A stretch of 64,000 nucleotides of DNA from contig CAJOEM010000009.1 in the NCBI GenBank assembly GCA_905233725.1, positions 1-64,000 on the forward strand. The letters run 5' to 3'. Both the position numbers and the translations under genes were made by a program. Position 1 is the first letter of the stretch. The number at the start of each line of letters is the position of its first letter. The notes under the pieces are model-generated. The model saw nothing but the letters and a program-made list of their open reading frames with translations. It searched no databases and was not told the origin of the DNA. Below are positions 1 through 64,000 of this stretch, in pieces. Source of the stretch: an uncultured Synergistales bacterium. GTDB lineage: Bacteria; Synergistota; Synergistia; Synergistales; Aminobacteriaceae.

Positions 1-2028
1 GATATTCAAGCTCGGGCCTGCTGTGTCTTTGAACGGATCGCCGACTGTATCACCGACGACTGCTGCTGCGTGCTGAGCCGAACCTCTGCCGCCGAAATGT
101 CCGTCTTCGATATACTTCTTCGCATTGTCCCAAGCACCGCCGGAATTTGCCATGAATAACGCTAACATAACGCCCGTTACGATTGCGCCACCAAGTAATC
201 CGCCGAGAGCCTCTTTGCCAAGAATAAAGCCAACAAGAATCGGCACAAGAATCGCCATAACTCCCGGAAGAATCATTTGCGTTAAAGCTGCGTGTGTCGA
301 AATTTCTACGCAACGTTCGTATTCTGGTTTAGCTGTTCCTTCCATGATGCCGGCGATCTCGTGGAACTGTCGGCGAACTTCTTCGATCATTGCTCCAGCC
401 GCGCGACTCACAGCGTCAATCGAAAGTGAGCAGAATATAAACGGCAGCATTCCGCCGATTAATAAGCCTACGATTACGTTCGGATCCATAATGTCGATCT
501 TCTCGATATGTGCAGCCTGTGAATATGCAACGAATAATGCGAGCGATGTCAAAGCAGCTGAACCGATTGCAAGTCCCTTACCCATTGCAGCCGTCGTGTT
601 TCCGATTGCGTCAAGGTGATCCGTGATTTTGCGAACTTCCTCGGGCAACTCGCTCATCTCAGCAATTCCGCCAGCATTGTCAGCGATTGGTCCGTAAGCG
701 TCAACACTCAGCGAAATTCCCGTGATTGACAGCATGCCTACTGCCGCAACTGCAACTCCGAACATGCCTGCGAGATAATAGCTGATCAAAGTCGAAATGC
801 AAATTAATATCACAGGGATCCCTGTCGAGAGCATTCCCAGAGAAATTCCGGACAAAATCACCGTAGCTGCTCCAGTATCCGAAGTCCCTGCAATGCCTTT
901 CACGAATCTATAATCGCCAGACGTGTAAATTTCCGTTACATAGCCGATTAAAATTCCTGCCAAAACTCCCGACGTAACTGACAAGAATACGTTCAGCGAA
1001 TTCGTAAAGAAAAATAATATGCTCAGAATTAACGTTCCTGCTATCATCAAGCCGCCAGCTACAAACGTTCCAACTCGAAGCGCAAATGACGCATCACCGG
1101 CATCAATTCGATCCATTATCTTATCAAAGCCCGGAATCTTTCTGATTGTCGCCGCAACTGTGTCAGCATACGGAGCTTTTCGCGAGATCATCATGCAGCC
1201 GATTATCGACGCAAAAACTCCCCACGCAGCCAAGAATAACGGGAAGCCAATTCCCCAAAGTCCGAGAACTTCATTTGACGAGAAGCTATATACTGCTCCG
1301 ATCGCCATAGCCGCAATAATCGAGTTCACGTAACTCTCGAATAAATCCGCGCCCATTCCTGCAATATCTCCGACGTTATCGCCAACGTTATCAGCAATGA
1401 CTGCCGGGTTTCTGGGATCATCTTCGGGGATTCCTGCTTCAACTTTGCCGACCAAATCCGCGCCAACATCTGCAGCTTTCGTGTAAATTCCACCGCCAAC
1501 ACGCGCAAATAACGCAATCGAACTCGCGCCCATGCCGAACGCAGCCAAAGTCGAAACGTCATTCAGGAATAAATACGCAATCGCAAGTCCGGTTAATCCC
1601 AAGCCAACGACGACCATTCCAACAATGCTTCCGCCTGAGAACGCCGCTTCAAGAGCATTGCCCGCAGGATTCTTTGATAACTTGTCAGACGCGGCAAACG
1701 TAGTCCTGCCATTAGACTGAGTTGCAACGAACATTCCGATATAACCAGACGTAGCACTGCACAGCGCTCCCAGAATAAAAGCAAACGCCGCACCGATCCC
1801 AAGTCCCGGCAACGCAGCTAATAATACAGCCACAACTGCTACAAACGGTGCAAGCCACGAGTATTCTTTTTTCAAGAACGCCATCGCGCCTTTATGAATT
1901 ATTTCCGAAAGTTCCGCTACTCTTGGATTACCGATTTGAGTCTCTGCAAGTTTCTGAAACACAGTCCAAGCGTACAAACCTGCAAGTATTCCGAAAACAA
2001 GCGTTACAAAAACCAAAAAGATCCACAT
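1..2028 (-). CDS. hppA: membrane-bound ion-translocating pyrophosphatase (3' end beyond window)
   Basis: Integral-membrane pyrophosphatase that couples PPi hydrolysis to export of Na+ or H+. The ATG at 2028 is preceded by a strong AGGAGG, and the frame stays open for 676 codons to the window edge, so only the C-terminus is missing. The family signature DVGADLVGKVE occurs near residue 190, followed by the aspartate-rich DNVGDNVGDIAGMGADL motif that binds Mg-PPi. Near residue 473 the sequence GNTTAAMGKG has Ala at the position occupied by Lys in K+-independent enzymes, which predicts a K+-dependent type. Whether Na+ or H+ is pumped cannot be decided from what is visible. It follows the fatty acid operon on the same strand but has its own gap with a TATAAT-like box at 2070-2075. 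Confidence 0.96.
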   Translation of the reverse strand, partial: MWIFLVFVTLVFGILAGLYAWTVFQKLAETQIGNPRVAELSEIIHKGAMAFLKKEYSWLAPFVAVVAVLLAALPGLGIGAAFAFILGALCSATSGYIGMFVATQSNGRTTFAASDKLSKNPAGNALEAAFSGGSIVGMVVVGLGLTGLAIAYLFLNDVSTLAAFGMGASSIALFARVGGGIYTKAADVGADLVGKVEAGIPEDDPRNPAVIADNVGDNVGDIAGMGADLFESYVNSIIAAMAIGAVYSFSSNEVLGLWGIGFPLFLAAWGVFASIIGCMMISRKAPYADTVAATIRKIPGFDKIMDRIDAGDASFALRVGTFVAGGLMIAGTLILSILFFFTNSLNVFLSVTSGVLAGILIGYVTEIYTSGDYRFVKGIAGTSDTGAATVILSGISLGMLSTGIPVILICISTLISYYLAGMFGVAVAAVGMLSITGISLSVDAYGPIADNAGGIAEMSELPEEVRKITDHLDAIGNTTAAMGKGLAIGSAALTSLALFVAYSQAAHIEKIDIMDPNVIVGLLIGGMLPFIFCSLSIDAVSRAAGAMIEEVRRQFHEIAGIMEGTAKPEYERCVEISTHAALTQMILPGVMAILVPILVGFILGKEALGGLLGGAIVTGVMLALFMANSGGAWDNAKKYIEDGHFGGRGSAQHAAAVVGDTVGDPFKDTAGPSLNI

Positions 2029-2120
2029 GATTTTACAGCCTCCTGATTAAAATATGATTATCATCAAGCATTATAAACTAAAAAACGAAATTTCGCGTGA
2101 TAATTTTGCGGGATTTTTGC

Positions 2121-3071
2121 CTATTTTTTGCTGCGTTGACTTCGGGGTAATGGCTTCTTGATAATTCGCTGCCATAGAGATATATATTGCTCATGCAGAA
2201 ACGACGGGTAATCAGTTTTATCGTCTAATTGCGGTCGTTGCCAGTAAAATACATCTGAACGTGCCAGCAAATATTTTTTCAAGTTACGCGGCATGTCATC
2301 ATCGGCGATTATTATCACGTCACGGGATTTCTTCTCGTCGAGATACTCGCGCAATCCAGATAATTTCCCCCTGCGCCATTGCTCAAGAATTTCCGGCTCA
2401 GGTCTCTCAACTTTGCAGCCGGCAGCCTGAAGCAAAATCCCACTCGTCGAACTCATCGCGCAAATCGACACGCCTTTCAAAATCTGTCCAGCCAAAATCG
2501 AACTCGACAATCTAGCCTGAAATTCCGCAAGCCTTCGCTGATAATACGGGTAATTCGCAGCGTCCCATTCAGACAGGACTACAAGAACCCGCTGAGCCAC
2601 AAACGGAATTATCGATGGATCCGAAATATTATTAATCTCAATCGGGAATTTCGAGTACAAGATTCTCACGTTTCTCACATTTCTCTCATTCGCAAGATTA
2701 TTAGCAAGATTATTATTCGCAAGTCCGGAATCAATCATGTCCTGTTCATCAAGAGCAATTACTCTGGCTTCTTGATCAAGATTTTGCAGAAAATTCCTGT
2801 TACGATTAATCTCCGCGCGAACAAGATCACCGTTCGAGTTCCAAACCTGTAGAGGGATCACTTCGACTTCAACGCCGCCAATAAACGACGAGATCAAATA
2901 TATCCATGGATTCGTTACGTAAAATTCCAGTTTTGCGCTATTCGCAGCCTGAGCAAACGCACAGTTATTTCCCAAAATTAAAATCTCTACGCAAAATATA
3001 ATCACGAAAACTCCCTCCCCGATTCTTGCAAAACCAGAGAGGGATTTGTTATTACTCATATTTGCTGCCAA
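2121..3071 (-). CDS. exported protein resembling metal ABC transporter binding proteins (ZnuA/TroA-like)
   Basis: 316 residues with an N-terminal hydrophobic stretch (about residues 20-40, ending near CAFAQAA) that looks like a signal peptide. After it, the pattern TNPWIYLISSFIGG followed by PLQVWNSNGD resembles the start of the mature TroA/ZnuA fold, and the middle (YYQRRLAEFQARL) resembles its long backbone helix. The histidines that bind metal in that family are not visible; the only obvious His is near the C-terminus, so zinc uptake is doubtful. The start is either TTG at 3071, with GAGGA just upstream and overlapping the rnc end by 20 bases, or ATG at 3059. Translation is probably coupled to rnc. 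No permease or ATPase gene is adjacent. Function is an inference from fold resemblance only. Confidence 0.6.
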   Translation of the reverse strand: MAANMSNNKSLSGFARIGEGVFVIIFCVEILILGNNCAFAQAANSAKLEFYVTNPWIYLISSFIGGVEVEVIPLQVWNSNGDLVRAEINRNRNFLQNLDQEARVIALDEQDMIDSGLANNNLANNLANERNVRNVRILYSKFPIEINNISDPSIIPFVAQRVLVVLSEWDAANYPYYQRRLAEFQARLSSSILAGQILKGVSICAMSSTSGILLQAAGCKVERPEPEILEQWRRGKLSGLREYLDEKKSRDVIIIADDDMPRNLKKYLLARSDVFYWQRPQLDDKTDYPSFLHEQYISLWQRIIKKPLPRSQRSKK

Positions 3072-3756
3072 AATATTCCTCGCGCTTTTTCAAGTCCTCG
3101 AGTAAGCGTGTTGCTACGATAGCTTCTGCACCTTTGCGAGACTTGTACTTCGCGTGATGTTCGATGCCGGTGATTCGCGATTTTACTTCGAAAGTCGGCG
3201 AATGTGACGGTCCCGTAACCGATAGCAATTCGTACTTCGGCAACGGTAATCCGCGAGCCTGCAGCCATAATTGCAACTGAGATTTCGGATCCAATTCCGC
3301 TGTACGTTCGTCTGCATTGCTCAGGAACAGGTCTTTGATAATTCGTTCTGCCACGTCAACTCCACCGTCAACACACACAGCTCCGATTACAGCTTCCATT
3401 GCATCAGCGATCATTTTCTTGGGAAGTGCGTCTGATCTTATCGCGTTACCGTGCAGAATCAAACTTGGGATTCCTAATTTCTCAGCTTTCCTGTACAGAC
3501 TATCAGCCTTGACGAGTTCAGAGCGCATCTTAGTCAATTCGCCCTCATTAGCTTCCGGGTAAATCCTGTATAGTGTCCTTGCAACGATAAAGCTCAGGAT
3601 CGAATCTCCCAGATATTCAAGTCTTTCGTTATTATACGGCAGACCGTTCTCGTGAGCATACGACGAGTGCGTCAAAGCTTCCTCGATTACGAAATTATCT
3701 TGAAACGTATAATTCAATTCCTGTTCAAGAAACGCAAGATTCTTTTCGTCAAGCAT
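3052..3756 (-). CDS. rnc: ribonuclease III
   Basis: Double-strand-specific endoribonuclease that processes rRNA precursors and structured mRNAs. The 234-residue length is typical. The N-terminal nuclease domain carries the signature NNERLEYLGDS (about residues 42-52) with its catalytic acidic residues, and a second acidic cluster DAMEAVIGA near residue 118. The C-terminal part from about 155 fits a double-stranded RNA-binding domain (KSQLQLWLQ, then KSRKGAEAIVATRLLEDL). It starts with ATG only 6 bases after fabF ends and is the tail of the fatty acid operon, a very common arrangement in bacteria. Confidence 0.97.
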   Translation of the reverse strand: MLDEKNLAFLEQELNYTFQDNFVIEEALTHSSYAHENGLPYNNERLEYLGDSILSFIVARTLYRIYPEANEGELTKMRSELVKADSLYRKAEKLGIPSLILHGNAIRSDALPKKMIADAMEAVIGAVCVDGGVDVAERIIKDLFLSNADERTAELDPKSQLQLWLQARGLPLPKYELLSVTGPSHSPTFEVKSRITGIEHHAKYKSRKGAEAIVATRLLEDLKKREEYFGSKYE

Positions 3757-3762
3757 TATTAT

Positions 3763-5052
3763 TTAACCTCTGAATTTCTCAAACGCCAGGACTCCGTTAT
3801 GACCGCCGAATCCGAAACTGTTCACGAGCAAGCGATTCACTTCACGCTCAACGCCCTTTCCAGTCGAGATATTCAAGTCGCATTCCGGATCCGGTGTCGT
3901 GTAATTCAGCGTCGGGTGAATATAGCCTTCCTCGATTGCCTGCAATGACGCTATGACTTCAAGACCGCCGGCAGCTCCGAGGCAATGGCCGATCATGCTC
4001 TTAGTCGATGTAACCGTGATATTCTTCGCTTCCTCGCCGAAAACATGATTAATCATCGCAGCTTCCATTTTGTCATTCAAGCCTGTCGAAGTTCCGTGCG
4101 CGTTGATATAATCGACCTGAGATTTTTCCCAGCCGGACATTTTCATCGCGTGTTCAGTTGCGTATGCTGCGCCTTTTGCTTCAGGATCAGGAGCCGTGAT
4201 ATGACCAGCGTCACATGAAGTCCCGTAGCCCGTAAATTCTGCGTATATATGCGCGTTTCGAGCCAGTGCGTGATTCAGCTCTTCCAAAACTACTACGCCT
4301 GCGCCCTCACCCATAACAAAGCCGTCACGATTCTTATCAAACGGACGACTTGCGTGTTCAGGATCATCGTTTCGTGTCGAAAGAGCTTTCATCGAAGCGA
4401 AGCCTGCAATACTAATCGTACGTAAAGCAGCCTCAGTTCCGCCGGAAATTATCACGTCAGCGTCATCTCGAACGATTGCGTGATAAGCTTCACCCATGCT
4501 GTGCAACGACGTAGCGCACGCCGTAACGACGCACAAATTCGGACCCTTAGCACCAAGAATTATCGCGACATAAGCCGTAGACATGTTGCTGATCATCATC
4601 GGGATAAAATACGGACTAACTCGACGCGAGCCTTTCTCAAGCATCGTCTTGAAATTATTAAACGACGTTTCGATTCCGCCTTGTCCAGTTCCAATATATA
4701 CGCCTAATCTATACGGATCCATCGAAGCGACATCAAGACCTGAATCTTCGACTGCCAGTTTCGCAGCAGCAACCGCAAAATGAATCGCCCTGTCTGATCT
4801 CTTAGCCTCTTTGCCAGGCATGAATTGCGCCGGATCAAAATTTTTTATCTCAGCACCGAACGTTACTGGACAATCTCCCAAGTCAAACGTCGTTATATGC
4901 CCGATTCCATTTTTGCCATCACGCAGCGCTTTCCAGTAATCAGCTTTTCCAAGCGCGAGCGGACTCACAGGCCCAAGACCAGTCACGACAACTCTGCGTT
5001 TCCCGTAATTATTATGCTTCTCAAGATTTCCCTGATTTCCCAAATTGCTCAA
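3763..5052 (-). CDS. fabF: 3-oxoacyl-[acyl-carrier-protein] synthase II
   Basis: Condensing enzyme that elongates acyl-ACP with malonyl-ACP in type II fatty acid synthesis. At 429 residues it is slightly longer than usual because of an N-terminal extension before RRVVVTGLG. The active-site Cys sits in VVTACATSLHSMGEA, and the two catalytic histidines are in NAHGTSTGLND and KSMIGHCLGAAGG; the C-terminal SFGFGGHN is typical. The start is TTG at 5052, chosen because GGGAG lies about 8 bases upstream and no closer ATG fits. It follows acpP after a 151-base gap that holds a hairpin and T-run. Confidence 0.97.
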   Translation of the reverse strand: MSNLGNQGNLEKHNNYGKRRVVVTGLGPVSPLALGKADYWKALRDGKNGIGHITTFDLGDCPVTFGAEIKNFDPAQFMPGKEAKRSDRAIHFAVAAAKLAVEDSGLDVASMDPYRLGVYIGTGQGGIETSFNNFKTMLEKGSRRVSPYFIPMMISNMSTAYVAIILGAKGPNLCVVTACATSLHSMGEAYHAIVRDDADVIISGGTEAALRTISIAGFASMKALSTRNDDPEHASRPFDKNRDGFVMGEGAGVVVLEELNHALARNAHIYAEFTGYGTSCDAGHITAPDPEAKGAAYATEHAMKMSGWEKSQVDYINAHGTSTGLNDKMEAAMINHVFGEEAKNITVTSTKSMIGHCLGAAGGLEVIASLQAIEEGYIHPTLNYTTPDPECDLNISTGKGVEREVNRLLVNSFGFGGHNGVLAFEKFRG

Positions 5053-5115
5053 ACTCTCATCTCCCTTTGAGACATCTATTCTTTATTCTCGCTAAACTTC
5101 AGCAAGATTATTCGC

Positions 5116-5191
5116 AAAAAAATACGGAGAGATTATAAATACATTCACGAGATTTCTCACACGCGAATTGCGAAATATTTTCCCCCCGTAT
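5116..5191 (-). terminator. possible partial terminator between acpP and fabF
   Basis: On the minus strand ATACGGGGGG (5191-5182) can pair with CTCTCCGTAT (5131-5122), ten pairs including two G-U, and the second arm runs directly into seven T residues (5122-5116). The loop is about 50 bases and contains a smaller GAGA/TCTC hairpin. This could end part of the transcripts after acpP, allowing more ACP than FabF. The long loop lowers confidence. Confidence 0.4.
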
Positions 5192-5203
5192 AACAAAATA
5201 ATT

Positions 5204-5458
5204 TTAGTCATCAACTCCGATTTTGCTCAGAGTATAATTCATCGCCTCACCTACCGAAGTAAGCTTTTCGGCATCTTCGTCGGGGATCTCGATATCAAAC
5301 TCCTCTTCGATTCCCATTATTAACTCAACTAAATCAAGCGAATCTGCTCCCAAATCTTCAACGAATGACGCTTCCGGAACGATCTGATCCGCCTCAACGT
5401 CGAGACGATCCGTAATTATTTCCTTCAATCTTGCAAGGACTTCATCTTTGCTGGCCAT
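5204..5458 (-). CDS. acpP: acyl carrier protein
   Basis: 84-residue acidic acyl carrier protein that holds growing acyl chains on a 4'-phosphopantetheine arm. The attachment serine is Ser40 in [18 protein letters not shown], the standard motif. It has an ATG start preceded by GAAGGAGGTGA, the strongest Shine-Dalgarno in the operon, consistent with high expression. It lies between fabG and fabF, which is the usual order. Confidence 0.98.
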
Positions 5459-5534
5459 TATATTTCACCTCCTTCAAATTCAACTAAAAATTTTTATCAC
5501 AATTTCCAATTTTAAGCAACAATATCAGAAATTA

Positions 5535-6266
5535 TCACATTGTCATTCCGCCGTCAACTGCCAAAACTTGTCCAGTCACGTAAGAATTGCACTCATTTGC
5601 GAAAAACATAACAGCGCGCGCAACGTCCTCAGGAGAACCGATCCTACCAACAGGAACGCTCTGCAGAATTCCGGATTTCACGTCATCTTTCAAAACCTGC
5701 GTCATATTCGTCTCGATAAATCCCGGAGCAACAACATTCGCCGTAATTCCACGTGACGCGTATTCTCTGGCGACAGATTTTGTGAAGGCGATTATTCCGG
5801 CTTTCGACGCAGCGTAATTTGCCTGTCCGGAATTTCCGACCAAGCCGACAACCGACGAGATACTAATTATTCTCCCGAACTTTGCTTTTGCCATGTCACG
5901 AATCGCTTCTTTTGTGCAATAGAACACCGAGTTCAGATTCGAGTTTATCACATCGTGCCAATCTTCGGGTTTCATTCGCATCAACAAATTATCGCGAGTA
6001 ATTCCGGCATTATTCACAAGAATCGCAATACTCTCGCCAAATAATTTTTTCACGTCAGCGAACAATTTCAAAACTTGATCACGATCACTGACATTCGCCT
6101 GAAAAATTCCGGTTTTTACGCCGAGTTTCTCAACTTCACTCGACAATAATTTCGCGGCTTCCGAACTCGAATTATAATTTATCGCAACGTCGATCTTATT
6201 TCTCGCAAGTTCAAGCACAATCGCACGGCCTATTCCTCTCGCAGCTCCCGTAACTAGTGCAAGCAT
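5535..6266 (-). CDS. fabG: 3-oxoacyl-[acyl-carrier-protein] reductase
   Basis: NADPH-dependent short-chain dehydrogenase that reduces 3-oxoacyl-ACP in fatty acid elongation. The 243 residues show the Rossmann motif TGAARGIGRA at the N-terminus, NNAG near residue 87, the catalytic Ser in ISSVVGLVGN, and the YAASK motif with catalytic Tyr and Lys near residue 150. The C-terminus VTGQVLAVDGGMTM is characteristic of FabG. Its ATG lies inside the end of fabD (13-base overlap) with GGAGG in the fabD coding region, so translation is coupled. Confidence 0.97.
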   Translation of the reverse strand: MLALVTGAARGIGRAIVLELARNKIDVAINYNSSSEAAKLLSSEVEKLGVKTGIFQANVSDRDQVLKLFADVKKLFGESIAILVNNAGITRDNLLMRMKPEDWHDVINSNLNSVFYCTKEAIRDMAKAKFGRIISISSVVGLVGNSGQANYAASKAGIIAFTKSVAREYASRGITANVVAPGFIETNMTQVLKDDVKSGILQSVPVGRIGSPEDVARAVMFFANECNSYVTGQVLAVDGGMTM

Positions 6267-7207
6267 TTCGCAATTTCCTCCAGTTTCTCAGGATTCCCAG
6301 CCGAGATAATATTCACGCCTTTCTTGCAGCGCTTGATTAATCCCGCCAGAACTTCACCGCTGCCCAACTCGAAATAATCATTCACGCCCAGTTCTTCGCA
6401 CATGAATTTCACCGAGTTCTCCCAAAGCACCGGACTGAACGTCTGCGCATAAAGCGATTCACGAATCTCATCGGCTTTTCTAAGCGCTTTTGCACTAACA
6501 TTCGCTATAATCTGCCACTTCGCATCATTCCAGGACTTGCAATTCTCGAACTCAAGCTTCAATTTTTCCGCAGCCGGCTTCATGAACTTGCTGTGAAACG
6601 GCGCACTGACATTTAATTTTACAGCGCGTTTTGCACCGAAATTTTTCGCCTGAGCAATCGCTTTGTCAACATATTCCGCCAAGCCCGAGATAACAATTTG
6701 CCCCGGAGCATTATAATTTGCCGGTCGAACTTCGCCATCGGGAGCCACTGATTTGCACAAATTCTCAGCAGTCTCAGGAGTCATTCCCAGAGTCGCAGCC
6801 ATTGAGCCTTTGCCCTCGGGGACAGCTTCCTGCATAAGCTCGCCGCGTTTACGAACCAGTCTCACAGCTTCAGCAAACGACAGCGCACCCGCAGAAACCA
6901 GAGCCGTATATTCTCCCAAACTATGTCCGGCGCAACATTCCGGCTCCAGATTCACTCCCATCGAGTCAGTCAACACACGCAACGCCGCAATACTCACCGT
7001 CATGATTGCAGGCTGAGCATTCTTTGTGAGCGTCAATTCAGCAGCATCGCCCTCGAACATCAAGCGCGTCAAATGACTTGATAGCGCATCATCAGCTTCT
7101 TCGAACACAGCTTTCGCAACATCAAACGCCTCGAATAATTCGCGACCCATTCCGACAATTTGTGAACCCTGACCCGGGAAACACAGCGCATATTTTTCCA
7201 AACTCAA
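6254..7207 (-). CDS. fabD: malonyl-CoA:ACP transacylase
   Basis: Transfers malonyl from CoA to ACP, supplying the extender for FabF. In 317 residues it shows the N-terminal FPGQGSQ motif, the nucleophile elbow GHSLGEYTAL with active-site Ser near residue 95, and the catalytic His in VSAPFHSKFM near residue 205. The start is a TTG at 7207 with GGTGGTG upstream; no ATG lies near the expected N-terminus. It is followed by the overlapping fabG. Confidence 0.97.
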   Translation of the reverse strand: MSLEKYALCFPGQGSQIVGMGRELFEAFDVAKAVFEEADDALSSHLTRLMFEGDAAELTLTKNAQPAIMTVSIAALRVLTDSMGVNLEPECCAGHSLGEYTALVSAGALSFAEAVRLVRKRGELMQEAVPEGKGSMAATLGMTPETAENLCKSVAPDGEVRPANYNAPGQIVISGLAEYVDKAIAQAKNFGAKRAVKLNVSAPFHSKFMKPAAEKLKLEFENCKSWNDAKWQIIANVSAKALRKADEIRESLYAQTFSPVLWENSVKFMCEELGVNDYFELGSGEVLAGLIKRCKKGVNIISAGNPEKLEEIAKCLH

Positions 7208-7231
7208 ACGTAATCACCACCTAATCATTAT

Positions 7232-8176
7232 CTAATCATTCATAATTTTCACAGCTTCAGCGAACATATTCTCGATTATGACTTTCGCCGGCAAAATCTC
7301 GTTCACCATTGCAGCACTCTGACCAGCCATCAACGAGCCCCATTCTACATCGCCATCAACAACTGCAGCGCGCAATTTCCCTGTGCCGAGAGCCTCGATT
7401 TCTTTCGCCGGAGCATTCTGTGATTCTAACCGCTCAAATTCTGCCGTCAATTTATTACGCAAGCATCTCACCGGATGACCCAAAGATTGCCCAGTGATTG
7501 CCGTACTGCGATCTCTTGCGTCAAGAACTGCCTGTTTATAATTTTTATGCACCGTGCATTCCGAGCAGCAAATAAATCTCGTGCCAACCTGAACACCCTG
7601 CGCTCCCAACATGAACGCTGCTGCAACTCCGCGACCGTCAACAACTCCACCAGCAGTTATAACCGGAATCTTCACAGCCTCAGAAATTTGCGGTGTCAGT
7701 ACCATCGTCGTTAATTCACCGATATGTCCGCCAGCTTCCATGCCTTCAGCTATGACTGCATCTGCTCCCTGCTTCTCAACACGCCTTGCCTGTGCAACAG
7801 ACGCTACAACCGGAATCACAATCGTTCCCAGAGGCTTCAGTCTCTCAAGAAATTTTCCCGGGCTGCCTGCGCCTGTCGTAACAACTGGGACTTTCTGTTT
7901 CACGGCTACTTCGAGAGCTGCTTCTGCCGTCGGAGACATGAGCATTATATTCAAGCCAAACGGTCTGCCGGGTTCGAGCAATTTCTTCGCCTTAAGAATT
8001 TCCGCTTCGAGTATATCCGGAGGAGTTGCCGCCGCAGCAATAATGCCCAAGCCGCCAGCGTTACTCACAGCACTAGCCAACTCAGCATTAGCTACCCAAG
8101 CCATTCCGCCCTGTATCAACGGATATTTCGTTCCCAAGATTTTCGCGACACGGTTATTTTGCAAATCAAGCTTCAT
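7232..8176 (-). CDS. fabK: enoyl-[acyl-carrier-protein] reductase II, flavin-dependent (FabK)
   Basis: FMN-dependent TIM-barrel reductase of the nitronate monooxygenase/FabK family, completing each elongation cycle. The 314-residue protein begins with a typical PLIQGGMAWVAN segment and has GGLGIIAAA, EGMEAGGHIGE, PVITAGGVVDGRG and GAQGVQVGTRF, which form the flavin and NAD(P)H site. The family also contains nitronate monooxygenases, but its place between plsX and fabD makes FabK the natural call. ATG start preceded by AAGGGGTGA. Confidence 0.93.
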   Translation of the reverse strand: MKLDLQNNRVAKILGTKYPLIQGGMAWVANAELASAVSNAGGLGIIAAAATPPDILEAEILKAKKLLEPGRPFGLNIMLMSPTAEAALEVAVKQKVPVVTTGAGSPGKFLERLKPLGTIVIPVVASVAQARRVEKQGADAVIAEGMEAGGHIGELTTMVLTPQISEAVKIPVITAGGVVDGRGVAAAFMLGAQGVQVGTRFICCSECTVHKNYKQAVLDARDRSTAITGQSLGHPVRCLRNKLTAEFERLESQNAPAKEIEALGTGKLRAAVVDGDVEWGSLMAGQSAAMVNEILPAKVIIENMFAEAVKIMND

Positions 8177-8192
8177 TTTTCACGCTCACCCC

Positions 8193-8615
8193 TTAACAAA
8201 ACTCAAACAAATTTAGCCCGACTTCATCATTGAATTTGCGCTCAACGATTCCGTCCGAAACTTCGACTATCATTTCGCACGTAGCACTCACAACAGCTCT
8301 GTTCAAATGACCGCCGAAGACTTTGCCTTCACGATTTCCCGCACTCATGTGAATATGCGCGTAAAATTCGCCGTTCATCGTCGTGACAGTTCCCCATAGA
8401 CTTGTAATCTCGAACATGCCAGTAAAATCATTCGAGTAATATCTCTTCTCGTTAATATCAAACAATCCGACAGTGAAATCATTCACAGCACCGAGAGCCT
8501 TGACTTCTGCGAGCCTGACATGCTCCAGCTCACACAATTTTTTCAGCTGAGTGATAATCTCTTCGCCTTTATCCATTCTCACGAAATATTTATTGCCGAA
8601 ATGCCTAAATTCCAA
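8193..8615 (-). CDS. PPC/DUF296 domain protein in the fatty acid operon
   Basis: 140-residue single-domain protein of the PPC (DUF296) family. Seen: the early FVRMDKGEEI segment, the AEVKALGAVNDFTVGLFD core, and AHIHMSAG followed by VFGGHL, whose histidines correspond to the metal-binding cluster of bacterial PPC proteins. The bacterial proteins form trimers of unknown role; plant relatives are fused to AT-hooks, but no DNA-binding segment is present here. It starts with TTG at 8615 preceded by GGATGTGA and lies between plsX and fabK, the place often held by fabH. A role in lipid metabolism is suggested only by this position. Confidence 0.85.
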   Translation of the reverse strand: MEFRHFGNKYFVRMDKGEEIITQLKKLCELEHVRLAEVKALGAVNDFTVGLFDINEKRYYSNDFTGMFEITSLWGTVTTMNGEFYAHIHMSAGNREGKVFGGHLNRAVVSATCEMIVEVSDGIVERKFNDEVGLNLFEFC

Positions 8616-8643
8616 GATATTTCACATCCTTCCGAATATTATA

Positions 8644-9651
8644 TTATTCCTGAATCTCATTCCTGATTAATTGCGCGCCGTCTTCGTCAACGAAATCTCT
8701 TGCAACAGAAATTGCACTAACGATTGCCGGTGCTTTAGAGCGTCCGTGAGCTTTAATAACTGCTCCATTCACGCCCAATAAAGCCGAGCCGCCGTATTTC
8801 TCGTAATTAAAGCGCGTCCATAATTTTTTCACGACACCGGACATCAACAATAAGCCAGCCTTCGCCATGAAAGATTTTCTCACTTCATCAGTTAAGAGCG
8901 ATTTCAGACCCTGAACAACACCCTCGCCCATTTTCAACGCGATATTGCCGCTGAAGCCGTCAGAAACGATCACGTCAGCATTTCCCCAGACTATGTCATT
9001 GCCTTCGATATAGCCCTGAAAATTCAGATTCTCACGCTTGCGAATCAATTCTCTCGCGCCAAGAACAGTCTCGTCGCCTTTTATATTTTCCGAGCCGTTC
9101 GACAATAACTTGATCTCTGGATTTGCGACTTTCAAGATTTTTCGCGAGTAAATATTTCCCATCAGAGCGAATTGCAGCAAATTCTCCGGACTGCATCTGA
9201 CCGTAGCTCCGACATCAAGCATGAAACTCGGACGGTCAATCACGGGCAGCATGACTCCCAGAGCCGGGCGATCTATTCCGGACAACCTGCCTACAACCAG
9301 AACTCCGCCGGCAACAATCGCGCCAGTACTGCCAGCTGAGACAAATCCCTGAGCTTCACCTGAACGCACCATTTCCATTGCAACTCTCATGCTGGAATTT
9401 TTCTTTTTGCGAATTGCCAGTGCGGGATGCTCATCAGGCTGAATAATTTCCGTAGTGTGTACGACACGAATTTGCGAACTGGTCTTGAAATTCTTGAGAC
9501 ATGACTGAATCTTGAACTCATCGCCGGTCAATATAATTTCTATATCACTGAATTTTTTGCACGCCTCGATAGCACCTTTGCAAATTTCGCCCGGGGCATT
9601 ATCACCGCCCATAGCGTCAACAGCGATTGTAATTTTCTTGTTATTTGCCAT
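8644..9651 (-). CDS. plsX: phosphate acyltransferase PlsX
   Basis: Peripheral membrane enzyme that converts acyl-ACP and phosphate into acyl-phosphate, the donor for PlsY in phosphatidic acid synthesis. In 335 residues: the N-terminal AVDAMGGDNAPGEI motif, SAGSTGAIVAGG near residue 108, RPALGVMLP, LDVGATVRC and SDGFSGNIALKMGEG. Its ATG shares one base with the fapR stop codon (TAATG), so the two are translationally coupled. The fapR-plsX order is standard in Firmicutes and some related phyla. Confidence 0.97.
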   Translation of the reverse strand: MANNKKITIAVDAMGGDNAPGEICKGAIEACKKFSDIEIILTGDEFKIQSCLKNFKTSSQIRVVHTTEIIQPDEHPALAIRKKKNSSMRVAMEMVRSGEAQGFVSAGSTGAIVAGGVLVVGRLSGIDRPALGVMLPVIDRPSFMLDVGATVRCSPENLLQFALMGNIYSRKILKVANPEIKLLSNGSENIKGDETVLGARELIRKRENLNFQGYIEGNDIVWGNADVIVSDGFSGNIALKMGEGVVQGLKSLLTDEVRKSFMAKAGLLLMSGVVKKLWTRFNYEKYGGSALLGVNGAVIKAHGRSKAPAIVSAISVARDFVDEDGAQLIRNEIQE

Positions 9652-10211
9652 TATTCAAGTACCTCAACTATAAAGCGTCCGACAAAAATTTCTTTATCTT
9701 TTACTCTGGTTCTGACGCTGACGATTTTCTTGCCATCGTGATTAACGCCGACTTTCGCCCGGGCAATCAACACGTCGCCGATATGAGCGTGTCCTTTGTA
9801 TTCTCCGCGCATAGAGTCAACGATAACGACCGCAGCTTTTATCGCAGCAACTGCAATCGAACTCGCCTGTGAATATATATAGTGATCCAGAATTATATCC
9901 GTGAACTTGAACGCCATATTCCGAGCCGTCTTCAAAATCGAGAGTGCCCACTTATCCGGCTCAAGCTCCAGCAACTCACCGATAACTTCGGATTGTTTGA
10001 GCGACTTGAGATTATTCGCAGCATTCTCAGCCATCGACTTCAAACGTTCGCGCAATTCCGGAATGCCAATCAGCGCACGATCAAGCCTGACCGTACTGAC
10101 ACTGACGCGTAATTTCTCAGCGAGTTCATGATCAGTTATTGCCGGATTATTTTTGATCAGCTTCAATAATTTTGCATGACGCAGATTTTTCTTCTTTGTC
10201 GACGTTTCGAT
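9651..10211 (-). CDS. fapR: fatty acid biosynthesis transcriptional regulator FapR
   Basis: Repressor of fatty acid and phospholipid synthesis genes that is released by malonyl-CoA. It has an N-terminal helix-turn-helix (ITDHELAEKLRVSVSTVRLDR), a linker helix (IPELRERLKSMAEN) and a hot-dog effector domain with GHAHIGDVLIARAKV and the C-terminal KDKEIFVGRFIVEV. The usual start codons give TTG at 10166, which would remove most of the first helix. An ATC at 10211 lies 8 bases after a perfect AGGAGG and restores the basic N-terminus (STKKKNLRHAKLLKLI), giving 186 residues, close to the roughly 188 of the Bacillus protein; a stop precedes it in frame. I therefore place the start at ATC, with less certainty than the family call. 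Confidence 0.9.
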   Translation of the reverse strand: METSTKKKNLRHAKLLKLIKNNPAITDHELAEKLRVSVSTVRLDRALIGIPELRERLKSMAENAANNLKSLKQSEVIGELLELEPDKWALSILKTARNMAFKFTDIILDHYIYSQASSIAVAAIKAAVVIVDSMRGEYKGHAHIGDVLIARAKVGVNHDGKKIVSVRTRVKDKEIFVGRFIVEVLE

Positions 10212-10256
10212 TCAGGACACCTCCTAGCTAAAATGCGAAAAATTTATCACGTAAAA

Positions 10257-10273
10257 TTAATACTTGGTCATAA
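10257..10273 (-). promoter_or_regulatory. putative FapR operator
   Basis: The 17-base imperfect inverted repeat TTATGACCAAGTATTAA (read on the minus strand) resembles the FapR operator consensus of TTAGTACC-type half sites. It begins directly after the -10 box of the fapR promoter, where bound repressor would cover the start of transcription. Five of seven bases match between the half sites. Autoregulation is an inference from known FapR biology. Confidence 0.6.
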
Positions 10274-10302
10274 ATTCTATTTACGAATCATGAATCCGTC
10301 AA
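10274..10302 (-). promoter_or_regulatory. promoter of the fapR-plsX-fab operon
   Basis: On the minus strand TTGACG (10302-10297) and TAGAAT (10279-10274) are separated by exactly 17 bases, each differing by one base from the sigma-70 consensus. It lies between the comM-like stop codon and fapR. It should drive the whole fatty acid operon. Confidence 0.75.
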
Positions 10303-10315
10303 GAGCAAATATTAT

Positions 10316-11824
10316 TTACTCTTTGTTATAGCTCTGGCGATAATGCAAAGCTTCTGCAACGTGAATCTTCTCGATATTTTTCGCGCCGGCTAAATCCGCA
10401 ATCGTTCGGGAAACTTTCAAAACGCGACTCAAGCCTCTGCCCGACAAATGAATCCTCTCAGACATTACCGTCAAATATGCTTTCACTTCGTCGTCAATAA
10501 CCAGAAATTTCTGAACCAATCTCTCTGGGATTTCCGCGTTGCATGTGAAGCCAAATTCTCCCCAGCGTTCCTGTTGAAGATTACGTGCTGCGATCACACG
10601 CTTGCGAATCACTTCACTGGATTCAGGCTTGTTATGCGAGTTCGAGAGCGATAATAATTCTTCACTCGTCAATCTTGGGACAGAAATTTGCAAATCGATT
10701 CTATCCAAAATCGGTCCGGATAATTTGCGTTTATATCTCTCAAGCTCATGAGCTGAACACGTGCACTTGATAACCGGATCTCCAGCATGACCGCACGCAC
10801 ACGGATTCGCTGCCAAAATCAACAGGACTCTCGACGGATACGTGACGCTGCCTGCTGCTCTGCTAACCGTAATTTGACCGTCCTCAATCGGAGCGCGCAA
10901 ACTTTCTGTCAAATCGCGCTTAAATTCCGTGTACTCGTCAAGAAACAGAACGCCTCTATGAGCCAGCGAAACTTCCCCGGGTCTGAGCGAACTTCCGCCG
11001 CCGCAAACTGAAATCGTACTTGCCGTGAAATGCACAGTTCGAAACGGTCTCACACGTCCGGGTTCAAACGGCAATCCGAGCGTACTTCTAACCAGCAGCG
11101 TCTCAACAAGTTCATCGTCTGTCAATGGCGGCAAAATTCCACGAATTGCTTTTGCGATCAGAGTCTTGCCGCTACCGGGCGAGCCAACCAACAGCAAATT
11201 ATGATGACCGGCAGCAGCGATTTCAGCAGCACGGCGCGCATCTGCCTGACCTTTTACGTCCTCAAAATCCGGCTCAACATCTTCGGGCAAATTTGGAATC
11301 TCAGCTTGAGGAATTTTTTCAGCGTGTAATTCCCCGTTGAGAATCTTCAACAATTCAGGCAAACTCTCGACACAATACGCCTCGACACCTTTCACCAGCG
11401 CGACTTCATGAGCATTTTCGTTCGGAACGTACAGCGGCAAAGATAATTTTCGCGCCAAAAACGCTGCTGGAACTGCTCCACGAACTTTTCGCAACCTGCC
11501 ATCGAGCGATAATTCTCCCATGAATAATCCCTTGGGAATTTTTTTCAACGCGCCCATTGCCGACATCATGCCCAGCGCAATCGGCAAATCCAACAGCGCG
11601 CCCTCTTTCAAAATATCCGCCGGTGCAAGATTAACAGCGATTCTGCCCTTTAAATTCAGTCCCATCGAGCGTAACGCAGCCCGGACTCTTTCGCGAGATT
11701 CACGCACAGCTACATCTGGCATTCCGACAATCGATATTGCAAACAATCCTCCCGTGATTTGCACTTCAACTTCAACAGGAAGAGCCTCAATGCCTTTAAG
11801 CGTAACGCCGTGTATGCCGCTCAT
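10316..11824 (-). CDS. comM: YifB/ComM family Mg-chelatase-like AAA+ ATPase
   Basis: 502-residue hexameric AAA+ protein of the YifB/ComM family; characterised members help branch migration of DNA during natural transformation. It has the N-terminal subunit-ChlI domain (VEVQITGGLFAISIVGMPD, with APADILKEGALLDLPIALG), a Walker A motif GSPGSGKTLIAKAI near residue 215, Walker B VLFLDEYTEF and the C-terminal Mg_chelatase_C domain with LSGRGLSRVLKVSRTIADL. The family is widespread in bacteria without known competence, so transformation cannot be inferred from this gene alone. It is the last gene of its run; the fapR promoter begins just after it. Confidence 0.93.
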   Translation of the reverse strand: MSGIHGVTLKGIEALPVEVEVQITGGLFAISIVGMPDVAVRESRERVRAALRSMGLNLKGRIAVNLAPADILKEGALLDLPIALGMMSAMGALKKIPKGLFMGELSLDGRLRKVRGAVPAAFLARKLSLPLYVPNENAHEVALVKGVEAYCVESLPELLKILNGELHAEKIPQAEIPNLPEDVEPDFEDVKGQADARRAAEIAAAGHHNLLLVGSPGSGKTLIAKAIRGILPPLTDDELVETLLVRSTLGLPFEPGRVRPFRTVHFTASTISVCGGGSSLRPGEVSLAHRGVLFLDEYTEFKRDLTESLRAPIEDGQITVSRAAGSVTYPSRVLLILAANPCACGHAGDPVIKCTCSAHELERYKRKLSGPILDRIDLQISVPRLTSEELLSLSNSHNKPESSEVIRKRVIAARNLQQERWGEFGFTCNAEIPERLVQKFLVIDDEVKAYLTVMSERIHLSGRGLSRVLKVSRTIADLAGAKNIEKIHVAEALHYRQSYNKE

Positions 11825-11862
11825 GAATTATTCTCAACTCCGATTCTAAAAATATGCTGCAA

Positions 11863-12750
11863 TTATATCTCAAGATTCTCGATTGCGTGCATGAAATACG
11901 TCACGGCTAACAAATCCGCGCTGCCACTCGGGCTGATATTTGCCTCAATAAATTTCCGGTCAAGTCTACGCAGCATTGCAACGTGATCATCATCATAATC
12001 CAGTATTAATTCCAGATACGCGCTCGCAAATATCTGCACACGCTTCAAAACTTCAAAATTGTGCCGTGAAATAATATTCGTGTCGGTATTAATCGAGATT
12101 ATTTTCAGCAGCGTCACAGCCAGCGCGTCATTCATGCAAAAATTTCTCGCGAGCAATTTACGCAAAACTGGCAAAGCTTCTCTCACGCACGGATAACCAG
12201 CTTCAGCCTCGCCGCGTATTCCAGTGATGCCGTATTTCATGTAAAGCTTCTCGCCCTTAGTCAGGATTTTTTTCGACGCAATATCCGCAAAATCTCTCTC
12301 ACAGATTCCAGCGCAAACTTTCGAAGCGAAATCCAGAATCTCAGAACTAGATCTCGAAGCTAAATACCCAGCACACGCACTCAGCAATCCCAGCGAAAAT
12401 ATCTCTCCTTTGTGAGTATTAACTCCGTGAGTTGCAGCAAACATCAATCGCTCAAACTTCACGCCAATCGGGCGAATCTCAGCCAGGAATTTCTCGACTG
12501 GAATTTTCTCCGCAGCAAGTTCCGCACCTTTACGCGCAAATTCGTGAAAGCATAAACATAACGAGGACGCACTAGACATGAACGTGAAATAATTCATATC
12601 ATCATGCGCCCCGGAATTCTCTCTGTCAACAAGACCCGGTTTGGGCGTTACGGACACTTCATACAGCAACGCCTCAAACGCAAGTCTGCCAATTTCAAAA
12701 TCAAACTTCTTCGTAATCGAATCCGTCATCTGGATTATCGCTGTCTTCAA
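11863..12750 (-). CDS. citG: triphosphoribosyl-dephospho-CoA synthase
   Basis: Makes 2'-(5''-triphosphoribosyl)-3'-dephospho-CoA, the precursor of the prosthetic group of citrate lyase acyl carrier protein. Family motifs are all present in the 295 residues: KPGLVDRENSGAHDDM, THGVNTHKGEIFSLG, GIRGEAEAGYP and SPSGSADLLAVTYF. It overlaps the end of the RND pump gene by 50 bases if TTG at 12750 is used, or by 29 from ATG at 12729, so expression is probably coupled to the pump. Its substrate, CitD, is encoded with citE and citF about 35 kb away in this window. No citX or citC was seen. Confidence 0.93.
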   Translation of the reverse strand: MKTAIIQMTDSITKKFDFEIGRLAFEALLYEVSVTPKPGLVDRENSGAHDDMNYFTFMSSASSLCLCFHEFARKGAELAAEKIPVEKFLAEIRPIGVKFERLMFAATHGVNTHKGEIFSLGLLSACAGYLASRSSSEILDFASKVCAGICERDFADIASKKILTKGEKLYMKYGITGIRGEAEAGYPCVREALPVLRKLLARNFCMNDALAVTLLKIISINTDTNIISRHNFEVLKRVQIFASAYLELILDYDDDHVAMLRRLDRKFIEANISPSGSADLLAVTYFMHAIENLEI

Positions 12751-15700
12751 ATTCAGTTTTTTCTCCGCGGAATTTCTCCCACAAGAGCCTCACTCTCCAG
12801 ACGCATTTATACGCCGCCGGAATAGAGACCATCGCCAACATTCCTCCCGAAATCAAGCCTCCAATCGCAACAACTGCAATCGGCATTTTCATTTCAGAGC
12901 CACGTCCGGCACTCAACAACGGCAACAAAGATACTACACTCGTAACAACCGCCATCAAGAGTGATTTGAATCTTACGCGACAAGCTTCCTCGATTGCTTT
13001 ATACGGGTGATGCCCCTGAGCGCGCAAAACTTCAGCGTAATCTACGACAACGATTGCGTTATTAACAACCATTCCGACCAACATGATCATGCCGATTAAA
13101 GCAAATATCGAGATATTAACTCCGGAAATCAACATAGCCGGCACAACTCCAATCGCAGCCATCGGAACTGTACACAGAATTATCACGCTGTAAACCCATG
13201 ACTCAAGAATTGCGGCAACGACCAAATACGTGACTACGATTGCTATGACCATTGTGCGAATCAACTCGATGAAATTTTCAGCCATGTCTTCCTGTTCACC
13301 GCCGAAATTTATGCTAACGCCCTCTGGAAGCTGCATCTGACTCACGACTTCACGCATTCTCGCATTGCCTTCACCTGACGTAATATATCTCACGTTTCCC
13401 GTAACTACGACTGCTCTTTGACGTTCAACTCGTCGAATTTCTGTCGGAGCGTCTCCCCAGTGAACATCTGCCATCTCATCGAGCGGAACTAATCCTACGC
13501 CTGTCATAATCGGTAATTCGTGCGCGTTGAAAATATCGCTGGCTTTTTCACGGCTAATTCGCGCTTTAATATCATACTCGTAGCCGCCTTGCCTGAATTT
13601 CCCGGCATCACGTCCGATCAAATAGCCTCTGACAATGCTGGCTAAATCCGAAATATTCAAGCCTAACGGTGATAATCGCCATCTAATCGGGTGAACTTGC
13701 AATTCTGGTTTGCCCATTTCCATCGCGATTTTCAAGTCACGAACTCCGGGAACTTTTCGCCCGCGCGCCTGAATTTCCTCGGCAACTGAGTACAACAGGT
13801 TCAGATCTTCGCCTTTGACTTCAATTTCGATCGGATTGCTGAATCCCTGGCGTGTGGCAGCCGTGGCAACTTCAACACCGGGCAATGTGTTCAACCATGG
13901 TCTGATTTTGTCCGCGAGTATTTCAGTTGAGGGGCGTTGAGGGTCATCGTTCATGTATAGCGCGACTTGTGCTTCACTGATCGAGTTGCTTCTCATTGAG
14001 CCTGCAATCGTCGAGACAACGTTCTTGATATATTTGCGTTCGGGTAACGTGTTTATATAATCCTCGACCTTGTAGATTAATTCGGCAGTTTTGTGAATCG
14101 ACGAGTTATTATCAAGTGTGAGTGTGATTCTAACTGTGCCGTCATCCATGCTTGGTGTGAATTGTGTGCTCAAGAATCCGCCCAGCCTGAACGAGCCATA
14201 CGTCGCAAGAACCGTTAATATTACAGCCGTAAACGGGAATCTTACAGCAGCATGAATAATTATAAAAAACAAATCCCTGAATCCGTCAAATATCCAGTTC
14301 CACCAGCCCGTAAGAATTTTCCCAATCAGCGGCAATTCTCCGGTGTCATTCTTGGACTTTTTGATTCTAGCTGCCAAACACGGAGTAACAGCCATCGTAA
14401 CCCACAACGAGAAACACGTCGCGTAAACAATCGTAACAGCGTAAGGCTTCAGGAATTGTCCTGCAATCGTCGACATTAACGCAACCGGCATGAACACTCC
14501 CAAGTTCGTCAAAACTCCCGCCAAAACCGACATCGAGATTTCAACCGTGCCTTCTTCAGCAGCAGCAAACGGTTCGTAACCCATATCCCTGAATCGATAT
14601 ATATTCTGGATTATCAATATCGCGTTCATGACCAGCGTTCCCATAGATAGCGCCAGTCCCAGAGTACTCATCAAATTCAGTGTGTAGCCGTGAATCTGCA
14701 ACGGAACAAACGTAGCTGCAAACGCAACCGGCATCGAGATAGCGACTATGAACGTAGCCGAAAATCTTCCCAAGAATAAATATATTACGAGAGCTGTCAG
14801 GGCAATTCCAATGGCAGTATCACGAATAATATTCTTAACGGAACTTTCAACGAAGCTTGTGTCATCATACGTGTACTCGTAATTGAACTCGGGGAAATCT
14901 CTCATTGTTCGGGTCATCAGGCGTTTAATCTCGTTTCCTGCTGCAACAACGTCGGCATTAGAACGCGGACTGATTCGCAACTGAACTACCGGCAAGCCAT
15001 TCGCTCTTGCAAGTGAACGCTGGTCTTCTTCTGCATCGACGACTTCACCAAGCATTGACAATCTTACGGGCTGACCAGTCGGTGTCGGAATCAGGATATT
15101 TTCGAGCTGTTCGACATCGTTAAATTCGCCCATGATTCTCAGTGAGATTTCGTCTTTTTTCTGAGTGATATAACCCGTCGGCGTAGTTTCGTTATTCGCA
15201 GCGACAACGTTACAAACCTGCAAATAATTTATGCCGTAATCGCTCAATGCTGCAGGATCTAACATGATCTGAATTTCACGGTCACGCCCACCGGTTACGT
15301 CAACACGTCCGACACCAAGAACTCTCGCAACAACCGGCTTAATCCTGTCCTCAACAATTTTCTTGGCTGTCTTCTCTGGCAAGTCTGAGTTAAACGAGAT
15401 TATCAAGAACGGCTGTGCACTTATGTCGAATTTGCTGGAAACTGGTTCATCGGCATCATCGGGTAAATCCGGAATCTTGGCTTTGACTTTATTATTCACG
15501 TCAACGAGTGCTAAATCCGGATTCGTACCTGCTCTCATTTCGACTGCGACCATTGAAGTCCCTTCGATTGAGTACGTAGTAATTGACTTCAGGTTTTCGA
15601 GATCTGCGAGTGCGTCTTCGAGTGGCTTGCTTATCAACTGTTCGATTTCGTTTGGACCTGCTCCGGTGTAAGTCGTGCGGACAAGTACGAACGGAAATTC

Positions 15701-15823
15701 CACGTCAGGATAAAGCGTCACACCGAGCGTGAAATAACTGCTGATGCCTAAAAGTATCCAGATTACAACAGAACACCCAGTAAAGACTGGGTGCGTGATA
15801 CAAAACTTTATGAAACTTCTCAT
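12701..15823 (-). CDS. RND family efflux transporter, inner-membrane pump
   Basis: 1040-residue AcrB/MexB-type pump that uses the proton gradient to drive substrates out through a three-part complex. Twelve transmembrane segments are expected: one at the N-terminus, then two large periplasmic loops each followed by TM clusters (residues about 335-540 and 850-1010). The proton-relay acidic pair is not typical: the TM4 region reads LSMGTLVMNAILIIQNI where classical AcrB has two aspartates. It follows the adaptor gene after 6 bases. No TolC-like outer-membrane gene is adjacent, so the channel must be encoded elsewhere. Substrate unknown. Confidence 0.93.
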   Translation of the reverse strand: MRSFIKFCITHPVFTGCSVVIWILLGISSYFTLGVTLYPDVEFPFVLVRTTYTGAGPNEIEQLISKPLEDALADLENLKSITTYSIEGTSMVAVEMRAGTNPDLALVDVNNKVKAKIPDLPDDADEPVSSKFDISAQPFLIISFNSDLPEKTAKKIVEDRIKPVVARVLGVGRVDVTGGRDREIQIMLDPAALSDYGINYLQVCNVVAANNETTPTGYITQKKDEISLRIMGEFNDVEQLENILIPTPTGQPVRLSMLGEVVDAEEDQRSLARANGLPVVQLRISPRSNADVVAAGNEIKRLMTRTMRDFPEFNYEYTYDDTSFVESSVKNIIRDTAIGIALTALVIYLFLGRFSATFIVAISMPVAFAATFVPLQIHGYTLNLMSTLGLALSMGTLVMNAILIIQNIYRFRDMGYEPFAAAEEGTVEISMSVLAGVLTNLGVFMPVALMSTIAGQFLKPYAVTIVYATCFSLWVTMAVTPCLAARIKKSKNDTGELPLIGKILTGWWNWIFDGFRDLFFIIIHAAVRFPFTAVILTVLATYGSFRLGGFLSTQFTPSMDDGTVRITLTLDNNSSIHKTAELIYKVEDYINTLPERKYIKNVVSTIAGSMRSNSISEAQVALYMNDDPQRPSTEILADKIRPWLNTLPGVEVATAATRQGFSNPIEIEVKGEDLNLLYSVAEEIQARGRKVPGVRDLKIAMEMGKPELQVHPIRWRLSPLGLNISDLASIVRGYLIGRDAGKFRQGGYEYDIKARISREKASDIFNAHELPIMTGVGLVPLDEMADVHWGDAPTEIRRVERQRAVVVTGNVRYITSGEGNARMREVVSQMQLPEGVSINFGGEQEDMAENFIELIRTMVIAIVVTYLVVAAILESWVYSVIILCTVPMAAIGVVPAMLISGVNISIFALIGMIMLVGMVVNNAIVVVDYAEVLRAQGHHPYKAIEEACRVRFKSLLMAVVTSVVSLLPLLSAGRGSEMKMPIAVVAIGGLISGGMLAMVSIPAAYKCVWRVRLLWEKFRGEKTEFEDSDNPDDGFDYEEV

Positions 15824-15829
15824 GTAATG

Positions 15830-16936
15830 CTAGCCTTCGTTTGAATCCTGAGAATTATTATTCGCAAGACCGACGTTCTGAGTGATGCTTACTCCGTCAA
15901 ATAACACTCGATTGCCGCTGGTGATTAATTTGTCGCCGGGTTTGAGCCCAGACGTTACGATCACACGGCCTTCACGACCTTCACCTGTTGTAATCTCAAC
16001 ATGCTTGGCTCTCGAACCGTCCGCTATGTACACAGACTGAGAATTTCCCCTGTAAATCACGACGTTCGACGGAATTACTACGACGTTATTTTGTCTTGCA
16101 ACTTGGAATCTGCCTTCGACGTAAGTTCCTGGAAGTATGCCAGAATTTTCGGGAAGTCCTACGACAACAGGATATAATCCCGAACCGGTTTGAGCTTCAG
16201 GACTGATTCGCTTAACCCAACCGATATGCTTCACACCGTCAACGTAAATCTCAACAGGCGTACTCTTGTTAATTTTCGCAATATCCTTTTTCGAGACCAT
16301 TAATTCAGCTTCCATCTCTTTTGGATCTACGATTGATAATAACACCGCGCCTGCCTCTGCAACTTCTCCGGGCTCAACGTTACGAACAGAAACTATGCCG
16401 TTAATACTTGCTTTCAAACTTGTGCGCTGCAATGTTGACTGCGAACTTTTTAACGCTGCTTCAGCACTTTTCATCGCAGCATAGGCTGAGTCAACTTCAC
16501 TCTGGGAAATTCCGCCTTTAGCATTCAGCTGCTTCAAACGGTTGTAATTCAATTTGGCTTCGTCATAACTGGTTTTGCCTGCCTGAACACGTGCGCTTCT
16601 GTCAGCAACCTGCAACGTGATCAGCGTCTGACCTGCTTTCACAATACTGCCGATGTCAACGTTCACGCTCTTGACGATTTCTCGCTCATAAGTCGTAATA
16701 TTCTGAGTGTGAGCGGATTTCGCCTGACCGTAATAACTGCGCCATGTTTCCCAATTTGAAGTCTTGATAATTTCCGTCTCGACGGGGTAAGTAACTTCGG
16801 TTTCTGTTTCGAGCGACCTGAGATTAGCTTCAGCTTGACGCAGCTTAGCCATGACTTGCCAGCCAACAAGACAACCTACTCCGACGAGAACTAACATCCA
16901 TAAAAGGATTCGTATACTTTTCAAAAACTTAAGCAA
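15830..16936 (-). CDS. RND efflux periplasmic adaptor subunit
   Basis: 368-residue membrane-fusion protein (HlyD/AcrA family) that joins the inner-membrane pump to an outer-membrane channel. An N-terminal transmembrane anchor (LLWMLVLVGVGCLVGW, residues about 12-27) replaces a lipoprotein signal. Then come a first lipoyl half (VDIGSIVKAGQTLITLQ), a coiled-coil hairpin (about residues 110-170), the second lipoyl half (INGIVSVRNVEPGEVAEAGA), a beta-barrel and a C-terminal membrane-proximal domain (GLKPGDKLITSGN). The start is TTG with GGGGAG seven bases upstream. It forms an operon with the pump and citG. Confidence 0.93.
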   Translation of the reverse strand: MLKFLKSIRILLWMLVLVGVGCLVGWQVMAKLRQAEANLRSLETETEVTYPVETEIIKTSNWETWRSYYGQAKSAHTQNITTYEREIVKSVNVDIGSIVKAGQTLITLQVADRSARVQAGKTSYDEAKLNYNRLKQLNAKGGISQSEVDSAYAAMKSAEAALKSSQSTLQRTSLKASINGIVSVRNVEPGEVAEAGAVLLSIVDPKEMEAELMVSKKDIAKINKSTPVEIYVDGVKHIGWVKRISPEAQTGSGLYPVVVGLPENSGILPGTYVEGRFQVARQNNVVVIPSNVVIYRGNSQSVYIADGSRAKHVEITTGEGREGRVIVTSGLKPGDKLITSGNRVLFDGVSITQNVGLANNNSQDSNEG

Positions 16937-17031
16937 TTTTATCTCCCCTTATCTGCAAGAAATACTAGATAATTCTTGTGAAAAATTTGTGAATCTAACG
17001 GTGCGAATATTGCTTGGCATTATAGCATTGA

Positions 17032-20000
17032 TTATGAGTTTTTCGCGAAAAATTTCACGGCTGATTCAAACATTTTCATGTCGTAAATTCCGCCGACGTT
17101 CCTGTATAAATTACTGGCGATTCGCTCAGCGTGTCCCATGCGTCCGAGAATGCGCCCATCTGGTGAAGTTACACACTCAATTCCCGCAATCGAACCGTTC
17201 GGGTTATACAGCTCGTCCATAGAAATTTCGCCGTCTAAATTCACGTACTGTGCAGCAACTTGTGAGTTCGTGAAAAGTTCCCGCAGGATTTTTTCGCCGC
17301 ACTTGAAGCGTCCTTCACCGTGAGAAATCGCCACGGAGTAAATTTTCCCGAGTTCTGTCATTCGCAGCCAAGGTGAGTTATTCGCAATTATCTTCACACG
17401 CACAATTCTCGATTGATGCCGCGCAATCCGGTTAAACGTCAACGTAGCAGAATCTTCGCTTAATTCGTCCGGAGAAACAATTCGTCCATAAGGCAACAAA
17501 CCAGTTTTCACAAGTGCCTGAAAGCCGTTGCAAATTCCGCAGATTAATCCGCCGCGAGAATCCAGAAGATTTTTCACAGCCTCACGAATTACAGGACTAC
17601 GCAGGAATATCGCGATGAATTTCCCAGAACCGTCCGGCTCATCACCGTTTGAAAATCCTCCGGGCAAAATCATGGCTTGCGATTCATTCAGGCTTTGCGC
17701 AAATTTTTCCACAGAAATTTTCATAGCGTCAGGTGTCAGAGTCCTTACAACGAAAATTTCAGCTTCTCCACCAGAATTTTCTACAGCGCGCGCAGTCTCG
17801 TATTCACAGTTTGTGCCGTTGAAAACCGGAATCAAAAATCTCGGCTTCGTATTGTGAATCGCAATTTTCGGCATTGCATTTGTATTCGTGTTCGTGTTCG
17901 CAATTACTGGAATCGTGATTGAATTTTCGGCGGGAGCTTTCACTGGGAAAATTTTTTCGAGAACGCTGTCGTAAACACGCGACAAATCTTCAAGCTTCAC
18001 ACGCTCATTCGCAAAAACAATCTCCGGCTCAGAAATTACGCGCCCAATTTCAACGCCCAATTCAAGAGCAGGATCGCTCAACTCAAGAACAAATTCTCCA
18101 CGACGATTGCCGAATAAATCCAGATTACTATCACAACTGAAGCTGAATCCGAGATTATTTCCCAGACACATCTTGAAGATCATCGCTGCAATTCCTCCGA
18201 AACACGGAGTCGCTGCTGAAATAACTTTCCCTGAGTGAATCAGCTCTTGAACTTGCGACAGAATTTCACGCATAGAATCTTTCTCGGGCAGTTCCGGATT
18301 TTCTCGCGAATATTTCGGACTTAGCAAGACAATTTTCGAACCGGAATTTTTGAACTCGGGCGAAATTATTTTCCCGGCATCTCCCAACGAAACTGCAAAC
18401 GAAATCAACGTCGGCGGCACGTCAAGAATTTTCCCGTCGTAAGTCTTGAAAGTTCCGCTCATGGAATCTTTTCCGCCAATCGCAGCAACTTCGAAATCCA
18501 ACTGTGCCTGAAATGCCCCGAGCAATGCAGAAAACGGCAATCCCCAACGATCAGGATCATTCTCAGGTTTTCCGAAATATTCCTGGAACGTAAGCCAGCA
18601 TTTTCGCAAATCCGCACCAGTTGCAGCAAGTTTCGCCAGAGATTCTACAACAGCCAGATACGCTCCGTTAAACGGTGAAAGCTCAGAAATATACGGATCG
18701 AATCCCCACGACATAACTGAGCATATATTATGATCGCGATTTAGGACAGGAATTTTCGCAGCCATAGCTTGTGACGGTGTAAGCTGCAATTTTCCTCCGA
18801 ACGGCATGAGAACGCTGCCAGCTCCGACAGTCGAGTCAAATCTCTCACATAATCCGCGCTTTGAAGCAACGTTCAAATCAGAAAGAACTCTGCGCAAATT
18901 CTCAGCAAATGATTCATGATTCGCAATTTCTGGCTTATGTTTTCCCGAGAAATTTTTCACGCTGACGTTTACGTGACGTTTCGCACCGTTGGAATTTATG
19001 AACTCACGCGACAAATTCACAATCTCAATTCCGCGCCAGAACATCTTCATTCGTCCTGAATCATTCACACGCGCAATCACACTCGCCTGAACATCTTCGG
19101 ATTCGGCAATATTTTTCACAGCTTCGAGATTTTCCGGAGCAATTACTATAGCCATGCGTTCCTGAGATTCGCTCACAGCAATTTCAGTGCCATCAAGTCC
19201 TGCGTATTTCAACGGCACAGAATCCAGATTAATTTCCAATCCGTCCGCAAGTTCTCCGACAGCTACACTCACACCGCCCGCGCCGAAATCGTTGCATTTT
19301 TTCACAAGCTGCGTGAAATTCGCATTCCTGAATAATCTCTGTAATTTTCGTTCTTCGGGAGCATTTCCCTTTTGAACTTCCGCGCCGCAAGTTTCGATTG
19401 AGCTGGACGTGTGTGAAACTGATGAGCCTGTCGCACCACCTATGCCATCACGACCAGTTTTGCCTCCGAGTAAAAGAATCAAGTCTCCGGATTTTGGCTT
19501 TTCTCGAATCACGTTTTTCTCGGGAGCTGCTGCGATAACTGCACCGACTTCGAGGCGTTTTGCTGCGTAACCTTCGTGATAAATTTCGTCAACTAATCCG
19601 GTTGGGATTCCGATCTGATTTCCGTATGAACTGTAGCCTGCTGCTGCTTTAGTCGTGATAGATTTCTGCGACAATTTCCCGGGCATTGGCTTTTCGTAGG
19701 GATTTGCTGCACCGGTGATACGCATTGCCTGATACACATACGCGCGACCAGATAACGGATCACGAATCGCTCCTCCGATACAAGTTGCTGCACCACCGAA
19801 CGGTTCGATTTCTGTTGGGTGATTGTGAGTCTCGTTTTTGAACAACAGCAGCCAAGGCTCGTCATGAATTTTGATTCGTACGGTACAGGCGTTATTTTCT
19901 TCGCTATCGACCAGATCCGGCAGTAAATTTTTCTTGCGCAGATATTTCGCTGCAATCGTTGCGATTTCCATTAACGTAACGGGTTTTTCGGATTCTTGTT

Positions 20001-20781
20001 CTTGTTCTTGTTTAAGTTCGCGTTTGACTTCCAGATAATTTTCGAACGAGGCTTTCACGCTTGAATCCAGAATTTCTGCGTGATCGATTTGCGTTAAGAA
20101 CGTCGTATGTCTGCAATGATCTGACCAGTACGTGTCGAGAACTTTTATCTCGGTCATAGTTGGCTCACGAGATTCTCCCCTGAAAAATTCGCGGCAACAT
20201 TTCAGGTCTTCGAGATTCATTGCTAGTCCGCGTTCGTGCAAAAATTTCGCAAGTGCTTCGTCGTCGAAATTCCGGAAATTTGTGATTGTCTTGATATTCT
20301 CCGGGATTGGGTAATTCGTTTCGAGTGACGCGTAATTCTCCAGATTTGCTTCACGTGCTTCGACTGGATTGATTATAAATTTCCTGAACGCGTTTGTATC
20401 GAGATTCTTTCCGTAGAGCAGGTATATTTTCGCGGTCTTGATTACAGGTCTGAATCCGAATAATAATCCGGCGCATTGTTCGGCAGCATCGGCGCGTTGA
20501 TCGAATTGTCCGGGCAAAAATTCTACGGCAATGATCTCATCGTAATCATCGGGCAAATTTTCGCGCAAAATATCCGTGCATGGGTCTGCAAAAATTGCGA
20601 ATTTGCTCTTCTCCAGCATTTCAGAATCCAAGCCCTGAATGTCATAGCGATTCAAAATTCGTAATTTCTCCAGATTTTCGAGTCCGTGAATATTCCTGAG
20701 TTCCTGATAAAGTGAATCTGCTTCCAAAGTTTCGCCAAATCTGCGTTCGACGTAAATTCTTGATATTATTATGTTAAACAA
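17032..20781 (-). CDS. purL: phosphoribosylformylglycinamidine synthase, fused large form
   Basis: Converts FGAR, ATP and glutamine into FGAM in purine synthesis. The 1249-residue chain combines a PurS-like N-terminus, two PurM-like ATP-binding halves and a C-terminal glutaminase, the fused form common in clostridia. Seen: YWSDHCRHTTF near residue 220, GGAATCIGGAIRDPLSGRA, KCNDFGAGGVSVAVGELADG, and the glutaminase part from about residue 985 with FNGTNCEYETA, ILPGGFSNGDEP, the nucleophile Cys in GICNGFQAL and SHGEGRF. The start is uncertain: TTG at 20781 abuts a GGAG motif with no spacing, whereas ATA at 20772 lies 9 bases after GGAG and agrees better with where homologues begin. Confidence 0.95.
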   Translation of the reverse strand: MFNIIISRIYVERRFGETLEADSLYQELRNIHGLENLEKLRILNRYDIQGLDSEMLEKSKFAIFADPCTDILRENLPDDYDEIIAVEFLPGQFDQRADAAEQCAGLLFGFRPVIKTAKIYLLYGKNLDTNAFRKFIINPVEAREANLENYASLETNYPIPENIKTITNFRNFDDEALAKFLHERGLAMNLEDLKCCREFFRGESREPTMTEIKVLDTYWSDHCRHTTFLTQIDHAEILDSSVKASFENYLEVKRELKQEQEQESEKPVTLMEIATIAAKYLRKKNLLPDLVDSEENNACTVRIKIHDEPWLLLFKNETHNHPTEIEPFGGAATCIGGAIRDPLSGRAYVYQAMRITGAANPYEKPMPGKLSQKSITTKAAAGYSSYGNQIGIPTGLVDEIYHEGYAAKRLEVGAVIAAAPEKNVIREKPKSGDLILLLGGKTGRDGIGGATGSSVSHTSSSIETCGAEVQKGNAPEERKLQRLFRNANFTQLVKKCNDFGAGGVSVAVGELADGLEINLDSVPLKYAGLDGTEIAVSESQERMAIVIAPENLEAVKNIAESEDVQASVIARVNDSGRMKMFWRGIEIVNLSREFINSNGAKRHVNVSVKNFSGKHKPEIANHESFAENLRRVLSDLNVASKRGLCERFDSTVGAGSVLMPFGGKLQLTPSQAMAAKIPVLNRDHNICSVMSWGFDPYISELSPFNGAYLAVVESLAKLAATGADLRKCWLTFQEYFGKPENDPDRWGLPFSALLGAFQAQLDFEVAAIGGKDSMSGTFKTYDGKILDVPPTLISFAVSLGDAGKIISPEFKNSGSKIVLLSPKYSRENPELPEKDSMREILSQVQELIHSGKVISAATPCFGGIAAMIFKMCLGNNLGFSFSCDSNLDLFGNRRGEFVLELSDPALELGVEIGRVISEPEIVFANERVKLEDLSRVYDSVLEKIFPVKAPAENSITIPVIANTNTNTNAMPKIAIHNTKPRFLIPVFNGTNCEYETARAVENSGGEAEIFVVRTLTPDAMKISVEKFAQSLNESQAMILPGGFSNGDEPDGSGKFIAIFLRSPVIREAVKNLLDSRGGLICGICNGFQALVKTGLLPYGRIVSPDELSEDSATLTFNRIARHQSRIVRVKIIANNSPWLRMTELGKIYSVAISHGEGRFKCGEKILRELFTNSQVAAQYVNLDGEISMDELYNPNGSIAGIECVTSPDGRILGRMGHAERIASNLYRNVGGIYDMKMFESAVKFFAKNS

Positions 20782-20880
20782 CTCCGTTATCGAAAAATTT
20801 ACGCAAATTGTATAATAAAACGAAATTGCATTACAAATATTATTTGCAAGATATTATTCACAAGAGAAGGGAATGTTTTC

Positions 20881-23481
20881 ATGAAGTTGAATGGTCTATC
20901 AGAAAGTCAGGTTCAAGACAGTCGCGCAAAATTCGGAGCAAATACTCTGACACAAATTCCACCCGATCCACTCTGGAAAAAAATTCTCGAAGGGTTCACT
21001 GATCCGATGATAATAATCCTGATGGTCGCGCTTGTGATTCAGGTCGTGTTATTTTTCATGGGGCAGGCTGAATGGTTCGAACCAGTCGGAATATTAGTCG
21101 CAATTTTGATCGCAAACGGCGTCGCGTCAATCAGCGAGAATAAACAGGAGGGTAAAGCCTCAGCTCTCAAAGCCGAAGAAGAAGCTCGTGAGATGACAAA
21201 AGTGATTCGTGACGGAAATTTGCGAGAGATTCACGTTAGCGAAGTTGTTACTGGTGACGTGATATTTCTGCAAGCTGGCGACAAAATCCCTGCTGACGGT
21301 GTAATTATTCAGGGCGAATTAAAAGTCGATCAGGCTGCGTTGAACGGTGAGACTGAAGAAGCTGAGAAAATTACGCTTGAAAATGACTCGATTACGTTTG
21401 ACGTGAAAGATTTGCTGAATAAATACTACGTTTATCGCGGAACGGTCGTTTGCGGCGGAGAAGCTTACATGGAAGTCCGCGTTGTTGGCGACAAAACTTT
21501 GTTCGGGGAATTGGCTCTCGAAGTTCAGGAGGAAACCAGGGAAACTCCGTTGCAGGTGAAATTGCGAAAACTTGCCGGACAGATTTCTATGTTTGGCTAC
21601 GTTGGAGCTGCTGCGATAGTTGCGGGAATTTTGGCGCGAACGTTTTTGTCTGGGGATTTGCCGAACGGATTCTACGAGTGGCTTCGATTATTGATTGACG
21701 CGATCACAGTTGCAGTTACGATTATAGTCTGCGCAGTGCCTGAAGGTTTGCCGATGTTGACGTCGATTTTGCTTTCGTTCCAGAGTTTGCGAATGGCGAA
21801 GGACAACGTTTTGGTTCGCAAGATTAACGGTCTCGAAACTGCCGGAAGTCTGAGTATATTATTCAGCGACAAAACCGGAACAATCACAGAAGGCAGATTA
21901 TCAGTTACGGAAATTGCGTCTGGAAATTTGAGGACGTTCGATGATTTGCAGAATATCCCGGAGAAATTGCGCGCGGATATTATCACGGGAACGGGCGTTA
22001 ATAACAGTTCTGCTCCTGGTGACGATGGCAGCGTAATCGGCGGAAACAGTACGGATCGTGCGTTGATGTCGTTCCTGATCAAGTCAAAAGTTTCGGATCA
22101 AGTTCAGGCTCAGAAATCTCAGGTTGTTGAATTTGGCGCGTTTGATTCCAGCAAGAAACGCTCACACGTAATCATGAATCAAAATGGCGAGAGAGTCACG
22201 TTCTTGAAAGGTGCTCCGGAGAGATTGATCGCTGAATGTGATTCGTATTGTGACGAGAACGGAAATATTTGCGATTTCACAGAAGCCGGGAAAAATTCTC
22301 TGGCTGAGTACATGAATAATCAGGCTGCAAGATCAATGAGATTACTTGCTGTTGCGAAAAGTTCCGGGGAGAAAACTGCGCTAGTTTGCGTTCTGAGTAT
22401 TCGCGATAATGTCCGCAAAGAAGCCGTTGATGCGATTCAAGAAGTTCGTGACGCGTCGATTCAGGTTGTTATGGTCACGGGCGACAGGAAAGAAACTGCT
22501 GTTGCTATTGCGAAAGAAGCTGGATTGATTTCGAGAGCCGAAGATGTTGCGATGACTTCGAGCGAGATGGCTGAGAAAACCGATGACGAGTTGAAGAAGA
22601 TTTTGCCGAATTTGCGAGTGATTGCGCGTGCATTGCCGACGGATAAGAGCAGACTCGTGAAGATTGCTCAGGAATTGAATCTCGTTGTCGGAATGACGGG
22701 TGACGGTGTGAATGACTCGCCCGCGTTGAAGAAAGCTGACGTTGGATTCGCGATGGGTTCGGGCACAGAAGTTGCGAAAGAAGCCGGAGATATTACGATT
22801 TTGGACGATAATTTCTCGTCGATTGCAAAAGCGATTTTGTACGGACGCACGATGTTCAAGAGCATTCGCAAGTTCCTGATATTCCAGTTGACGGTGAATG
22901 TTGCGGCGGTCTTGATATGTTTCCTGGCTCCGATGTTAGGCGAGAATGTTGTATTGACGGTCATACAGTTGTTGCTGATAAATCTTGCGATGGACACGTT
23001 GGCGGCGATTGCGTTCGGAAGTGAGCCTGCGTTGAAAGAATACATGCGCGACAAGCCAGTTCCCAGAGACGAGAGCATAGTTACGCGTCCGATGTTGCTG
23101 GAAATTCTGATCAGTGCGGCTTATATTACGTTCGTGTGTTTAGCGATATTATTCCTGCCGTGCGTTCGGAATTTGTTCGGAGAAGTTGACGTAACGTATC
23201 TGAAATCTGCATTATTCGCGACGTTCATGATGTCGATAACTTTCAACGGATTGAATGCCAGGACAGAACATGTGAATCCGTTCGAGGGAATTTTCCGGAA
23301 CTGGAATTTCATAATCGTTATGTGTGCAATATTGTTGATGCAGTATTTATTCGTGACGTTTGGCGGCGAAGTTCTGAGTGTGGCGGCATTGAGCGCGAGT
23401 TCGTGGTTGACATGTGCGGTTCTTGCGTTTGTGGTTGTACCAATAGATATAGTGCGTAAGATTTTGCGGAAAAATTTCTAA
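20881..23481 (+). CDS. calcium-translocating P-type ATPase, PMCA-like
   Basis: 866-residue P-type ATPase that exports Ca2+ using ATP. The phosphorylated Asp is in SDKTGTITEG (residues about 329-338), the TM4 ion-binding motif is CAVPEGLP (284-291), the actuator loop carries LNGETEEAEK near 155, and the hinge is TGDGVNDSPALKKADVGFAMG near 605. VPEGLP in TM4 points to the plasma-membrane Ca2+-ATPase group rather than SERCA. Ten TM segments are expected, with no long N-terminal metal-binding extension. It is divergent from purL and is followed after 177 bases by terD and terA, themselves linked to calcium binding. A TATAAT at 20811-20816 may be its -10 box. Confidence 0.94.
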   Translation: MKLNGLSESQVQDSRAKFGANTLTQIPPDPLWKKILEGFTDPMIIILMVALVIQVVLFFMGQAEWFEPVGILVAILIANGVASISENKQEGKASALKAEEEAREMTKVIRDGNLREIHVSEVVTGDVIFLQAGDKIPADGVIIQGELKVDQAALNGETEEAEKITLENDSITFDVKDLLNKYYVYRGTVVCGGEAYMEVRVVGDKTLFGELALEVQEETRETPLQVKLRKLAGQISMFGYVGAAAIVAGILARTFLSGDLPNGFYEWLRLLIDAITVAVTIIVCAVPEGLPMLTSILLSFQSLRMAKDNVLVRKINGLETAGSLSILFSDKTGTITEGRLSVTEIASGNLRTFDDLQNIPEKLRADIITGTGVNNSSAPGDDGSVIGGNSTDRALMSFLIKSKVSDQVQAQKSQVVEFGAFDSSKKRSHVIMNQNGERVTFLKGAPERLIAECDSYCDENGNICDFTEAGKNSLAEYMNNQAARSMRLLAVAKSSGEKTALVCVLSIRDNVRKEAVDAIQEVRDASIQVVMVTGDRKETAVAIAKEAGLISRAEDVAMTSSEMAEKTDDELKKILPNLRVIARALPTDKSRLVKIAQELNLVVGMTGDGVNDSPALKKADVGFAMGSGTEVAKEAGDITILDDNFSSIAKAILYGRTMFKSIRKFLIFQLTVNVAAVLICFLAPMLGENVVLTVIQLLLINLAMDTLAAIAFGSEPALKEYMRDKPVPRDESIVTRPMLLEILISAAYITFVCLAILFLPCVRNLFGEVDVTYLKSALFATFMMSITFNGLNARTEHVNPFEGIFRNWNFIIVMCAILLMQYLFVTFGGEVLSVAALSASSWLTCAVLAFVVVPIDIVRKILRKNF

Positions 23482-23536
23482 ACCGTGTATTTCTTCTAAA
23501 ATGGTAAACTTCGTTCTATTTTATAACTAAAATGGC

Positions 23537-23565
23537 TTGAAATCAAAAACGAAGTCTGATATAAG
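23537..23565 (+). promoter_or_regulatory. promoter of terD-terA
   Basis: TTGAAA (23537-23542) and TATAAG (23560-23565) with a 17-base spacer, each one base from consensus. It gives a leader of about 85 bases before terD containing a small TTACCG/CGGTAA hairpin (23580-23609). The Ter genes can therefore be expressed apart from the ATPase. Confidence 0.6.
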
Positions 23566-23658
23566 TATAAAAAACAATTTTACCGAACGGTCGTTATTTT
23601 TCCCGGTAATTTTATTTCTCAAAGTGCGTGGATTGAAATTAAACAGGAGTGATAAATT

Positions 23659-24243
23659 ATGGCAGTAAATCTTGACAAAGGGCAGCGAGTTGATTTAACA
23701 AAGGGCAATCCCAAGCTCACAAAAATCATGGTAGGTCTTGGCTGGGATACGAAGAAATATGACGGTGGAGCTGATTTTGATCTTGATGCGTGTGCGTTTT
23801 TGTTGGATGCGAATGACAAAGTTCGTGACGATTACGATTTCGTTTTCTACAACAATTTGACGCACAGTTCCGGAGCAGTTCAGCACATGGGCGATAATTT
23901 AACGGGTGCGGACGGTGAAGCAGAAGACGATGAGCAAATTCAGGTTGATTTGACAAAGATTCCGGCTAATATCGAGAAAGTCGCATTCACAGTTACGATT
24001 CATGAAGCAGATGAACGCAAGCAGAATTTCGGGCAAGTTTCGAACGCGTATATTCGAGTTGTGGATTTGAGTTCGAATCAGGAAGTTATTCGATACGATT
24101 TGGGCGAGGATTTTTCACTTGAGACGGCCGTAGTAGTCGGGGAAATTTACCGGAAATCCGGCGAATGGAAGTTCAACGCGATCGGCTCAGGCTTCAACGG
24201 AGGATTGCGCGCGCTGTGCCAGAATTTTGGGGTTGAAGTCTAG
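23659..24243 (+). CDS. terD: TerD family calcium-binding stress protein
   Basis: 194-residue single TerD domain. The conserved start [19 protein letters not shown] and the calcium-binding run of acidic residues [20 protein letters not shown] (about residues 36-55) are intact, as are [21 protein letters not shown] and the C-terminal [15 protein letters not shown]. TerD proteins bind Ca2+ tightly and take part in tellurite, phage and envelope stress responses, though the biochemical activity is unknown. It has an ATG start with AGGAG about ten bases upstream. terA follows after two bases; terB, terC and terZ are not seen nearby. Confidence 0.95.
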
Positions 24244-24245
24244 CG

Positions 24246-25340
24246 ATGTCGGCTCAATTTCAGATTCAATTTCAAAAGGGACAACGTGACAAACTTGGGA
24301 AATATCTTGACGTAACGCGTGAATTTGATGTCGAAATGCTCACGGATTCAAGTTCCGGGAATTTTTCTTGCGAGAATTTTTGTCTAGGAATTGCTGAGAA
24401 TGATTCCAAAGCGCGGAATGTCGCAGAAATTTCTAAATCCGGCTTCAGGCTAAATCTCAAGAATTGCGCGGATATTTTCAAGATCGTTTTTGCAGTCGAG
24501 ACTCAATCCGGCATCATGGGCGAGATTAAAACTCATGTGCTGCGAATCTCTCAGGGCGGGAAAATTTGCTTGAGTGTGGATTTGACTGGGGCAGATTTTT
24601 CTTCGGAGCGAGCGATTATCTCGGGCGAAATCTACAGGAAGAATCTTAGTGACGAGTGGCGAATTGCTTGTGTAGCGTCAGGCTTCAATGATGGCGTGTC
24701 AGGCTTGATGAAATTTTACGGGCTGACTGAGCTGCCGGAACCTCCGATTAAGAATCCCGAGGGTGTTGTGAATCTGCAAAAGGGCGAGAAACTCACGATT
24801 GCGATTAACCCGAAGATTACGAATGAAATCGTGATAAATCTGAGCTGGAATCGCGGCAAAAAATCGTTATTCAAATCTGCGATAGACTTGGACGTTGGCT
24901 GCCTGTACGAATTGCGAACCGGCTCACGGGGCTGCATTCAAGCGTTGGGTCGTGATTTGGGAAGTCTGGATTATCCGCCGTATATTGCTCTTGATGGCGA
25001 TGATCGTAGCGGAGGAAATCGTGCAGGTGAGACGCTGCGAATAAATTGCCTGAAGCTTCCCGAGATTAAGCGTGCGTTGATTTACGCGTTCATTTACGAA
25101 GGTGCTGCGAATTGGCAGGAAGTTGACGGGCTTGTGAAGTTGACGTGTGCTGAGAGTGGCGACGTTGTGATTCCGATCAGCGATTTTGACACGAAGCAGC
25201 GAATCTGTGCGCTTGAGATGTTCGAGCGAATTGATGCTAACACATTCAGCATTGAGAATCTCACGGAATTTTTCGACGGTCAAGAATCTATGGACAAGAA
25301 TTACGGCTGGGGATTGAACTGGCGACACGGGCGCAAATAA
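24246..25340 (+). CDS. terA: TerA-like tellurium resistance protein
   Basis: 364 residues in two parts. Residues 1-160 are a diverged TerD-type domain (ISGEIYRKN, IACVASGFNDGVSGL) that has lost most of the acidic calcium-binding residues. Residues 175-364 match the TerA C-terminal half: VNLQKGEKLTI, SAIDLDVGCLYELRTGSRGCIQALG (shown here only in part of its length), PPYIALDGDDRSG, FIYEGAANWQEVDG and the closing YGWGLNWRHGRK. It is almost certainly co-translated with terD. No separate operon partner follows, so this is a minimal two-gene Ter set. Confidence 0.88.
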   Translation: MSAQFQIQFQKGQRDKLGKYLDVTREFDVEMLTDSSSGNFSCENFCLGIAENDSKARNVAEISKSGFRLNLKNCADIFKIVFAVETQSGIMGEIKTHVLRISQGGKICLSVDLTGADFSSERAIISGEIYRKNLSDEWRIACVASGFNDGVSGLMKFYGLTELPEPPIKNPEGVVNLQKGEKLTIAINPKITNEIVINLSWNRGKKSLFKSAIDLDVGCLYELRTGSRGCIQALGRDLGSLDYPPYIALDGDDRSGGNRAGETLRINCLKLPEIKRALIYAFIYEGAANWQEVDGLVKLTCAESGDVVIPISDFDTKQRICALEMFERIDANTFSIENLTEFFDGQESMDKNYGWGLNWRHGRK

Positions 25341-25668
25341 TCGTGAATGAATTGCGAATGGATCATGAATGACAAGACTCTCGTTTCGGGAATTTGAGAT
25401 TGAATTTTCGGGACGGGGGTTTTTGCTGCGTAAAAATCAGCAATTACTGCAAAAATATTCTTCAGGATTTTTTGGCAAAATTCGCGATTTCGAATCAGAT
25501 TCGTTTTTTGCGAAAAACGTGCATTTTTTTCACGGGATAATCTCATGCAGCAGAATGTTTTTGTTGAGCAAAATCTGTAGCTGTAAATGTAGCTGTAAAA
25601 ATTACAAAATCTCCCGAAGAAATTTCCGTTCTGAAAAATCTTCGAGAGATTCTCACACGCATATTATA
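25341..25668. other. intergenic region between convergent terA and binding-protein gene
   Basis: 328 bases between convergent genes. The only structure I can support is the minus-strand terminator hairpin near its right end. A plus-strand open frame of about 100 codons crosses it, but it has no Shine-Dalgarno, an unlikely composition, and runs over the hairpin; I do not call it a gene. Confidence 0.6.
25608..25651 (-). terminator. terminator hairpin of the binding-protein gene
   Basis: Arms AATCTCTCGAAGA and TCTTCGGGAGATT (minus strand) pair over 13 positions with one G-U around an 18-base loop, 17 bases after the stop codon of the gene ending at 25669. A T-rich stretch follows but is interrupted by GTAA. 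Confidence 0.6.
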
Positions 25669-26547
25669 TCACCATGAGAAAAACATTTCCATGATGCTGC
25701 GATTAATATTCCAGTTTTGAGACGATTGCGTTTTCTTTAGAGCTTTCTTGACGTGAATGAATTTCTCCCATTCGTAATACGGCTCAGAAATTATTACTCC
25801 GTCTGGAATGTCCGCTTGAAACTCCGAAGTTTTATCGACCTCGTACCAGAACACAACATCGACACGTTTCGAAGCCAATGCCGCAGTCCTCGCAGCTGAG
25901 TCAATATTAACCAGCTTGACATTCTTGTGCAAAAATTTCGCAACTTCAGCCAGAACAGCCGTGTTAAATCCTGCGGGAGTTCCGTCGGGAGCAATGTAAT
26001 CAATCGGTGGCAAATCTCCGGTAACAGCAATTCGAATTGTCTCAGCATTTTCGAAATTCGCAAACTTGACTGGTTCAGGTTCTTTCGCGCCCGATGATGA
26101 AATATACATGCCTTCGATTGCTGGCAGCGTCCAGGATTCGCGCAATTCTTTCAAAGCTGTGTTGAACTCGTCACGAAGCTTACTGCTGTCCTCACGAAAT
26201 CCGAAAGACAATCCCATGCCTTTGGAGCGCAAAACTAGAACTGATTCGCAATCGCTGTTTTGATTCAGAACGTATTGAGCCGTCGGTTCGGGCAAGACCA
26301 TCTGGTTAATCTCGCCTGCATTCATAGCCATCTGCATTGCCGTGAGATTATCGTAAAATTTCACGATTACGCTCAAATCTTCGTTGCGTGGTGCGAAAGT
26401 TTTCTGCCAAGTTTCGGCGAATTGTTCTTCGGTTGTGTTGAGTTTTGTGATCATTCCGAATTTGATAACCTGTCTGGTCATTGCTCTTGCTCCGGAAAAT
26501 CCTGCAAAGATCGCCAGCAAAATTAACGCGCAAAAAATTTTTCTCAC
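25669..26547 (-). CDS. periplasmic amino-acid-type solute-binding protein
   Basis: 292 residues with a clear signal peptide (residues 1-22, ending SGARA). The C-terminal half (from about 165: IRIAVTGDLPPIDYI, DGTPAGFNTAVLAEVAKFL, SKRVDVVFWYEV) is a typical bacterial extracellular binding domain of the amino-acid ABC family. The N-terminal half (IKFGMITKLNTTEEQFAE to LNQNSDCESVLVLRSKGM) resembles a second, incomplete copy. No permease or ATPase is adjacent, so it may serve a distant transporter or act as a sensor. GTG start with GGGGGT upstream; hemB lies just upstream on the same strand. Confidence 0.8.
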   Translation of the reverse strand: MRKIFCALILLAIFAGFSGARAMTRQVIKFGMITKLNTTEEQFAETWQKTFAPRNEDLSVIVKFYDNLTAMQMAMNAGEINQMVLPEPTAQYVLNQNSDCESVLVLRSKGMGLSFGFREDSSKLRDEFNTALKELRESWTLPAIEGMYISSSGAKEPEPVKFANFENAETIRIAVTGDLPPIDYIAPDGTPAGFNTAVLAEVAKFLHKNVKLVNIDSAARTAALASKRVDVVFWYEVDKTSEFQADIPDGVIISEPYYEWEKFIHVKKALKKTQSSQNWNINRSIMEMFFSW

Positions 26548-26588
26548 GAGATATACCCCCTAAAACTAAAAATTTCCAAATCTAAATT

Positions 26589-27581
26589 CTAATCTAGATT
26601 TCTAATCCAATCTGCGAGTTCAAGTGCAAAATACGTGATTATCATATCAGCTCCGGCTCTTGCAATCGAGAACGCGCTTTCCGTGACGACGTTCTGTTCA
26701 TTCAGCCAGCCGTTCATAGCAGCAGCTTTTATCATGGAATATTCGCCACTGACTGAGTACGCAGCGACTGGCACGAGAGTTTTTTCACGAACGCTCTTCA
26801 AAACGTCGAGATATGCCAACGCAGGTTTTATTATCAACATGTCAGCTCCCTCGTTTATGTCCAGCAAAGCTTCTTTAACAGCTTCACGAACGTTGCGGAA
26901 ATCCATCTGGTAAGTTTTTCGATCGCCGAATGCCGGTGCAGACCCCGCAGCTTCACGGAACGGTCCGTAAAACGACGAAGCATATTTCACGGCGTACGAG
27001 AGTATCGGAGTGTTAATGAAGCCGTTCTCGTCAAGTTTTGAGCGAATCGCAGCGACACGTCCGTCCATCATGTCCGACGGAGCGATTATGTCCGCACCAG
27101 CTTGAGCCTGAGATAGAGCAATTCTCGACAAAAATTCCAGTGATGAATCGTTGTCGATGATATTTTCGCCGTTGATGCTCTTGATTATGCCGCAGTGACC
27201 GTGACTTGTGTACTCGCACATGCAAACGTCGCCGATAATCGTAATATCCGGGAAATATTTTTTCGCAACGCGCATCGCATTCTGGATCACGCCGTTTTCA
27301 TCCCAGGCTGCAGTCGCGCATTCGTCTTTGTGATCAGGAATCCCGAACAGCAAAATTCCTCCGATATTTTTCTCAGCAACACGTTCGAGTATCTCAGGTA
27401 ATCTGTCCGGACTGTAGCGTTTTTGCCCGGGCATTGCGTCAATGTTCTCGATTATGTTTTTGCCCTCACGCACGAAAATCGGGTATATCAGCATTTTGCT
27501 GGAAAGTCTCGTCTCACATACTAAGTCGCGAATCGATTTTGTAATTCTCAAGCGTCTGGGGCGTATGGTAAGTTCTGTCAT
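26589..27581 (-). CDS. hemB: delta-aminolevulinic acid dehydratase (porphobilinogen synthase)
   Basis: Condenses two aminolevulinate molecules to porphobilinogen, the first common step to haem and cobalamin rings. The 330-residue protein keeps the zinc-binding cysteines in GDVCMCEYTSHGHCG (near residue 125) and both Schiff-base lysines (SYAVKYASSFYGPFR near 200 and LIIKPALAYLD near 252). Other family blocks include IAPSDMMDGRV and PVAAYSVSGEY. No other haem-ring gene is nearby; cobD in this window suggests the product may feed cobalamin synthesis. It starts one base after the epimerase ends. Confidence 0.97.
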   Translation of the reverse strand: MTELTIRPRRLRITKSIRDLVCETRLSSKMLIYPIFVREGKNIIENIDAMPGQKRYSPDRLPEILERVAEKNIGGILLFGIPDHKDECATAAWDENGVIQNAMRVAKKYFPDITIIGDVCMCEYTSHGHCGIIKSINGENIIDNDSSLEFLSRIALSQAQAGADIIAPSDMMDGRVAAIRSKLDENGFINTPILSYAVKYASSFYGPFREAAGSAPAFGDRKTYQMDFRNVREAVKEALLDINEGADMLIIKPALAYLDVLKSVREKTLVPVAAYSVSGEYSMIKAAAMNGWLNEQNVVTESAFSIARAGADMIITYFALELADWIRNLD

Positions 27582-27582
27582 G

Positions 27583-28602
27583 TTAAGCTAAACTCTCTTT
27601 CAAAAATTCCAAGCCTGTTTCGAGAGACACGATTGGCTCGTAATGCAAATATTTTCTTGCGAGCGATATATCAGCACAGGAACGCAGAATGTCGCCTGCT
27701 CTGGGTGATTCGTAATTCACGCGCAATTCCTGAGCCGGAGCAAATATCTTGTAAATCATACGGAGCAATTCGCTAAGACTTGTCTCGATTCCGCAGCCAA
27801 TATTGAAAACTTTCCCGGATACGTTCGGAGCCAGAGCTGCCAGCAGATTCGCAAGCACGATATTTTGAACAGAGCAGAAATCCCGAGTAGCTTTTCCATC
27901 GCCGAATATCACCGGAACTTCGGAATTTTTCACGCAATCGACCCATTTTGAGATCACAGCTGCGTATGCCCCGCTTGGATCCTGACGCTGCCCGAACACG
28001 TTGAAGTATCTGAAGCCAACGCATTCCAGTCCGTAAATGTTCGAGTAGAATTTTGCGCTGAGTTCGTTCATGTATTTTGTCAGTGCGTAAGTTGAGAGAA
28101 AATTTTCCGGATTGAAATTGAAACTGAGACTTGCTTCGAGTTTGGGAATTTCTGGGCTGTCACCGTAGACTGCGCTTGATGACGCGTACATGATTCGTTT
28201 CGCATGATTTGCTCTTGCTGCTTCGAGAATATTTGCGAATCCCTGAGCATTCGTTGCGTGATAATTTTGCGGCTGAGCCAGAGATTGCGGAACTGAGATT
28301 AACGCTGCGTGATGCAGAACGAAATCTATATTTTGCGTCGCGAGTTTACAGGTTTCGAAATCGTTTATAGAGCCGTTTATGAGCGTGAAATTTCCCGGAT
28401 TGATTCTCGTTGCGGATTTTATATTCTCGTGTTTACCTGTCGTGAAATTGTCCAGACCGATTACGCACTGATTCAGGCATAATAACGCTTCGACCAGGTT
28501 CGAGCCAATGAAGCCTGCTGCCCCAGTGACGAGCCAGCGAAATTTCTGTGTGTGTAAAATTTCTAGTTCAGGCACATTTGCGAGTAAATTTTCGTAGAGC
28601 AT
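27583..28602 (-). CDS. NAD-dependent sugar-nucleotide epimerase (UDP-GlcNAc/Glc 4-epimerase type)
   Basis: 339-residue extended short-chain dehydrogenase. The NAD motif is TGAAGFIGSNL near residue 30, with IGLDNFTTGKHENI next, the catalytic Ser in MYASSSAVYGDSP and the YALTK Tyr/Lys pair near 175. RYFNVFGQRQDPSGAYAAVI is typical of the WbpP-like UDP-N-acetylhexosamine 4-epimerases. Some 30 residues precede the Rossmann motif, as in WbpP. It lies between greA and hemB and is likely co-transcribed with both. Probable role: a precursor of surface polysaccharide. Exact substrate not determinable here. Confidence 0.88.
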   Translation of the reverse strand: MLYENLLANVPELEILHTQKFRWLVTGAAGFIGSNLVEALLCLNQCVIGLDNFTTGKHENIKSATRINPGNFTLINGSINDFETCKLATQNIDFVLHHAALISVPQSLAQPQNYHATNAQGFANILEAARANHAKRIMYASSSAVYGDSPEIPKLEASLSFNFNPENFLSTYALTKYMNELSAKFYSNIYGLECVGFRYFNVFGQRQDPSGAYAAVISKWVDCVKNSEVPVIFGDGKATRDFCSVQNIVLANLLAALAPNVSGKVFNIGCGIETSLSELLRMIYKIFAPAQELRVNYESPRAGDILRSCADISLARKYLHYEPIVSLETGLEFLKESLA

Positions 28603-28604
28603 AA

Positions 28605-29117
28605 TTATTTCTCGCGCATGATTGATAATATTCGCAATTTTCGGGTGCCGCGCGGGATTGTTACGCTGACTTCATCGCCGACGGAGTGACCGAGTATTGC
28701 CTGACCGACGGGGCTTTTCTGAGAGATACGCTGAATGCCGGACTGACTTACGCCCAAACTTGACAATTCTTCCGAGCCGACGAGTGAGTACGTGTGAACT
28801 TTCCCGGCTGAGTCCAAATCTTCGAGCTGAACTGTCAAGCCGATTGCGACTCTGCTGGTATCGAGTTTTTCTTCGTCAACGACTGTGACATTTCCCAACA
28901 TAGTTTCGAGTTCTAAGATTCTGCTTTCGACTTTGCTCTGTTCGTCCTTGGCTGCGGCGTATTCTGCGTTTTCACTCAAGTCACCAAAGCCTCTAGCGAC
29001 TTCGAGTTGTCTTGCAACTTCCTGACGACCTGCAGTTTTTAGATGCGTTAATTCTTCGACTAATTTTTTGTGACCGCTTCGAGTTAGTATTACCTGCGAA
29101 TCATTTTTCTTGGGCAT
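28605..29117 (-). CDS. greA: transcription elongation factor GreA
   Basis: Releases backtracked RNA polymerase by stimulating transcript cleavage. In 170 residues: an N-terminal coiled coil (LVEELTHLKTAGRQEVARQL, then LSENAEYAAAKDEQSKVESRI, given here in pieces) with the acidic tip DLSENAEY, and a C-terminal FKBP-like domain with the family ending SPVGQAILGHSVGDEVSVTIP. A little longer than the usual 158 residues, mainly through an N-terminal extension. It heads the greA-epimerase-hemB run, divergent from the Bax-inhibitor-like gene. Confidence 0.96.
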   Translation of the reverse strand: MPKKNDSQVILTRSGHKKLVEELTHLKTAGRQEVARQLEVARGFGDLSENAEYAAAKDEQSKVESRILELETMLGNVTVVDEEKLDTSRVAIGLTVQLEDLDSAGKVHTYSLVGSEELSSLGVSQSGIQRISQKSPVGQAILGHSVGDEVSVTIPRGTRKLRILSIMREK

Positions 29118-29257
29118 GATAAATTCTCCTGAGTTAATAATAGAATATTTTTCTGACTGAGAGATTCTAGCATAAATTCAGACGCACATTTACTCACGCG
29201 CCGATAATGTGCGATAATACTTCGCGAAATATTTATTCAGAAAGGCATGTGATATTC

Positions 29258-29989
29258 ATGGCGGATTTTTTCACGCAAACGAGTTCGGATTTAACATACG
29301 GGTATGATTCGACAAGAGCAGATGTTGCGAACGAATTATTCAGGAAAGTTTACGGATATATGGCGATGGGATTGATTCTCACGTCATTGATGGCATATTT
29401 CACGGCATCAAGTCGAGCTATGCTGGAATTTTTCTTTTCGTCGCAAGTCCCAATGCTTGTAGTTGCAGTTGCGGAAATTGGTCTCGTAATATTTTTGTCG
29501 AGTGCGATTAACAGGATCGAATCGAGTACGGCGTTAATATGTTTCGCAGCGTACAGTATTTTGAACGGAATATTATGTTCGAGTGTGTTGCTTGTTTACA
29601 CGCAGGAGAGTGTTCATCAGGCGTTTTTCACGACAGCAGGAATGTTCGGAGCGATGAGCTTGTACGGATTATTCACGAAGCGCGATTTGACGAGTTGGGG
29701 AAGTTTCCTGACGATGGGTTTATTCGGAATAATCATTGCGTCTGTGATAAATTTATTTTTCGGATCGATGCGTGCGGATTTTGTTATAAGCATTCTGGGC
29801 ATAATAATTTTCCTGGGATTGACGGCTTGGGACACTTGGAAGATTAAGAATCTCGCGAATGAAATCGGATTTGATTCGCAGCAATCCGGAGCTGTGAGCA
29901 AAGTCGCGATAATCGGAGCATTAGCTTTGTATCTTGATTTCGTGAATATATTCCTGTATCTGGTGAGATTGTTTGGTCGCAGGAAGTGA
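29258..29989 (+). CDS. Bax inhibitor-1 (YbhL/YccA) family membrane protein
   Basis: 243-residue protein with seven hydrophobic segments between residues about 35 and 240, matching the BI-1/UPF0005 family. Conserved parts include FRKVYGYMAMGLILTSLMAY, TAGMFGAMSLYGLFTKRDL and a C-terminal ALYLDFVNIFLYLVRLFGRR, the family's usual end with aspartates facing the pore. Bacterial relatives behave as pH-sensitive Ca2+ leak channels; that role is inferred here. The ATG at 29258 is preferred to an upstream ATG at 29207 because of alignment with the family N-terminus. The GH13 gene follows after six bases. Confidence 0.92.
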   Translation: MADFFTQTSSDLTYGYDSTRADVANELFRKVYGYMAMGLILTSLMAYFTASSRAMLEFFFSSQVPMLVVAVAEIGLVIFLSSAINRIESSTALICFAAYSILNGILCSSVLLVYTQESVHQAFFTTAGMFGAMSLYGLFTKRDLTSWGSFLTMGLFGIIIASVINLFFGSMRADFVISILGIIIFLGLTAWDTWKIKNLANEIGFDSQQSGAVSKVAIIGALALYLDFVNIFLYLVRLFGRRK

Positions 29990-29995
29990 AAGTAA

Positions 29996-31753
29996 ATGCT
30001 CATGGTACGCTTTATATTACACAAGTTCGCAATATTCGGAGCGCTGGCAATTATATTTATTTTTGCATATCCTGTATTTGCTGAGGTCAACATGACTGAG
30101 AAAAATTTGAATTTGAAATGGTGGCAGAAGTCGATCGTTTACCAGATTTATCCCAAGAGTTTTCAGGACACGGATAATTCAGGAACTGGAGATTTACCCG
30201 GAATAACGCAGCATCTTGATTACGTGAAATCATTGGGAGCTGGAGCTATTTGGATATCGCCTTTTTATCCGTCACCCGGGGTTGATAACGGTTACGATGT
30301 GTCGGATTATGTCGGGATAGATCCGAAATACGGCACGATGGCAGATTTCGAAAAATTGATTCGTGAGGCAAAATCGCGTGATATTCGAATCGTGATGGAT
30401 CTGGTTTTCAATCATACGTCGAATCAGCACGCGTGGTTTTTGGAATCGAGTTCGAGCCGTGATAATTCGAAAGCAGACTGGTATATATGGCGCGACGAAC
30501 CCACGAATTGGCGATCGATTTTCGGTGGCAGTGCTTGGACGTGGTGTGAATCTCGAAAGCAATATTATCTGCACACGTTCGCAGTTGAGCAGCCCGATCT
30601 GAATTGGGAAAATCCCGAAGTTCGAAAAGCATTATTTGACGCAGCGAATTTCTGGCTATCGAAGGGTGTCGGCGGCTTCAGAATTGACGCTATCACGTAT
30701 ATCAAGAAGCCCGAGAAGTTTGAGAATTTTGAACCTGATGGAATTGACGGCTTGAGATCGATTCATGATATTACGGCGAATAGTCCTGGGATTTTAGATT
30801 TCCTGCGCGAGTTTAAGCGTGAAGTTTTCGATGGACATGATATTTTCACAGTCGGAGAAGCTAACGGTGTGCCGAGTGATGAGTTGAAATACTGGTCTGG
30901 CGAGTATGGCGTTTTCGACATGATATTTGAATTTAACGTGACGAGATTGCCGTTTGCGAAACATGGGGAATTTTGGTGTAAGCCGTCTGACTGGACGATT
31001 CTGGATTTAAAGAACGCGATTAATTCGACGCAACAGGGTGCAAAAAAAACCTGGTGTCCGGTATTTTTTGAGAATCACGATGAGCCACGCAGTGTGAATC
31101 ACTTTTTCCCGAGTAACGCCGATCGAAAGAAAGCAGCGAGAGCTTTGGCAGTAATGCTGATGACGCTGAGAGGCACGCCGTTTGTATTTCAGGGCGAGGA
31201 ATTGGGCGCGATTAACGTTGATTGGGATAATATCGAGATGTTCGATGACCTGTCTACGAGATGGCAGTATGATTTTGCGCTTCAGGACGGATTTTCGCGC
31301 GAGGAAGCTATGAAGGCTGTGAGATTTTTCTCTCGTGATAACGCCCGAACGCCGATGCAATGGAACTCGCAAGCCAACGCTGGATTTACGCCAGAGAATG
31401 TGAAGCCTTGGCTGCCGGTGAACTCGAGTTATAAATTCATCAACGTGGAATCCGAAGAGCAAGACCCGGAATCGATTCTGAATTTTTACCGTGAGCTTGT
31501 GAGATTCAGGAGTCAGAATCCGGAATTACTGTCTGGTGAATATGAGTTTTTGTTGCCGAATGACGAGAAGATTTTTGCGTATTCTCGCGCTCAGAAAATA
31601 ATTGTTGCGGTGAATCTTTCGACGAGTGAAGCTGAATTGCCCGAAGAATTTCTCACTAACACGCAGCTTTTGCTTGACACGGAGTCCGGAACAAGTGTGA
31701 ATCCGAGATTGCTTCGTGGACTTGAGGCACGGATTTATAAATTGGGAATGTAG
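29996..31753 (+). CDS. exported GH13 alpha-glucosidase (oligo-1,6-glucosidase type)
   Basis: 585-residue alpha-amylase-superfamily enzyme acting on short alpha-glucosides. After a signal peptide or membrane anchor (residues about 8-30, FAIFGALAIIFIFAYPVFA) come the conserved blocks: DLVFNHTS, GFRIDAITYI with nucleophile Asp near residue 230, VGEANG with acid/base Glu near 287, and ENHDEPRSVNHF near 360. RDNARTPMQWNSQANAGFT and a C-terminal beta domain (from about 510) follow the oligo-1,6-glucosidase/trehalose-6-phosphate hydrolase group. Most members of this subfamily are cytoplasmic, so the export signal is notable. Linkage specificity cannot be set from sequence alone. Confidence 0.92.
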   Translation: MLMVRFILHKFAIFGALAIIFIFAYPVFAEVNMTEKNLNLKWWQKSIVYQIYPKSFQDTDNSGTGDLPGITQHLDYVKSLGAGAIWISPFYPSPGVDNGYDVSDYVGIDPKYGTMADFEKLIREAKSRDIRIVMDLVFNHTSNQHAWFLESSSSRDNSKADWYIWRDEPTNWRSIFGGSAWTWCESRKQYYLHTFAVEQPDLNWENPEVRKALFDAANFWLSKGVGGFRIDAITYIKKPEKFENFEPDGIDGLRSIHDITANSPGILDFLREFKREVFDGHDIFTVGEANGVPSDELKYWSGEYGVFDMIFEFNVTRLPFAKHGEFWCKPSDWTILDLKNAINSTQQGAKKTWCPVFFENHDEPRSVNHFFPSNADRKKAARALAVMLMTLRGTPFVFQGEELGAINVDWDNIEMFDDLSTRWQYDFALQDGFSREEAMKAVRFFSRDNARTPMQWNSQANAGFTPENVKPWLPVNSSYKFINVESEEQDPESILNFYRELVRFRSQNPELLSGEYEFLLPNDEKIFAYSRAQKIIVAVNLSTSEAELPEEFLTNTQLLLDTESGTSVNPRLLRGLEARIYKLGM

Positions 31754-31786
31754 CCTTCGAACTTAGCGATAAATTCAGGAATGAAT

Positions 31787-31824
31787 AATTATCGGAGAGA
31801 AATTTGGTTGCAGCCTCGATAATT
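31787..31824. terminator. possible bidirectional terminator
   Basis: Arms AATTATCG and CGATAATT (8 perfect pairs, 22-base loop) between the convergent glucosidase and Rpn nuclease genes, followed on the plus strand by a T-rich run. The stem is short and AT-rich. Confidence 0.35.
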
Positions 31825-31860
31825 TTCTGCGACTATTTTTCTCCCCCTTTTAAATCAGGA

Positions 31861-32679
31861 TCATTGTGAGCCAAGAATCGAAACCCTAAGTTTTTCTATA
31901 ATTGCAGGGTCTATTCCAGCATCTTTCAGAATGAGTGTTGTCATATCGAGAGTTTTCTTCTCACCGATAGAGATCCCCTCAGCTCTGCCCTCAGCCTTGC
32001 CCCTAGCCATAGCCTCATCAATCAAAGTTAATCTGTCAAGTTTCGTTAACATGTATTTTCGCCTCCAAGCTGCGTTTTGTTTCGCATATTTTAGTTTCTT
32101 CTCAAGTTTTTTCACAAATGAATCTTGAGACGTTATGCCTCGCACAAGATCGTCAGCTTTTCCCCTCGTACTCAAAAAAATCGTTCTGAGCCCGTCATCG
32201 AGAAATAAATCCCGTTCTTGAACACAAATATTCCTGAACTCGTAAAAATGTCGTTCCGAATCGAATACCCCAAAATCGCAAATAAAAATCACGATTGCTT
32301 CTGGAATGTCGTCGTACTTTCTAATCTCGTCCCTGTCCAAAATGTCAATGTCAATATACGAGTGATAAATTCTTGTACGTTTCTGGATATTATCTTGATT
32401 CGTAGTCTGCATCTCGATATTTATGACTCTGTTCGCGTCATCTTCAACGTAAACGTCAAATCTAACACCGCGACTTTCTAAAGTTCCCCTGACATTCTTT
32501 TGAAGAAGCGGATCAGTTACGCGTTTAATTTTTAAGTCGGGAAGAATAATTTGCACGAGTTCAAGACAAAGTTCAGCGTCCTGAAAAATTTTCCCGAACA
32601 AAAAATCATTCGCCAGCGTCAAATTCTCCCAACGTTCTTCGTACGGCAAATCTAATTTCTCAAAATCTTCATCGTTCAA
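31861..32679 (-). CDS. Rpn family (PD-(D/E)XK) nuclease/transposase-like protein
   Basis: 272-residue member of the Rpn/PDDEXK_2 family, whose studied members are recombination-promoting DNA endonucleases. The catalytic core is near residue 73: RFDVYVEDDANRVINIEMQ, with the Asp and the Glu of the E-x-Q/K pair, following RGTLESRGV. The N-terminal WENLTLANDFLFGKIFQD block is typical. The C-terminal part has a Gly/Glu-rich GKAEGRAEGISIGEKK helix often seen in these proteins. TTG start at 32679 with GGGAG 7 bases upstream. It is divergent from a Sel1-repeat gene over only 56 bases. Such genes occur in many scattered copies in gut bacteria. Confidence 0.88.
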   Translation of the reverse strand: MNDEDFEKLDLPYEERWENLTLANDFLFGKIFQDAELCLELVQIILPDLKIKRVTDPLLQKNVRGTLESRGVRFDVYVEDDANRVINIEMQTTNQDNIQKRTRIYHSYIDIDILDRDEIRKYDDIPEAIVIFICDFGVFDSERHFYEFRNICVQERDLFLDDGLRTIFLSTRGKADDLVRGITSQDSFVKKLEKKLKYAKQNAAWRRKYMLTKLDRLTLIDEAMARGKAEGRAEGISIGEKKTLDMTTLILKDAGIDPAIIEKLRVSILGSQ

Positions 32680-32735
32680 TCAATCACTCCCTTTCCGAAC
32701 TCAAAATTATTTTCGGAAGGTGAGGGTGACTATCA

Positions 32736-33590
32736 GTGGCTAGCTGTGAACCTGAAGAAGTTCAGTCGCAATTTGATGAATGGAAACGTAAACAAGATGA
32801 GGAGCTAAGACAACGTACAGCAGAAATCAAGCATCAGTTGGATGAAGCTCAGAGAAAGTTTGCTGAATCTTTTACACGGAACGAACATAACGAACATAAC
32901 GAACAGAACGAACTCGAACTAACGGACGCTAAATCGCAATTTGAGTTGGGACATATGTATCACCGGAAAGGAAATTACGGGAAAGCAGCCGAATATTATT
33001 TGCAAGCTTCTCAACAAGGAAACGTTGATGCGAAACGCATGTTGGGAGATATGTATTACTGGCACGCATCAGATTTCGATGAAGCAGCCAAGTGGTACAA
33101 CAGAGCCGCACAAACTTGCCTCGAAGCTGCTGAACAGGGAAATTCTGAAGCTCAGTACAAATTGGGCGAAGTTTACAATTCAGCGATGGATTACGATAAT
33201 GCGTTCAAATGGTGGAAAAAATCCGCTGAACAGGGACATGCAAAAGCTCAACTCTGGTTGGCGCATCTGTATGACATGGGCAGGGGAGTTGAACAAGATC
33301 ATAACGAGGCATTAAGATTATGGGAGAAATCTGCTGAACAAGGAAATTCAGCTGCCCAATACAATTTGGGATTGATTTACGATTACGGCATATTCGTCAA
33401 CGAAGACAAGATCAAAGCGTTCGAGTTCTACAAAAAATCCGCCGAACAGGGAGAACGTTCTGCGCAATATAATCTGGGACATTTTTACAGATTGGGTTTA
33501 GGAGGAGCGGCGAAAGATAAAGCTGAGGCTGCTAAATGGTACAAGAGAGCTGCTGAACAAGGGGACGTTAATGCTCTACGTTACTTGTGA
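32736..33590 (+). CDS. Sel1-like tetratricopeptide repeat protein
   Basis: 284 residues with no signal peptide. Residues 1-45 are a charged, probably coiled-coil helix; residues 49-58 are a small NEHNEHNEQNE repeat made by a nine-base tandem repeat near 32880-32912. From about residue 68 there are five to six Sel1 repeats with the pattern AQYNLGLIYDYG...AFEFYKKSAEQG. These form a helical solenoid for protein binding. The GTG start at 32736 has GGTGAGGG upstream. It is divergent from the Rpn nuclease and may form a functional pair with it, but that is a guess. Confidence 0.88.
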   Translation: MASCEPEEVQSQFDEWKRKQDEELRQRTAEIKHQLDEAQRKFAESFTRNEHNEHNEQNELELTDAKSQFELGHMYHRKGNYGKAAEYYLQASQQGNVDAKRMLGDMYYWHASDFDEAAKWYNRAAQTCLEAAEQGNSEAQYKLGEVYNSAMDYDNAFKWWKKSAEQGHAKAQLWLAHLYDMGRGVEQDHNEALRLWEKSAEQGNSAAQYNLGLIYDYGIFVNEDKIKAFEFYKKSAEQGERSAQYNLGHFYRLGLGGAAKDKAEAAKWYKRAAEQGDVNALRYL

Positions 33591-33594
33591 CGCA

Positions 33595-33652
33595 AAAATA
33601 CAGTTCCTGAAAATTCTCCTGAAAATTCGCAAATTCTCAAGAACTGTATTTT
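33595..33652. terminator. bidirectional terminator
   Basis: Perfect 12-base arms AAAATACAGTTC and GAACTGTATTTT enclose a 34-base loop containing two CCTGAAAATTC copies. It sits between the convergent Sel1-repeat and MATE genes and has A/T ends suiting either direction. Confidence 0.6.
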
Positions 33653-33660
33653 CTCACGCG

Positions 33661-35019
33661 CTATAATTTCGAAATCATTCTGTCCCAGCCGATCCTGAAA
33701 ATGTGAACGTACATTAATGCGCAACAAACAAACCAGCCAACAGGATAGCCAATCGCGATGAAATATATCGAACTCGTCAATCGCGAAATCACGAATAGAT
33801 ATATCTGCCGGAACAACACGAACGAAAATAACATGATTAACATCGGCGTCTTAGCGTCTCCAACTCCTCGCAGCGCTCCAGCCTGAACCTGATTGTTCAC
33901 GTTCAACGGGTCAAACGGGCAATTCAATCGCAGAAATAACACGCCGTAATACAAAACTTGCGCATCATCGTTGAATAATTCCACGATTTGTCGCGTGAAT
34001 AAATATATCGTCGCAATCACACAAAGCGAAATCCCAGTCGAAATTGCTAATCCAGTTTTTACTCCGCGTTTTATTCGTTCAGGCTTTCTCGCACCGGCAT
34101 TCTGTCCAACAAAAGTCGTCACTGCCATAGCCATGCTCTGCGTCGGAAGCGTAACAAATGCGTCAACTCGTGCGTAAATTCCCCAACCTGCCGTACTCGC
34201 TGCTCCGTATGAATTTATGTACGATTGCACAAACACGTTCGAGAACGAAGTCAACGCCATCTGAAATCCCGCAGGAAATCCTAACGCAATCACTCGCTTC
34301 AAAATTTTTCCGTCAATCTTCATCTCGCGCATTCTCAAACTGTGGCATTCGTCCGAGTGAAATAATATCCAGAAAATTATCGCTCCAGATACAAATTGCG
34401 AAATTATCGTGGCATACGCAACACCAGCAACTCCGGATTCAAATTGCAGCACGAATACAAGATCCAGAATTATGTTCAGGATCGACGACAATATCAGAAA
34501 ATATAACGGCCGCTTCGAGTCACCAACTGCACGCAAAATAGCTGAACCCATGTTGTAAAGCATCGAGCCGAATAATCCCAGCGAATAAATTTGCAGGTAA
34601 ACTACAGCTTCACGCATCACGCTCTCCGGAGTGTTCATCATTCGCAAAAGCCACGGCGTTATCAAATAGCCAATTCCGGAAATCATAAGCGACAAGATCA
34701 CTCCCGAAAAAACTGCCGTATGTGTAGACTTTCGCAAATTAGGAATATCTTTCGCGCCGAAATATTGCGAGATCAGAATACTAGCTCCCATTGTGAGACC
34801 GATAAACAAGCCGATTAACGTGATCACAATCGGAATCGTAGACGTGACAGCTCCCAAAGCATCAGCTCCGACAAAATTTCCGACAACGACACTGTCAACG
34901 GTGTTATATAACTGCTGAAAAATATTCCCGGCTAACAACGGCAATGCAAACGCAGTCAATTCTTTCCAAATCGATCCCTCAGTCATGTCTCGCACTGTCG
35001 AAGATCTCACGTCACTCAA
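33661..35019 (-). CDS. MATE family efflux transporter
   Basis: 452-residue multidrug and toxic compound extrusion transporter with twelve hydrophobic segments in two similar halves. Typical N-terminal motif: FALPLLAGNIFQQLYNTVDSVVVGNFVG (seen at residues about 23-50, quoted in part), with the matching VIALGFPAGFQMALTSFSNVF in the second half. The subfamily resembles clostridial MepA/DinF-like Na+-driven pumps. Start: TTG at 35019 preceded by GGGGGA; ATG at 34986 is a possible alternative. cobD lies upstream on the same strand. Substrate unknown. Confidence 0.93.
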   Translation of the reverse strand: MSDVRSSTVRDMTEGSIWKELTAFALPLLAGNIFQQLYNTVDSVVVGNFVGADALGAVTSTIPIVITLIGLFIGLTMGASILISQYFGAKDIPNLRKSTHTAVFSGVILSLMISGIGYLITPWLLRMMNTPESVMREAVVYLQIYSLGLFGSMLYNMGSAILRAVGDSKRPLYFLILSSILNIILDLVFVLQFESGVAGVAYATIISQFVSGAIIFWILFHSDECHSLRMREMKIDGKILKRVIALGFPAGFQMALTSFSNVFVQSYINSYGAASTAGWGIYARVDAFVTLPTQSMAMAVTTFVGQNAGARKPERIKRGVKTGLAISTGISLCVIATIYLFTRQIVELFNDDAQVLYYGVLFLRLNCPFDPLNVNNQVQAGALRGVGDAKTPMLIMLFSFVLFRQIYLFVISRLTSSIYFIAIGYPVGWFVCCALMYVHIFRIGWDRMISKL

Positions 35020-35067
35020 TCAAAATCCCCCATTCTCAAATTCTCTAAATAATTCTCACGTCACATT

Positions 35068-36021
35068 TTACACGCAAATCGCAATTAATACGCACATAAT
35101 CGCAAATATCGACGCAGAAATATCCAGCAACCTGTGTGCGCGCAAAATATCAAGTGCTTCAGCCTCGCGAAATTCAGCTCCCAAAAATTCACGCGCAGAA
35201 AATTCCCCGGAATAATACGCCCCGCCTCCGAGACGAACTTGCAGAACTCCAGCGAACGCAGCTTCACCGTGTGCCGAATTCGGGCTTTTGTGTTTGAGAC
35301 GATCTCGCAGGAATATTCTCAGGCAATCCGCAAAATTATTCCCAAAAATTTTCCCCGCGAAAATTATCGCAAAGCCTCCGATTCGCGCCGGCAAAAAATT
35401 CATAGCGTCATCGAGCCTCGCGCTGCAAAATCCGAATCTCCCGAATTTTTCGTAGCCAATCATAGAGTCCAACGTGCTGGCAGCTTTGAAAAGCCAAACG
35501 CAAATATACGCGCCATATTCGTGATTCAGCAAATTCCCAATCAATGCCCAAAACATCACAGAGAAAATCGCGTCAACAGAATTTTCGCCAACAGTCTCAA
35601 TCGCAGCTCTGGAAATTCCGCCTTCGTCCAGATTAGCAACGTCACGCCCGACAACTCTCGCCAGAAATTTCCGCGCAAGTTCCAGATCATGATTCGCTAA
35701 ACTCTCGTAAATCACGAACGTCTCGTCTTTCAAATCGCGCCACGCAATCGCAGCATATAACGCGTAAATCTTCGCAATAAATCGCAGCTTCTCCGGAAAA
35801 ATCCCTAACAAAAATCCGGCTGTTACACCGGACATCGCCACAACACAAACGCAGATTAATAACCCGTTCGCAAAATCAGCGTTCTTGAAAATTCTCGAAA
35901 TTCTCGCGCGCAGAAAATCTATGACTCGCCCAATCAGAACAACCGGATGAGTTATCCGCAGCGAATCTCCCAGAATATTGTCCAGAAGAATCGCCACGCA
36001 AAATATCAGCGCAAATTCCAA
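35068..36021 (-). CDS. cobD: adenosylcobinamide-phosphate synthase (CobD/CbiB)
   Basis: Membrane enzyme attaching the aminopropanol phosphate arm to adenosylcobyric acid during cobalamin synthesis. The 317-residue protein has several TM segments and the family blocks HPVVLIGRVIDFL (near residue 24), AWRDLKDE, GRDVANLDEGGISRAAIETVGENSVDAIFSVMFW (quoted as a region at about 124-157), LFKAASTLDSMIGY and FLPARIGG. C-terminally SPNSAHGEAAFAG and VRLGGGAYYSGE fit the family. It follows the nucleoside kinase by 17 bases. No other cobalamin gene or riboswitch was seen in the window. Confidence 0.94.
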   Translation of the reverse strand: MEFALIFCVAILLDNILGDSLRITHPVVLIGRVIDFLRARISRIFKNADFANGLLICVCVVAMSGVTAGFLLGIFPEKLRFIAKIYALYAAIAWRDLKDETFVIYESLANHDLELARKFLARVVGRDVANLDEGGISRAAIETVGENSVDAIFSVMFWALIGNLLNHEYGAYICVWLFKAASTLDSMIGYEKFGRFGFCSARLDDAMNFLPARIGGFAIIFAGKIFGNNFADCLRIFLRDRLKHKSPNSAHGEAAFAGVLQVRLGGGAYYSGEFSAREFLGAEFREAEALDILRAHRLLDISASIFAIMCVLIAICV

Positions 36022-36038
36022 TTCAGGATCCCAAGTCT

Positions 36039-37724
36039 CTACACGTCAAGACAGCTTCCGCCGATAAATTCGCGAATTACAGAATTGTTCGGGATACCGT
36101 CGTTGTTTATCGCCGGGACAAATCTCAGAATGTTTAGCAATCTCAGAGCTTCACTGAACACCGAGGAATTTTCGTCAACAGTGTGCAGCAACGGTTCAAC
36201 ATACGGTTTCAAAACCCCGAGTTCATACGGCAATGCTGAATTGAATAATGCGTCGGCTCGATTGCGATACGGGAAAATATATTTCTTCGCACCCATGATA
36301 ACTTTCGGGTAAACTTCGAGCGTTGTTTGTGCAGATTTTCCGCGAGTTCTGTAGTCTCGAATGATTCGCCGCAACAAACGATTATCGCCCGTGCTTGTTC
36401 GATTGTGCGGGTCAATGCAAATTCCTGTCAACGGTGACACGAACACTCCGTAACGCGCATTCTCCGGTATCATCGCCAAAATCTTGTCATTCAATCCGTG
36501 AATACCTTCCATTATTAACACGTCCGACGGTTTCAGCTTGATTTTTTTCCCGGGTTCTTTCTTGCCTGTGATGAAATTGTAAACTGGTGTGACAACTTCT
36601 TCGCCGTTGAGAATCCGTGAAAGATTATCCGACAGCAAATCCAGATCCAGCGCTTCAATCCGTTCGTAATCGTATTCGCCGTTAGCATCTCTGGGAGAAT
36701 CCTCGCGCTCTTTGAAATAATTATCCAGCGGCAGTGTCACAGGAGTTTTTCCGCAGACCATTAACTGCACTTTCAAACGTTCAGAAAACGTCGTTTTGCC
36801 AGAACCAGACGGTCCAGCAATCGTCACAACTTTCACTGGACGCGACGCAATATCTTCGGCAATATTTCCCAATCTCTGCGAATGAAACGCTTCTGCAATC
36901 AACACAAGCTCCTGAACTTTTCCTTCTGTTACGCGATGATGCAGTTTGTTCAGGTAGTTCAAGTCAAGAATTTGCAGCCAATTCGCGTAATCAAAAAACA
37001 CTTTGCCCATTGACGGCTCGATCTTCAATTCCGGAATCTCATCGGGGCTGTTACTTTCTCCGGTTGGGAATCGCAGCAACATTCCCTGATCGTACTGAAC
37101 CAGATCAAACGTTCGCAGCAATCCCGTTGACGGTGCAAGAGTTCCGCCGCAATAATACCCGTAATGATCGCCCAATCTGTAAACTTCAACCGGATCAAGA
37201 TTCGCTCTCACGAATAATTCTGCAATTTCGCTTTCGTCCTGACGCTGGAATACTCGTCGTGCTTTGTCAATCGTCAGAATCTCACGTGAAATTACGGAAT
37301 CTCTGCGGATCATGTCATTCATTTCGGATTTGATCTTGTCAATGTCAGATTGCGTGACTGAATCATTCTCAAATTCCCAGTAATGTCCATCAGCAAGCGA
37401 ATGTCTCAGGCAAGCTTTTTTCCCGAGAACTTTCGCACACGCGCAAACCAGCAAAAAATTCAGCGATCGTTTATAAATTCTCATTCCGACGGGCGAGTTC
37501 GTCATGATAAATTCAACCGTAGCGTCCTCGTCAATTAGCCAATCCAACGGGCGTGTGTAATTATTCACGAACCATGCGATAACTTTTCTCTGTGGCATTC
37601 CGTGTCGCATGATCATTTCGGACATGACATCGTGACCCGTCACAGGAGATTCGCCCGCAATGTAACTCGCAATATATTGATCCCTTTTCAATGCTGCCGT
37701 CAAAACACAGACAGTAAACGCCAT
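36039..37724 (-). CDS. uridine kinase-family nucleoside kinase with N-terminal ThrRS-like domains
   Basis: 561 residues. The C-terminal half is a uridine kinase/phosphoribulokinase P-loop domain with GPSGSGKTTFSERL near residue 298, LPLDNYFKERED, and DVLIMEGIHGLND near 400. The N-terminal half (to about 280) resembles the TGS and second additional domain of threonyl-tRNA synthetase, a fusion common in Clostridia, Synergistota and spirochaetes; the alanyl/threonyl editing-like motif is partly seen in HSLADGHYWEFE. ATG start with AGAAGGTG upstream. Natural substrate uncertain; uridine/cytidine phosphorylation is the family norm. Confidence 0.88.
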   Translation of the reverse strand: MAFTVCVLTAALKRDQYIASYIAGESPVTGHDVMSEMIMRHGMPQRKVIAWFVNNYTRPLDWLIDEDATVEFIMTNSPVGMRIYKRSLNFLLVCACAKVLGKKACLRHSLADGHYWEFENDSVTQSDIDKIKSEMNDMIRRDSVISREILTIDKARRVFQRQDESEIAELFVRANLDPVEVYRLGDHYGYYCGGTLAPSTGLLRTFDLVQYDQGMLLRFPTGESNSPDEIPELKIEPSMGKVFFDYANWLQILDLNYLNKLHHRVTEGKVQELVLIAEAFHSQRLGNIAEDIASRPVKVVTIAGPSGSGKTTFSERLKVQLMVCGKTPVTLPLDNYFKEREDSPRDANGEYDYERIEALDLDLLSDNLSRILNGEEVVTPVYNFITGKKEPGKKIKLKPSDVLIMEGIHGLNDKILAMIPENARYGVFVSPLTGICIDPHNRTSTGDNRLLRRIIRDYRTRGKSAQTTLEVYPKVIMGAKKYIFPYRNRADALFNSALPYELGVLKPYVEPLLHTVDENSSVFSEALRLLNILRFVPAINNDGIPNNSVIREFIGGSCLDV

Positions 37725-37780
37725 TCTTGTATTAACACCTTCTCGAAAAATTTCATGCCTATTATAATAGCACGCGAGAA

Positions 37781-37810
37781 TTGCGATTCTTCACCAGAAT
37801 ATATTATAAT
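37781..37810 (+). promoter_or_regulatory. promoter of ptsH-ptsI
   Basis: TTGCGA (37781-37786) and a perfect TATAAT (37805-37810) with an 18-base spacer, 45 bases before the HPr start. A 12-base palindrome CTATTATAATAG lies just to the left (37760-37771), between this promoter and the divergent kinase gene. Confidence 0.5.
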
Positions 37811-37855
37811 TTGTGAAGGAAAATATTTTTTGAGTGAAAGGAAGCATTAATAATC

Positions 37856-38113
37856 ATGAAAACATTCGCATACGTAATCACAGACCCAGTAGGAATTCAC
37901 GCACGTCCAGCAGGCATTCTCGTAAAAGAAGCCAAGCAGTTCAAAAGCACCGTAACGTTCATCAAGGGCGACAAATCAGCAAAAGCTACGTCACTCATGA
38001 AACTCATGGGCATGGGAATCGTTCAGGGCGATGAAGTAACCGTGACTGTCGAGGGTGAGGACGAGGAAGCTTGCGCCGCCGCCATCGAGAAGTTCATGAA
38101 AGAAAACATGTAA
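37856..38113 (+). CDS. ptsH: phosphocarrier protein HPr
   Basis: 85-residue phosphocarrier of the sugar phosphotransferase system. His15, which accepts phosphate from enzyme I, is in GIHARPAGIL, and Ser46 sits in AKATSLMKLMGMGI, the site used by HPr kinase where that enzyme exists. Because Ser46 is kept, regulation by HPr kinase is possible, but hprK is not in the window. AAAGGAAG precedes the ATG. ptsI follows after 46 bases. Confidence 0.97.
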   Translation: MKTFAYVITDPVGIHARPAGILVKEAKQFKSTVTFIKGDKSAKATSLMKLMGMGIVQGDEVTVTVEGEDEEACAAAIEKFMKENM

Positions 38114-38159
38114 TTTTTAATCACATGTAATCTAAAATCAGCAATTTAGGAAAATTATT

Positions 38160-39929
38160 ATGCAAACGTTCAAAGGTATAAAAATCGTAAACGGAATCGC
38201 GATCGGAAAAATCAAATTCTACAAAGTTCCGGTTTACGAAGTCAATGAGAATTTGATCAATGACGTTGCCGCTGAATTGGACCGTTTCGAGGCAGCTCGC
38301 GTGAAAGTTCAGCAGCAGCAACACGCCTTGTTCGAGAAGGAAGTCAAAGAGGGCAGAAAAGACACAGCAGGAATCTTCGAGGCTCACGAATTAATGCTCG
38401 ACGACGAAGATTTGATCGATTCATGCAAGGAAATCATCGGCGAATCTCACACGGCAGAATACGCAGTTCGTGAAGGCTTCGAGAATGCAGCTCAGATGTT
38501 CCGTGACATGGACGACCCGTATTTCCAGGCACGCAGCGCGGACGTTATCGACCTGAAAAATTCCATGCTTGACGTGTTATTCGGAAATGATACGGATTCT
38601 CTTCAGGGAACTGAACCGTCAATTCTTGTAGCCGAGGATTTAGCTCCGTCTGAAACTGTCAAACTCGACAAGAATCTTTTGCTCGGACTCGTTACGCGTC
38701 TTGGAAGTTCCAACAGTCATACGGCAATTTTGGCACGCAGCATGAATCTCCCGACGTTGATTCAGTGTCCAGATGTCGAAGAATCTTGGGACGGACGATT
38801 CGCAATTCTCGACGGTTATAATTCCTGCCTGCATATCGAACCCGATCAGGAAACTATCGAGAAATTAACAGCCAAACACGAAGATGATCTCAAGAAAGAA
38901 GCTGCTCTTCAGGAACTCAAAGGCAAACCAAGCGTCACACTCGACGGTCGCAAAGTCAGATTATACGCGAACATCGGCGGTCCGAAAGACATCAAAGCCG
39001 TAATCGATAATGACGCAGAAGGTGTCGGCTTGTTCAGGTCAGAATTTGTGTATCTCAACAGCAAGACCGATCCAACTGAAGACGCACAATTCGCAGCCTA
39101 CAAAGAAGTTCTCGAAAAATTAGCTCCTCGTCAGATCATTATCAGAACGTGTGACATCGGCGCGGACAAAACAATCGATTACATGCACCTCGACAAAGAA
39201 GATAATCCGGCGTTGGGCTTCAGAGCAATTCGAATCTGTCTCTCACGCGTAGATTTCTTCAAGCGTCAGTTGCGCGCATTACTCAGAGCGTCGGCTTACG
39301 GTAATTTGGGAATCATGTTCCCGATGATTATCAGCAAATGGGAAGTCCTCGAGTGCAAAAAGATTCTCAACGAATGCAAAGCTGAACTCGAATCCGAGGG
39401 CGTGAAAATTGGCGAAAAAATCGAGATCGGAATCATGATCGAAACTCCGGCTGCTGCACTTTGCGCTGATGAATTAGCCGAAGAAGTTGACTTTTTCTCA
39501 CTCGGCACGAACGATTTAACGCAATACACTTGTGCAATCGACAGACAGAGCGCGAATCTCGAAAGATTCTCAGACACTCACCACCCGGCAGTTTTGCGAT
39601 TGATCCGCGAAACTATCGAAGCTGGTCACAGACATAACACCTGGGTCGGCATTTGCGGAGAATTGGGCGCAGATCCGTCCTTGACCGAGACTTTCTTGAG
39701 CATGGGCGTTGACGAACTCTCTGTTAATCCCAAGAGCATTCTGCCATTGAGAGGCAACGTTCGCAAAGTCGATCTGTCAAAATTAGCGAAACCCACGGCA
39801 TCTCCAGTGAAAACAGCAGAACCAGAGAAACCTGCAACACCTGCGCCTGCTCCAGCACCTGCTCCTGCACCGGAATCTGCTGCAAAATCTGAGAAGCCCA
39901 AGGGATTTTTGGGGAGGTTATTTGGTTAA
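38160..39929 (+). CDS. ptsI: phosphoenolpyruvate-protein phosphotransferase (enzyme I)
   Basis: 589-residue enzyme I that passes phosphate from PEP to HPr. The phosphorylated His187 lies in GSSNSHTAILARSMNLPTL, and the PEP-binding barrel has GVGLFRSEFVYL, ENPALGFRAIR-like DNPALGFRAIRI, DFFSLGTNDLTQYT and the catalytic Cys in VGICGELGADPS (near residue 500). The last 50 residues are unusual: a Pro/Ala-rich linker (PAPAPAPAPAP) ending in a short amphipathic KGFLGRLFG, absent from standard enzyme I. The stop codon shares one base with the following ROK kinase start. No EII genes are nearby. Confidence 0.96.
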   Translation: MQTFKGIKIVNGIAIGKIKFYKVPVYEVNENLINDVAAELDRFEAARVKVQQQQHALFEKEVKEGRKDTAGIFEAHELMLDDEDLIDSCKEIIGESHTAEYAVREGFENAAQMFRDMDDPYFQARSADVIDLKNSMLDVLFGNDTDSLQGTEPSILVAEDLAPSETVKLDKNLLLGLVTRLGSSNSHTAILARSMNLPTLIQCPDVEESWDGRFAILDGYNSCLHIEPDQETIEKLTAKHEDDLKKEAALQELKGKPSVTLDGRKVRLYANIGGPKDIKAVIDNDAEGVGLFRSEFVYLNSKTDPTEDAQFAAYKEVLEKLAPRQIIIRTCDIGADKTIDYMHLDKEDNPALGFRAIRICLSRVDFFKRQLRALLRASAYGNLGIMFPMIISKWEVLECKKILNECKAELESEGVKIGEKIEIGIMIETPAAALCADELAEEVDFFSLGTNDLTQYTCAIDRQSANLERFSDTHHPAVLRLIRETIEAGHRHNTWVGICGELGADPSLTETFLSMGVDELSVNPKSILPLRGNVRKVDLSKLAKPTASPVKTAEPEKPATPAPAPAPAPAPESAAKSEKPKGFLGRLFG

Positions 39930-40861
39930 TGAGCAATGAACTTGAAAACGAAAAATTATCAGGCTACGGAGCTATCGAACTTGGCGGTACGAGAACTATT
40001 TGTGCTGTCGGTGACGCGAGCGGCTTAGTCTTGAATCAAACCGTAATCGAGACGACTACTCCGGACGAGACTGTTGCGAAAATTCTGGATTACTTCAAAG
40101 ACAAAGATCTCAAGTCAGTCGGCATAATCAGCTTTGGACCGGTCGATGTCAGACAGGGTTCTGCAACTTACGGCGACATTCTCAACACTCCGAAGATTGC
40201 GTGGAGAAAATTCCCGTTACTCAAGACTTTAACTGACGCGCTGAATGCGAATCGTGACGAGAAATTGCCCGTTGGATTTGACACGGACGCGAACGGCTCG
40301 CTTTTGGCAGAAGTTACATGGGGTGCTGGCGTTGGTCTTAACGATGCGGTTTACGTGAAAGTCGGCAAAGGCATCGGACTCGGCGCAATGGTGAACGGCA
40401 AATTGCTGCACGGAATGCTGCACGCTGAAGCTGGTCATATCAAAATGTCAGTCGAAGCTGGCGATGATTTCAAAGGCGATTGCCCGTCACACGGAACTTG
40501 CTTTGAAGGCATGGCGTCTGGTTCTGCGATTGCTGCACGTTGGGGAAAACCTGCGCGTGAATTGAACGACAAACCTGAAGTCTGGGAACTTGAGGCGAAA
40601 TATATTGCTCAGGGTCTTGCAGATATTATCCTGACACTCAGTCCGCAGAAAATCATCATGGGTGGCGGCGTGTTGCATCAAAAAGAATTATTGCCGCTCA
40701 TTCGCAAGAACGTCGTCGAATATATAAATAATTATATCGACACGAAAGAATTACGAAACATCAACAGCTATATCGTCCCGGCAGCTCTGAATGGCAGTCA
40801 GGGAATCAAAGGCGCGTTGAAACTCGCAATCAGTGCTGAAGAAGCTGCAATGAGAAATTAG
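39929..40861 (+). CDS. ROK family sugar kinase, fructokinase-like
   Basis: 310-residue ROK-family kinase. The N-terminal ATP motif is GAIELGGTRTICAVGD, the catalytic Asp is in GFDTDANGSLLAE, and the zinc-binding motif is HAEAGHIKM followed by CPSHGTCFEGMASGSA. YGDILNTPKIAW matches the fructokinase/GmuE branch rather than glucokinases or NagC-type repressors; no DNA-binding domain is present. Overlap by one base with ptsI indicates translational coupling. Probable role: phosphorylation of a sugar that enters without the phosphotransferase system. Confidence 0.88.
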   Translation: MSNELENEKLSGYGAIELGGTRTICAVGDASGLVLNQTVIETTTPDETVAKILDYFKDKDLKSVGIISFGPVDVRQGSATYGDILNTPKIAWRKFPLLKTLTDALNANRDEKLPVGFDTDANGSLLAEVTWGAGVGLNDAVYVKVGKGIGLGAMVNGKLLHGMLHAEAGHIKMSVEAGDDFKGDCPSHGTCFEGMASGSAIAARWGKPARELNDKPEVWELEAKYIAQGLADIILTLSPQKIIMGGGVLHQKELLPLIRKNVVEYINNYIDTKELRNINSYIVPAALNGSQGIKGALKLAISAEEAAMRN

Positions 40862-40888
40862 CGAATACTCAAAATTTTTCACACGAAG

Positions 40889-40940
40889 CTCTCCTGAATC
40901 ATGAAGCAATCATGAAGCGAAAATTCAGGAGAGTTTTTTT
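40889..40940 (+). terminator. rho-independent terminator after the pts-ROK operon
   Basis: Perfect 11-base arms CTCTCCTGAAT and ATTCAGGAGAG followed immediately by seven T residues, 28 bases after the ROK kinase stop codon. Confidence 0.9.
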
Positions 40941-40959
40941 GTGAGTTTTTTGTGAGTTT

Positions 40960-40987
40960 TTGTCATTTGCAGCAAAAGCTTTATAAT
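40960..40987 (+). promoter_or_regulatory. promoter of the cheW operon
   Basis: TTGTCA (40960-40965) and a perfect TATAAT (40982-40987) with a 16-base spacer, about 60 bases before cheW and just after the previous terminator. Confidence 0.7.
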
Positions 40988-41048
40988 ATACGCAATTATT
41001 TTTGAATGACTAGAATTAGAATTAGAACTCGAAGGAGATGTATTTTTT

Positions 41049-41573
41049 TTGGCAGACGTTCAGAATATGACTACAGGTCGCAAAAATCAGGATTTCGATT
41101 TGGATGTTGATTATCGCGGTGAAGAACATATCAATCTCGTATTCACACTTGGTCGCGAAAATTTCGGCGTTGACGTAAACATGGTTCGTGAAATTGTGCG
41201 CGTGCCGTCATTCATAACGCGAGTTCCAAATGCTCCGATGTATATTCGCGGCGTGATAAATCTTCGTGGAACAATCGTACCGGTTTTCGACATGCAAATG
41301 AAAATCGGCATGGTAAATTCGCCTCTGACAGACGAAGCAAGAATTATCGTTTTGGCAGTTAGTGACGTAACGTTCGGCATAATCGTGAACTCAGTTCGTG
41401 AAGTCCGCACGATTTACGATACACAGCTTGAGCCGGCGACGAAACTGTCATCTGCGATGGATAAGCGATACGTTTTATGGGTTGCGAAACCGTCAGATGA
41501 TAGATTAATATTATTGCTTGACGTGTCGAGTTTGTTCGAGCTTGATTATATTCTCCAGGAGGAAAACGAATAG
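41049..41573 (+). CDS. cheW: chemotaxis coupling protein CheW
   Basis: 174-residue scaffold linking chemoreceptors to CheA. It is a single CheW domain from about residue 30: LVFTLGRENFGVDVNMVREIVRV, PNAPMYIRGVINLRGTIVPVFDM and FGIIVNSVREVRTI, each quoted in part. The TTG start at 41049 has AAGGAG eleven bases upstream; an ATG inside the Shine-Dalgarno is out of frame. Unusually it heads an operon of cell-wall genes (amidase, GerMN protein), rather than chemotaxis genes. Confidence 0.95.
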   Translation: MADVQNMTTGRKNQDFDLDVDYRGEEHINLVFTLGRENFGVDVNMVREIVRVPSFITRVPNAPMYIRGVINLRGTIVPVFDMQMKIGMVNSPLTDEARIIVLAVSDVTFGIIVNSVREVRTIYDTQLEPATKLSSAMDKRYVLWVAKPSDDRLILLLDVSSLFELDYILQEENE

Positions 41574-41575
41574 TT

Positions 41576-43579
41576 TTGGCGTGTTACAAGAAATTTTTCC
41601 TCGGCATTCTGCTAACATGCGTGATAATTCTTGCTGGTTCGTGTGCATTCGCTGATGTGACGTTGTATCGCGGGACACGCACGCTCGGTTCGGTCATGAG
41701 TGTTGAGGAAGGTGCAAATACTCTCGTGCCGATTGAGGACACGGGTTCGATTTTGGGATTCTCGTTTTCGCGCTCAAGTGAGGAATTATTGCTGCGTCGT
41801 GGCTCTGAGAATCTGCGCGTCGTGTTAAATTCTGCGGCTGCGTGGCGAGGCTTTGCGATTATTCCGTTGTATTCTGCTCCGGTTGAACGTGACGGAAAAT
41901 TCTGGCTTGACACTCAGAGTGTTGCTGCGTTGTTCCAGAGTTCGGTTGGCTTGGCTCGAACTGACAGATTGCGATTCGCTAAGAGTTCGGGATATGTCTC
42001 TACGCGAGTTACAGCACGTTCAGCGAGTGAATTAGATTTCGGAAATATCGACGAAGAAGAACAGCAACAGCCTGCGAAAATTCCAGAACCTATAGAACTT
42101 CCAGAACCTGTGAAAATTCCAGAGCCAGTAATCGCTCAACGAACGCAAACTCCGATTCAGATTTCCAATCCGGCTCCGACACCGACACCTACACCAGCAC
42201 CGACTCCTGTGAAAACGCAAACTCAGTCTCAACCTGTCGCAAAATCCAGCGCGAAATCTCAGCCTAGAATGCAGACGTTCACTCCGGATGACGCGAAACC
42301 TACAAAATCTGCGAGTTACTCGGGAAATTTGCAATCTGTCCGATGGAGCAGCGTAAATTCCGGCTCACACAAGCGCATTCGTGCAGTTGTCGATACGGAC
42401 GAAAATTCTGATCCGCAAGTCGAACTCGTGAATGCGAATGAGTTGCAATTATTTTTCGCAGCAAGCTCAGGTCATGTTGATGGAGTGCCGTCTCCGTACG
42501 AAAACGTGAAATCCGAACTCAAGCCGTCAAGCACAGGAACGATTCTCGCTTTCACAACATCACGCTATATCAAGATCGAGAAAATGACGCTCTCTTCACC
42601 GCGACGAATAGTTCTGGATTTCTATTTTGCGCCGGAAGTTGCGATCCTGAACTCGACAAATACAACAAGTGTCGCACGGACTCCGCAACCGTCAATTATT
42701 CCGCCAACACCTCCAGCACCACAACTCACGATCCCGGATAGTAATCCTAAAGCAAAAACTCAACAGAAACCTGACCCCGTGATTAACATAAATCTTCCGC
42801 AGACAACGCGCACAAAACCTGCTTACACTGGAACGCCTCCGTCAGAAATTACGATCCCGTTGACACCGACCGCGACTTCAAATCAACCGCGCAGAAATCG
42901 TAACGGAAGACGCACGGTTGTAATCGATCCCGGACATGGCGGCAAAGACCCTGGGACTTCAGCTAACGGTGTGACTGAGAAAAACATTAATCTCAGCATT
43001 GGATTATTACTCGAACGCGAATTAAAATCTCGTGGCTTGAACGTGATCATGACGCGCAGAACTGACGTTTACTTGAAATTGCAGGAACGCACGGATATTG
43101 CGAATAACACGGACGCTGATTTATTCGTGAGTGTTCACGTGAACGCATTGCCCGCGAGAAAAACAACTTCGGGCTTCGAGATTTACATCATGGCTCTTCC
43201 AACGGACAAGGACGCGCTGAATTTGGCGAAGATCGAAAATCGTGAATACGTCGAAGGCAAGGGGGTTGACGTTGCGAATGTTGACAGGCGAACGGAAATG
43301 TTGCTGAGAATTTTGGGCGACATGCAGCAGAATAATAAGATCAGCGAAAGTACAGATTTTGCAGCAGCGTTGTTCCAGGCAGGTAAACGTGAAAATTTGC
43401 CGATGAAACGTGTAGCTCAGGCTCCGTTTTTCGTGATTCGCGGCGCAGGCATGCCGGCAGTGTTACTCGAAACGGGATTTTGCACGAACCCGAACGAGGC
43501 AAAATTATTGCTGGACACGTCGTATCAACAGCGAATCGCGCGCGCAATGGCTAACGGAATCATGAATTATCTGAACTAA
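41576..43579 (+). CDS. N-acetylmuramoyl-L-alanine amidase with AMIN-like N-terminus
   Basis: 667-residue exported cell-wall hydrolase. Signal peptide at residues 1-26 (ending CAFADV). The next 125 residues resemble a copper amine oxidase N-domain-like fold, then a Pro/Thr-rich linker (about 165-250, with PTPTPTPAPTP), an AMIN-type region (about 255-350), a second Pro-rich linker, and a catalytic Amidase_3 domain from about 445. There the zinc ligands lie in VVIDPGHGGKDPG and SVHVNA, with the catalytic Glu in LLETGFCTNPNE. The TTG start follows cheW by two bases. AMIN domains normally target peptidoglycan/outer membrane, supporting a diderm envelope. Confidence 0.93.
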   Translation: MACYKKFFLGILLTCVIILAGSCAFADVTLYRGTRTLGSVMSVEEGANTLVPIEDTGSILGFSFSRSSEELLLRRGSENLRVVLNSAAAWRGFAIIPLYSAPVERDGKFWLDTQSVAALFQSSVGLARTDRLRFAKSSGYVSTRVTARSASELDFGNIDEEEQQQPAKIPEPIELPEPVKIPEPVIAQRTQTPIQISNPAPTPTPTPAPTPVKTQTQSQPVAKSSAKSQPRMQTFTPDDAKPTKSASYSGNLQSVRWSSVNSGSHKRIRAVVDTDENSDPQVELVNANELQLFFAASSGHVDGVPSPYENVKSELKPSSTGTILAFTTSRYIKIEKMTLSSPRRIVLDFYFAPEVAILNSTNTTSVARTPQPSIIPPTPPAPQLTIPDSNPKAKTQQKPDPVININLPQTTRTKPAYTGTPPSEITIPLTPTATSNQPRRNRNGRRTVVIDPGHGGKDPGTSANGVTEKNINLSIGLLLERELKSRGLNVIMTRRTDVYLKLQERTDIANNTDADLFVSVHVNALPARKTTSGFEIYIMALPTDKDALNLAKIENREYVEGKGVDVANVDRRTEMLLRILGDMQQNNKISESTDFAAALFQAGKRENLPMKRVAQAPFFVIRGAGMPAVLLETGFCTNPNEAKLLLDTSYQQRIARAMANGIMNYLN

Positions 43580-43639
43580 GATTTTCCAGATAGAGCAATA
43601 TATATAGCATATATACCAGAATAGAAAGGATGTGTAAAA

Positions 43640-44389
43640 TTGCAGCCAAGACCAAGACGTAGAGATTCAAGCCCAATCAGAAATACGAGAACAAATTCAG
43701 CGTCATATTCGTCGCAAATGCCAAGACGCACAACACCTCGTTCGGGCGCACGACCAAGACGCAGACCAGTTCAACCGCAACGTGAGGGCAAGCCGTTCCT
43801 GCTGAAAATATTTTTGTGGCTGGGTGTTTTGCTGATATGTTTCGTGCTGGGTTATCTCGGCGCAACGTTGGTAATCGAACTCATGAGCAAAAAATTATTC
43901 CTGAAACCAGAGAACATAATCGAGAATCAGGAAGACTTGACAAAACTCGAAGAATCCGAAGTAAACAGAAAACTCGCTGCATCCGGCGACAGCGTGAAGC
44001 AAATTTCCCTGGTGCTGTATCACGTCATAAATGACACAATCGCAGGAACTCGAAAAAATTTCGTGGCGCGTACTCAGGAGGATAATATACGTGACGCGTT
44101 TGATTCTATTTTGTCGCTGAGCGATGTGCCGAATTACGAGCGAATCAAATTATTGCACGTGTTCAGGAATGCGGAGACAGCTTTTTTGGACGTGTCCGGG
44201 CAATTTTCAAGTTCGTTGAGTTCAATGGGTCAGAGACGCAGCTTGCTGTTATTAACCGGAATCGTCAGAACTGTTCAGGAAAATTTCTCGCCAATCTCGC
44301 AGATAAGATTCTTGATTGATTCTAAAACACCAAGTTCGAGCGGAGTTGTGGATTTGTCAGTGCCTTGGAAAATGCCGGAGCGTTCATGA
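43640..44389 (+). CDS. GerMN domain membrane-anchored protein
   Basis: 249 residues. The first 52 are basic and low-complexity (many Arg/Pro/Ser), followed by one transmembrane helix (residues about 55-78, IFLWLGVLLICFVLGYLGA). The rest is a GerMN domain: LYHVINDTIAGTRKNFVART, IRDAFDSILSLSD, TAFLDVSGQFSS and IVRTVQENFSPI, each in the usual order. GerMN domains occur in spore germination proteins but also in non-sporing envelope lipoproteins, so no sporulation is implied. TTG start with AAAGGA upstream. Its stop overlaps rdgB as ATGA. Confidence 0.85.
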   Translation: MQPRPRRRDSSPIRNTRTNSASYSSQMPRRTTPRSGARPRRRPVQPQREGKPFLLKIFLWLGVLLICFVLGYLGATLVIELMSKKLFLKPENIIENQEDLTKLEESEVNRKLAASGDSVKQISLVLYHVINDTIAGTRKNFVARTQEDNIRDAFDSILSLSDVPNYERIKLLHVFRNAETAFLDVSGQFSSSLSSMGQRRSLLLLTGIVRTVQENFSPISQIRFLIDSKTPSSSGVVDLSVPWKMPERS

Positions 44390-45015
44390 GTGTATTCGAG
44401 AAATTAGTAATCGCTACGGGTAATAAAGGCAAGTATCGCGAATTTGTCGAATTAATCAGGAATTTTGCAGGTGAGAATTTTGCCGCAGAAATTATTTTTG
44501 CGCCGGAAATTGCTGGATTAGCAGTCGAGGAAACGGGCGAGAGTTATTCAGAAAACGCGATTTTGAAGGCTCGTGCGTGGTCTGGGATTTCGGGCTTGCC
44601 GTGTCTGGCGGACGACAGCGGTCTTGAAGTTGCGGCGTTGAACGGTGCTCCGGGATTGTTTTCTGCGCGCATTATCGAAGGCTCGGACTCGGAGAAAAAT
44701 CACTGGCTCTTGAAAAAATTATCCGGAATCGAAAATGCGGATCGAACGGCGAGATTTTTTGCTGCAATCGCGATTTCAGTGCCGGGCGAGTATGTTTTTG
44801 TCAGCGAGGGAGAATGCAGAGGCAGAATTGCGGATTCTATGATTGGCTCTAACGGTTTTGGCTATGATCCGCTGTTTGTTCCGGACAAATTCGACTTGAC
44901 GTTTGCAGAATTGGACTCGAATACCAAGAACGCAATCTCGCATCGAACGGACGCATTCAAGAAAGTATTATCATTTTACGGATTCGAAATTCGAAATTTG
45001 AAATTTGAGATTTAG
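44386..45015 (+). CDS. rdgB: XTP/dITP diphosphatase (RdgB/HAM1)
   Basis: Housecleaning pyrophosphatase that removes ITP, dITP and XTP from the nucleotide pool. 209 residues from the ATG at 44386, which overlaps the preceding stop (ATGA); this start fits the family N-terminus KLVIATGNKGKYREF. Other motifs: ETGESYSENAILKARAW, LADDSGLEVAALNGAPGLFSAR (quoted in part) and SNGFGYDPLFVPD, ending in KNAISHRTDA. Co-transcribed with ddl, three bases downstream. Confidence 0.96.
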   Translation: MSVFEKLVIATGNKGKYREFVELIRNFAGENFAAEIIFAPEIAGLAVEETGESYSENAILKARAWSGISGLPCLADDSGLEVAALNGAPGLFSARIIEGSDSEKNHWLLKKLSGIENADRTARFFAAIAISVPGEYVFVSEGECRGRIADSMIGSNGFGYDPLFVPDKFDLTFAELDSNTKNAISHRTDAFKKVLSFYGFEIRNLKFEI

Positions 45016-45018
45016 GAG

Positions 45019-45957
45019 ATGGCGAATATTAACACGAAAATTTTTGACAACGTAGCAGTTTTGTGTGGCGGTGACAGCAGAGAACGTGAAGTCTCACTCA
45101 GAAGCGGCGCGGCAGTTTGTAAGGCACTCGTTGACGCAGGGATTAACGCGGAAGTTCTGGACGTGAAATCATTATCCGAAGTTGGCGATAACTTGCGAAA
45201 ATACACGTCAGCTTTCATAGCAATGCACGGTGATTGGGGCGAGAATGGCGAGTTGCAGGCGAAATTATCAAGTCTGGGCATTCCGTACACAGGTTCGAAT
45301 CCGCAGGCAAGCTCTGACGCAATGAACAAATGGAAATCCCGCGAATTATTTGCCAAAGCCGGAATAAGAATCCCAAACGGAATTTTATACGACGAAGCGA
45401 ATCTCAGGCTCGAAACTCTGGGAACTCGTGACATAGTTGTGAAACCTGAATCAGGAGGCAGCACTGTCGGAGTTAGCATTCTCAGAAATTTCACACCCGA
45501 AGATTTGCGTGAAGCCGTGAATTTTGCGCGCGAAAGTTACGCCGGAGATGTTTTGCTCGAAGAATATATCGAAGGTCGAGAAATTACCGCTGCGGTTTGG
45601 GAAAATAACGGGGAGATTCAAGCGTTGCCTTTGATAGAAATTAGACCCAAACTCGGCTTCTATGATTACGCGAACAAATACACATCAGGAGCAACTGAGT
45701 ATATCGTGCCAGCTGAGATTCCGGAATCTGTTGCTGCGAAAATTCAGAACGCTGCGGTCAAAGCTCATGAAGTTCTTGGCTGCAATTCGTACAGTCGAGC
45801 GGATTTCAGATTGAGAGATGACGGCGAGTTTTTCATTCTGGAAGTCAACACAGCTCCGGGAATGACAGCGACGAGTCTAGTTCCGAAAGCTGCGGCCGCA
45901 ACGGGTGTGAGCATGTCTGAGTTCGTGAAGCATATTCTGGAATTAGCGCACGTGTAG
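45019..45957 (+). CDS. ddl: D-alanine--D-alanine ligase
   Basis: ATP-grasp enzyme that joins two D-alanines for peptidoglycan. In 312 residues: VLCGGDSREREVSLRSG at the N-terminus, AMHGDWGENGELQAKL near residue 74, PYTGSNPQASSDAMNKW, VVKPESGGSTVGVS near 148, LLEEYIEGREITAAV near 182 and the C-terminal LEVNTAPGMTATSL with the Mg-binding residues. Family length is standard. GGAGATG lies just before its start, at the end of rdgB. A clear terminator follows. Confidence 0.97.
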   Translation: MANINTKIFDNVAVLCGGDSREREVSLRSGAAVCKALVDAGINAEVLDVKSLSEVGDNLRKYTSAFIAMHGDWGENGELQAKLSSLGIPYTGSNPQASSDAMNKWKSRELFAKAGIRIPNGILYDEANLRLETLGTRDIVVKPESGGSTVGVSILRNFTPEDLREAVNFARESYAGDVLLEEYIEGREITAAVWENNGEIQALPLIEIRPKLGFYDYANKYTSGATEYIVPAEIPESVAAKIQNAAVKAHEVLGCNSYSRADFRLRDDGEFFILEVNTAPGMTATSLVPKAAAATGVSMSEFVKHILELAHV

Positions 45958-45979
45958 ACTTAGCTGTAAAATGAAAACT

Positions 45980-46010
45980 AAACTCCTTGGCAAAACGTCA
46001 GGGAGTTTTT
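45980..46010. terminator. terminator after ddl
   Basis: Arms AAACTCCTTG and CAGGGAGTTT (one G-U pair) with a nine-base loop and five T residues, 22 bases after ddl; the reverse strand ends in AGTTTT so it may also serve the convergent SPFH gene. Confidence 0.85.
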
Positions 46011-46021
46011 GATTCGCGAAT

Positions 46022-47131
46022 TTACACAGGATTGCCGCAATTTGCACAGAATTTCGCACCCGGGATTAATTCCGCGCCACATTTCGCACAGCCGATTTTT
46101 GCGCCACAGTACATGCAGAATTTCGCGCCGTCCTGAATTGCTTTGCCACAACTTGGACAGAATTTCCCGGATGAATTTGCAGGATTTTGCTGAACTGGAT
46201 TCGGATTTTGAGATTGCATTTGCGGATTGATGTACTGACCCATTTGAGCAGCCATTTGTCCCAACGCTCCGCCCATTCCCATTCCTGCACCGAGTCCCAT
46301 TCCCGCGCCCATCATGCCTGAAGCGTTGCCCTCGTTCTTAGCCGCAGATTCCAGAACATCGAACGAACGCTTCTGTTGATAGTTATAGCCCATAACGTTC
46401 ATGCTTGCACGCTCACTTAACGCAGCCTTGAGTTTCTTTATGCCCTCGTCATCATCGACAGCGTTGACCGAGCCGAAAAAGAAATTCACGGGTTCAATGC
46501 CGAAATTCTCGAACACAGGACGTATTTTCTCGACAGCTTCGTTTGACATGTCATCGAGATACGCGTTTATTTCGAAGATCGTAATTTTCTTGTGAGCAAT
46601 ATACGTAGAGATCATGTCGCCCATTCGCGTCAGGATTAAGCCTTTGAAATTGTTTTCCAGATCGTCGCGAGTTATGCTGGATTTGTTGCCCGCAAGTTTG
46701 AGCAGAAATTTTCTCGCGTCGTCAACACGAATGCCGAATTGCCCGTAAGCCCGAACGTAAATCGGAATCTGATATTCAGGGTCGCGCAATAATAACGGCG
46801 TTTGAGTTCCCCATTTAATATCAAGAACGTTGATTTTGTTCACGAACCAGACAAAAGCTTTGAAAGCACTTTCGCCTCCCGTTGGTAGATTGATTAATCG
46901 CCGCAACAACGGAATATTGTCAGTCGAGAGTGTGTAACGCCCAGCCCTGAACGAATCCAAAGCCTGACCATCGCGGAATAACACAGCTTCCTGATTCTCT
47001 CGCACAACAAGCTGAGTCCAATTTCCCAACTCGTCGCTCTTAGCCGGATTTTTCCTGTCGACGTATCGCCACGCAAATACATCGTTTGAATTAGCCGAAT
47101 CGTCCCATTGGACAACCTGAATAATTGCCAT
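46022..47131 (-). CDS. SPFH domain protein with C-terminal zinc ribbons (YdjL/virion core-like)
   Basis: 369 residues without a signal peptide. Residues 1-225 form an SPFH/Band-7 domain (WTQLVVRENQEAVLFRDGQ, FRAGRYTLSTDNIPLL, KINVLDIKWGTQTPLLLRD), then helical and Gly/Met-rich sequence (about 280-300, GMMGAGMGLGAGMGMGG), then two zinc ribbons: CPSC...CMYC near 325-343 and CAKC...CANC near 349-366. Relatives include B. subtilis YdjI, linked to membrane-bound SPFH assemblies. There is no transmembrane helix. It is a single gene, convergent with ddl. Molecular role unknown. Confidence 0.88.
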   Translation of the reverse strand: MAIIQVVQWDDSANSNDVFAWRYVDRKNPAKSDELGNWTQLVVRENQEAVLFRDGQALDSFRAGRYTLSTDNIPLLRRLINLPTGGESAFKAFVWFVNKINVLDIKWGTQTPLLLRDPEYQIPIYVRAYGQFGIRVDDARKFLLKLAGNKSSITRDDLENNFKGLILTRMGDMISTYIAHKKITIFEINAYLDDMSNEAVEKIRPVFENFGIEPVNFFFGSVNAVDDDEGIKKLKAALSERASMNVMGYNYQQKRSFDVLESAAKNEGNASGMMGAGMGLGAGMGMGGALGQMAAQMGQYINPQMQSQNPNPVQQNPANSSGKFCPSCGKAIQDGAKFCMYCGAKIGCAKCGAELIPGAKFCANCGNPV

Positions 47132-47148
47132 CGTAAAAACTTCCCTTC

Positions 47149-47182
47149 TGTTAAAATAACTAAAATAACCTGTTAAAATAAC
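47149..47182. repeat. three tandem AAAATAAC repeats between SPFH gene and citD
   Basis: TGTTAAAATAAC occurs at 47149-47160 and 47171-47182 with a third partial copy, TAAAATAAC, between them (47161-47169). The two full copies are 22 bases apart, two turns of the helix, directly upstream of the cit promoter. They could be operator half sites; no regulator is identified. Confidence 0.55.
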
Positions 47183-47185
47183 GAT

Positions 47186-47215
47186 TTGAATTTACCCGTA
47201 ATTATAATATATAAT
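47186..47215 (+). promoter_or_regulatory. possible promoter of citDEF
   Basis: TTGAAT (47186-47191) and TATAAT (47210-47215) with an 18-base spacer; a second TATAAT overlaps at 47203-47208. It lies about 40 bases before citD. Confidence 0.45.
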
Positions 47216-47254
47216 AATTCTCGATTTACTAGCTATTAACGCAGGAGGTGTGTT

Positions 47255-47569
47255 TTGAAAATGGAATTGAAAGCGGTTGGAACTGCCGGAACTCTCGAAT
47301 CAAGCGACGTAATGATCACGATTGAACCGACAAAATCAGGCGGGATCGATTTATCGCTCGAAAGCTCCGTTATTAATCAATACGGCAGACAAATTAAGGC
47401 ACAAGTTCTAGATTCACTCAAGAGACTTGGCGTAGAGAATGCGAAAGTTATCGTAAATGATCATGGCGCACTCGATTGCACGATTAAGGCACGCGTTGAA
47501 TGTGCGTATTATCGTGGCTGTCAGTGTGACGTTGATGGGACATATCCTTGGGGAGGTGTAATTAGATAA
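47255..47569 (+). CDS. citD: citrate lyase acyl carrier protein (gamma subunit)
   Basis: Carries the phosphoribosyl-dephospho-CoA arm of citrate lyase. The modified serine lies in AGTLESSDVMI; counted from ATG 47261 it is residue 14, the standard number for CitD, so that ATG may be the true start. TTG at 47255 has better spacing (6 bases) from AGGAGG at 47243-47248. The protein also has the family block SLESSVINQYGRQIKAQVLDSL, quoted here up to 20 residues or fewer in its core. It directly abuts citE. Its prosthetic group depends on citG, found at about 12 kb in this window. Confidence 0.94.
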   Translation: MKMELKAVGTAGTLESSDVMITIEPTKSGGIDLSLESSVINQYGRQIKAQVLDSLKRLGVENAKVIVNDHGALDCTIKARVECAYYRGCQCDVDGTYPWGGVIR

Positions 47570-48487
47570 ATGAGTATTCCAAGACCAAAACCAGAAAAAT
47601 TCAGACTCAGACGAACGATGATGTTCATGAACGCTCAGAAACCCGGCTTGATCAAAGATGCGTATATTTACGGCGCAGACTCGATCATGTTGGATCTTGA
47701 GGACGCAGTTGCTGAGAATCAAAAAGATTCTGCGAGATTTTCGCTCTATCATGCGTTGAAAGAAATCGATTACGGCGACACAGAAGTCATCGTGAGAATT
47801 AATGGACTTGACACGCCTCACTGGAAAGAAGATATTCGCGTTGTCGTAGCTGGCGGTGCAGACGGCATTCGAATCGCAAAGACTGAATCAGCTCAGGACG
47901 TAAAGACAGTTGATGCAGCTGTGACTGAAGCAGAGAAAGAATTTGGCGTTGAAGTTGGACGCACACTCTTGATGGCAGCGGTTGAAAGTCCCAAGGGCGT
48001 TCTGAATGCGTACGAGATTTGCACAGCGTCTCCGAGATTATTCGGCGTTGCAATTTCAGGCGGCGATTATCGTAAATGTATGCAAGTGAAAGTTATCCCG
48101 GGTGGAATCGAAATGTTGGCGGCTCGTGGTCACTTGTTAGTAGCGGCTCGTGCGGCAGGAGTTCAGTGCTTTGATACAGTCTTCACGAACATAAACGATG
48201 ACGAGGGCTTCAGAGCTGAAGTGAAGCAGAATGTCGAAATGGGCTTTGACGGCAAATCGCTGGTTAATCCGCGACAGATTAATATCGTCCATGAGATGCT
48301 TGCTCCTACGCCGAAAGAAATTGCTGAGGCTGAGAAAATCGTGAGGGCTTATCGTGAACATGCTGCTGAGGGTGTTGGAGTTTTCACGATTGAGGGCGGA
48401 AAAATGATTGACATTGCATTTGTTCCGGGTGCTGAGCGCGTTATCAAACTTGCAAAGGCGAGCGGAATTTACGAGGGGGATCTTTAA
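47570..48487 (+). CDS. citE: citrate lyase beta subunit (citryl-ACP lyase)
   Basis: Splits citryl-ACP into oxaloacetate and acetyl-ACP. The 305-residue TIM barrel shows RRTMMFMNAQKPGLIKDA near residue 13, the acidic metal-binding motif DSIMLDLEDAVAENQKD near 40, VIVRINGLDT near 70 and a second acidic residue in AVESPKGVLNAYEI near 138. Its ATG follows the citD stop with no gap, and citF follows by two bases. The three genes form the classical lyase subunit order D-E-F. Confidence 0.96.
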   Translation: MSIPRPKPEKFRLRRTMMFMNAQKPGLIKDAYIYGADSIMLDLEDAVAENQKDSARFSLYHALKEIDYGDTEVIVRINGLDTPHWKEDIRVVVAGGADGIRIAKTESAQDVKTVDAAVTEAEKEFGVEVGRTLLMAAVESPKGVLNAYEICTASPRLFGVAISGGDYRKCMQVKVIPGGIEMLAARGHLLVAARAAGVQCFDTVFTNINDDEGFRAEVKQNVEMGFDGKSLVNPRQINIVHEMLAPTPKEIAEAEKIVRAYREHAAEGVGVFTIEGGKMIDIAFVPGAERVIKLAKASGIYEGDL

Positions 48488-48489
48488 AG

Positions 48490-50061
48490 ATGAAAAACGC
48501 AGTTGGAAGAGAGATACCCGAAGAGTTATTGAACAGCGGACTTAGAAACGGGAAGGGCTACGAAGTTTATCAGGGCAAAGGCTATCGTGACGGGAAATAT
48601 ATCAAGAAGCAAGGTCCAACGACGAAAATTTACCAGAAGCCTTCAGAGTCAAAAATTCTGCCATCAATCCGTGAGGCTGTAATCAAATCCGGACTCAAAG
48701 ACGGCATGACAGTTTCTTTCCATCATCATTTCAGAGACGGCGATTACATCGTGAACATGGTCATGAAAGAAATCGTCGATCTTGGAATCAAAGACATCAC
48801 GATTGCAGCGTCTAGTTTGGGTTCAGCGCATGATCCGATTGCAGATTATATCGAGCAGGGAATCGTCACGGGAATCCAGACCAGCGGAATCCGTGGCAGA
48901 ATGGGCGACGTAGTTTCTCACGGAAAGCTGAAGACTCCGGCGATTTTGCGTTCACACGGCGGTCGAGTTCGTGCAGTTGAAGAGGGCGACGTTCACATTG
49001 ACGTAGCGTTTATCGGCGCACCGACTTGTGACGAGTATGGCAACGCGCGCGCATTAGGCGGAAAAAGTGATTGCGGAGTTTTGAGTTATGCAGTTCCAGA
49101 TTCAGAATATGCTGACAAAGTTGTCGTAATAACTGATACGCTCGTGCCGTACCCGAATTTCCCGGCAAGCATTCACGGAATCAATGTTGATTACGTTGTG
49201 AAAGTTGACGAGATTGGCAATCCCAAGAAAATTGCGAGTGCAGCAGCAAGAATGACGCAGAATCCCAGAGACTTGATGATGGCAGAGAATGTCGCGAAGA
49301 TTATGACTTCGACACCATGGTTCAAAGACGGATTTTCGTTCCAGACCGGAGCAGGCGGTCCATCATTGGCAGTGAATAGATTCTTAGAGCCGTTAATGGT
49401 CGAGCGCGGAATCAAAATGGCGTGGGCAATCGGCGGAATCACAGGCCCGATTTGCGAGTTGCAGCGTAAAGGTCTCGTCGGGAAAATTATCGATGTTCAG
49501 GATTTTGATGTCGCAGCAATCGAGGACATTCGCACGAATCCGAATCATTACGAGATGACCGCGAGCGAATACGCTAACCCTGCGAATAAAGGCGCGTTCG
49601 TGAATAAACTTGATTTCGTAGTCTTGGCGGCGTTGGAAGTTGATATAGATTTCAACGTGAATGTTATTACTGGCTCGGACGGAGTTTTGCGCGGCGCACC
49701 CGGTGGACACCCCGACACAGCTGAAGGCGCAAAGTGCTGCATAATCGTTACGCCGTTGACACGTGGACGCATGGCGACAATTTGCGAGAAGGTCGTTACG
49801 GTTACAACTCCGGGCGATTGTGTTGACGTTGTTGTAACGGATTACGGACTGTCTGTGAATCCGAAGCGTCAGGATATTATCGAATGCCTCGACAAAGCCG
49901 GAATCAAACACGTTCCCATCAAAGAATTGCAGGAGAAAGCTTACTCAATGGTCGGAAAACCTGACGATTTGCAGTGGAAAGACAAAGTTGTAGCTATTCT
50001 CGAAGCGCGTGACGGAACGATTCTTGACGTTGTTCGCGAAATCAAGCCGTACGAAATGTGA
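48490..50061 (+). CDS. citF: citrate lyase alpha subunit (acetyl-ACP:citrate CoA-transferase)
   Basis: 523-residue CoA-transferase-type subunit that swaps the acetyl group on CitD for citrate. Seen: an N-terminal GRKIPEEL-like stretch (VGREIPEELLNSG), SFHHHFRDGDYIVNMVM near residue 80, GIVTGIQTSGIRGRMGDVVSHG, the conserved SFQTGAGGPSLAVNRFL and a CoA-transferase-like C-terminal half with ITGSDGVLRGAPGGHPDTA. No citC, citX or citrate transporter gene follows; a strong terminator closes the operon. Confidence 0.96.
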   Translation: MKNAVGREIPEELLNSGLRNGKGYEVYQGKGYRDGKYIKKQGPTTKIYQKPSESKILPSIREAVIKSGLKDGMTVSFHHHFRDGDYIVNMVMKEIVDLGIKDITIAASSLGSAHDPIADYIEQGIVTGIQTSGIRGRMGDVVSHGKLKTPAILRSHGGRVRAVEEGDVHIDVAFIGAPTCDEYGNARALGGKSDCGVLSYAVPDSEYADKVVVITDTLVPYPNFPASIHGINVDYVVKVDEIGNPKKIASAAARMTQNPRDLMMAENVAKIMTSTPWFKDGFSFQTGAGGPSLAVNRFLEPLMVERGIKMAWAIGGITGPICELQRKGLVGKIIDVQDFDVAAIEDIRTNPNHYEMTASEYANPANKGAFVNKLDFVVLAALEVDIDFNVNVITGSDGVLRGAPGGHPDTAEGAKCCIIVTPLTRGRMATICEKVVTVTTPGDCVDVVVTDYGLSVNPKRQDIIECLDKAGIKHVPIKELQEKAYSMVGKPDDLQWKDKVVAILEARDGTILDVVREIKPYEM

Positions 50062-50134
50062 TTCAAATCTGGTATAATTTGCGCGTAAGTCGTAAATAAT
50101 TGCGAGCGCGAATCCAAATTGTAAGATAGATAAA

Positions 50135-50172
50135 AAAAGATCTCTCGGGCGTAACAGTTCGGGAGATCTTTT
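50135..50172. terminator. bidirectional terminator
   Basis: Arms AAAAGATCTCTCG and CGGGAGATCTTTT pair over 13 positions with one G-U; T-runs occur on both strands. It lies between convergent citF and the ferritin-like gene, overlapping the stop region of the latter. Confidence 0.9.
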
Positions 50173-50617
50173 ATGTGTGCTTAAGGTTCGAATTCGAATA
50201 TAATATTAATTCAAGCTGCTGTTCTGCCCAGTACATGTCGCTCTCTTCGTCTTCGTAGTATTCTTTGAGAATGTCGAACGTCGTGTAATCCGTGCGTGAA
50301 GTCTCGACGAGTTCAGCCAGCCAAGCCAGACCGTCTTTCGAAACCTGCAGGTCATACTTCACAAATTCGATAGCGTCTTTAAAAACTTGAGCTTCTTTCT
50401 TTGCTTCGAGTTTGACATCACAGCCCAAATCGATCAGTCTGTCTACGCACTTCATGACATAGCCACGTTCTTCGCTTGCGTGTTCGGAATATTTGTCCGC
50501 GAGTTTCGTGAATCCCTGTGACGCGAAAATTCTCGATTGAATTGCGTGACCGTCAGCCTGTTGCGATAAATCCGTTACGATTTTTTGAAGTCCTGCGACG
50601 ATTTTTTCTTTTGACAT
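50171..50617 (-). CDS. ferritin-like diiron protein
   Basis: 148-residue all-helical protein. The first metal-site helix is near residue 45 (YSEHASEERGYVMK) and a second near 123 (EYYEDEESDMYWAEQ), arranged like the ExxH pairs of ferritin-like proteins, though neither is a perfect ExxH. Length fits the four-helix bundle of bacterioferritin/Dps relatives. It could store iron or remove peroxide; the cluster with a flavodoxin/ferredoxin fusion supports a redox or oxygen-stress role. Followed downstream by a strong terminator. Confidence 0.78.
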   Translation of the reverse strand: MSKEKIVAGLQKIVTDLSQQADGHAIQSRIFASQGFTKLADKYSEHASEERGYVMKCVDRLIDLGCDVKLEAKKEAQVFKDAIEFVKYDLQVSKDGLAWLAELVETSRTDYTTFDILKEYYEDEESDMYWAEQQLELILYSNSNLKHT

Positions 50618-50651
50618 AGTATTGCTTGCTTCTTTTCAACAATATTCTTTG

Positions 50652-51485
50652 CTACATGAAAATTTCCGGTTCCAAACGTTTTTCGAATGCGCTTGAAAAA
50701 GTTTTCATGATTTCAGACATGTCTTTGCTTGTGTTGATTACAGCATGTTTCGGGCATCTGTTCACGCAACCCCAGCAGCCTATGCAGCGTTCAAGATCGA
50801 AAGTCTTGTTCTCGATGTCGATTGCGTCAACCGGACAATTACGCACACAAGTCCCGCACTTCACACACGCGTCCGAAATTTCCTTTGTTTTGTACGATGG
50901 CGGAATATGATACGGTTCGGTGTTGGTCTCACGATATGCGATAATTTTGTTAGCTTGTTCGCTTGATGACCAGTGCGTCTTCGGAAGATTGTGCATAACG
51001 TAATCGCCGCTGAGAATTTTCTCGAACGAACGTTTTGCAAAATCCGCGATTATTAACTCGTCGTGTGAATCTGGTCTGCCTTCGCCGAATGTTGGTGCTA
51101 TAGAATGACGCGAAACAAACGCAGCCAATGACGTTACAATGAAGCCGCGACTTTCGGACTTGCGTTTCATCTCGGTTAATGCGACACCGTAATAGCCGTT
51201 GCCGTAAGTTATGAGCCCTATTAATGGCGTGTTGTTTGCATTGAGGCACGCGAACATCTCGTCCGTATTGCCGAATAACATTCCCGCCGTCATCCAGCCA
51301 AGAATCACGAGATCATTTTCGCCGAAATCGTATTTTCTCTGGCGACTTGCAGGTGTTAGCAAATTGTGAGTTTCGACCGGTAAATTCTTGCTCTCAGTTA
51401 TAGCAGACGCAATTTTCCTGACAACTTTCTCTGTTGAGCCGCTCGGACTGAAATACACAAGATGAATTTTTGTAATTTCAGCCAT
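50652..51485 (-). CDS. EFR1-type flavodoxin-ferredoxin fusion
   Basis: 277 residues with an N-terminal flavodoxin-like FMN domain (HLVYFSPSGSTEKVVRK, residues about 8-24) and a C-terminal 2[4Fe-4S] ferredoxin: CVKCGTCVRNCP near 213 and CIGCWGCVNRCP near 237. It is an electron-transfer protein of the EFR1 family, usually cytoplasmic, with partners not identified. Start ATG at 51485 lies 7 bases after the frameshifted continuation of the upstream hydrolase gene and has no clear Shine-Dalgarno, so it probably relied on translational coupling that the frameshift would disturb. Confidence 0.92.
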   Translation of the reverse strand: MAEITKIHLVYFSPSGSTEKVVRKIASAITESKNLPVETHNLLTPASRQRKYDFGENDLVILGWMTAGMLFGNTDEMFACLNANNTPLIGLITYGNGYYGVALTEMKRKSESRGFIVTSLAAFVSRHSIAPTFGEGRPDSHDELIIADFAKRSFEKILSGDYVMHNLPKTHWSSSEQANKIIAYRETNTEPYHIPPSYKTKEISDACVKCGTCVRNCPVDAIDIENKTFDLERCIGCWGCVNRCPKHAVINTSKDMSEIMKTFSSAFEKRLEPEIFM

Positions 51486-51491
51486 GATTGC

Positions 51492-51629
51492 TTAGTCGAG
51501 TTTCATAACGCTTTTGTTTTCGAGATGCTCGATTGCTTCGGGTGTGTGAGTTGAGAGATAGACCGTCGGATTATTCCGGATAAATTCGCGCACGTTATCG
51601 AGAGTTTCGCGAGCAGCTTTCACGTCTTC
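51492..51629 (-). other. frameshifted C-terminal end of the metallo-beta-lactamase-fold gene
   Basis: In another reading frame this stretch encodes EDVKAARETLDNVREFI, then NNPTVYLSTHTPEAIEHLE, ending KSVMKLD and a stop, exactly as expected for the missing C-terminus of the hydrolase at 51620-52225. The join near 51630-51640 looks like a small deletion with a frame change. The His in STHTPE is probably a metal ligand. Confidence 0.75.
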
Positions 51630-52225
51630 GCAGCGTCAGTGTAAGTTACGTCGCCGTGTAACATGTAGAACAAGCCGTCATTCTCAGCAATTACGATGCT
51701 ATTGCCTTTCGTGTGACCTTTCGCCTCGATGAAGTAAATCCCGTCAGCAATTTTCTGAGAGCGTGGGAAATTGTGATAAGCCCCGTCTGAATACGTAGCT
51801 CGAACCACGTTGTCGCCGGTTAATTTCAGAGCGTCGGCATCCTCGGGTGAAATATAAATTTTCGCATTCGGGAAACTTCGCAATTCTCCGGTATGATCCG
51901 GGTGTTTGTGAGTCACGAGAATTTTTGTGACCTGTTCGCGCTTGTAGCCGCTTGAATCGAACGCATTGATATAAGGCTGGATCGTTTTGCCGGTGTAGAT
52001 TTGAGTTTTCTCGTTAGGAATCTGGTCTTTGCTCTCTGATGGCAAGCCAGTGTCTACGAGAATTACTTCGCTGCCGGTGTCGATTAAATAATTCTGCAAA
52101 CTTGACGGATATTTCACGCTGGGATCGAATTTTTCCGTGCCTTCTTCGCCGCCAAATACGAACGGCTGAGTTGCGAATCCTCCGTCCGAAAATCTAAGAA
52201 CTTTTATTTGCATGTTTATACCCAC
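51620..52225 (-). CDS. metallo-beta-lactamase-fold hydrolase, C-terminus lost by frameshift
   Basis: 201-residue N-terminal part of an MBL-fold hydrolase resembling quorum-quenching lactonases. It keeps the metal-binding THKHPDHTG (near residue 103), GHTKGNS (near 167) and HGDVTY (near 191), then ends abruptly at AAKT after a frame change; the rest of the domain continues at 51492-51629 in another frame. If the sequence is right the gene is probably inactive. The start is GTG at 52225 or, perhaps better, ATG at 52213. It is divergent from an HxlR regulator over a 91-base region. Confidence 0.8.
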   Translation of the reverse strand: MGINMQIKVLRFSDGGFATQPFVFGGEEGTEKFDPSVKYPSSLQNYLIDTGSEVILVDTGLPSESKDQIPNEKTQIYTGKTIQPYINAFDSSGYKREQVTKILVTHKHPDHTGELRSFPNAKIYISPEDADALKLTGDNVVRATYSDGAYHNFPRSQKIADGIYFIEAKGHTKGNSIVIAENDGLFYMLHGDVTYTDAAKT

Positions 52226-52316
52226 TAAAACATAAATTTTGCAAATATAGTATTATTATTTCGGATTTAGCACAAGAACGCAATTTTTGCATATTAACTA
52301 AGGAAAACGTATTAAC

Positions 52317-52637
52317 ATGAATAACTCTAACGATGAATTATGCCCGTTGAGATACATGACGAAAATTCTCGGCGGCAAATGGAAGATGTCGATAATTTGC
52401 ATTCTGTCAAATTTGGACGCAATACGCTATAGTGCAATCAAACGCAAATTGAAAGACATTACGGATATTATGCTGGCACAATCGCTGCGTGAACTTTCAA
52501 ACGAAGGACTTGTCAACAGGATTCAGTATAACGAGATTCCGCCGCGAGTCGAGTATAGTCTGACTGAGTCCGGTCGAAGTGTTTTGCCTGTGCTTGCGTC
52601 GGCGTATGATTGGGCTGCGAAAAAAAATGCGTGCTGA
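52317..52637 (+). CDS. HxlR family transcriptional regulator
   Basis: 106-residue winged-helix DNA-binding protein. It has the family start CPLRYMTKILGGKWKMSIICIL, the recognition region YSAIKRKLKDITDIMLAQSLREL and a wing in PPRVEYSLTESGRSVLPVL, each quoted within limits. The Cys near the N-terminus is the one sensing reactive species in some relatives. It is divergent from the MBL-fold/EFR1 genes and is the natural candidate for their regulator. Confidence 0.93.
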   Translation: MNNSNDELCPLRYMTKILGGKWKMSIICILSNLDAIRYSAIKRKLKDITDIMLAQSLRELSNEGLVNRIQYNEIPPRVEYSLTESGRSVLPVLASAYDWAAKKNAC

Positions 52638-52751
52638 CGCTGTGAAAAGTTGTGAAAATTTTTGCCGTAAAAATGCGGATTTGTGATAAGATATTACGCG
52701 TATGTCTTTTGAATGGAAATTTATATCAGCGCGAAGGGCTGTGAAAGATAA

Positions 52752-53684
52752 ATGCAGGAAGTAAAGAAAGTTACGACTGAAGTAGGCACTAATGAATGGC
52801 AGTTAGTTGTTTTTGTTCTGGGTGATCAATCGTTCGCAATCAACGTGGATAAGACGCGTGAGATTTTGCGTTGGCCCGGTTGCAGATCGATTCCGGATGC
52901 GCCGGTTGCGTTGATCGGCATAACGTCCGTTAGAGGAGAGGTGTTGCCGATGGTTGATCTGCGAATATTCCTGGGTATCCCGCCGGTCACTCCGATGGAA
53001 CAGAGCAAAGTTATCATTGCAGAGTTCAACGAGGTGAAATTGGGATTCGTTGTCGATGCTGTCGAGAGAATTTACAGGATTAAGTCCGAAGATTTAGACG
53101 CAAGCATGACGGGAAAATATCTGGGCGATTGGATTCTGTACGTGATTAAGCGCGACAGTCGAAACGTGTTATTACTCGATTACGAAGCCATAGTTCAGAC
53201 GATAAGTCCGCAACTCGTGATCCAACATAGCGGCGATCCAACCAGAGCTGCAGCAATGATGGAAGGCGTCGGACACCCTGGCGATTACAGCATTGTCATT
53301 GCCGAAGATTCGCCGTTGATCCGCAAACAAATCGAGGACGCTCTGAAGGCAAACGGCTTCACGGACCTGAATATTTGCTCGGACGGTAAAGCTGCGTTTG
53401 ATACGATTGTACGCGAGAACTCACGCTGCGATTTGCTTATAACGGACGTCGAAATGCCCAGACTTGACGGACTGACTTTGACGCGCAGAATAAAAGAAAA
53501 TCCGGATACGAAAAATATTCCAGTGATCGTGTTCTCGTCGATAATGGCAAATGATATTAAGAACAAAGCTGCGAGTGTCGGCGCAAATTATCAGGTCACA
53601 AAACCAGAAATTAACCAGTTAATCGAAGTCGTCGTGAAAGTCATTCGTGAAAAAGAAATCAAGCGTGAATCCAAAGAAGAATAA
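52752..53684 (+). CDS. cheV: chemotaxis protein CheV (CheW-receiver fusion)
   Basis: 310 residues: a CheW domain (about 15-150, VFVLGDQSFAINVDKTREIL, ALIGITSVRGEVLPMVDLR) joined to a response-regulator receiver (about 175-305). The phosphorylated Asp is in DLLITDVEMPRLDGLTL, near residue 238, with the acid pair in SIVIAEDSPLIRKQI and the Lys in YQVTKPE. CheV proteins couple receptors to CheA and tune adaptation. It is translationally close to the following unknown gene (ATG two bases after its stop). Confidence 0.94.
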   Translation: MQEVKKVTTEVGTNEWQLVVFVLGDQSFAINVDKTREILRWPGCRSIPDAPVALIGITSVRGEVLPMVDLRIFLGIPPVTPMEQSKVIIAEFNEVKLGFVVDAVERIYRIKSEDLDASMTGKYLGDWILYVIKRDSRNVLLLDYEAIVQTISPQLVIQHSGDPTRAAAMMEGVGHPGDYSIVIAEDSPLIRKQIEDALKANGFTDLNICSDGKAAFDTIVRENSRCDLLITDVEMPRLDGLTLTRRIKENPDTKNIPVIVFSSIMANDIKNKAASVGANYQVTKPEINQLIEVVVKVIREKEIKRESKEE

Positions 53685-53685
53685 T

Positions 53686-54480
53686 ATGCCCGATGAAGCT
53701 GAAGCAGGCTTTCAATCTGAGTTCCGGTCAAAACTGAAATTTCTCGTTCAGGGCAGCTCCGTGAATAATTATTTGTTGCCGCATTGGGATTCTGATTTGA
53801 GCATTGATTTATCGTCAAGTTTCCCGTTCGGTAAAGATTACGCGCCGGTTTGGTCGAACGCGCTTTATAACGAGGGTTTGGGCATAATCGCGAAATCATG
53901 TATCGAGTGTGGCAGCGAATTGTTCTTCATGGTCTCGCCGCTGACTGGCTGCATAGGAAGCTTCACTCGTGAGAATGCGTTCAGTTTTTCGCAGTCGTTG
54001 TCGTTGAATTTGGGTTTCATGCTGCTGCTGGGATATTCGCACGTGATGGAACGAATCGTCTTTGTTGCACTCGATGTCTTTGATGAAAATCACGAACTCA
54101 AAGCCGGAATCACGAATTGTCATATCACGAAACGCGGAGTCTTTGCGGGTAGAACCAGAGCGATCGCCATTGCAAGTCTTGAACCGTTTTTTGACCCGGG
54201 AAAATTTCTTCTGGATTTTGCGATATTACTGCGCGAGATAAGTTCGGTGAATAATTCTGGCAAATCGTTGGCGTTTTTTGCGGAGAAATTCGGCTACACA
54301 AGATTCGCGTTTGACTGGGAAATTGACAGTCCGGAGCAATTAAGAATCAGGAAAGCTTTGTACGAGTTGAAATTTGACAGCACCAGAGACGTAACAGGTC
54401 CGTCGCCTGCGATACAGTTTCCGCCATTTTTGGGAACTGTTGTGAACGTTGACTACAGAAGTGAAGGAGGAGGAGCTTAA
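53686..54480 (+). CDS. unknown protein between cheV and rpoD
   Basis: 264 residues from the ATG at 53686, two bases after cheV; a frame extension further upstream overlaps cheV and is not used. No motif is recognised. It lacks a signal peptide and clear TM segments, though the middle (about 105-135, [20 protein letters not shown]) is hydrophobic. Cys pairs occur in CIECG near residue 78. It ends in EGGGA, with the rpoD Shine-Dalgarno formed by its last codons (GGAGGAGGAGC). Its operon suggests a link to chemotaxis or to general expression, but nothing firmer. Confidence 0.75.
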
Positions 54481-54481
54481 T

Positions 54482-55945
54482 TTGGCACGAAGAAAAAAGC
54501 AAGTTGAACAAGTTGAGCAAATTGAGCAAGTTAATGAGATCAAACCAATCGAATCTGTTGAACCAATCGAACCAGTCGAACCAGTGAAAATCCCAAAGAA
54601 GCGCGGCAGAAAACCCGGGAAATCCATCAAGAAGAAATCCGAAGATTCTACGCCAGCTGAAGCCAAAGTCAAAAAGAAACCCGGACGCAAAAAGAAAAAA
54701 GCAGATTTAAATCTCAGCGAAGAATTGCACGAGAAAATCGATCCTGACGCGGAACTCGATGCGAGAATGAATCAGGATTCGGAATTTGGCTCTGTTTTCG
54801 ACACGCCTGAACCGGATAATTTCGACGAAGATGACGTTGGCGATGATAATGACGACGTTGCTGAGAAATTCGACACTCCAGGCTTCGGTGATTTGATAAG
54901 CGAAGGACGCGATCAGGGATTCGTTACGCATAGCGACATTGAGCGGCATATTCCGGCAGATTCATGGGACCCGGATACGCTCGACAGCATATTGTCGAAT
55001 CTTCAGGAATTGGGAATCGATGTTGTTGATAAGAATCGCATTGATAAACTCCCAAGTTCATCTGAAGCGCGCGAGGAATATATCCCGTCGATTGAGAGCG
55101 ATATTGGAAAACTCGATGACATTCCATTGACGGATCCGGTGCGAATGTATCTGCGTGAGATTGGCAAAGTTTCGTTATTGACAGCAGCAGAAGAAGTCGA
55201 ACTCGCTCAAAAAATGGAAGAAGGCGATATTAAGGCAAAACAGCGATTGATTGACGCAAATTTGCGCCTTGTCGTGAGTATTGCGAAGAAATATATCGGG
55301 CGCGGAATGTTATTTCTTGATCTGATTCAGGAGGGCAATCTTGGATTGATTCGTGCCGTCGAGAAATTTGACTATCGCAGGGGCTTCAAGTTCAGCACGT
55401 ACGCAACATGGTGGATTCGCCAGGCGATAACTCGCGCAATAGCAGATCAAGCACGCACAATTCGCGTTCCCGTTCACATGGTCGAGACGATTAACAAAAT
55501 GGTACGCGTTTCGAGAATGCTCGTTCAACAACTCGGTCGTGAGCCAACAGATGAGGAAATTGCCGAGGGAATGGGAATTGAGCCATCAAGAGTCGAGGAG
55601 ATTCGCAGGATTTCGCAATTACCGGTTTCGCTTGAGACACCAATCGGTGAAGAAGAGGACAGCCAGCTCGGAGATTTTATAGAAGATCACGATTTGCCAA
55701 GCCCCGATGAGACAGCAGCAGGTCATTTGCTACACGAACAAATCGAGGACATGTTGAGCAATTTGTCCGAACGTGAGCGCGAAGTTCTGCATTACAGATT
55801 CGGTCTCGAGGACGGACACTCGTACACTCTCGAGGAAGTCGGCAAGAAATTCAACGTGACACGTGAACGCATTCGTCAAATTGAGGCAAAAGCTCTGAGG
55901 AAATTACGCCAGCCAAGTCGCAGATTGAAAGATTTTCTGGATTAG
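54482..55945 (+). CDS. rpoD: primary RNA polymerase sigma factor RpoD
   Basis: Housekeeping sigma factor. The TTG at 54482 is used as the start because GGAGGAGG lies just before it, giving 487 residues. Residues 1-90 are a low-complexity, charged extension ([18 protein letters not shown], then [10 protein letters not shown] and [10 protein letters not shown]). Region 1.1-like sequence is near 150 ([17 protein letters not shown]), region 1.2 near 220 ([25 protein letters not shown], in part), region 2 near 295 ([32 protein letters not shown], in part), region 3 near 360, and region 4 ends [20 protein letters not shown]. The upstream gene shares the Shine-Dalgarno. Confidence 0.95.
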
Positions 55946-55962
55946 AAAACGGGGAAATAATT

Positions 55963-57048
55963 ATGGCGAGCAAATTTGTCAGCACGGTTAAGAATGTCAG
56001 GTTAGGTGTAAATTTATCAAAAAAGAGATTTCGGCATAATCTTGGGATTTCGTTACTTGCTACGATTGTGTTGGTATTCGGCAGCGCGTTCTTCGTCTGG
56101 TGGAAGGAACGTGGATTTCGCGGGGCGTATTGGGACGCGCTCTGGGATATATTATTCACGTTGATCGGTCAGGGCGAATTTGCAACTTCACCGCGGACGT
56201 TACTCGGGCGAGTGATTGTGTTTCTAGTGTCGGTGATTGGTGTAGCGTTGTTGGGCGTAGTTTTCGCGAACTTGATGCAGAAATTCATAGACAGCCGATT
56301 AAAGCAAATAGTAGGAGATATTTTGGGAATGAACATGTGCAAATACGAAGGTCATATAGTAATCTGTGGTTGGAACGGTCGCGGTCCATACTTGATTAGA
56401 CAGTTGAGCGCGGCAGGTCGTCAAATGTCGTTGATCGCGAGTGAAAGACCAGACGCAATTCACAACTCAGAAATATTTTTCATTCAGGGCAATCCGTCAG
56501 AACGTGAGGCGTTAATCCAGGCCGGAATCGAGAAAGCCAGAGCAGCAATAATTCTCGGAGATCCGAATTTCGGCAATGATGACTCGCACACGATTTTGAC
56601 CGGACTCGCAATCGAAGCCGTTACTCCGAATGTCTACACGGTTATGGAACTGCACGACCCAGAGAACGAACGTTACGCACGATACGCACACGTCGATGAT
56701 ATTCTTTATACGGATAGTTTAATCGCGGATATTACGGCAATGTGCACGCATAACGAGGGAATTTCGGCATTTATTCGCGATATTTTGTCAACGGCAGATG
56801 AGGGACACAGTTTCGCGTCATTTGATGCACCCAGAGAATTTCGCGGAAAAACTATCGGGGATTTGTTCGCGCATTTCAGAACGGAAGGCTCGCTGCCAGT
56901 GGGAGTAATCACGCCTCCGGATAACGGCATGAATCCCAAAGATATTCCAGCGTCAGAATGGCTCTCACAAGTTGCGCCGTCGCCGAGTGAAATCGTAACG
57001 CTGCCAATGAAAGTCGTTTGCATTGTGAATGATAAAAAAAGAAGATAA
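55963..57048 (+). CDS. two-TM ion channel with RCK (TrkA-N) domain and altered filter
   Basis: 361 residues. TM1 is residues about 27-47 (LGISLLATIVLVFGSAFFVWW), the pore helix and loop follow (YWDALWDILFTLIGQGEF, 57-74), TM2 is about 81-107, and a TrkA-N domain begins near 128 (HIVICGWNGRGPYLIRQL) with its NAD-binding GxGxxG-like GWNGRG. The canonical K+ filter TVGYGD reads LIGQGEF here, so strict K+ selectivity is not expected. A C-terminal RCK-type region follows. It is the last gene of the cheV-rpoD run, before a terminator. Confidence 0.85.
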   Translation: MASKFVSTVKNVRLGVNLSKKRFRHNLGISLLATIVLVFGSAFFVWWKERGFRGAYWDALWDILFTLIGQGEFATSPRTLLGRVIVFLVSVIGVALLGVVFANLMQKFIDSRLKQIVGDILGMNMCKYEGHIVICGWNGRGPYLIRQLSAAGRQMSLIASERPDAIHNSEIFFIQGNPSEREALIQAGIEKARAAIILGDPNFGNDDSHTILTGLAIEAVTPNVYTVMELHDPENERYARYAHVDDILYTDSLIADITAMCTHNEGISAFIRDILSTADEGHSFASFDAPREFRGKTIGDLFAHFRTEGSLPVGVITPPDNGMNPKDIPASEWLSQVAPSPSEIVTLPMKVVCIVNDKKRR

Positions 57049-57090
57049 AAAGCTGAAGCTGAATCGTAAATAAAATTCGCGAATCAAAAA

Positions 57091-57127
57091 ACCGCCGCTC
57101 AATTTGTGTGAGTGACGGTCTTTTTTT
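57091..57127. terminator. bidirectional terminator
   Basis: Arms ACCGCCGCTCA and TGAGTGACGGT (one mismatch, one G-U) with seven-base loop and seven T on the plus strand and six on the minus strand, between the convergent channel gene and fliF. Confidence 0.8.
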
Positions 57128-57148
57128 ATGCGTATTTCGGGGTTTTGC

Positions 57149-58729
57149 TTAGCTGTCAGCAGTAAGCCATTCGTTGACCAGTGTTGCAATCTCGTCCGGA
57201 TGATTCTTCGCGTAGGCTTTGAGCTGTTCTTCGAGAACCGCCATTTCACCCTGGAACGCCAACAAATCCGGTGACGTGAGCATTTCCTGAATCGTTGGGA
57301 CTTTGCGACCCTCAGCTTCGATTTCTTCGACAGCGAGTCTTGCATTCCTGCGTTTGACGTACCAGTAAAGCGCGATCAAGAGCAATAATATCACGAAGAA
57401 TGCCGCGATTGATCCGGAAATGATTCGCCACAATCTTTCCTGACGCAATTCCTCAGCCATAGCATCAGCAAAAGCCGTCGAGAATTTCATCGCACGAACT
57501 ACCAAACTGTCGCCACGCTGCGAGTTAAAGCCGATTGCCGAAGAAATTACTTCACGGATCCCGTTCAAGCGTTCTTCATCGTCGAGTAGATTTTCTTTGT
57601 CGTCGATTAAAACCGAAGCCGACAATCTGCGAACACCGCCCGGCGTAACGACCTGATCGCCCTTTCGAGTTGTGATCTCGTAATTCGTCGTCGAGTTTGA
57701 CTTGTTGTAATCGCTCTGAACGTTCGAAGTGTTAATCGCGTAACCCGGGATATTAGTCGTAGTTCCAGGATTGCCGTTGACTGGTTGACCTTGACCGGAG
57801 TAGCTTTCTTCCTGACGTTCGTTGCTTCTCGGTACGCCTGTGCCGGTTTCGGGATTTGGTGTATACTCAACGAATGAACTTGTGCGCTTGTCAAAGTCCA
57901 GTTCGATTTTCACACGCACGACTGCGCTGCCCGGACCGAAAACTTGTTCGAGCATGACGCGTACTTTGTTTTCGAGTTCGTGTTCGTGTTGACGTTCGAG
58001 TTCACGCTGAACACTTGTGACGGAACTTTTGCCATCTTGCGGGTAAATTATCATGCTGTCCGAGACCATGTCGGATAATATTCGCCCGTTCGTATCGACA
58101 ACCGTGACTGAATCCGGCTGCAATCCATCGACGCTGTGAGCAACAAGATGAATGATCGCTCTGACCTGATTTATGCCGACATTCGCACCGTTCTTGAGTT
58201 TGAGCAATACTGACGCAGTTGAGGGTTTCTGCTGTTCGAGAAATAATCGCTGTTCGGGAATTACAACGCTGACTCTTGCACTGTCGATTTGTGCCATTTT
58301 CGAGATTGTGCGTGCGAGTTCGCCTTCGATTGCGCGTATATATGCGATTCTCTGCTGAAATTCACTCATGCCCATTTTCGAATCGTCGAATATTTCGAAA
58401 CCGGTGCTGCCGCCTTTGGGCAAACCCATTTGAGCGAGTGCAAGTCTCGTCTCGTAAACAGTCGCGCCCGGAGTTAATATCGCGTTCGCAGGTGGATCAA
58501 GTCTGTACGGAATATTATTTTCCCGCAAGTAATCGACTATTGCAGCCTGATCTTCGACTTCAAGTCCGGCAAATAACGGCTCATAAGTCGTGCTTCCCGC
58601 CGTGAAAATCAGCGCACCAAGTCCCAGCAAAACTATAATCGCAGCGGCAATGATCGAAATTTTCTGCCATAATTTCAGGGCAGCCCAAAATGTCAGAAAT
58701 GACGCAAACCAGCGTTTAATCGTATCCAT
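57149..58729 (-). CDS. fliF: flagellar MS-ring protein FliF
   Basis: 526-residue ring protein of the flagellar basal body. Two TM helices: residues about 24-48 (IIAAAIIVLLGLGALIFTAGS) and about 440-465 (ISGSIAAFFVILLLLIALYWY). In between lie the ring-building motifs YEPLFAGLEVEDQAAIVDYL, LARTISKMAQIDSARVSVV and HLVAHSVDGLQPDSVTVVDTNG, each quoted in part. The C-terminal KAYAKNHPDEIATLVNEWL is the FliG-binding end. It follows fliE by 27 bases. fliG does not follow; a terminator comes next. Confidence 0.95.
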   Translation of the reverse strand: MDTIKRWFASFLTFWAALKLWQKISIIAAAIIVLLGLGALIFTAGSTTYEPLFAGLEVEDQAAIVDYLRENNIPYRLDPPANAILTPGATVYETRLALAQMGLPKGGSTGFEIFDDSKMGMSEFQQRIAYIRAIEGELARTISKMAQIDSARVSVVIPEQRLFLEQQKPSTASVLLKLKNGANVGINQVRAIIHLVAHSVDGLQPDSVTVVDTNGRILSDMVSDSMIIYPQDGKSSVTSVQRELERQHEHELENKVRVMLEQVFGPGSAVVRVKIELDFDKRTSSFVEYTPNPETGTGVPRSNERQEESYSGQGQPVNGNPGTTTNIPGYAINTSNVQSDYNKSNSTTNYEITTRKGDQVVTPGGVRRLSASVLIDDKENLLDDEERLNGIREVISSAIGFNSQRGDSLVVRAMKFSTAFADAMAEELRQERLWRIISGSIAAFFVILLLLIALYWYVKRRNARLAVEEIEAEGRKVPTIQEMLTSPDLLAFQGEMAVLEEQLKAYAKNHPDEIATLVNEWLTADS

Positions 58730-58756
58730 AGTAAATTTTCATAACGAGATTATAAA

Positions 58757-59182
58757 TTAACCGGTTATTCGCGATAAAGCCTGATATGCATCGAGAAACT
58801 TGTTGCGAACTTCCATTAATAATCGCAGCGCAGTGTCCGCCCGTGACGATGCCAGCACAACTTCGGAAATATCATCAACGTCACCGATTGCCAAGTCTCG
58901 AACTTTTTTCTCAGCATGAATTTGCAGGGAATTAACTTTCTTGACGGATTCAGTTAATATGTCTTCGAACGATAATTTCGGCGCGTCACTTGTTCGTTCG
59001 GTTTTAATTTCAGTTCCAGTTTCAGTTCCAGTAATTGCCGGATTTCTTGATATGCGATTCTCGTAATCACGGGAATCAATGCGTCGATTATTCCTCGCGT
59101 ATGAATTACCCGTGGTGTTCCTGATGCTTGCTAAACTTGTTCCGGCTTCAACTTCAGAAAAATCTATCATGAGGCGATCCAT
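58757..59182 (-). CDS. fliE: flagellar hook-basal body protein FliE
   Basis: 141 residues joining the MS ring to the rod. The conserved C-terminal part is complete: SFEDILTESVKKVNSLQIHAEK, then DVDDISEVVLASSRADTALRLL and the closing MEVRNKFLDAYQALSRI. The first 60 residues are a variable, charged region, longer than in typical FliE of about 100 residues. ATG start with AGGAGGG 15 bases upstream, a little far. It heads fliE-fliF and is divergent from leuS. flgB and flgC, which usually precede fliE, are absent. Confidence 0.93.
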   Translation of the reverse strand: MDRLMIDFSEVEAGTSLASIRNTTGNSYARNNRRIDSRDYENRISRNPAITGTETGTEIKTERTSDAPKLSFEDILTESVKKVNSLQIHAEKKVRDLAIGDVDDISEVVLASSRADTALRLLMEVRNKFLDAYQALSRITG

Positions 59183-59396
59183 TTGATTTTACAAAACCCT
59201 CCTGTCGTAATCGTAACTATCGTAAATTTCGTATATTTCATAAATCGCATTATTCTCGTAAAAAATCTTTCTCACAAAATCCCTACAATTTTACACCCGT
59301 ATTAGCATTTTGAACAAAAAAATTTCGCGATTATTATATAATTTGACGGATAATTTTTTTCACACGAATTTTTTTATAACGGAGGTTATATTTTTT

Positions 59397-61886
59397 ATGC
59401 CGTATGAATTTGAGAAAATCGAGAGAAAATGGCAAGCTCGATGGCAGGATTCAAACTGTTTTCACTCGGAGGCGGACGCGTCAAAAGAGAAATTTTTCTG
59501 CCTCGAAATGTTCCCGTACCCAAGCGGCGCGTTACACATGGGACATATTCGCAATTACTCAATCGGAGACGTGTTGGCGAGATTCCTGCGAAAAAATGCC
59601 AAGAATGTTTTATACACAATCGGCTTTGACTCGTTCGGAATGCCTGCTGAGAATGCTGCGATAAAGTACAAGACTCAGCCGCACAAATGGACTCTCGAAA
59701 ATATCGCTTACATGACCAATCAGCTCAAACGCATGGGTTACAGTTATGATTGGCGACGTGAAGCGATTACGTGTTTGCCAGAATATTACAGGTGGAATCA
59801 GTGGATTTTCCTGCAAATGTACAAGCGTGGCATCGTTTACCAGAAAGAAGCTCCGGTGAATTGGTGCGAAAATTGCGGAACGGTTTTGGCGAATGAACAA
59901 GTTTCTGAGGGCGTGTGCTGGCGCTGTCACAATCCAGTCACGAAAAAGAATCTCAAACAATGGTTCATCAAGATAACGGATTACGCTCAGGAATTGCTCG
60001 ACGATATTGAGAAAGATCTTCAAGGTTGGCCCAAACGCGTGCGGATTATGCAGACGAATTGGATCGGTCGTTCAGAAGGTGCGAGATTGTCGTTCGAGGT
60101 CCCGGAACTTGATTACAAAATCGAAGCTTTCACAACGAGATTCGACACGATTTACGGCGTAACGTTTATTGCGCTCGCTCCTGAACATGAACTTGTGCGC
60201 AAAATGATCGCCAGCATGAATCCGGACGAATCCGAAAAATTACAAGCGTTCGTGAAAAAAGTTACGGCACAATCTTCAATCGAACGTTCTGACGCAAAAG
60301 CTGAAAAACTTGGCTTCAAAACACCGTTTTACGGCACACACCCAATCAGCGGCGAGAAAATTCCGATTTGGATTGCGAATTACATACTGAGCGATTACGG
60401 CACGGGAGCAATCATGGGAGTTCCTGCGCATGACCAGCGAGACTTCGATTTCTGCAGGAAATATAATATCCCGATAATTCCAGTTATCAATCCGACTGAC
60501 GGCACAATTCTTGACGGCGCGACGATGAAGCACGCATTCGAAGAGAACGGCATAGTCTGCAATTCCGACAAGTTCAACGGCCTGAAAACTGACGAAGCTA
60601 TCACGAAAATGCTCGATTGGGGCGAAGAAAATAATATTTGCAAGCGTGAGATTAATTTCAAGCTCAGAGACTGGTTAATTTCGCGTCAACGTTACTGGGG
60701 AACGCCGATTCCGTTCGTGTATTGCGACAAATGCGGAGTAGTTCCAGTTCCCGAGGATCAGCTGCCGGTGAGATTGCCCGAAGATGTCGAAGTCAAAGAA
60801 GTTGGTCATTCACCGTTGCTTGATCTGCCGGAATTTCTCGAGACAACTTGCCCACATTGCGGCGGTCATGCAAGACGCGAGGCTGACACGATGGACACGT
60901 TTTTCTGTTCATCATGGTACTTTGACAGATATTGCTCACCCGGCGACGAAAAAGCTCCGTTCGAAAAATCTGATGTCGAATACTGGATGCCGGTTGACCA
61001 GTACATCGGCGGAATTGAACACGCGTGTCTGCATTTGATTTACGCGAGATTCTTTGCGAAGTTCCTGACTGACATTGGACTCACAAAAGCGCGCGAACCG
61101 TTTACGAATTTGCTCACTCAGGGAATGGTCTTGATGGACGGCTCGAAAATGTCGAAATCCGTCGGCAACACTGTGAATCCAGACGAAATTGTCGCGAAAT
61201 ACGGCGCGGATACGGCGAGGCTGTTTATATTATTTGCAGCTCCACCCAATAACGATCTTGACTGGTCAGAACGCGGTGTCGAAGGCTCGTTCAGGTTTTT
61301 GAATCGTGTGTGGCGTTACGTCGAAGATAATCTCGACAGCCTTAAGAATCATAACGGGAAAATCGTGAAAATGCACGAGATTGATAATCCGGAATTACGC
61401 GATTTCAAGCGCAAGATTCACTCGACGATTAAGGACGTTACGAACGATATTCAGAACGAAAAGCAATTCAACACAGCAATCGCTAGATTAATGGAACTTG
61501 TGAACAGCATTTACGCGCTGAATGACAAATCCGAACAGGCTGAGTTTTTGCGCCGTGAAGCAGTTGACGTGTTGGTGAATTGTCTGTCGCCGTTCTGCCC
61601 GCATATAACTGAGGAATTGTGGGAGATGCTCGGTCATGAGAATATGCTTTGTCTTGAGCCGTGGTGCGTTTGTGATGAGTCTGCGTTAGTCCAGGATTCA
61701 GTGACGGTTGTTGCGCAGATTAACGGCAAAGTTCGCGGAAAATTCGCCCGTGCTGCAGGACTTGCAAAAGATTCGCTCGAAAAATCGATTCTTGACGAGA
61801 AAATCGTTCAGGAGAAAATCGCTGGAAAATCAATCGTGAAAATAATAACTGTTCCGGACAAACTCGTGAATATCGTCGTGAAGTAA
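59397..61886 (+). CDS. leuS: leucyl-tRNA synthetase
   Basis: 829-residue class I synthetase charging tRNA-Leu. The HIGH-type motif is [17 protein letters not shown] near residue 40 and the KMSKS motif is [14 protein letters not shown] near 585. The CP1 editing domain (about 220-410) keeps [13 protein letters not shown] and [16 protein letters not shown]. Zinc-binding-like Cys are in [10 protein letters not shown] and CPHCGG. The ATG at 59397 is chosen because GGAGG lies 11 bases upstream and fits the family N-terminus [14 protein letters not shown]; an upstream ATG at 59310 is not needed. holA follows by four bases. No T-box leader is seen. Confidence 0.97.
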
Positions 61887-61890
61887 CGCG

Positions 61891-62835
61891 ATGCCGCACG
61901 TGATCGCAATCGAAGCCGGTGAATCGCAGCGTCGTCAATTACAAGAAAAGATTGCTGATTTGACGCGCAGAAATTACACGTTGACCGGAAAATTTGAGGC
62001 AGGCTCGGAGAATAAATCGTTCAGTTCCTGGGGAAATATTTTCGAGAACGCGATTTCTCCGGGACTTTTTGCCGCACGTGAAATTATTGTGATTGAGAAC
62101 GCGGATTTTCTCGGGGAATTTCCGGATGATTTGCAGAATTTTCTCGAAGCTGACGATGCGATTTGCGTGCTGATATTTATTTTCACGGGAAGTTTTGCGA
62201 AGAATCTTGAGTCGATTGCGGATAAAATCGAGATAATCAAGTCCGAAGCAAGTATTCCTCCGTGGGAAAAGCAATCCTGGCTGCTGGAGCTTGCGAAAAA
62301 ATCCGGCTTAAAGCTCAATGCCGATGCCGCACAATTACTCGCTGACAGTATCGAATCTCAGGAAGAATTGCGTTCGGAAATTTCGAAACTTGCGCTGTAT
62401 GCGTCAGGACGTGAGATAAAGCTTGAGGACGTGAAAAAACTCTCGTTCGATGAAGGCGGCGGTGCGTTGCTGAGTTTTCTCGACGGAGTTTGTGAGCGTA
62501 ATATTCTTGACGTTGCGAAGAGTTTGCATTATTTGCGAAATGAGCCGTTGCTGAGAATTTTGACGGCACTTGCGAATCGCTTGCGTCCTGCGTTGATAAT
62601 TGCGTGTTTCTCTGGGAGTTCTGTGGACTTGGCTCTCAAAGCTTCCGGCACAGACCCAGTCAGGAGAAAATACGCGCTCAAGAAAGCTCGTGCTGCGATA
62701 AAGAATTTCGGATTAAATGCGATCAAGAGATTCATGCTTGAACTCGTGAAATTGTCGTATCTTGAGAAGACCAGTGGCGCGAAATCGTGGCAGGGATTTG
62801 AGCTTTTGCTCTGGGAATTTCTGTTGAAAAAATAA
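61891..62835 (+). CDS. holA: DNA polymerase III delta subunit
   Basis: 314-residue clamp-loader subunit. AAA+-like fold without a full Walker A: the family blocks FSSWGNIFENAISPGLFAAREIIVIENADFL (quoted in part), EASIPPWEKQSWLLELAKKSG, ELRSEISKLALYASG and LKKARAAIKNFGLNAIKRFML occur in the expected order. It forms a two-gene operon with leuS, a combination reported in several bacteria. Start ATG at 61891. Confidence 0.9.
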   Translation: MPHVIAIEAGESQRRQLQEKIADLTRRNYTLTGKFEAGSENKSFSSWGNIFENAISPGLFAAREIIVIENADFLGEFPDDLQNFLEADDAICVLIFIFTGSFAKNLESIADKIEIIKSEASIPPWEKQSWLLELAKKSGLKLNADAAQLLADSIESQEELRSEISKLALYASGREIKLEDVKKLSFDEGGGALLSFLDGVCERNILDVAKSLHYLRNEPLLRILTALANRLRPALIIACFSGSSVDLALKASGTDPVRRKYALKKARAAIKNFGLNAIKRFMLELVKLSYLEKTSGAKSWQGFELLLWEFLLKK

Positions 62836-62904
62836 TTAATATTGCGTAAAACTCATGTATAATATGCACAGGTAAAAATTTTTTGCGAAGGAGGTGCACA
62901 AATT

Positions 62905-63846
62905 ATGCAGGTTACATCGATGCTTTCGGCTGGTTATCTCGAACCGGTGAATCGAATCTCACGTGTGTACAGCCCGGAAAATATCGAATCCGAAGAGACT
63001 GACGTTTCTAAACAGCAAAAGGAACAGGAAATCTTGTCCGAGGAACAGAGCATTAAGGCAAAACTCGGCAGCGGCGCTCAGGTTCACACGGTCTATCATT
63101 ACTCGATGGGCACGGACGGCAGACGCTATATCACCGGCGCATCCGTCACGATGAAGGGCAGCGAGGAAGATTTGAATCGTGTCAGCGGTGGCGTTACAAC
63201 TCAGGAAATCGCTCAGAAAGAAGCAAACGAATCCAAACTCGACGAAATCCGCGATAAAAATTCCCGAACTGTCAGCGAACGAATCAAAGAAGAGAATAAG
63301 GACGCGTTGAAAACTCAGAAATCAGAACAGGACTCCGAGGAAGAACGCGAAATCCAGGAACTCGAAAATATTCAGCGCGAAGTCATAGCTCATGAGGCAG
63401 CTCATCAGGCAGCAGCAGGAGAATTTGGCGGTGCTGTGAGTTATTCGTACACAGAGGGTCCGGACGGCAAGAAATATATCACCGGCGGAGAAGTTCCGAT
63501 TAAGATCAAAGAAGGCGCAACTCCCGAGGAAACTCTGCATAATATGCAAAAGGTACAGCGCGCGGCGAATGCTCCGGCAGATCCATCGGGTCAAGACTTC
63601 AAAGTAGCTGCAAAGGCTGCAACTCTTGCGTCAAAGGCAAGGAGTGAAATGACAGCGGGCGATTCAGAATCTCAGAAATTTGAGTTCAGGGCCAGCGTGC
63701 TGCGAAACACTCCGATTTTTGAGCAGAACTCACAGGAAGACGCTCAGCAAAATATCTTGAATGGCGTGTCGTCAGTTCTTGCGTCACTCAGAGAATACCA
63801 GATACAGAATCAAATTCAAATTCAGAGTCTTATGCCTGCCGCTTAG
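62905..63846 (+). CDS. SprA-related putative metalloprotease
   Basis: 313 residues. The central block (about 165-195) has IAHEAAHQAAAGEFGG, an HExxH motif of zinc peptidases, followed by VSYSYTEGPDGKKYITGGEV, which together are the signature of the SprA-related family (pfam12118). A related segment without the HExxH lies earlier (YHYSMGTDGRRYITGASV, near residue 70), like an internal repeat. The rest is charged and likely flexible or coiled-coil. No signal peptide. GAAGGAGG precedes the ATG. Peptidase activity is inferred only. Confidence 0.85.
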   Translation: MQVTSMLSAGYLEPVNRISRVYSPENIESEETDVSKQQKEQEILSEEQSIKAKLGSGAQVHTVYHYSMGTDGRRYITGASVTMKGSEEDLNRVSGGVTTQEIAQKEANESKLDEIRDKNSRTVSERIKEENKDALKTQKSEQDSEEEREIQELENIQREVIAHEAAHQAAAGEFGGAVSYSYTEGPDGKKYITGGEVPIKIKEGATPEETLHNMQKVQRAANAPADPSGQDFKVAAKAATLASKARSEMTAGDSESQKFEFRASVLRNTPIFEQNSQEDAQQNILNGVSSVLASLREYQIQNQIQIQSLMPAA

Positions 63847-63883
63847 GCTGCGAAAAAAAATGCGTGAATAAAAATATGTAAAT

Positions 63884-63913
63884 GCCTCTCCAGAATTTTT
63901 GGGGGGCTTTTTT
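63884..63913 (+). terminator. terminator after the SprA-like gene
   Basis: GCCTCTC can pair with GGGGGGC (two G-U pairs) around a ten-base loop, directly followed by six T residues, 38 bases after the stop codon. Confidence 0.75.
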
Positions 63914-63981
63914 CGTGCAGGATAATATATAATATTCGCGTAGAGTGAAATTACGATTGAAATACGATAAGATTTTTGCGG

Positions 63982-64000
63982 TGGAGGGATTCAGCAATGA
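63982..64000 (+). other. probable start of the next gene (truncated by window end)
   Basis: GTGGAGGG lies about seven bases before an ATG at 63997. A TATAAT at 63928-63933 may be its -10 box. Only one codon is inside the window, so no product can be named. Confidence 0.4.

Follow-up and report, generated by a model that had tools for sequence, protein, structure and literature searches.

A single-RCK channel of Synergistota bacteria with LIGQG in place of the TVGYG selectivity filter

Results

Gene order at the channel locus

The window, a stretch of 64,000 nucleotides from an uncultured gut bacterium of the Synergistales, carries a channel gene directly downstream of a gene which we take, from its translated sequence, to be rpoD (Table 1). 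The channel reading frame is intact on the + strand from its ATG at 55963 to its stop codon at 57046-57048, and it closes a conserved order of cheV, an unnamed open reading frame, rpoD and channel. In the other nine of 47 loci rpoD is not seen at this position: four are cut by contig ends (L022, L059, L060 and L062) and five, from another family, f6, gave no rpoD match (L095-L099). The gap between rpoD and the channel is small in the genus of the window and often several hundred bases in the other genera of the family. A fliF gene lies 3' of the channel in opposite orientation. The unnamed frame between cheV and rpoD (window 53647-54480, 277 aa) occupies the same place across the family at 34-47% identity and has no Pfam match.

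Table 1. Features of the channel locus and of the encoded protein, in window coordinates
Feature	Position	Strand	Basis or remark
rpoD (sigma-70), 17 bp upstream of channel	54449..55945	+	same strand and conserved order in 38/47 loci examined
Channel gene, 361 aa: TM1, pore helix, filter, TM2, one RCK (N-lobe and C-lobe)	55963..57048	+	
TM1, aa 26-48	56038..56106	+	AlphaFold2 secondary structure; MthK alignment
Pore helix, aa 56-68	56128..56166	+	AlphaFold2, local pLDDT about 56-62
Filter LIGQGEFA, aa 67-74, replacing TVGYGDxx	56161..56184	+	MthK alignment; 59/59 orthologues with filter columns
TM2 and linker helix, aa 80-120	56200..56322	+	AlphaFold2
Putative internal Shine-Dalgarno AGGAG, within codons 117-119	56313..56317	+	
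Putative internal start TTG, codon 121	56323..56325	+	5 nt after AGGAG
Alternative internal start ATG, codon 123	56329..56331	+	11 nt after AGGAG
RCK domain, aa 130-361: Rossmann N-lobe (GWNGRG replacing GxGxxG), then C-lobe	56350..57045	+	
Terminator-like stem-loop and T run, between channel and convergent fliF	57096..57121	+	shuffles yield as many

Architecture and fold of the channel protein

The protein has two TM helices around a pore helix and loop, and a C-terminal RCK domain follows immediately after TM2, as in MthK-type channels. Pfam searches matched TrkA_N (8.2e-13, 49.1 bits, cut-off 23.8) as well as Slo-like_RCK, and Ion_trans_2 was matched below threshold (20.5 bits, cut-off 22.5). 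The same stretch scored 22.7 bits, just above the cut-off, in a six-frame search of the whole genome, where it was the sole Ion_trans_2 match. A match to EI24/CysZ (0.00038, under the cut-off) was taken as a chance match of TM segments.

MthK was the best solved relative by sequence, both with phmmer (1.5e-13) and with a 21-sequence profile (2.4e-17). The AlphaFold2 model was of moderate quality (mean pLDDT 72, pTM 0.44, 24 sequences; about 56-62 in the pore region), and its best fold match, over nearly the whole length, was full-length MthK (Foldseek, 2.6e-16). A VIA comparison of model residues 25-361 with MthK gave Z 17.7 over 243 aligned residues and a large rmsd of 16.8, which we ascribe to domains standing at different angles. 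The open reading frame, Pfam domains, fold and MthK alignment thus agree with the original prediction of an RCK channel with an altered filter. The channel has the single-RCK, two-TM architecture of MthK, which is also its nearest solved relative in sequence and in fold.

The other TrkA_N matches of this genome were judged not to be RCK channels. The C8 pair, a 507-aa frame with two TrkA_N matches, was taken as TrkA from its architecture, and those of C30 and C31 were read by sequence as a dehydrogenase and an FAD oxidoreductase.

The altered filter is conserved

Few motifs of ion channels are as conserved as the TxGYG filter. The phmmer alignment placed LIGQG on the MthK filter, T59 to D64: T59 corresponds to L67, V60 to I68, G61 to G69, Y62 to Q70, G63 to G71 and D64 to E72. 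The predicted replacement of TVGYG by LIGQG, with Gln for Tyr and Glu after the second Gly, is seen directly in this alignment, which also shows that both glycines of the filter and its V/I position are retained.

An HMM search of all open reading frames in the collected loci yielded 65 distinct frames above 300 bits. Their filters read LIGQGEFA in 58 and LVGQGEFA in one, and six had no filter columns; the number and scores of these six agree with the six RCK-only frames of G062-G065 described below. The filter count was taken from this search because it used no motif, whereas a coding-sequence set extracted by the motif GQGEFA would make such a count circular. Each of the 59 orthologues in which the filter is covered thus reads L[IV]GQG rather than the TxGYG of K+ channels, and no canonical filter occurs in the group of 65. 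Furthermore, FTL[IV]GQGEFA is retained in 21/21 sequences of profile A1, while orthologue identity to the window protein ranges from about 69% down to 42%. Conservation of L[IV]GQGEFA in 59 distinct orthologues indicates that the altered filter is neither a sequencing error nor the mark of a decayed copy.

Lower-scoring RCK relatives, in the phylum and on plasmids, carry TVGYG or the near variants TVGYES and TVGFEA; an exception among the more distant relatives is a separate CASTOR-like group with MISSDSIFE. Given the TVGYG-type filters of distant relatives, the LIGQG family is most simply explained as descended from a K+ channel. The two near variants, at L101 (1442-2536; TVGYES) and L106 (1655-2719; TVGFEA), lack the second glycine but belong to RCK channels of the order that are canonical in other respects.

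We found no publication on a LIGQG, TVGQG, TIGQG or GQGE selectivity filter. Among the papers found on Synergistetes and potassium channels, none, judged by title, concerns a LIGQG-type channel, and no bacterial LIGQG channel appeared among those listed for bacterial homologues of CASTOR.

Distribution

A search with the window protein gave some match in 66/81 genomes of the same GTDB family, and profile A1 gave one in 80/185 genomes of the phylum at E<=1e-3. Strong orthologues (E below 1e-100) occur in 60 of the 185 Synergistota genomes, namely 42 of the 43 in the genus of the window, 13 others of the family and five of family f6, and they span nine genus groups. By sequence comparison the LIGQG family appears only in Synergistota within the scope searched; because the contig scan beyond the phylum used patterns from the window protein that reach close relatives only, this restriction holds only where we searched.

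A scan of IMG/VR with profile A1 returned 37 pattern stretches and no relative, so that a viral origin is unsupported. Plasmids gave matches in 68 records at E<=1e-3, none of which reached 60% identity, and in 90 at E<=1e-2. Six plasmid loci were fetched, and TVGYG was present in all four with a readable filter (L115, L116, L118 and L119); the annotation of L117 holds only a 453-bp NAD-binding protein, and L120 yielded no recognizable filter. At L115 (148-3885; Rhizobium plasmid NZ_CP125651.1) the TVGYG RCK-type relative sits within a PspA/YjfI/DUF2491/DUF350/DUF1190 cluster.

The RCK domain lacks the nucleotide motif

In the RCK2 domain of GsuK the nucleotide-binding motif is described as GxGxxG...D/E (PMC3510474). 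The channel departs from this type. Its motif reads GWNxR[GA], with Asn138, at the middle Gly, and Arg140 invariant in 21/21 sequences of profile A1, whereas the canonical RCK channels of the phylum keep an intact GLGR[YV]G. The suggestion that the channel is gated by nucleotides is therefore not supported. Full MthK-like Ca2+ gating through the C1 site is likewise unsupported. Taking the C1 ligands of MthK to be D184, E210 and E212, their counterparts are D200, which is not invariant, E229, which is the only invariant match, and H231, which is variable.

A putative internal start at the TM2/RCK junction

Most prokaryotic single-RCK channels are reported to need an internal start (PMC3510474), which in MthK is Met107 (PMC2920069, PMC9440719). 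At the TM2/RCK junction the window gene reads GTA GGA GAT ATT TTG GGA ATG and contains a putative Shine-Dalgarno (SD) element followed by two candidate start codons (Table 1). The junction codons are TTA GGG GAG ATG ATG GGN in the genus and AAG GAG ATG ATG GGG ATG in other genera. In 42 genus sequences GGG is used at codon 118 in 36/41 and GAG at codon 119 in 40/40, compared with gene-wide shares of 0.22 and 0.43, and these columns rank 4 and 5 among 182 conserved-residue codon columns, behind three AGY serines.

The gene was scanned in 338 four-codon segments for anti-SD duplex energy, with z calculated against synonymous shuffles. Codons 117-121 ranked first on both measures, with a mean dG of -8.26 kcal/mol and a z of -9.2 for the genus set of 42 and of -11.3 for the 51 sequences that lack an RCK-only gene. 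Because the sequences are related rather than independent, these values of z are not probabilities. The next unrelated segments, with z of about -5.5 and -5.8, are weak sites in absolute energy. Within single sequences the excess is small (median p of 0.11 and 0.06 for the two sets, p of 0.26 for the window), and the signal becomes strong only when the sequences are tested jointly.

The conserved His131 follows codon 121 at a distance of 10 residues, the register in which His117 follows Met107 in MthK. Codon 121 is start-capable in 49/51 channels without an RCK-only gene versus 3/8 with one, and codon 121 or 123 is start-capable in 51/51 versus 6/8. In most of the genus ATG121 falls just 3 nt past GGGGAG, a spacing below the ideal. 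As a control, nine canonical-type RCK channels were scored and also had SD-like stretches before the RCK domain (-9.3 to -12.6, p 0.01 to 0.66); these are mostly within codon expectation, so linker composition may contribute.

Proposed replacement of the internal site by RCK-only genes in two lineages

One or two RCK-only genes are present in 9/60 genomes (G062-G065 and G114-G118), directly downstream of the channel where the contig shows the arrangement. The arrangement is split between contigs in G064 and G065, with the channel at an end of one contig and the two RCK-only genes at an end of another. The two genes are in tandem at L060 (107-1520, G065) and L062 (107-1517, G064), where the first bases of the contig match the 3' end of the channel. 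A tree of 44 RCK domains, in which long branches were flagged, places the RCK-only domains of G114-G118 as sister group to the channels of the same genomes (100/100) and the RCK-only domains of G062-G065 in another clade (100/99), indicating two duplications.

The internal site differs according to the presence of these genes. Its mean dG was -8.4 and -8.3 in the two sets that lack an RCK-only gene, compared with -6.5 and -1.0 in the two that have one. The internal SD is -5.7 in three of the four channels of the G062-G065 group and strong at -8.8 in the fourth (G063, L043), and it ranges from -3.0 to 0.4 in all four distinct channels of the G114-G118 group. Such weakening would be expected if soluble RCK domains came from the separate gene instead.

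The SD-like element could instead reflect a codon or pausing effect that aids co-translational folding rather than a start site, a reading that fits the modest excess per sequence and the strong stretches, mostly explained by linker composition, at the same place in canonical RCK channels. We regard it as unlikely, since the site is the strongest and most codon-selected of the gene, is followed in 49/51 cases by a start-capable codon in the Met107 register, and is weakened or lost in 7/8 distinct channels that have an RCK-only gene.

Discussion

Based on these comparisons, we think it fairly probable that the gene encodes a tetrameric MthK-type channel with an octameric ring of tethered and soluble RCK domains, gated by a ligand and with a pore of little K+ preference. 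Ring stoichiometry, gating by a ligand and non-selectivity are the parts of this model that we infer; the architecture, the likeness of fold, the invariant filter, the conserved nucleotides of the internal SD-like site and the weakening of this site beside an RCK-only gene are observed. The gating ring would comprise four pore-tethered RCK domains and four soluble copies, the latter translated from the internal start at the TM2/RCK junction or, in the two side lineages, supplied by the duplicated RCK-only gene. A cytoplasmic ligand would move the ring and open TM2, and the pore, by analogy with other channels, would pass monovalent cations with little preference for K+ and possibly divalents.

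Among known systems, MthK offers the closest sequence and fold, the same series of two TM helices, pore and single RCK domain, and a start, Met107, in the register of our putative internal start; it differs in its filter, TVGYGDYS against LIGQGEFA, and in a C1 Ca2+ site that the channel matches only in part. GsuK is also prokaryotic, RCK-gated and a fold match, but is described as a K+ channel with two tandem RCK domains and a nucleotide-binding GxGxxG in RCK2 (PMC3510474).

From the change of Thr to Leu at the S4 site, together with that of Tyr to Gln, we predict a cation pore that is weakly selective or lets divalents pass, and ion selectivity probably differs from that of K+ channels as judged from the filter residues; the two glycines of the filter are still present, however, and may allow a degree of K+ preference. 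Natural precedents are available. NaKTs of Tsukamurella, with the filter LPMGNGPLSP, is reported as non-selective and Ca2+-activated (PMC5052707); it shares with our channel a 2TM pore, a core of glycine, amide residue and glycine (GNG versus GQG) and the lack of the S4 Thr. Its filter is proline-rich, unlike LIGQGEFA, and the comparison covers the pore and filter. NirBac1.1 and NirBac1.2 have a K+-channel architecture with a changed pore loop and are reported as non-selective, NirBac1.2 being described as not Ca2+-permeable (PMC4607889), although their filter differs and their cytoplasmic domain is of the Kir type rather than RCK. CASTOR is an RCK channel that lacks TVGYG and is reported as Ca2+-selective (PMC6697748). 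In plant CNGCs the filter triplets include GQG, GQN and GQS, and the GQ type is thought to give some Ca2+ selectivity (PMC7830781). By analogy, these precedents make a cation pore of weak or no selectivity more likely than one selective for Ca2+ or for K+.

The CASTOR and CNGC reports raise the alternative of a channel selective for Ca2+ or another divalent, with a function like that of CASTOR/DMI1, in which Glu72 at the outer mouth and Gln70 would be decisive. Glu72 is invariant in A1 and A2, and the CASTOR and DMI1 gating rings are among the fold matches. Nevertheless, we find this alternative doubtful. The filter described for CASTOR (ADSGNHA or ADAGNHA) is dissimilar, its key Asp265 has no counterpart inside LIGQGEFA (PMC6697748), and its RCK domain matches far more weakly than that of MthK (2.1e-6 versus 2.4e-17 by profile). 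Glu72 stands at the Asp position of K+ channels and is no Ca2+ signature by itself, and NirBac1.2 is a non-selective channel that excludes Ca2+ (PMC4607889).

It is also conceivable, if distinctly improbable, that the channel is still K+-selective, the altered filter keeping the backbone geometry and the K+ sites. The retained glycines and V/I position speak for this, as does the fact that the nearest relatives by architecture are K+ channels; the role of K+ channel would otherwise be unfilled in a genome with no other Ion_trans_2 channel. Yet none of the 59 sequences keeps either the Thr or the Tyr of TxGYG, and the natural channels with comparable changes that have been measured, NirBac and NaKTs, are reported as non-selective (PMC4607889, PMC5052707). 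That the protein is a non-conducting relic, or a pseudo-pore serving only as a sensor, as its departure from the canonical K+ filter might suggest, is scarcely credible given intact reading frames, a conserved position beside rpoD, and residues of the filter, pore and RCK domain that are strictly kept in nine genus groups although identity is only 42-69%.

We therefore return to a pore of little K+ preference in an MthK-type channel. A broader proposal, which we advance only tentatively, is that of a Synergistota-specific MthK-type clade with a new and fixed filter, LIGQGEF, that admits Na+ or divalents, acting under ligand control as the only pore-loop channel and with internal initiation twice replaced by an RCK-only gene. 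If true, Synergistota bacteria would possess an RCK-ligand-gated channel for cation entry. Because it has already been published that single-RCK channels generally require an internal start, the novelty here lies in the comparative evidence and in the two proposed replacements. The whole MthK machine with a different fixed filter would be a natural experiment on the determinants of K+ selectivity, in a protein small enough for expression and direct comparison with MthK. Additionally, the two lineages that would have exchanged an internal start for an RCK gene provide a natural handle on gating-ring stoichiometry.

Membership of the channel itself in the CASTOR/POLLUX/DMI1 group was considered and rejected. 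Both have an RCK ring without TVGYG and matching RCK folds, but CASTOR and DMI1 have a larger soluble domain, a different filter and Ca2+ selectivity (PMC6697748) and only a weak sequence and profile match. The channel filter is not of the ADSGNHA type, and Castor_Poll_mid is not among its Pfam matches up to E 1. Another non-canonical filter occurs in Synergistaceae channels of six-TM type, about 780-810 aa in length, at L108 (1069-3492, G002), L100 (1161-3497, G016) and L064 (509-2884, G014). These read TMISSDSIFE at the filter position and are bacterial CASTOR-like proteins, and that of L108 matches Castor_Poll_mid above the cut-off (29.4 bits).
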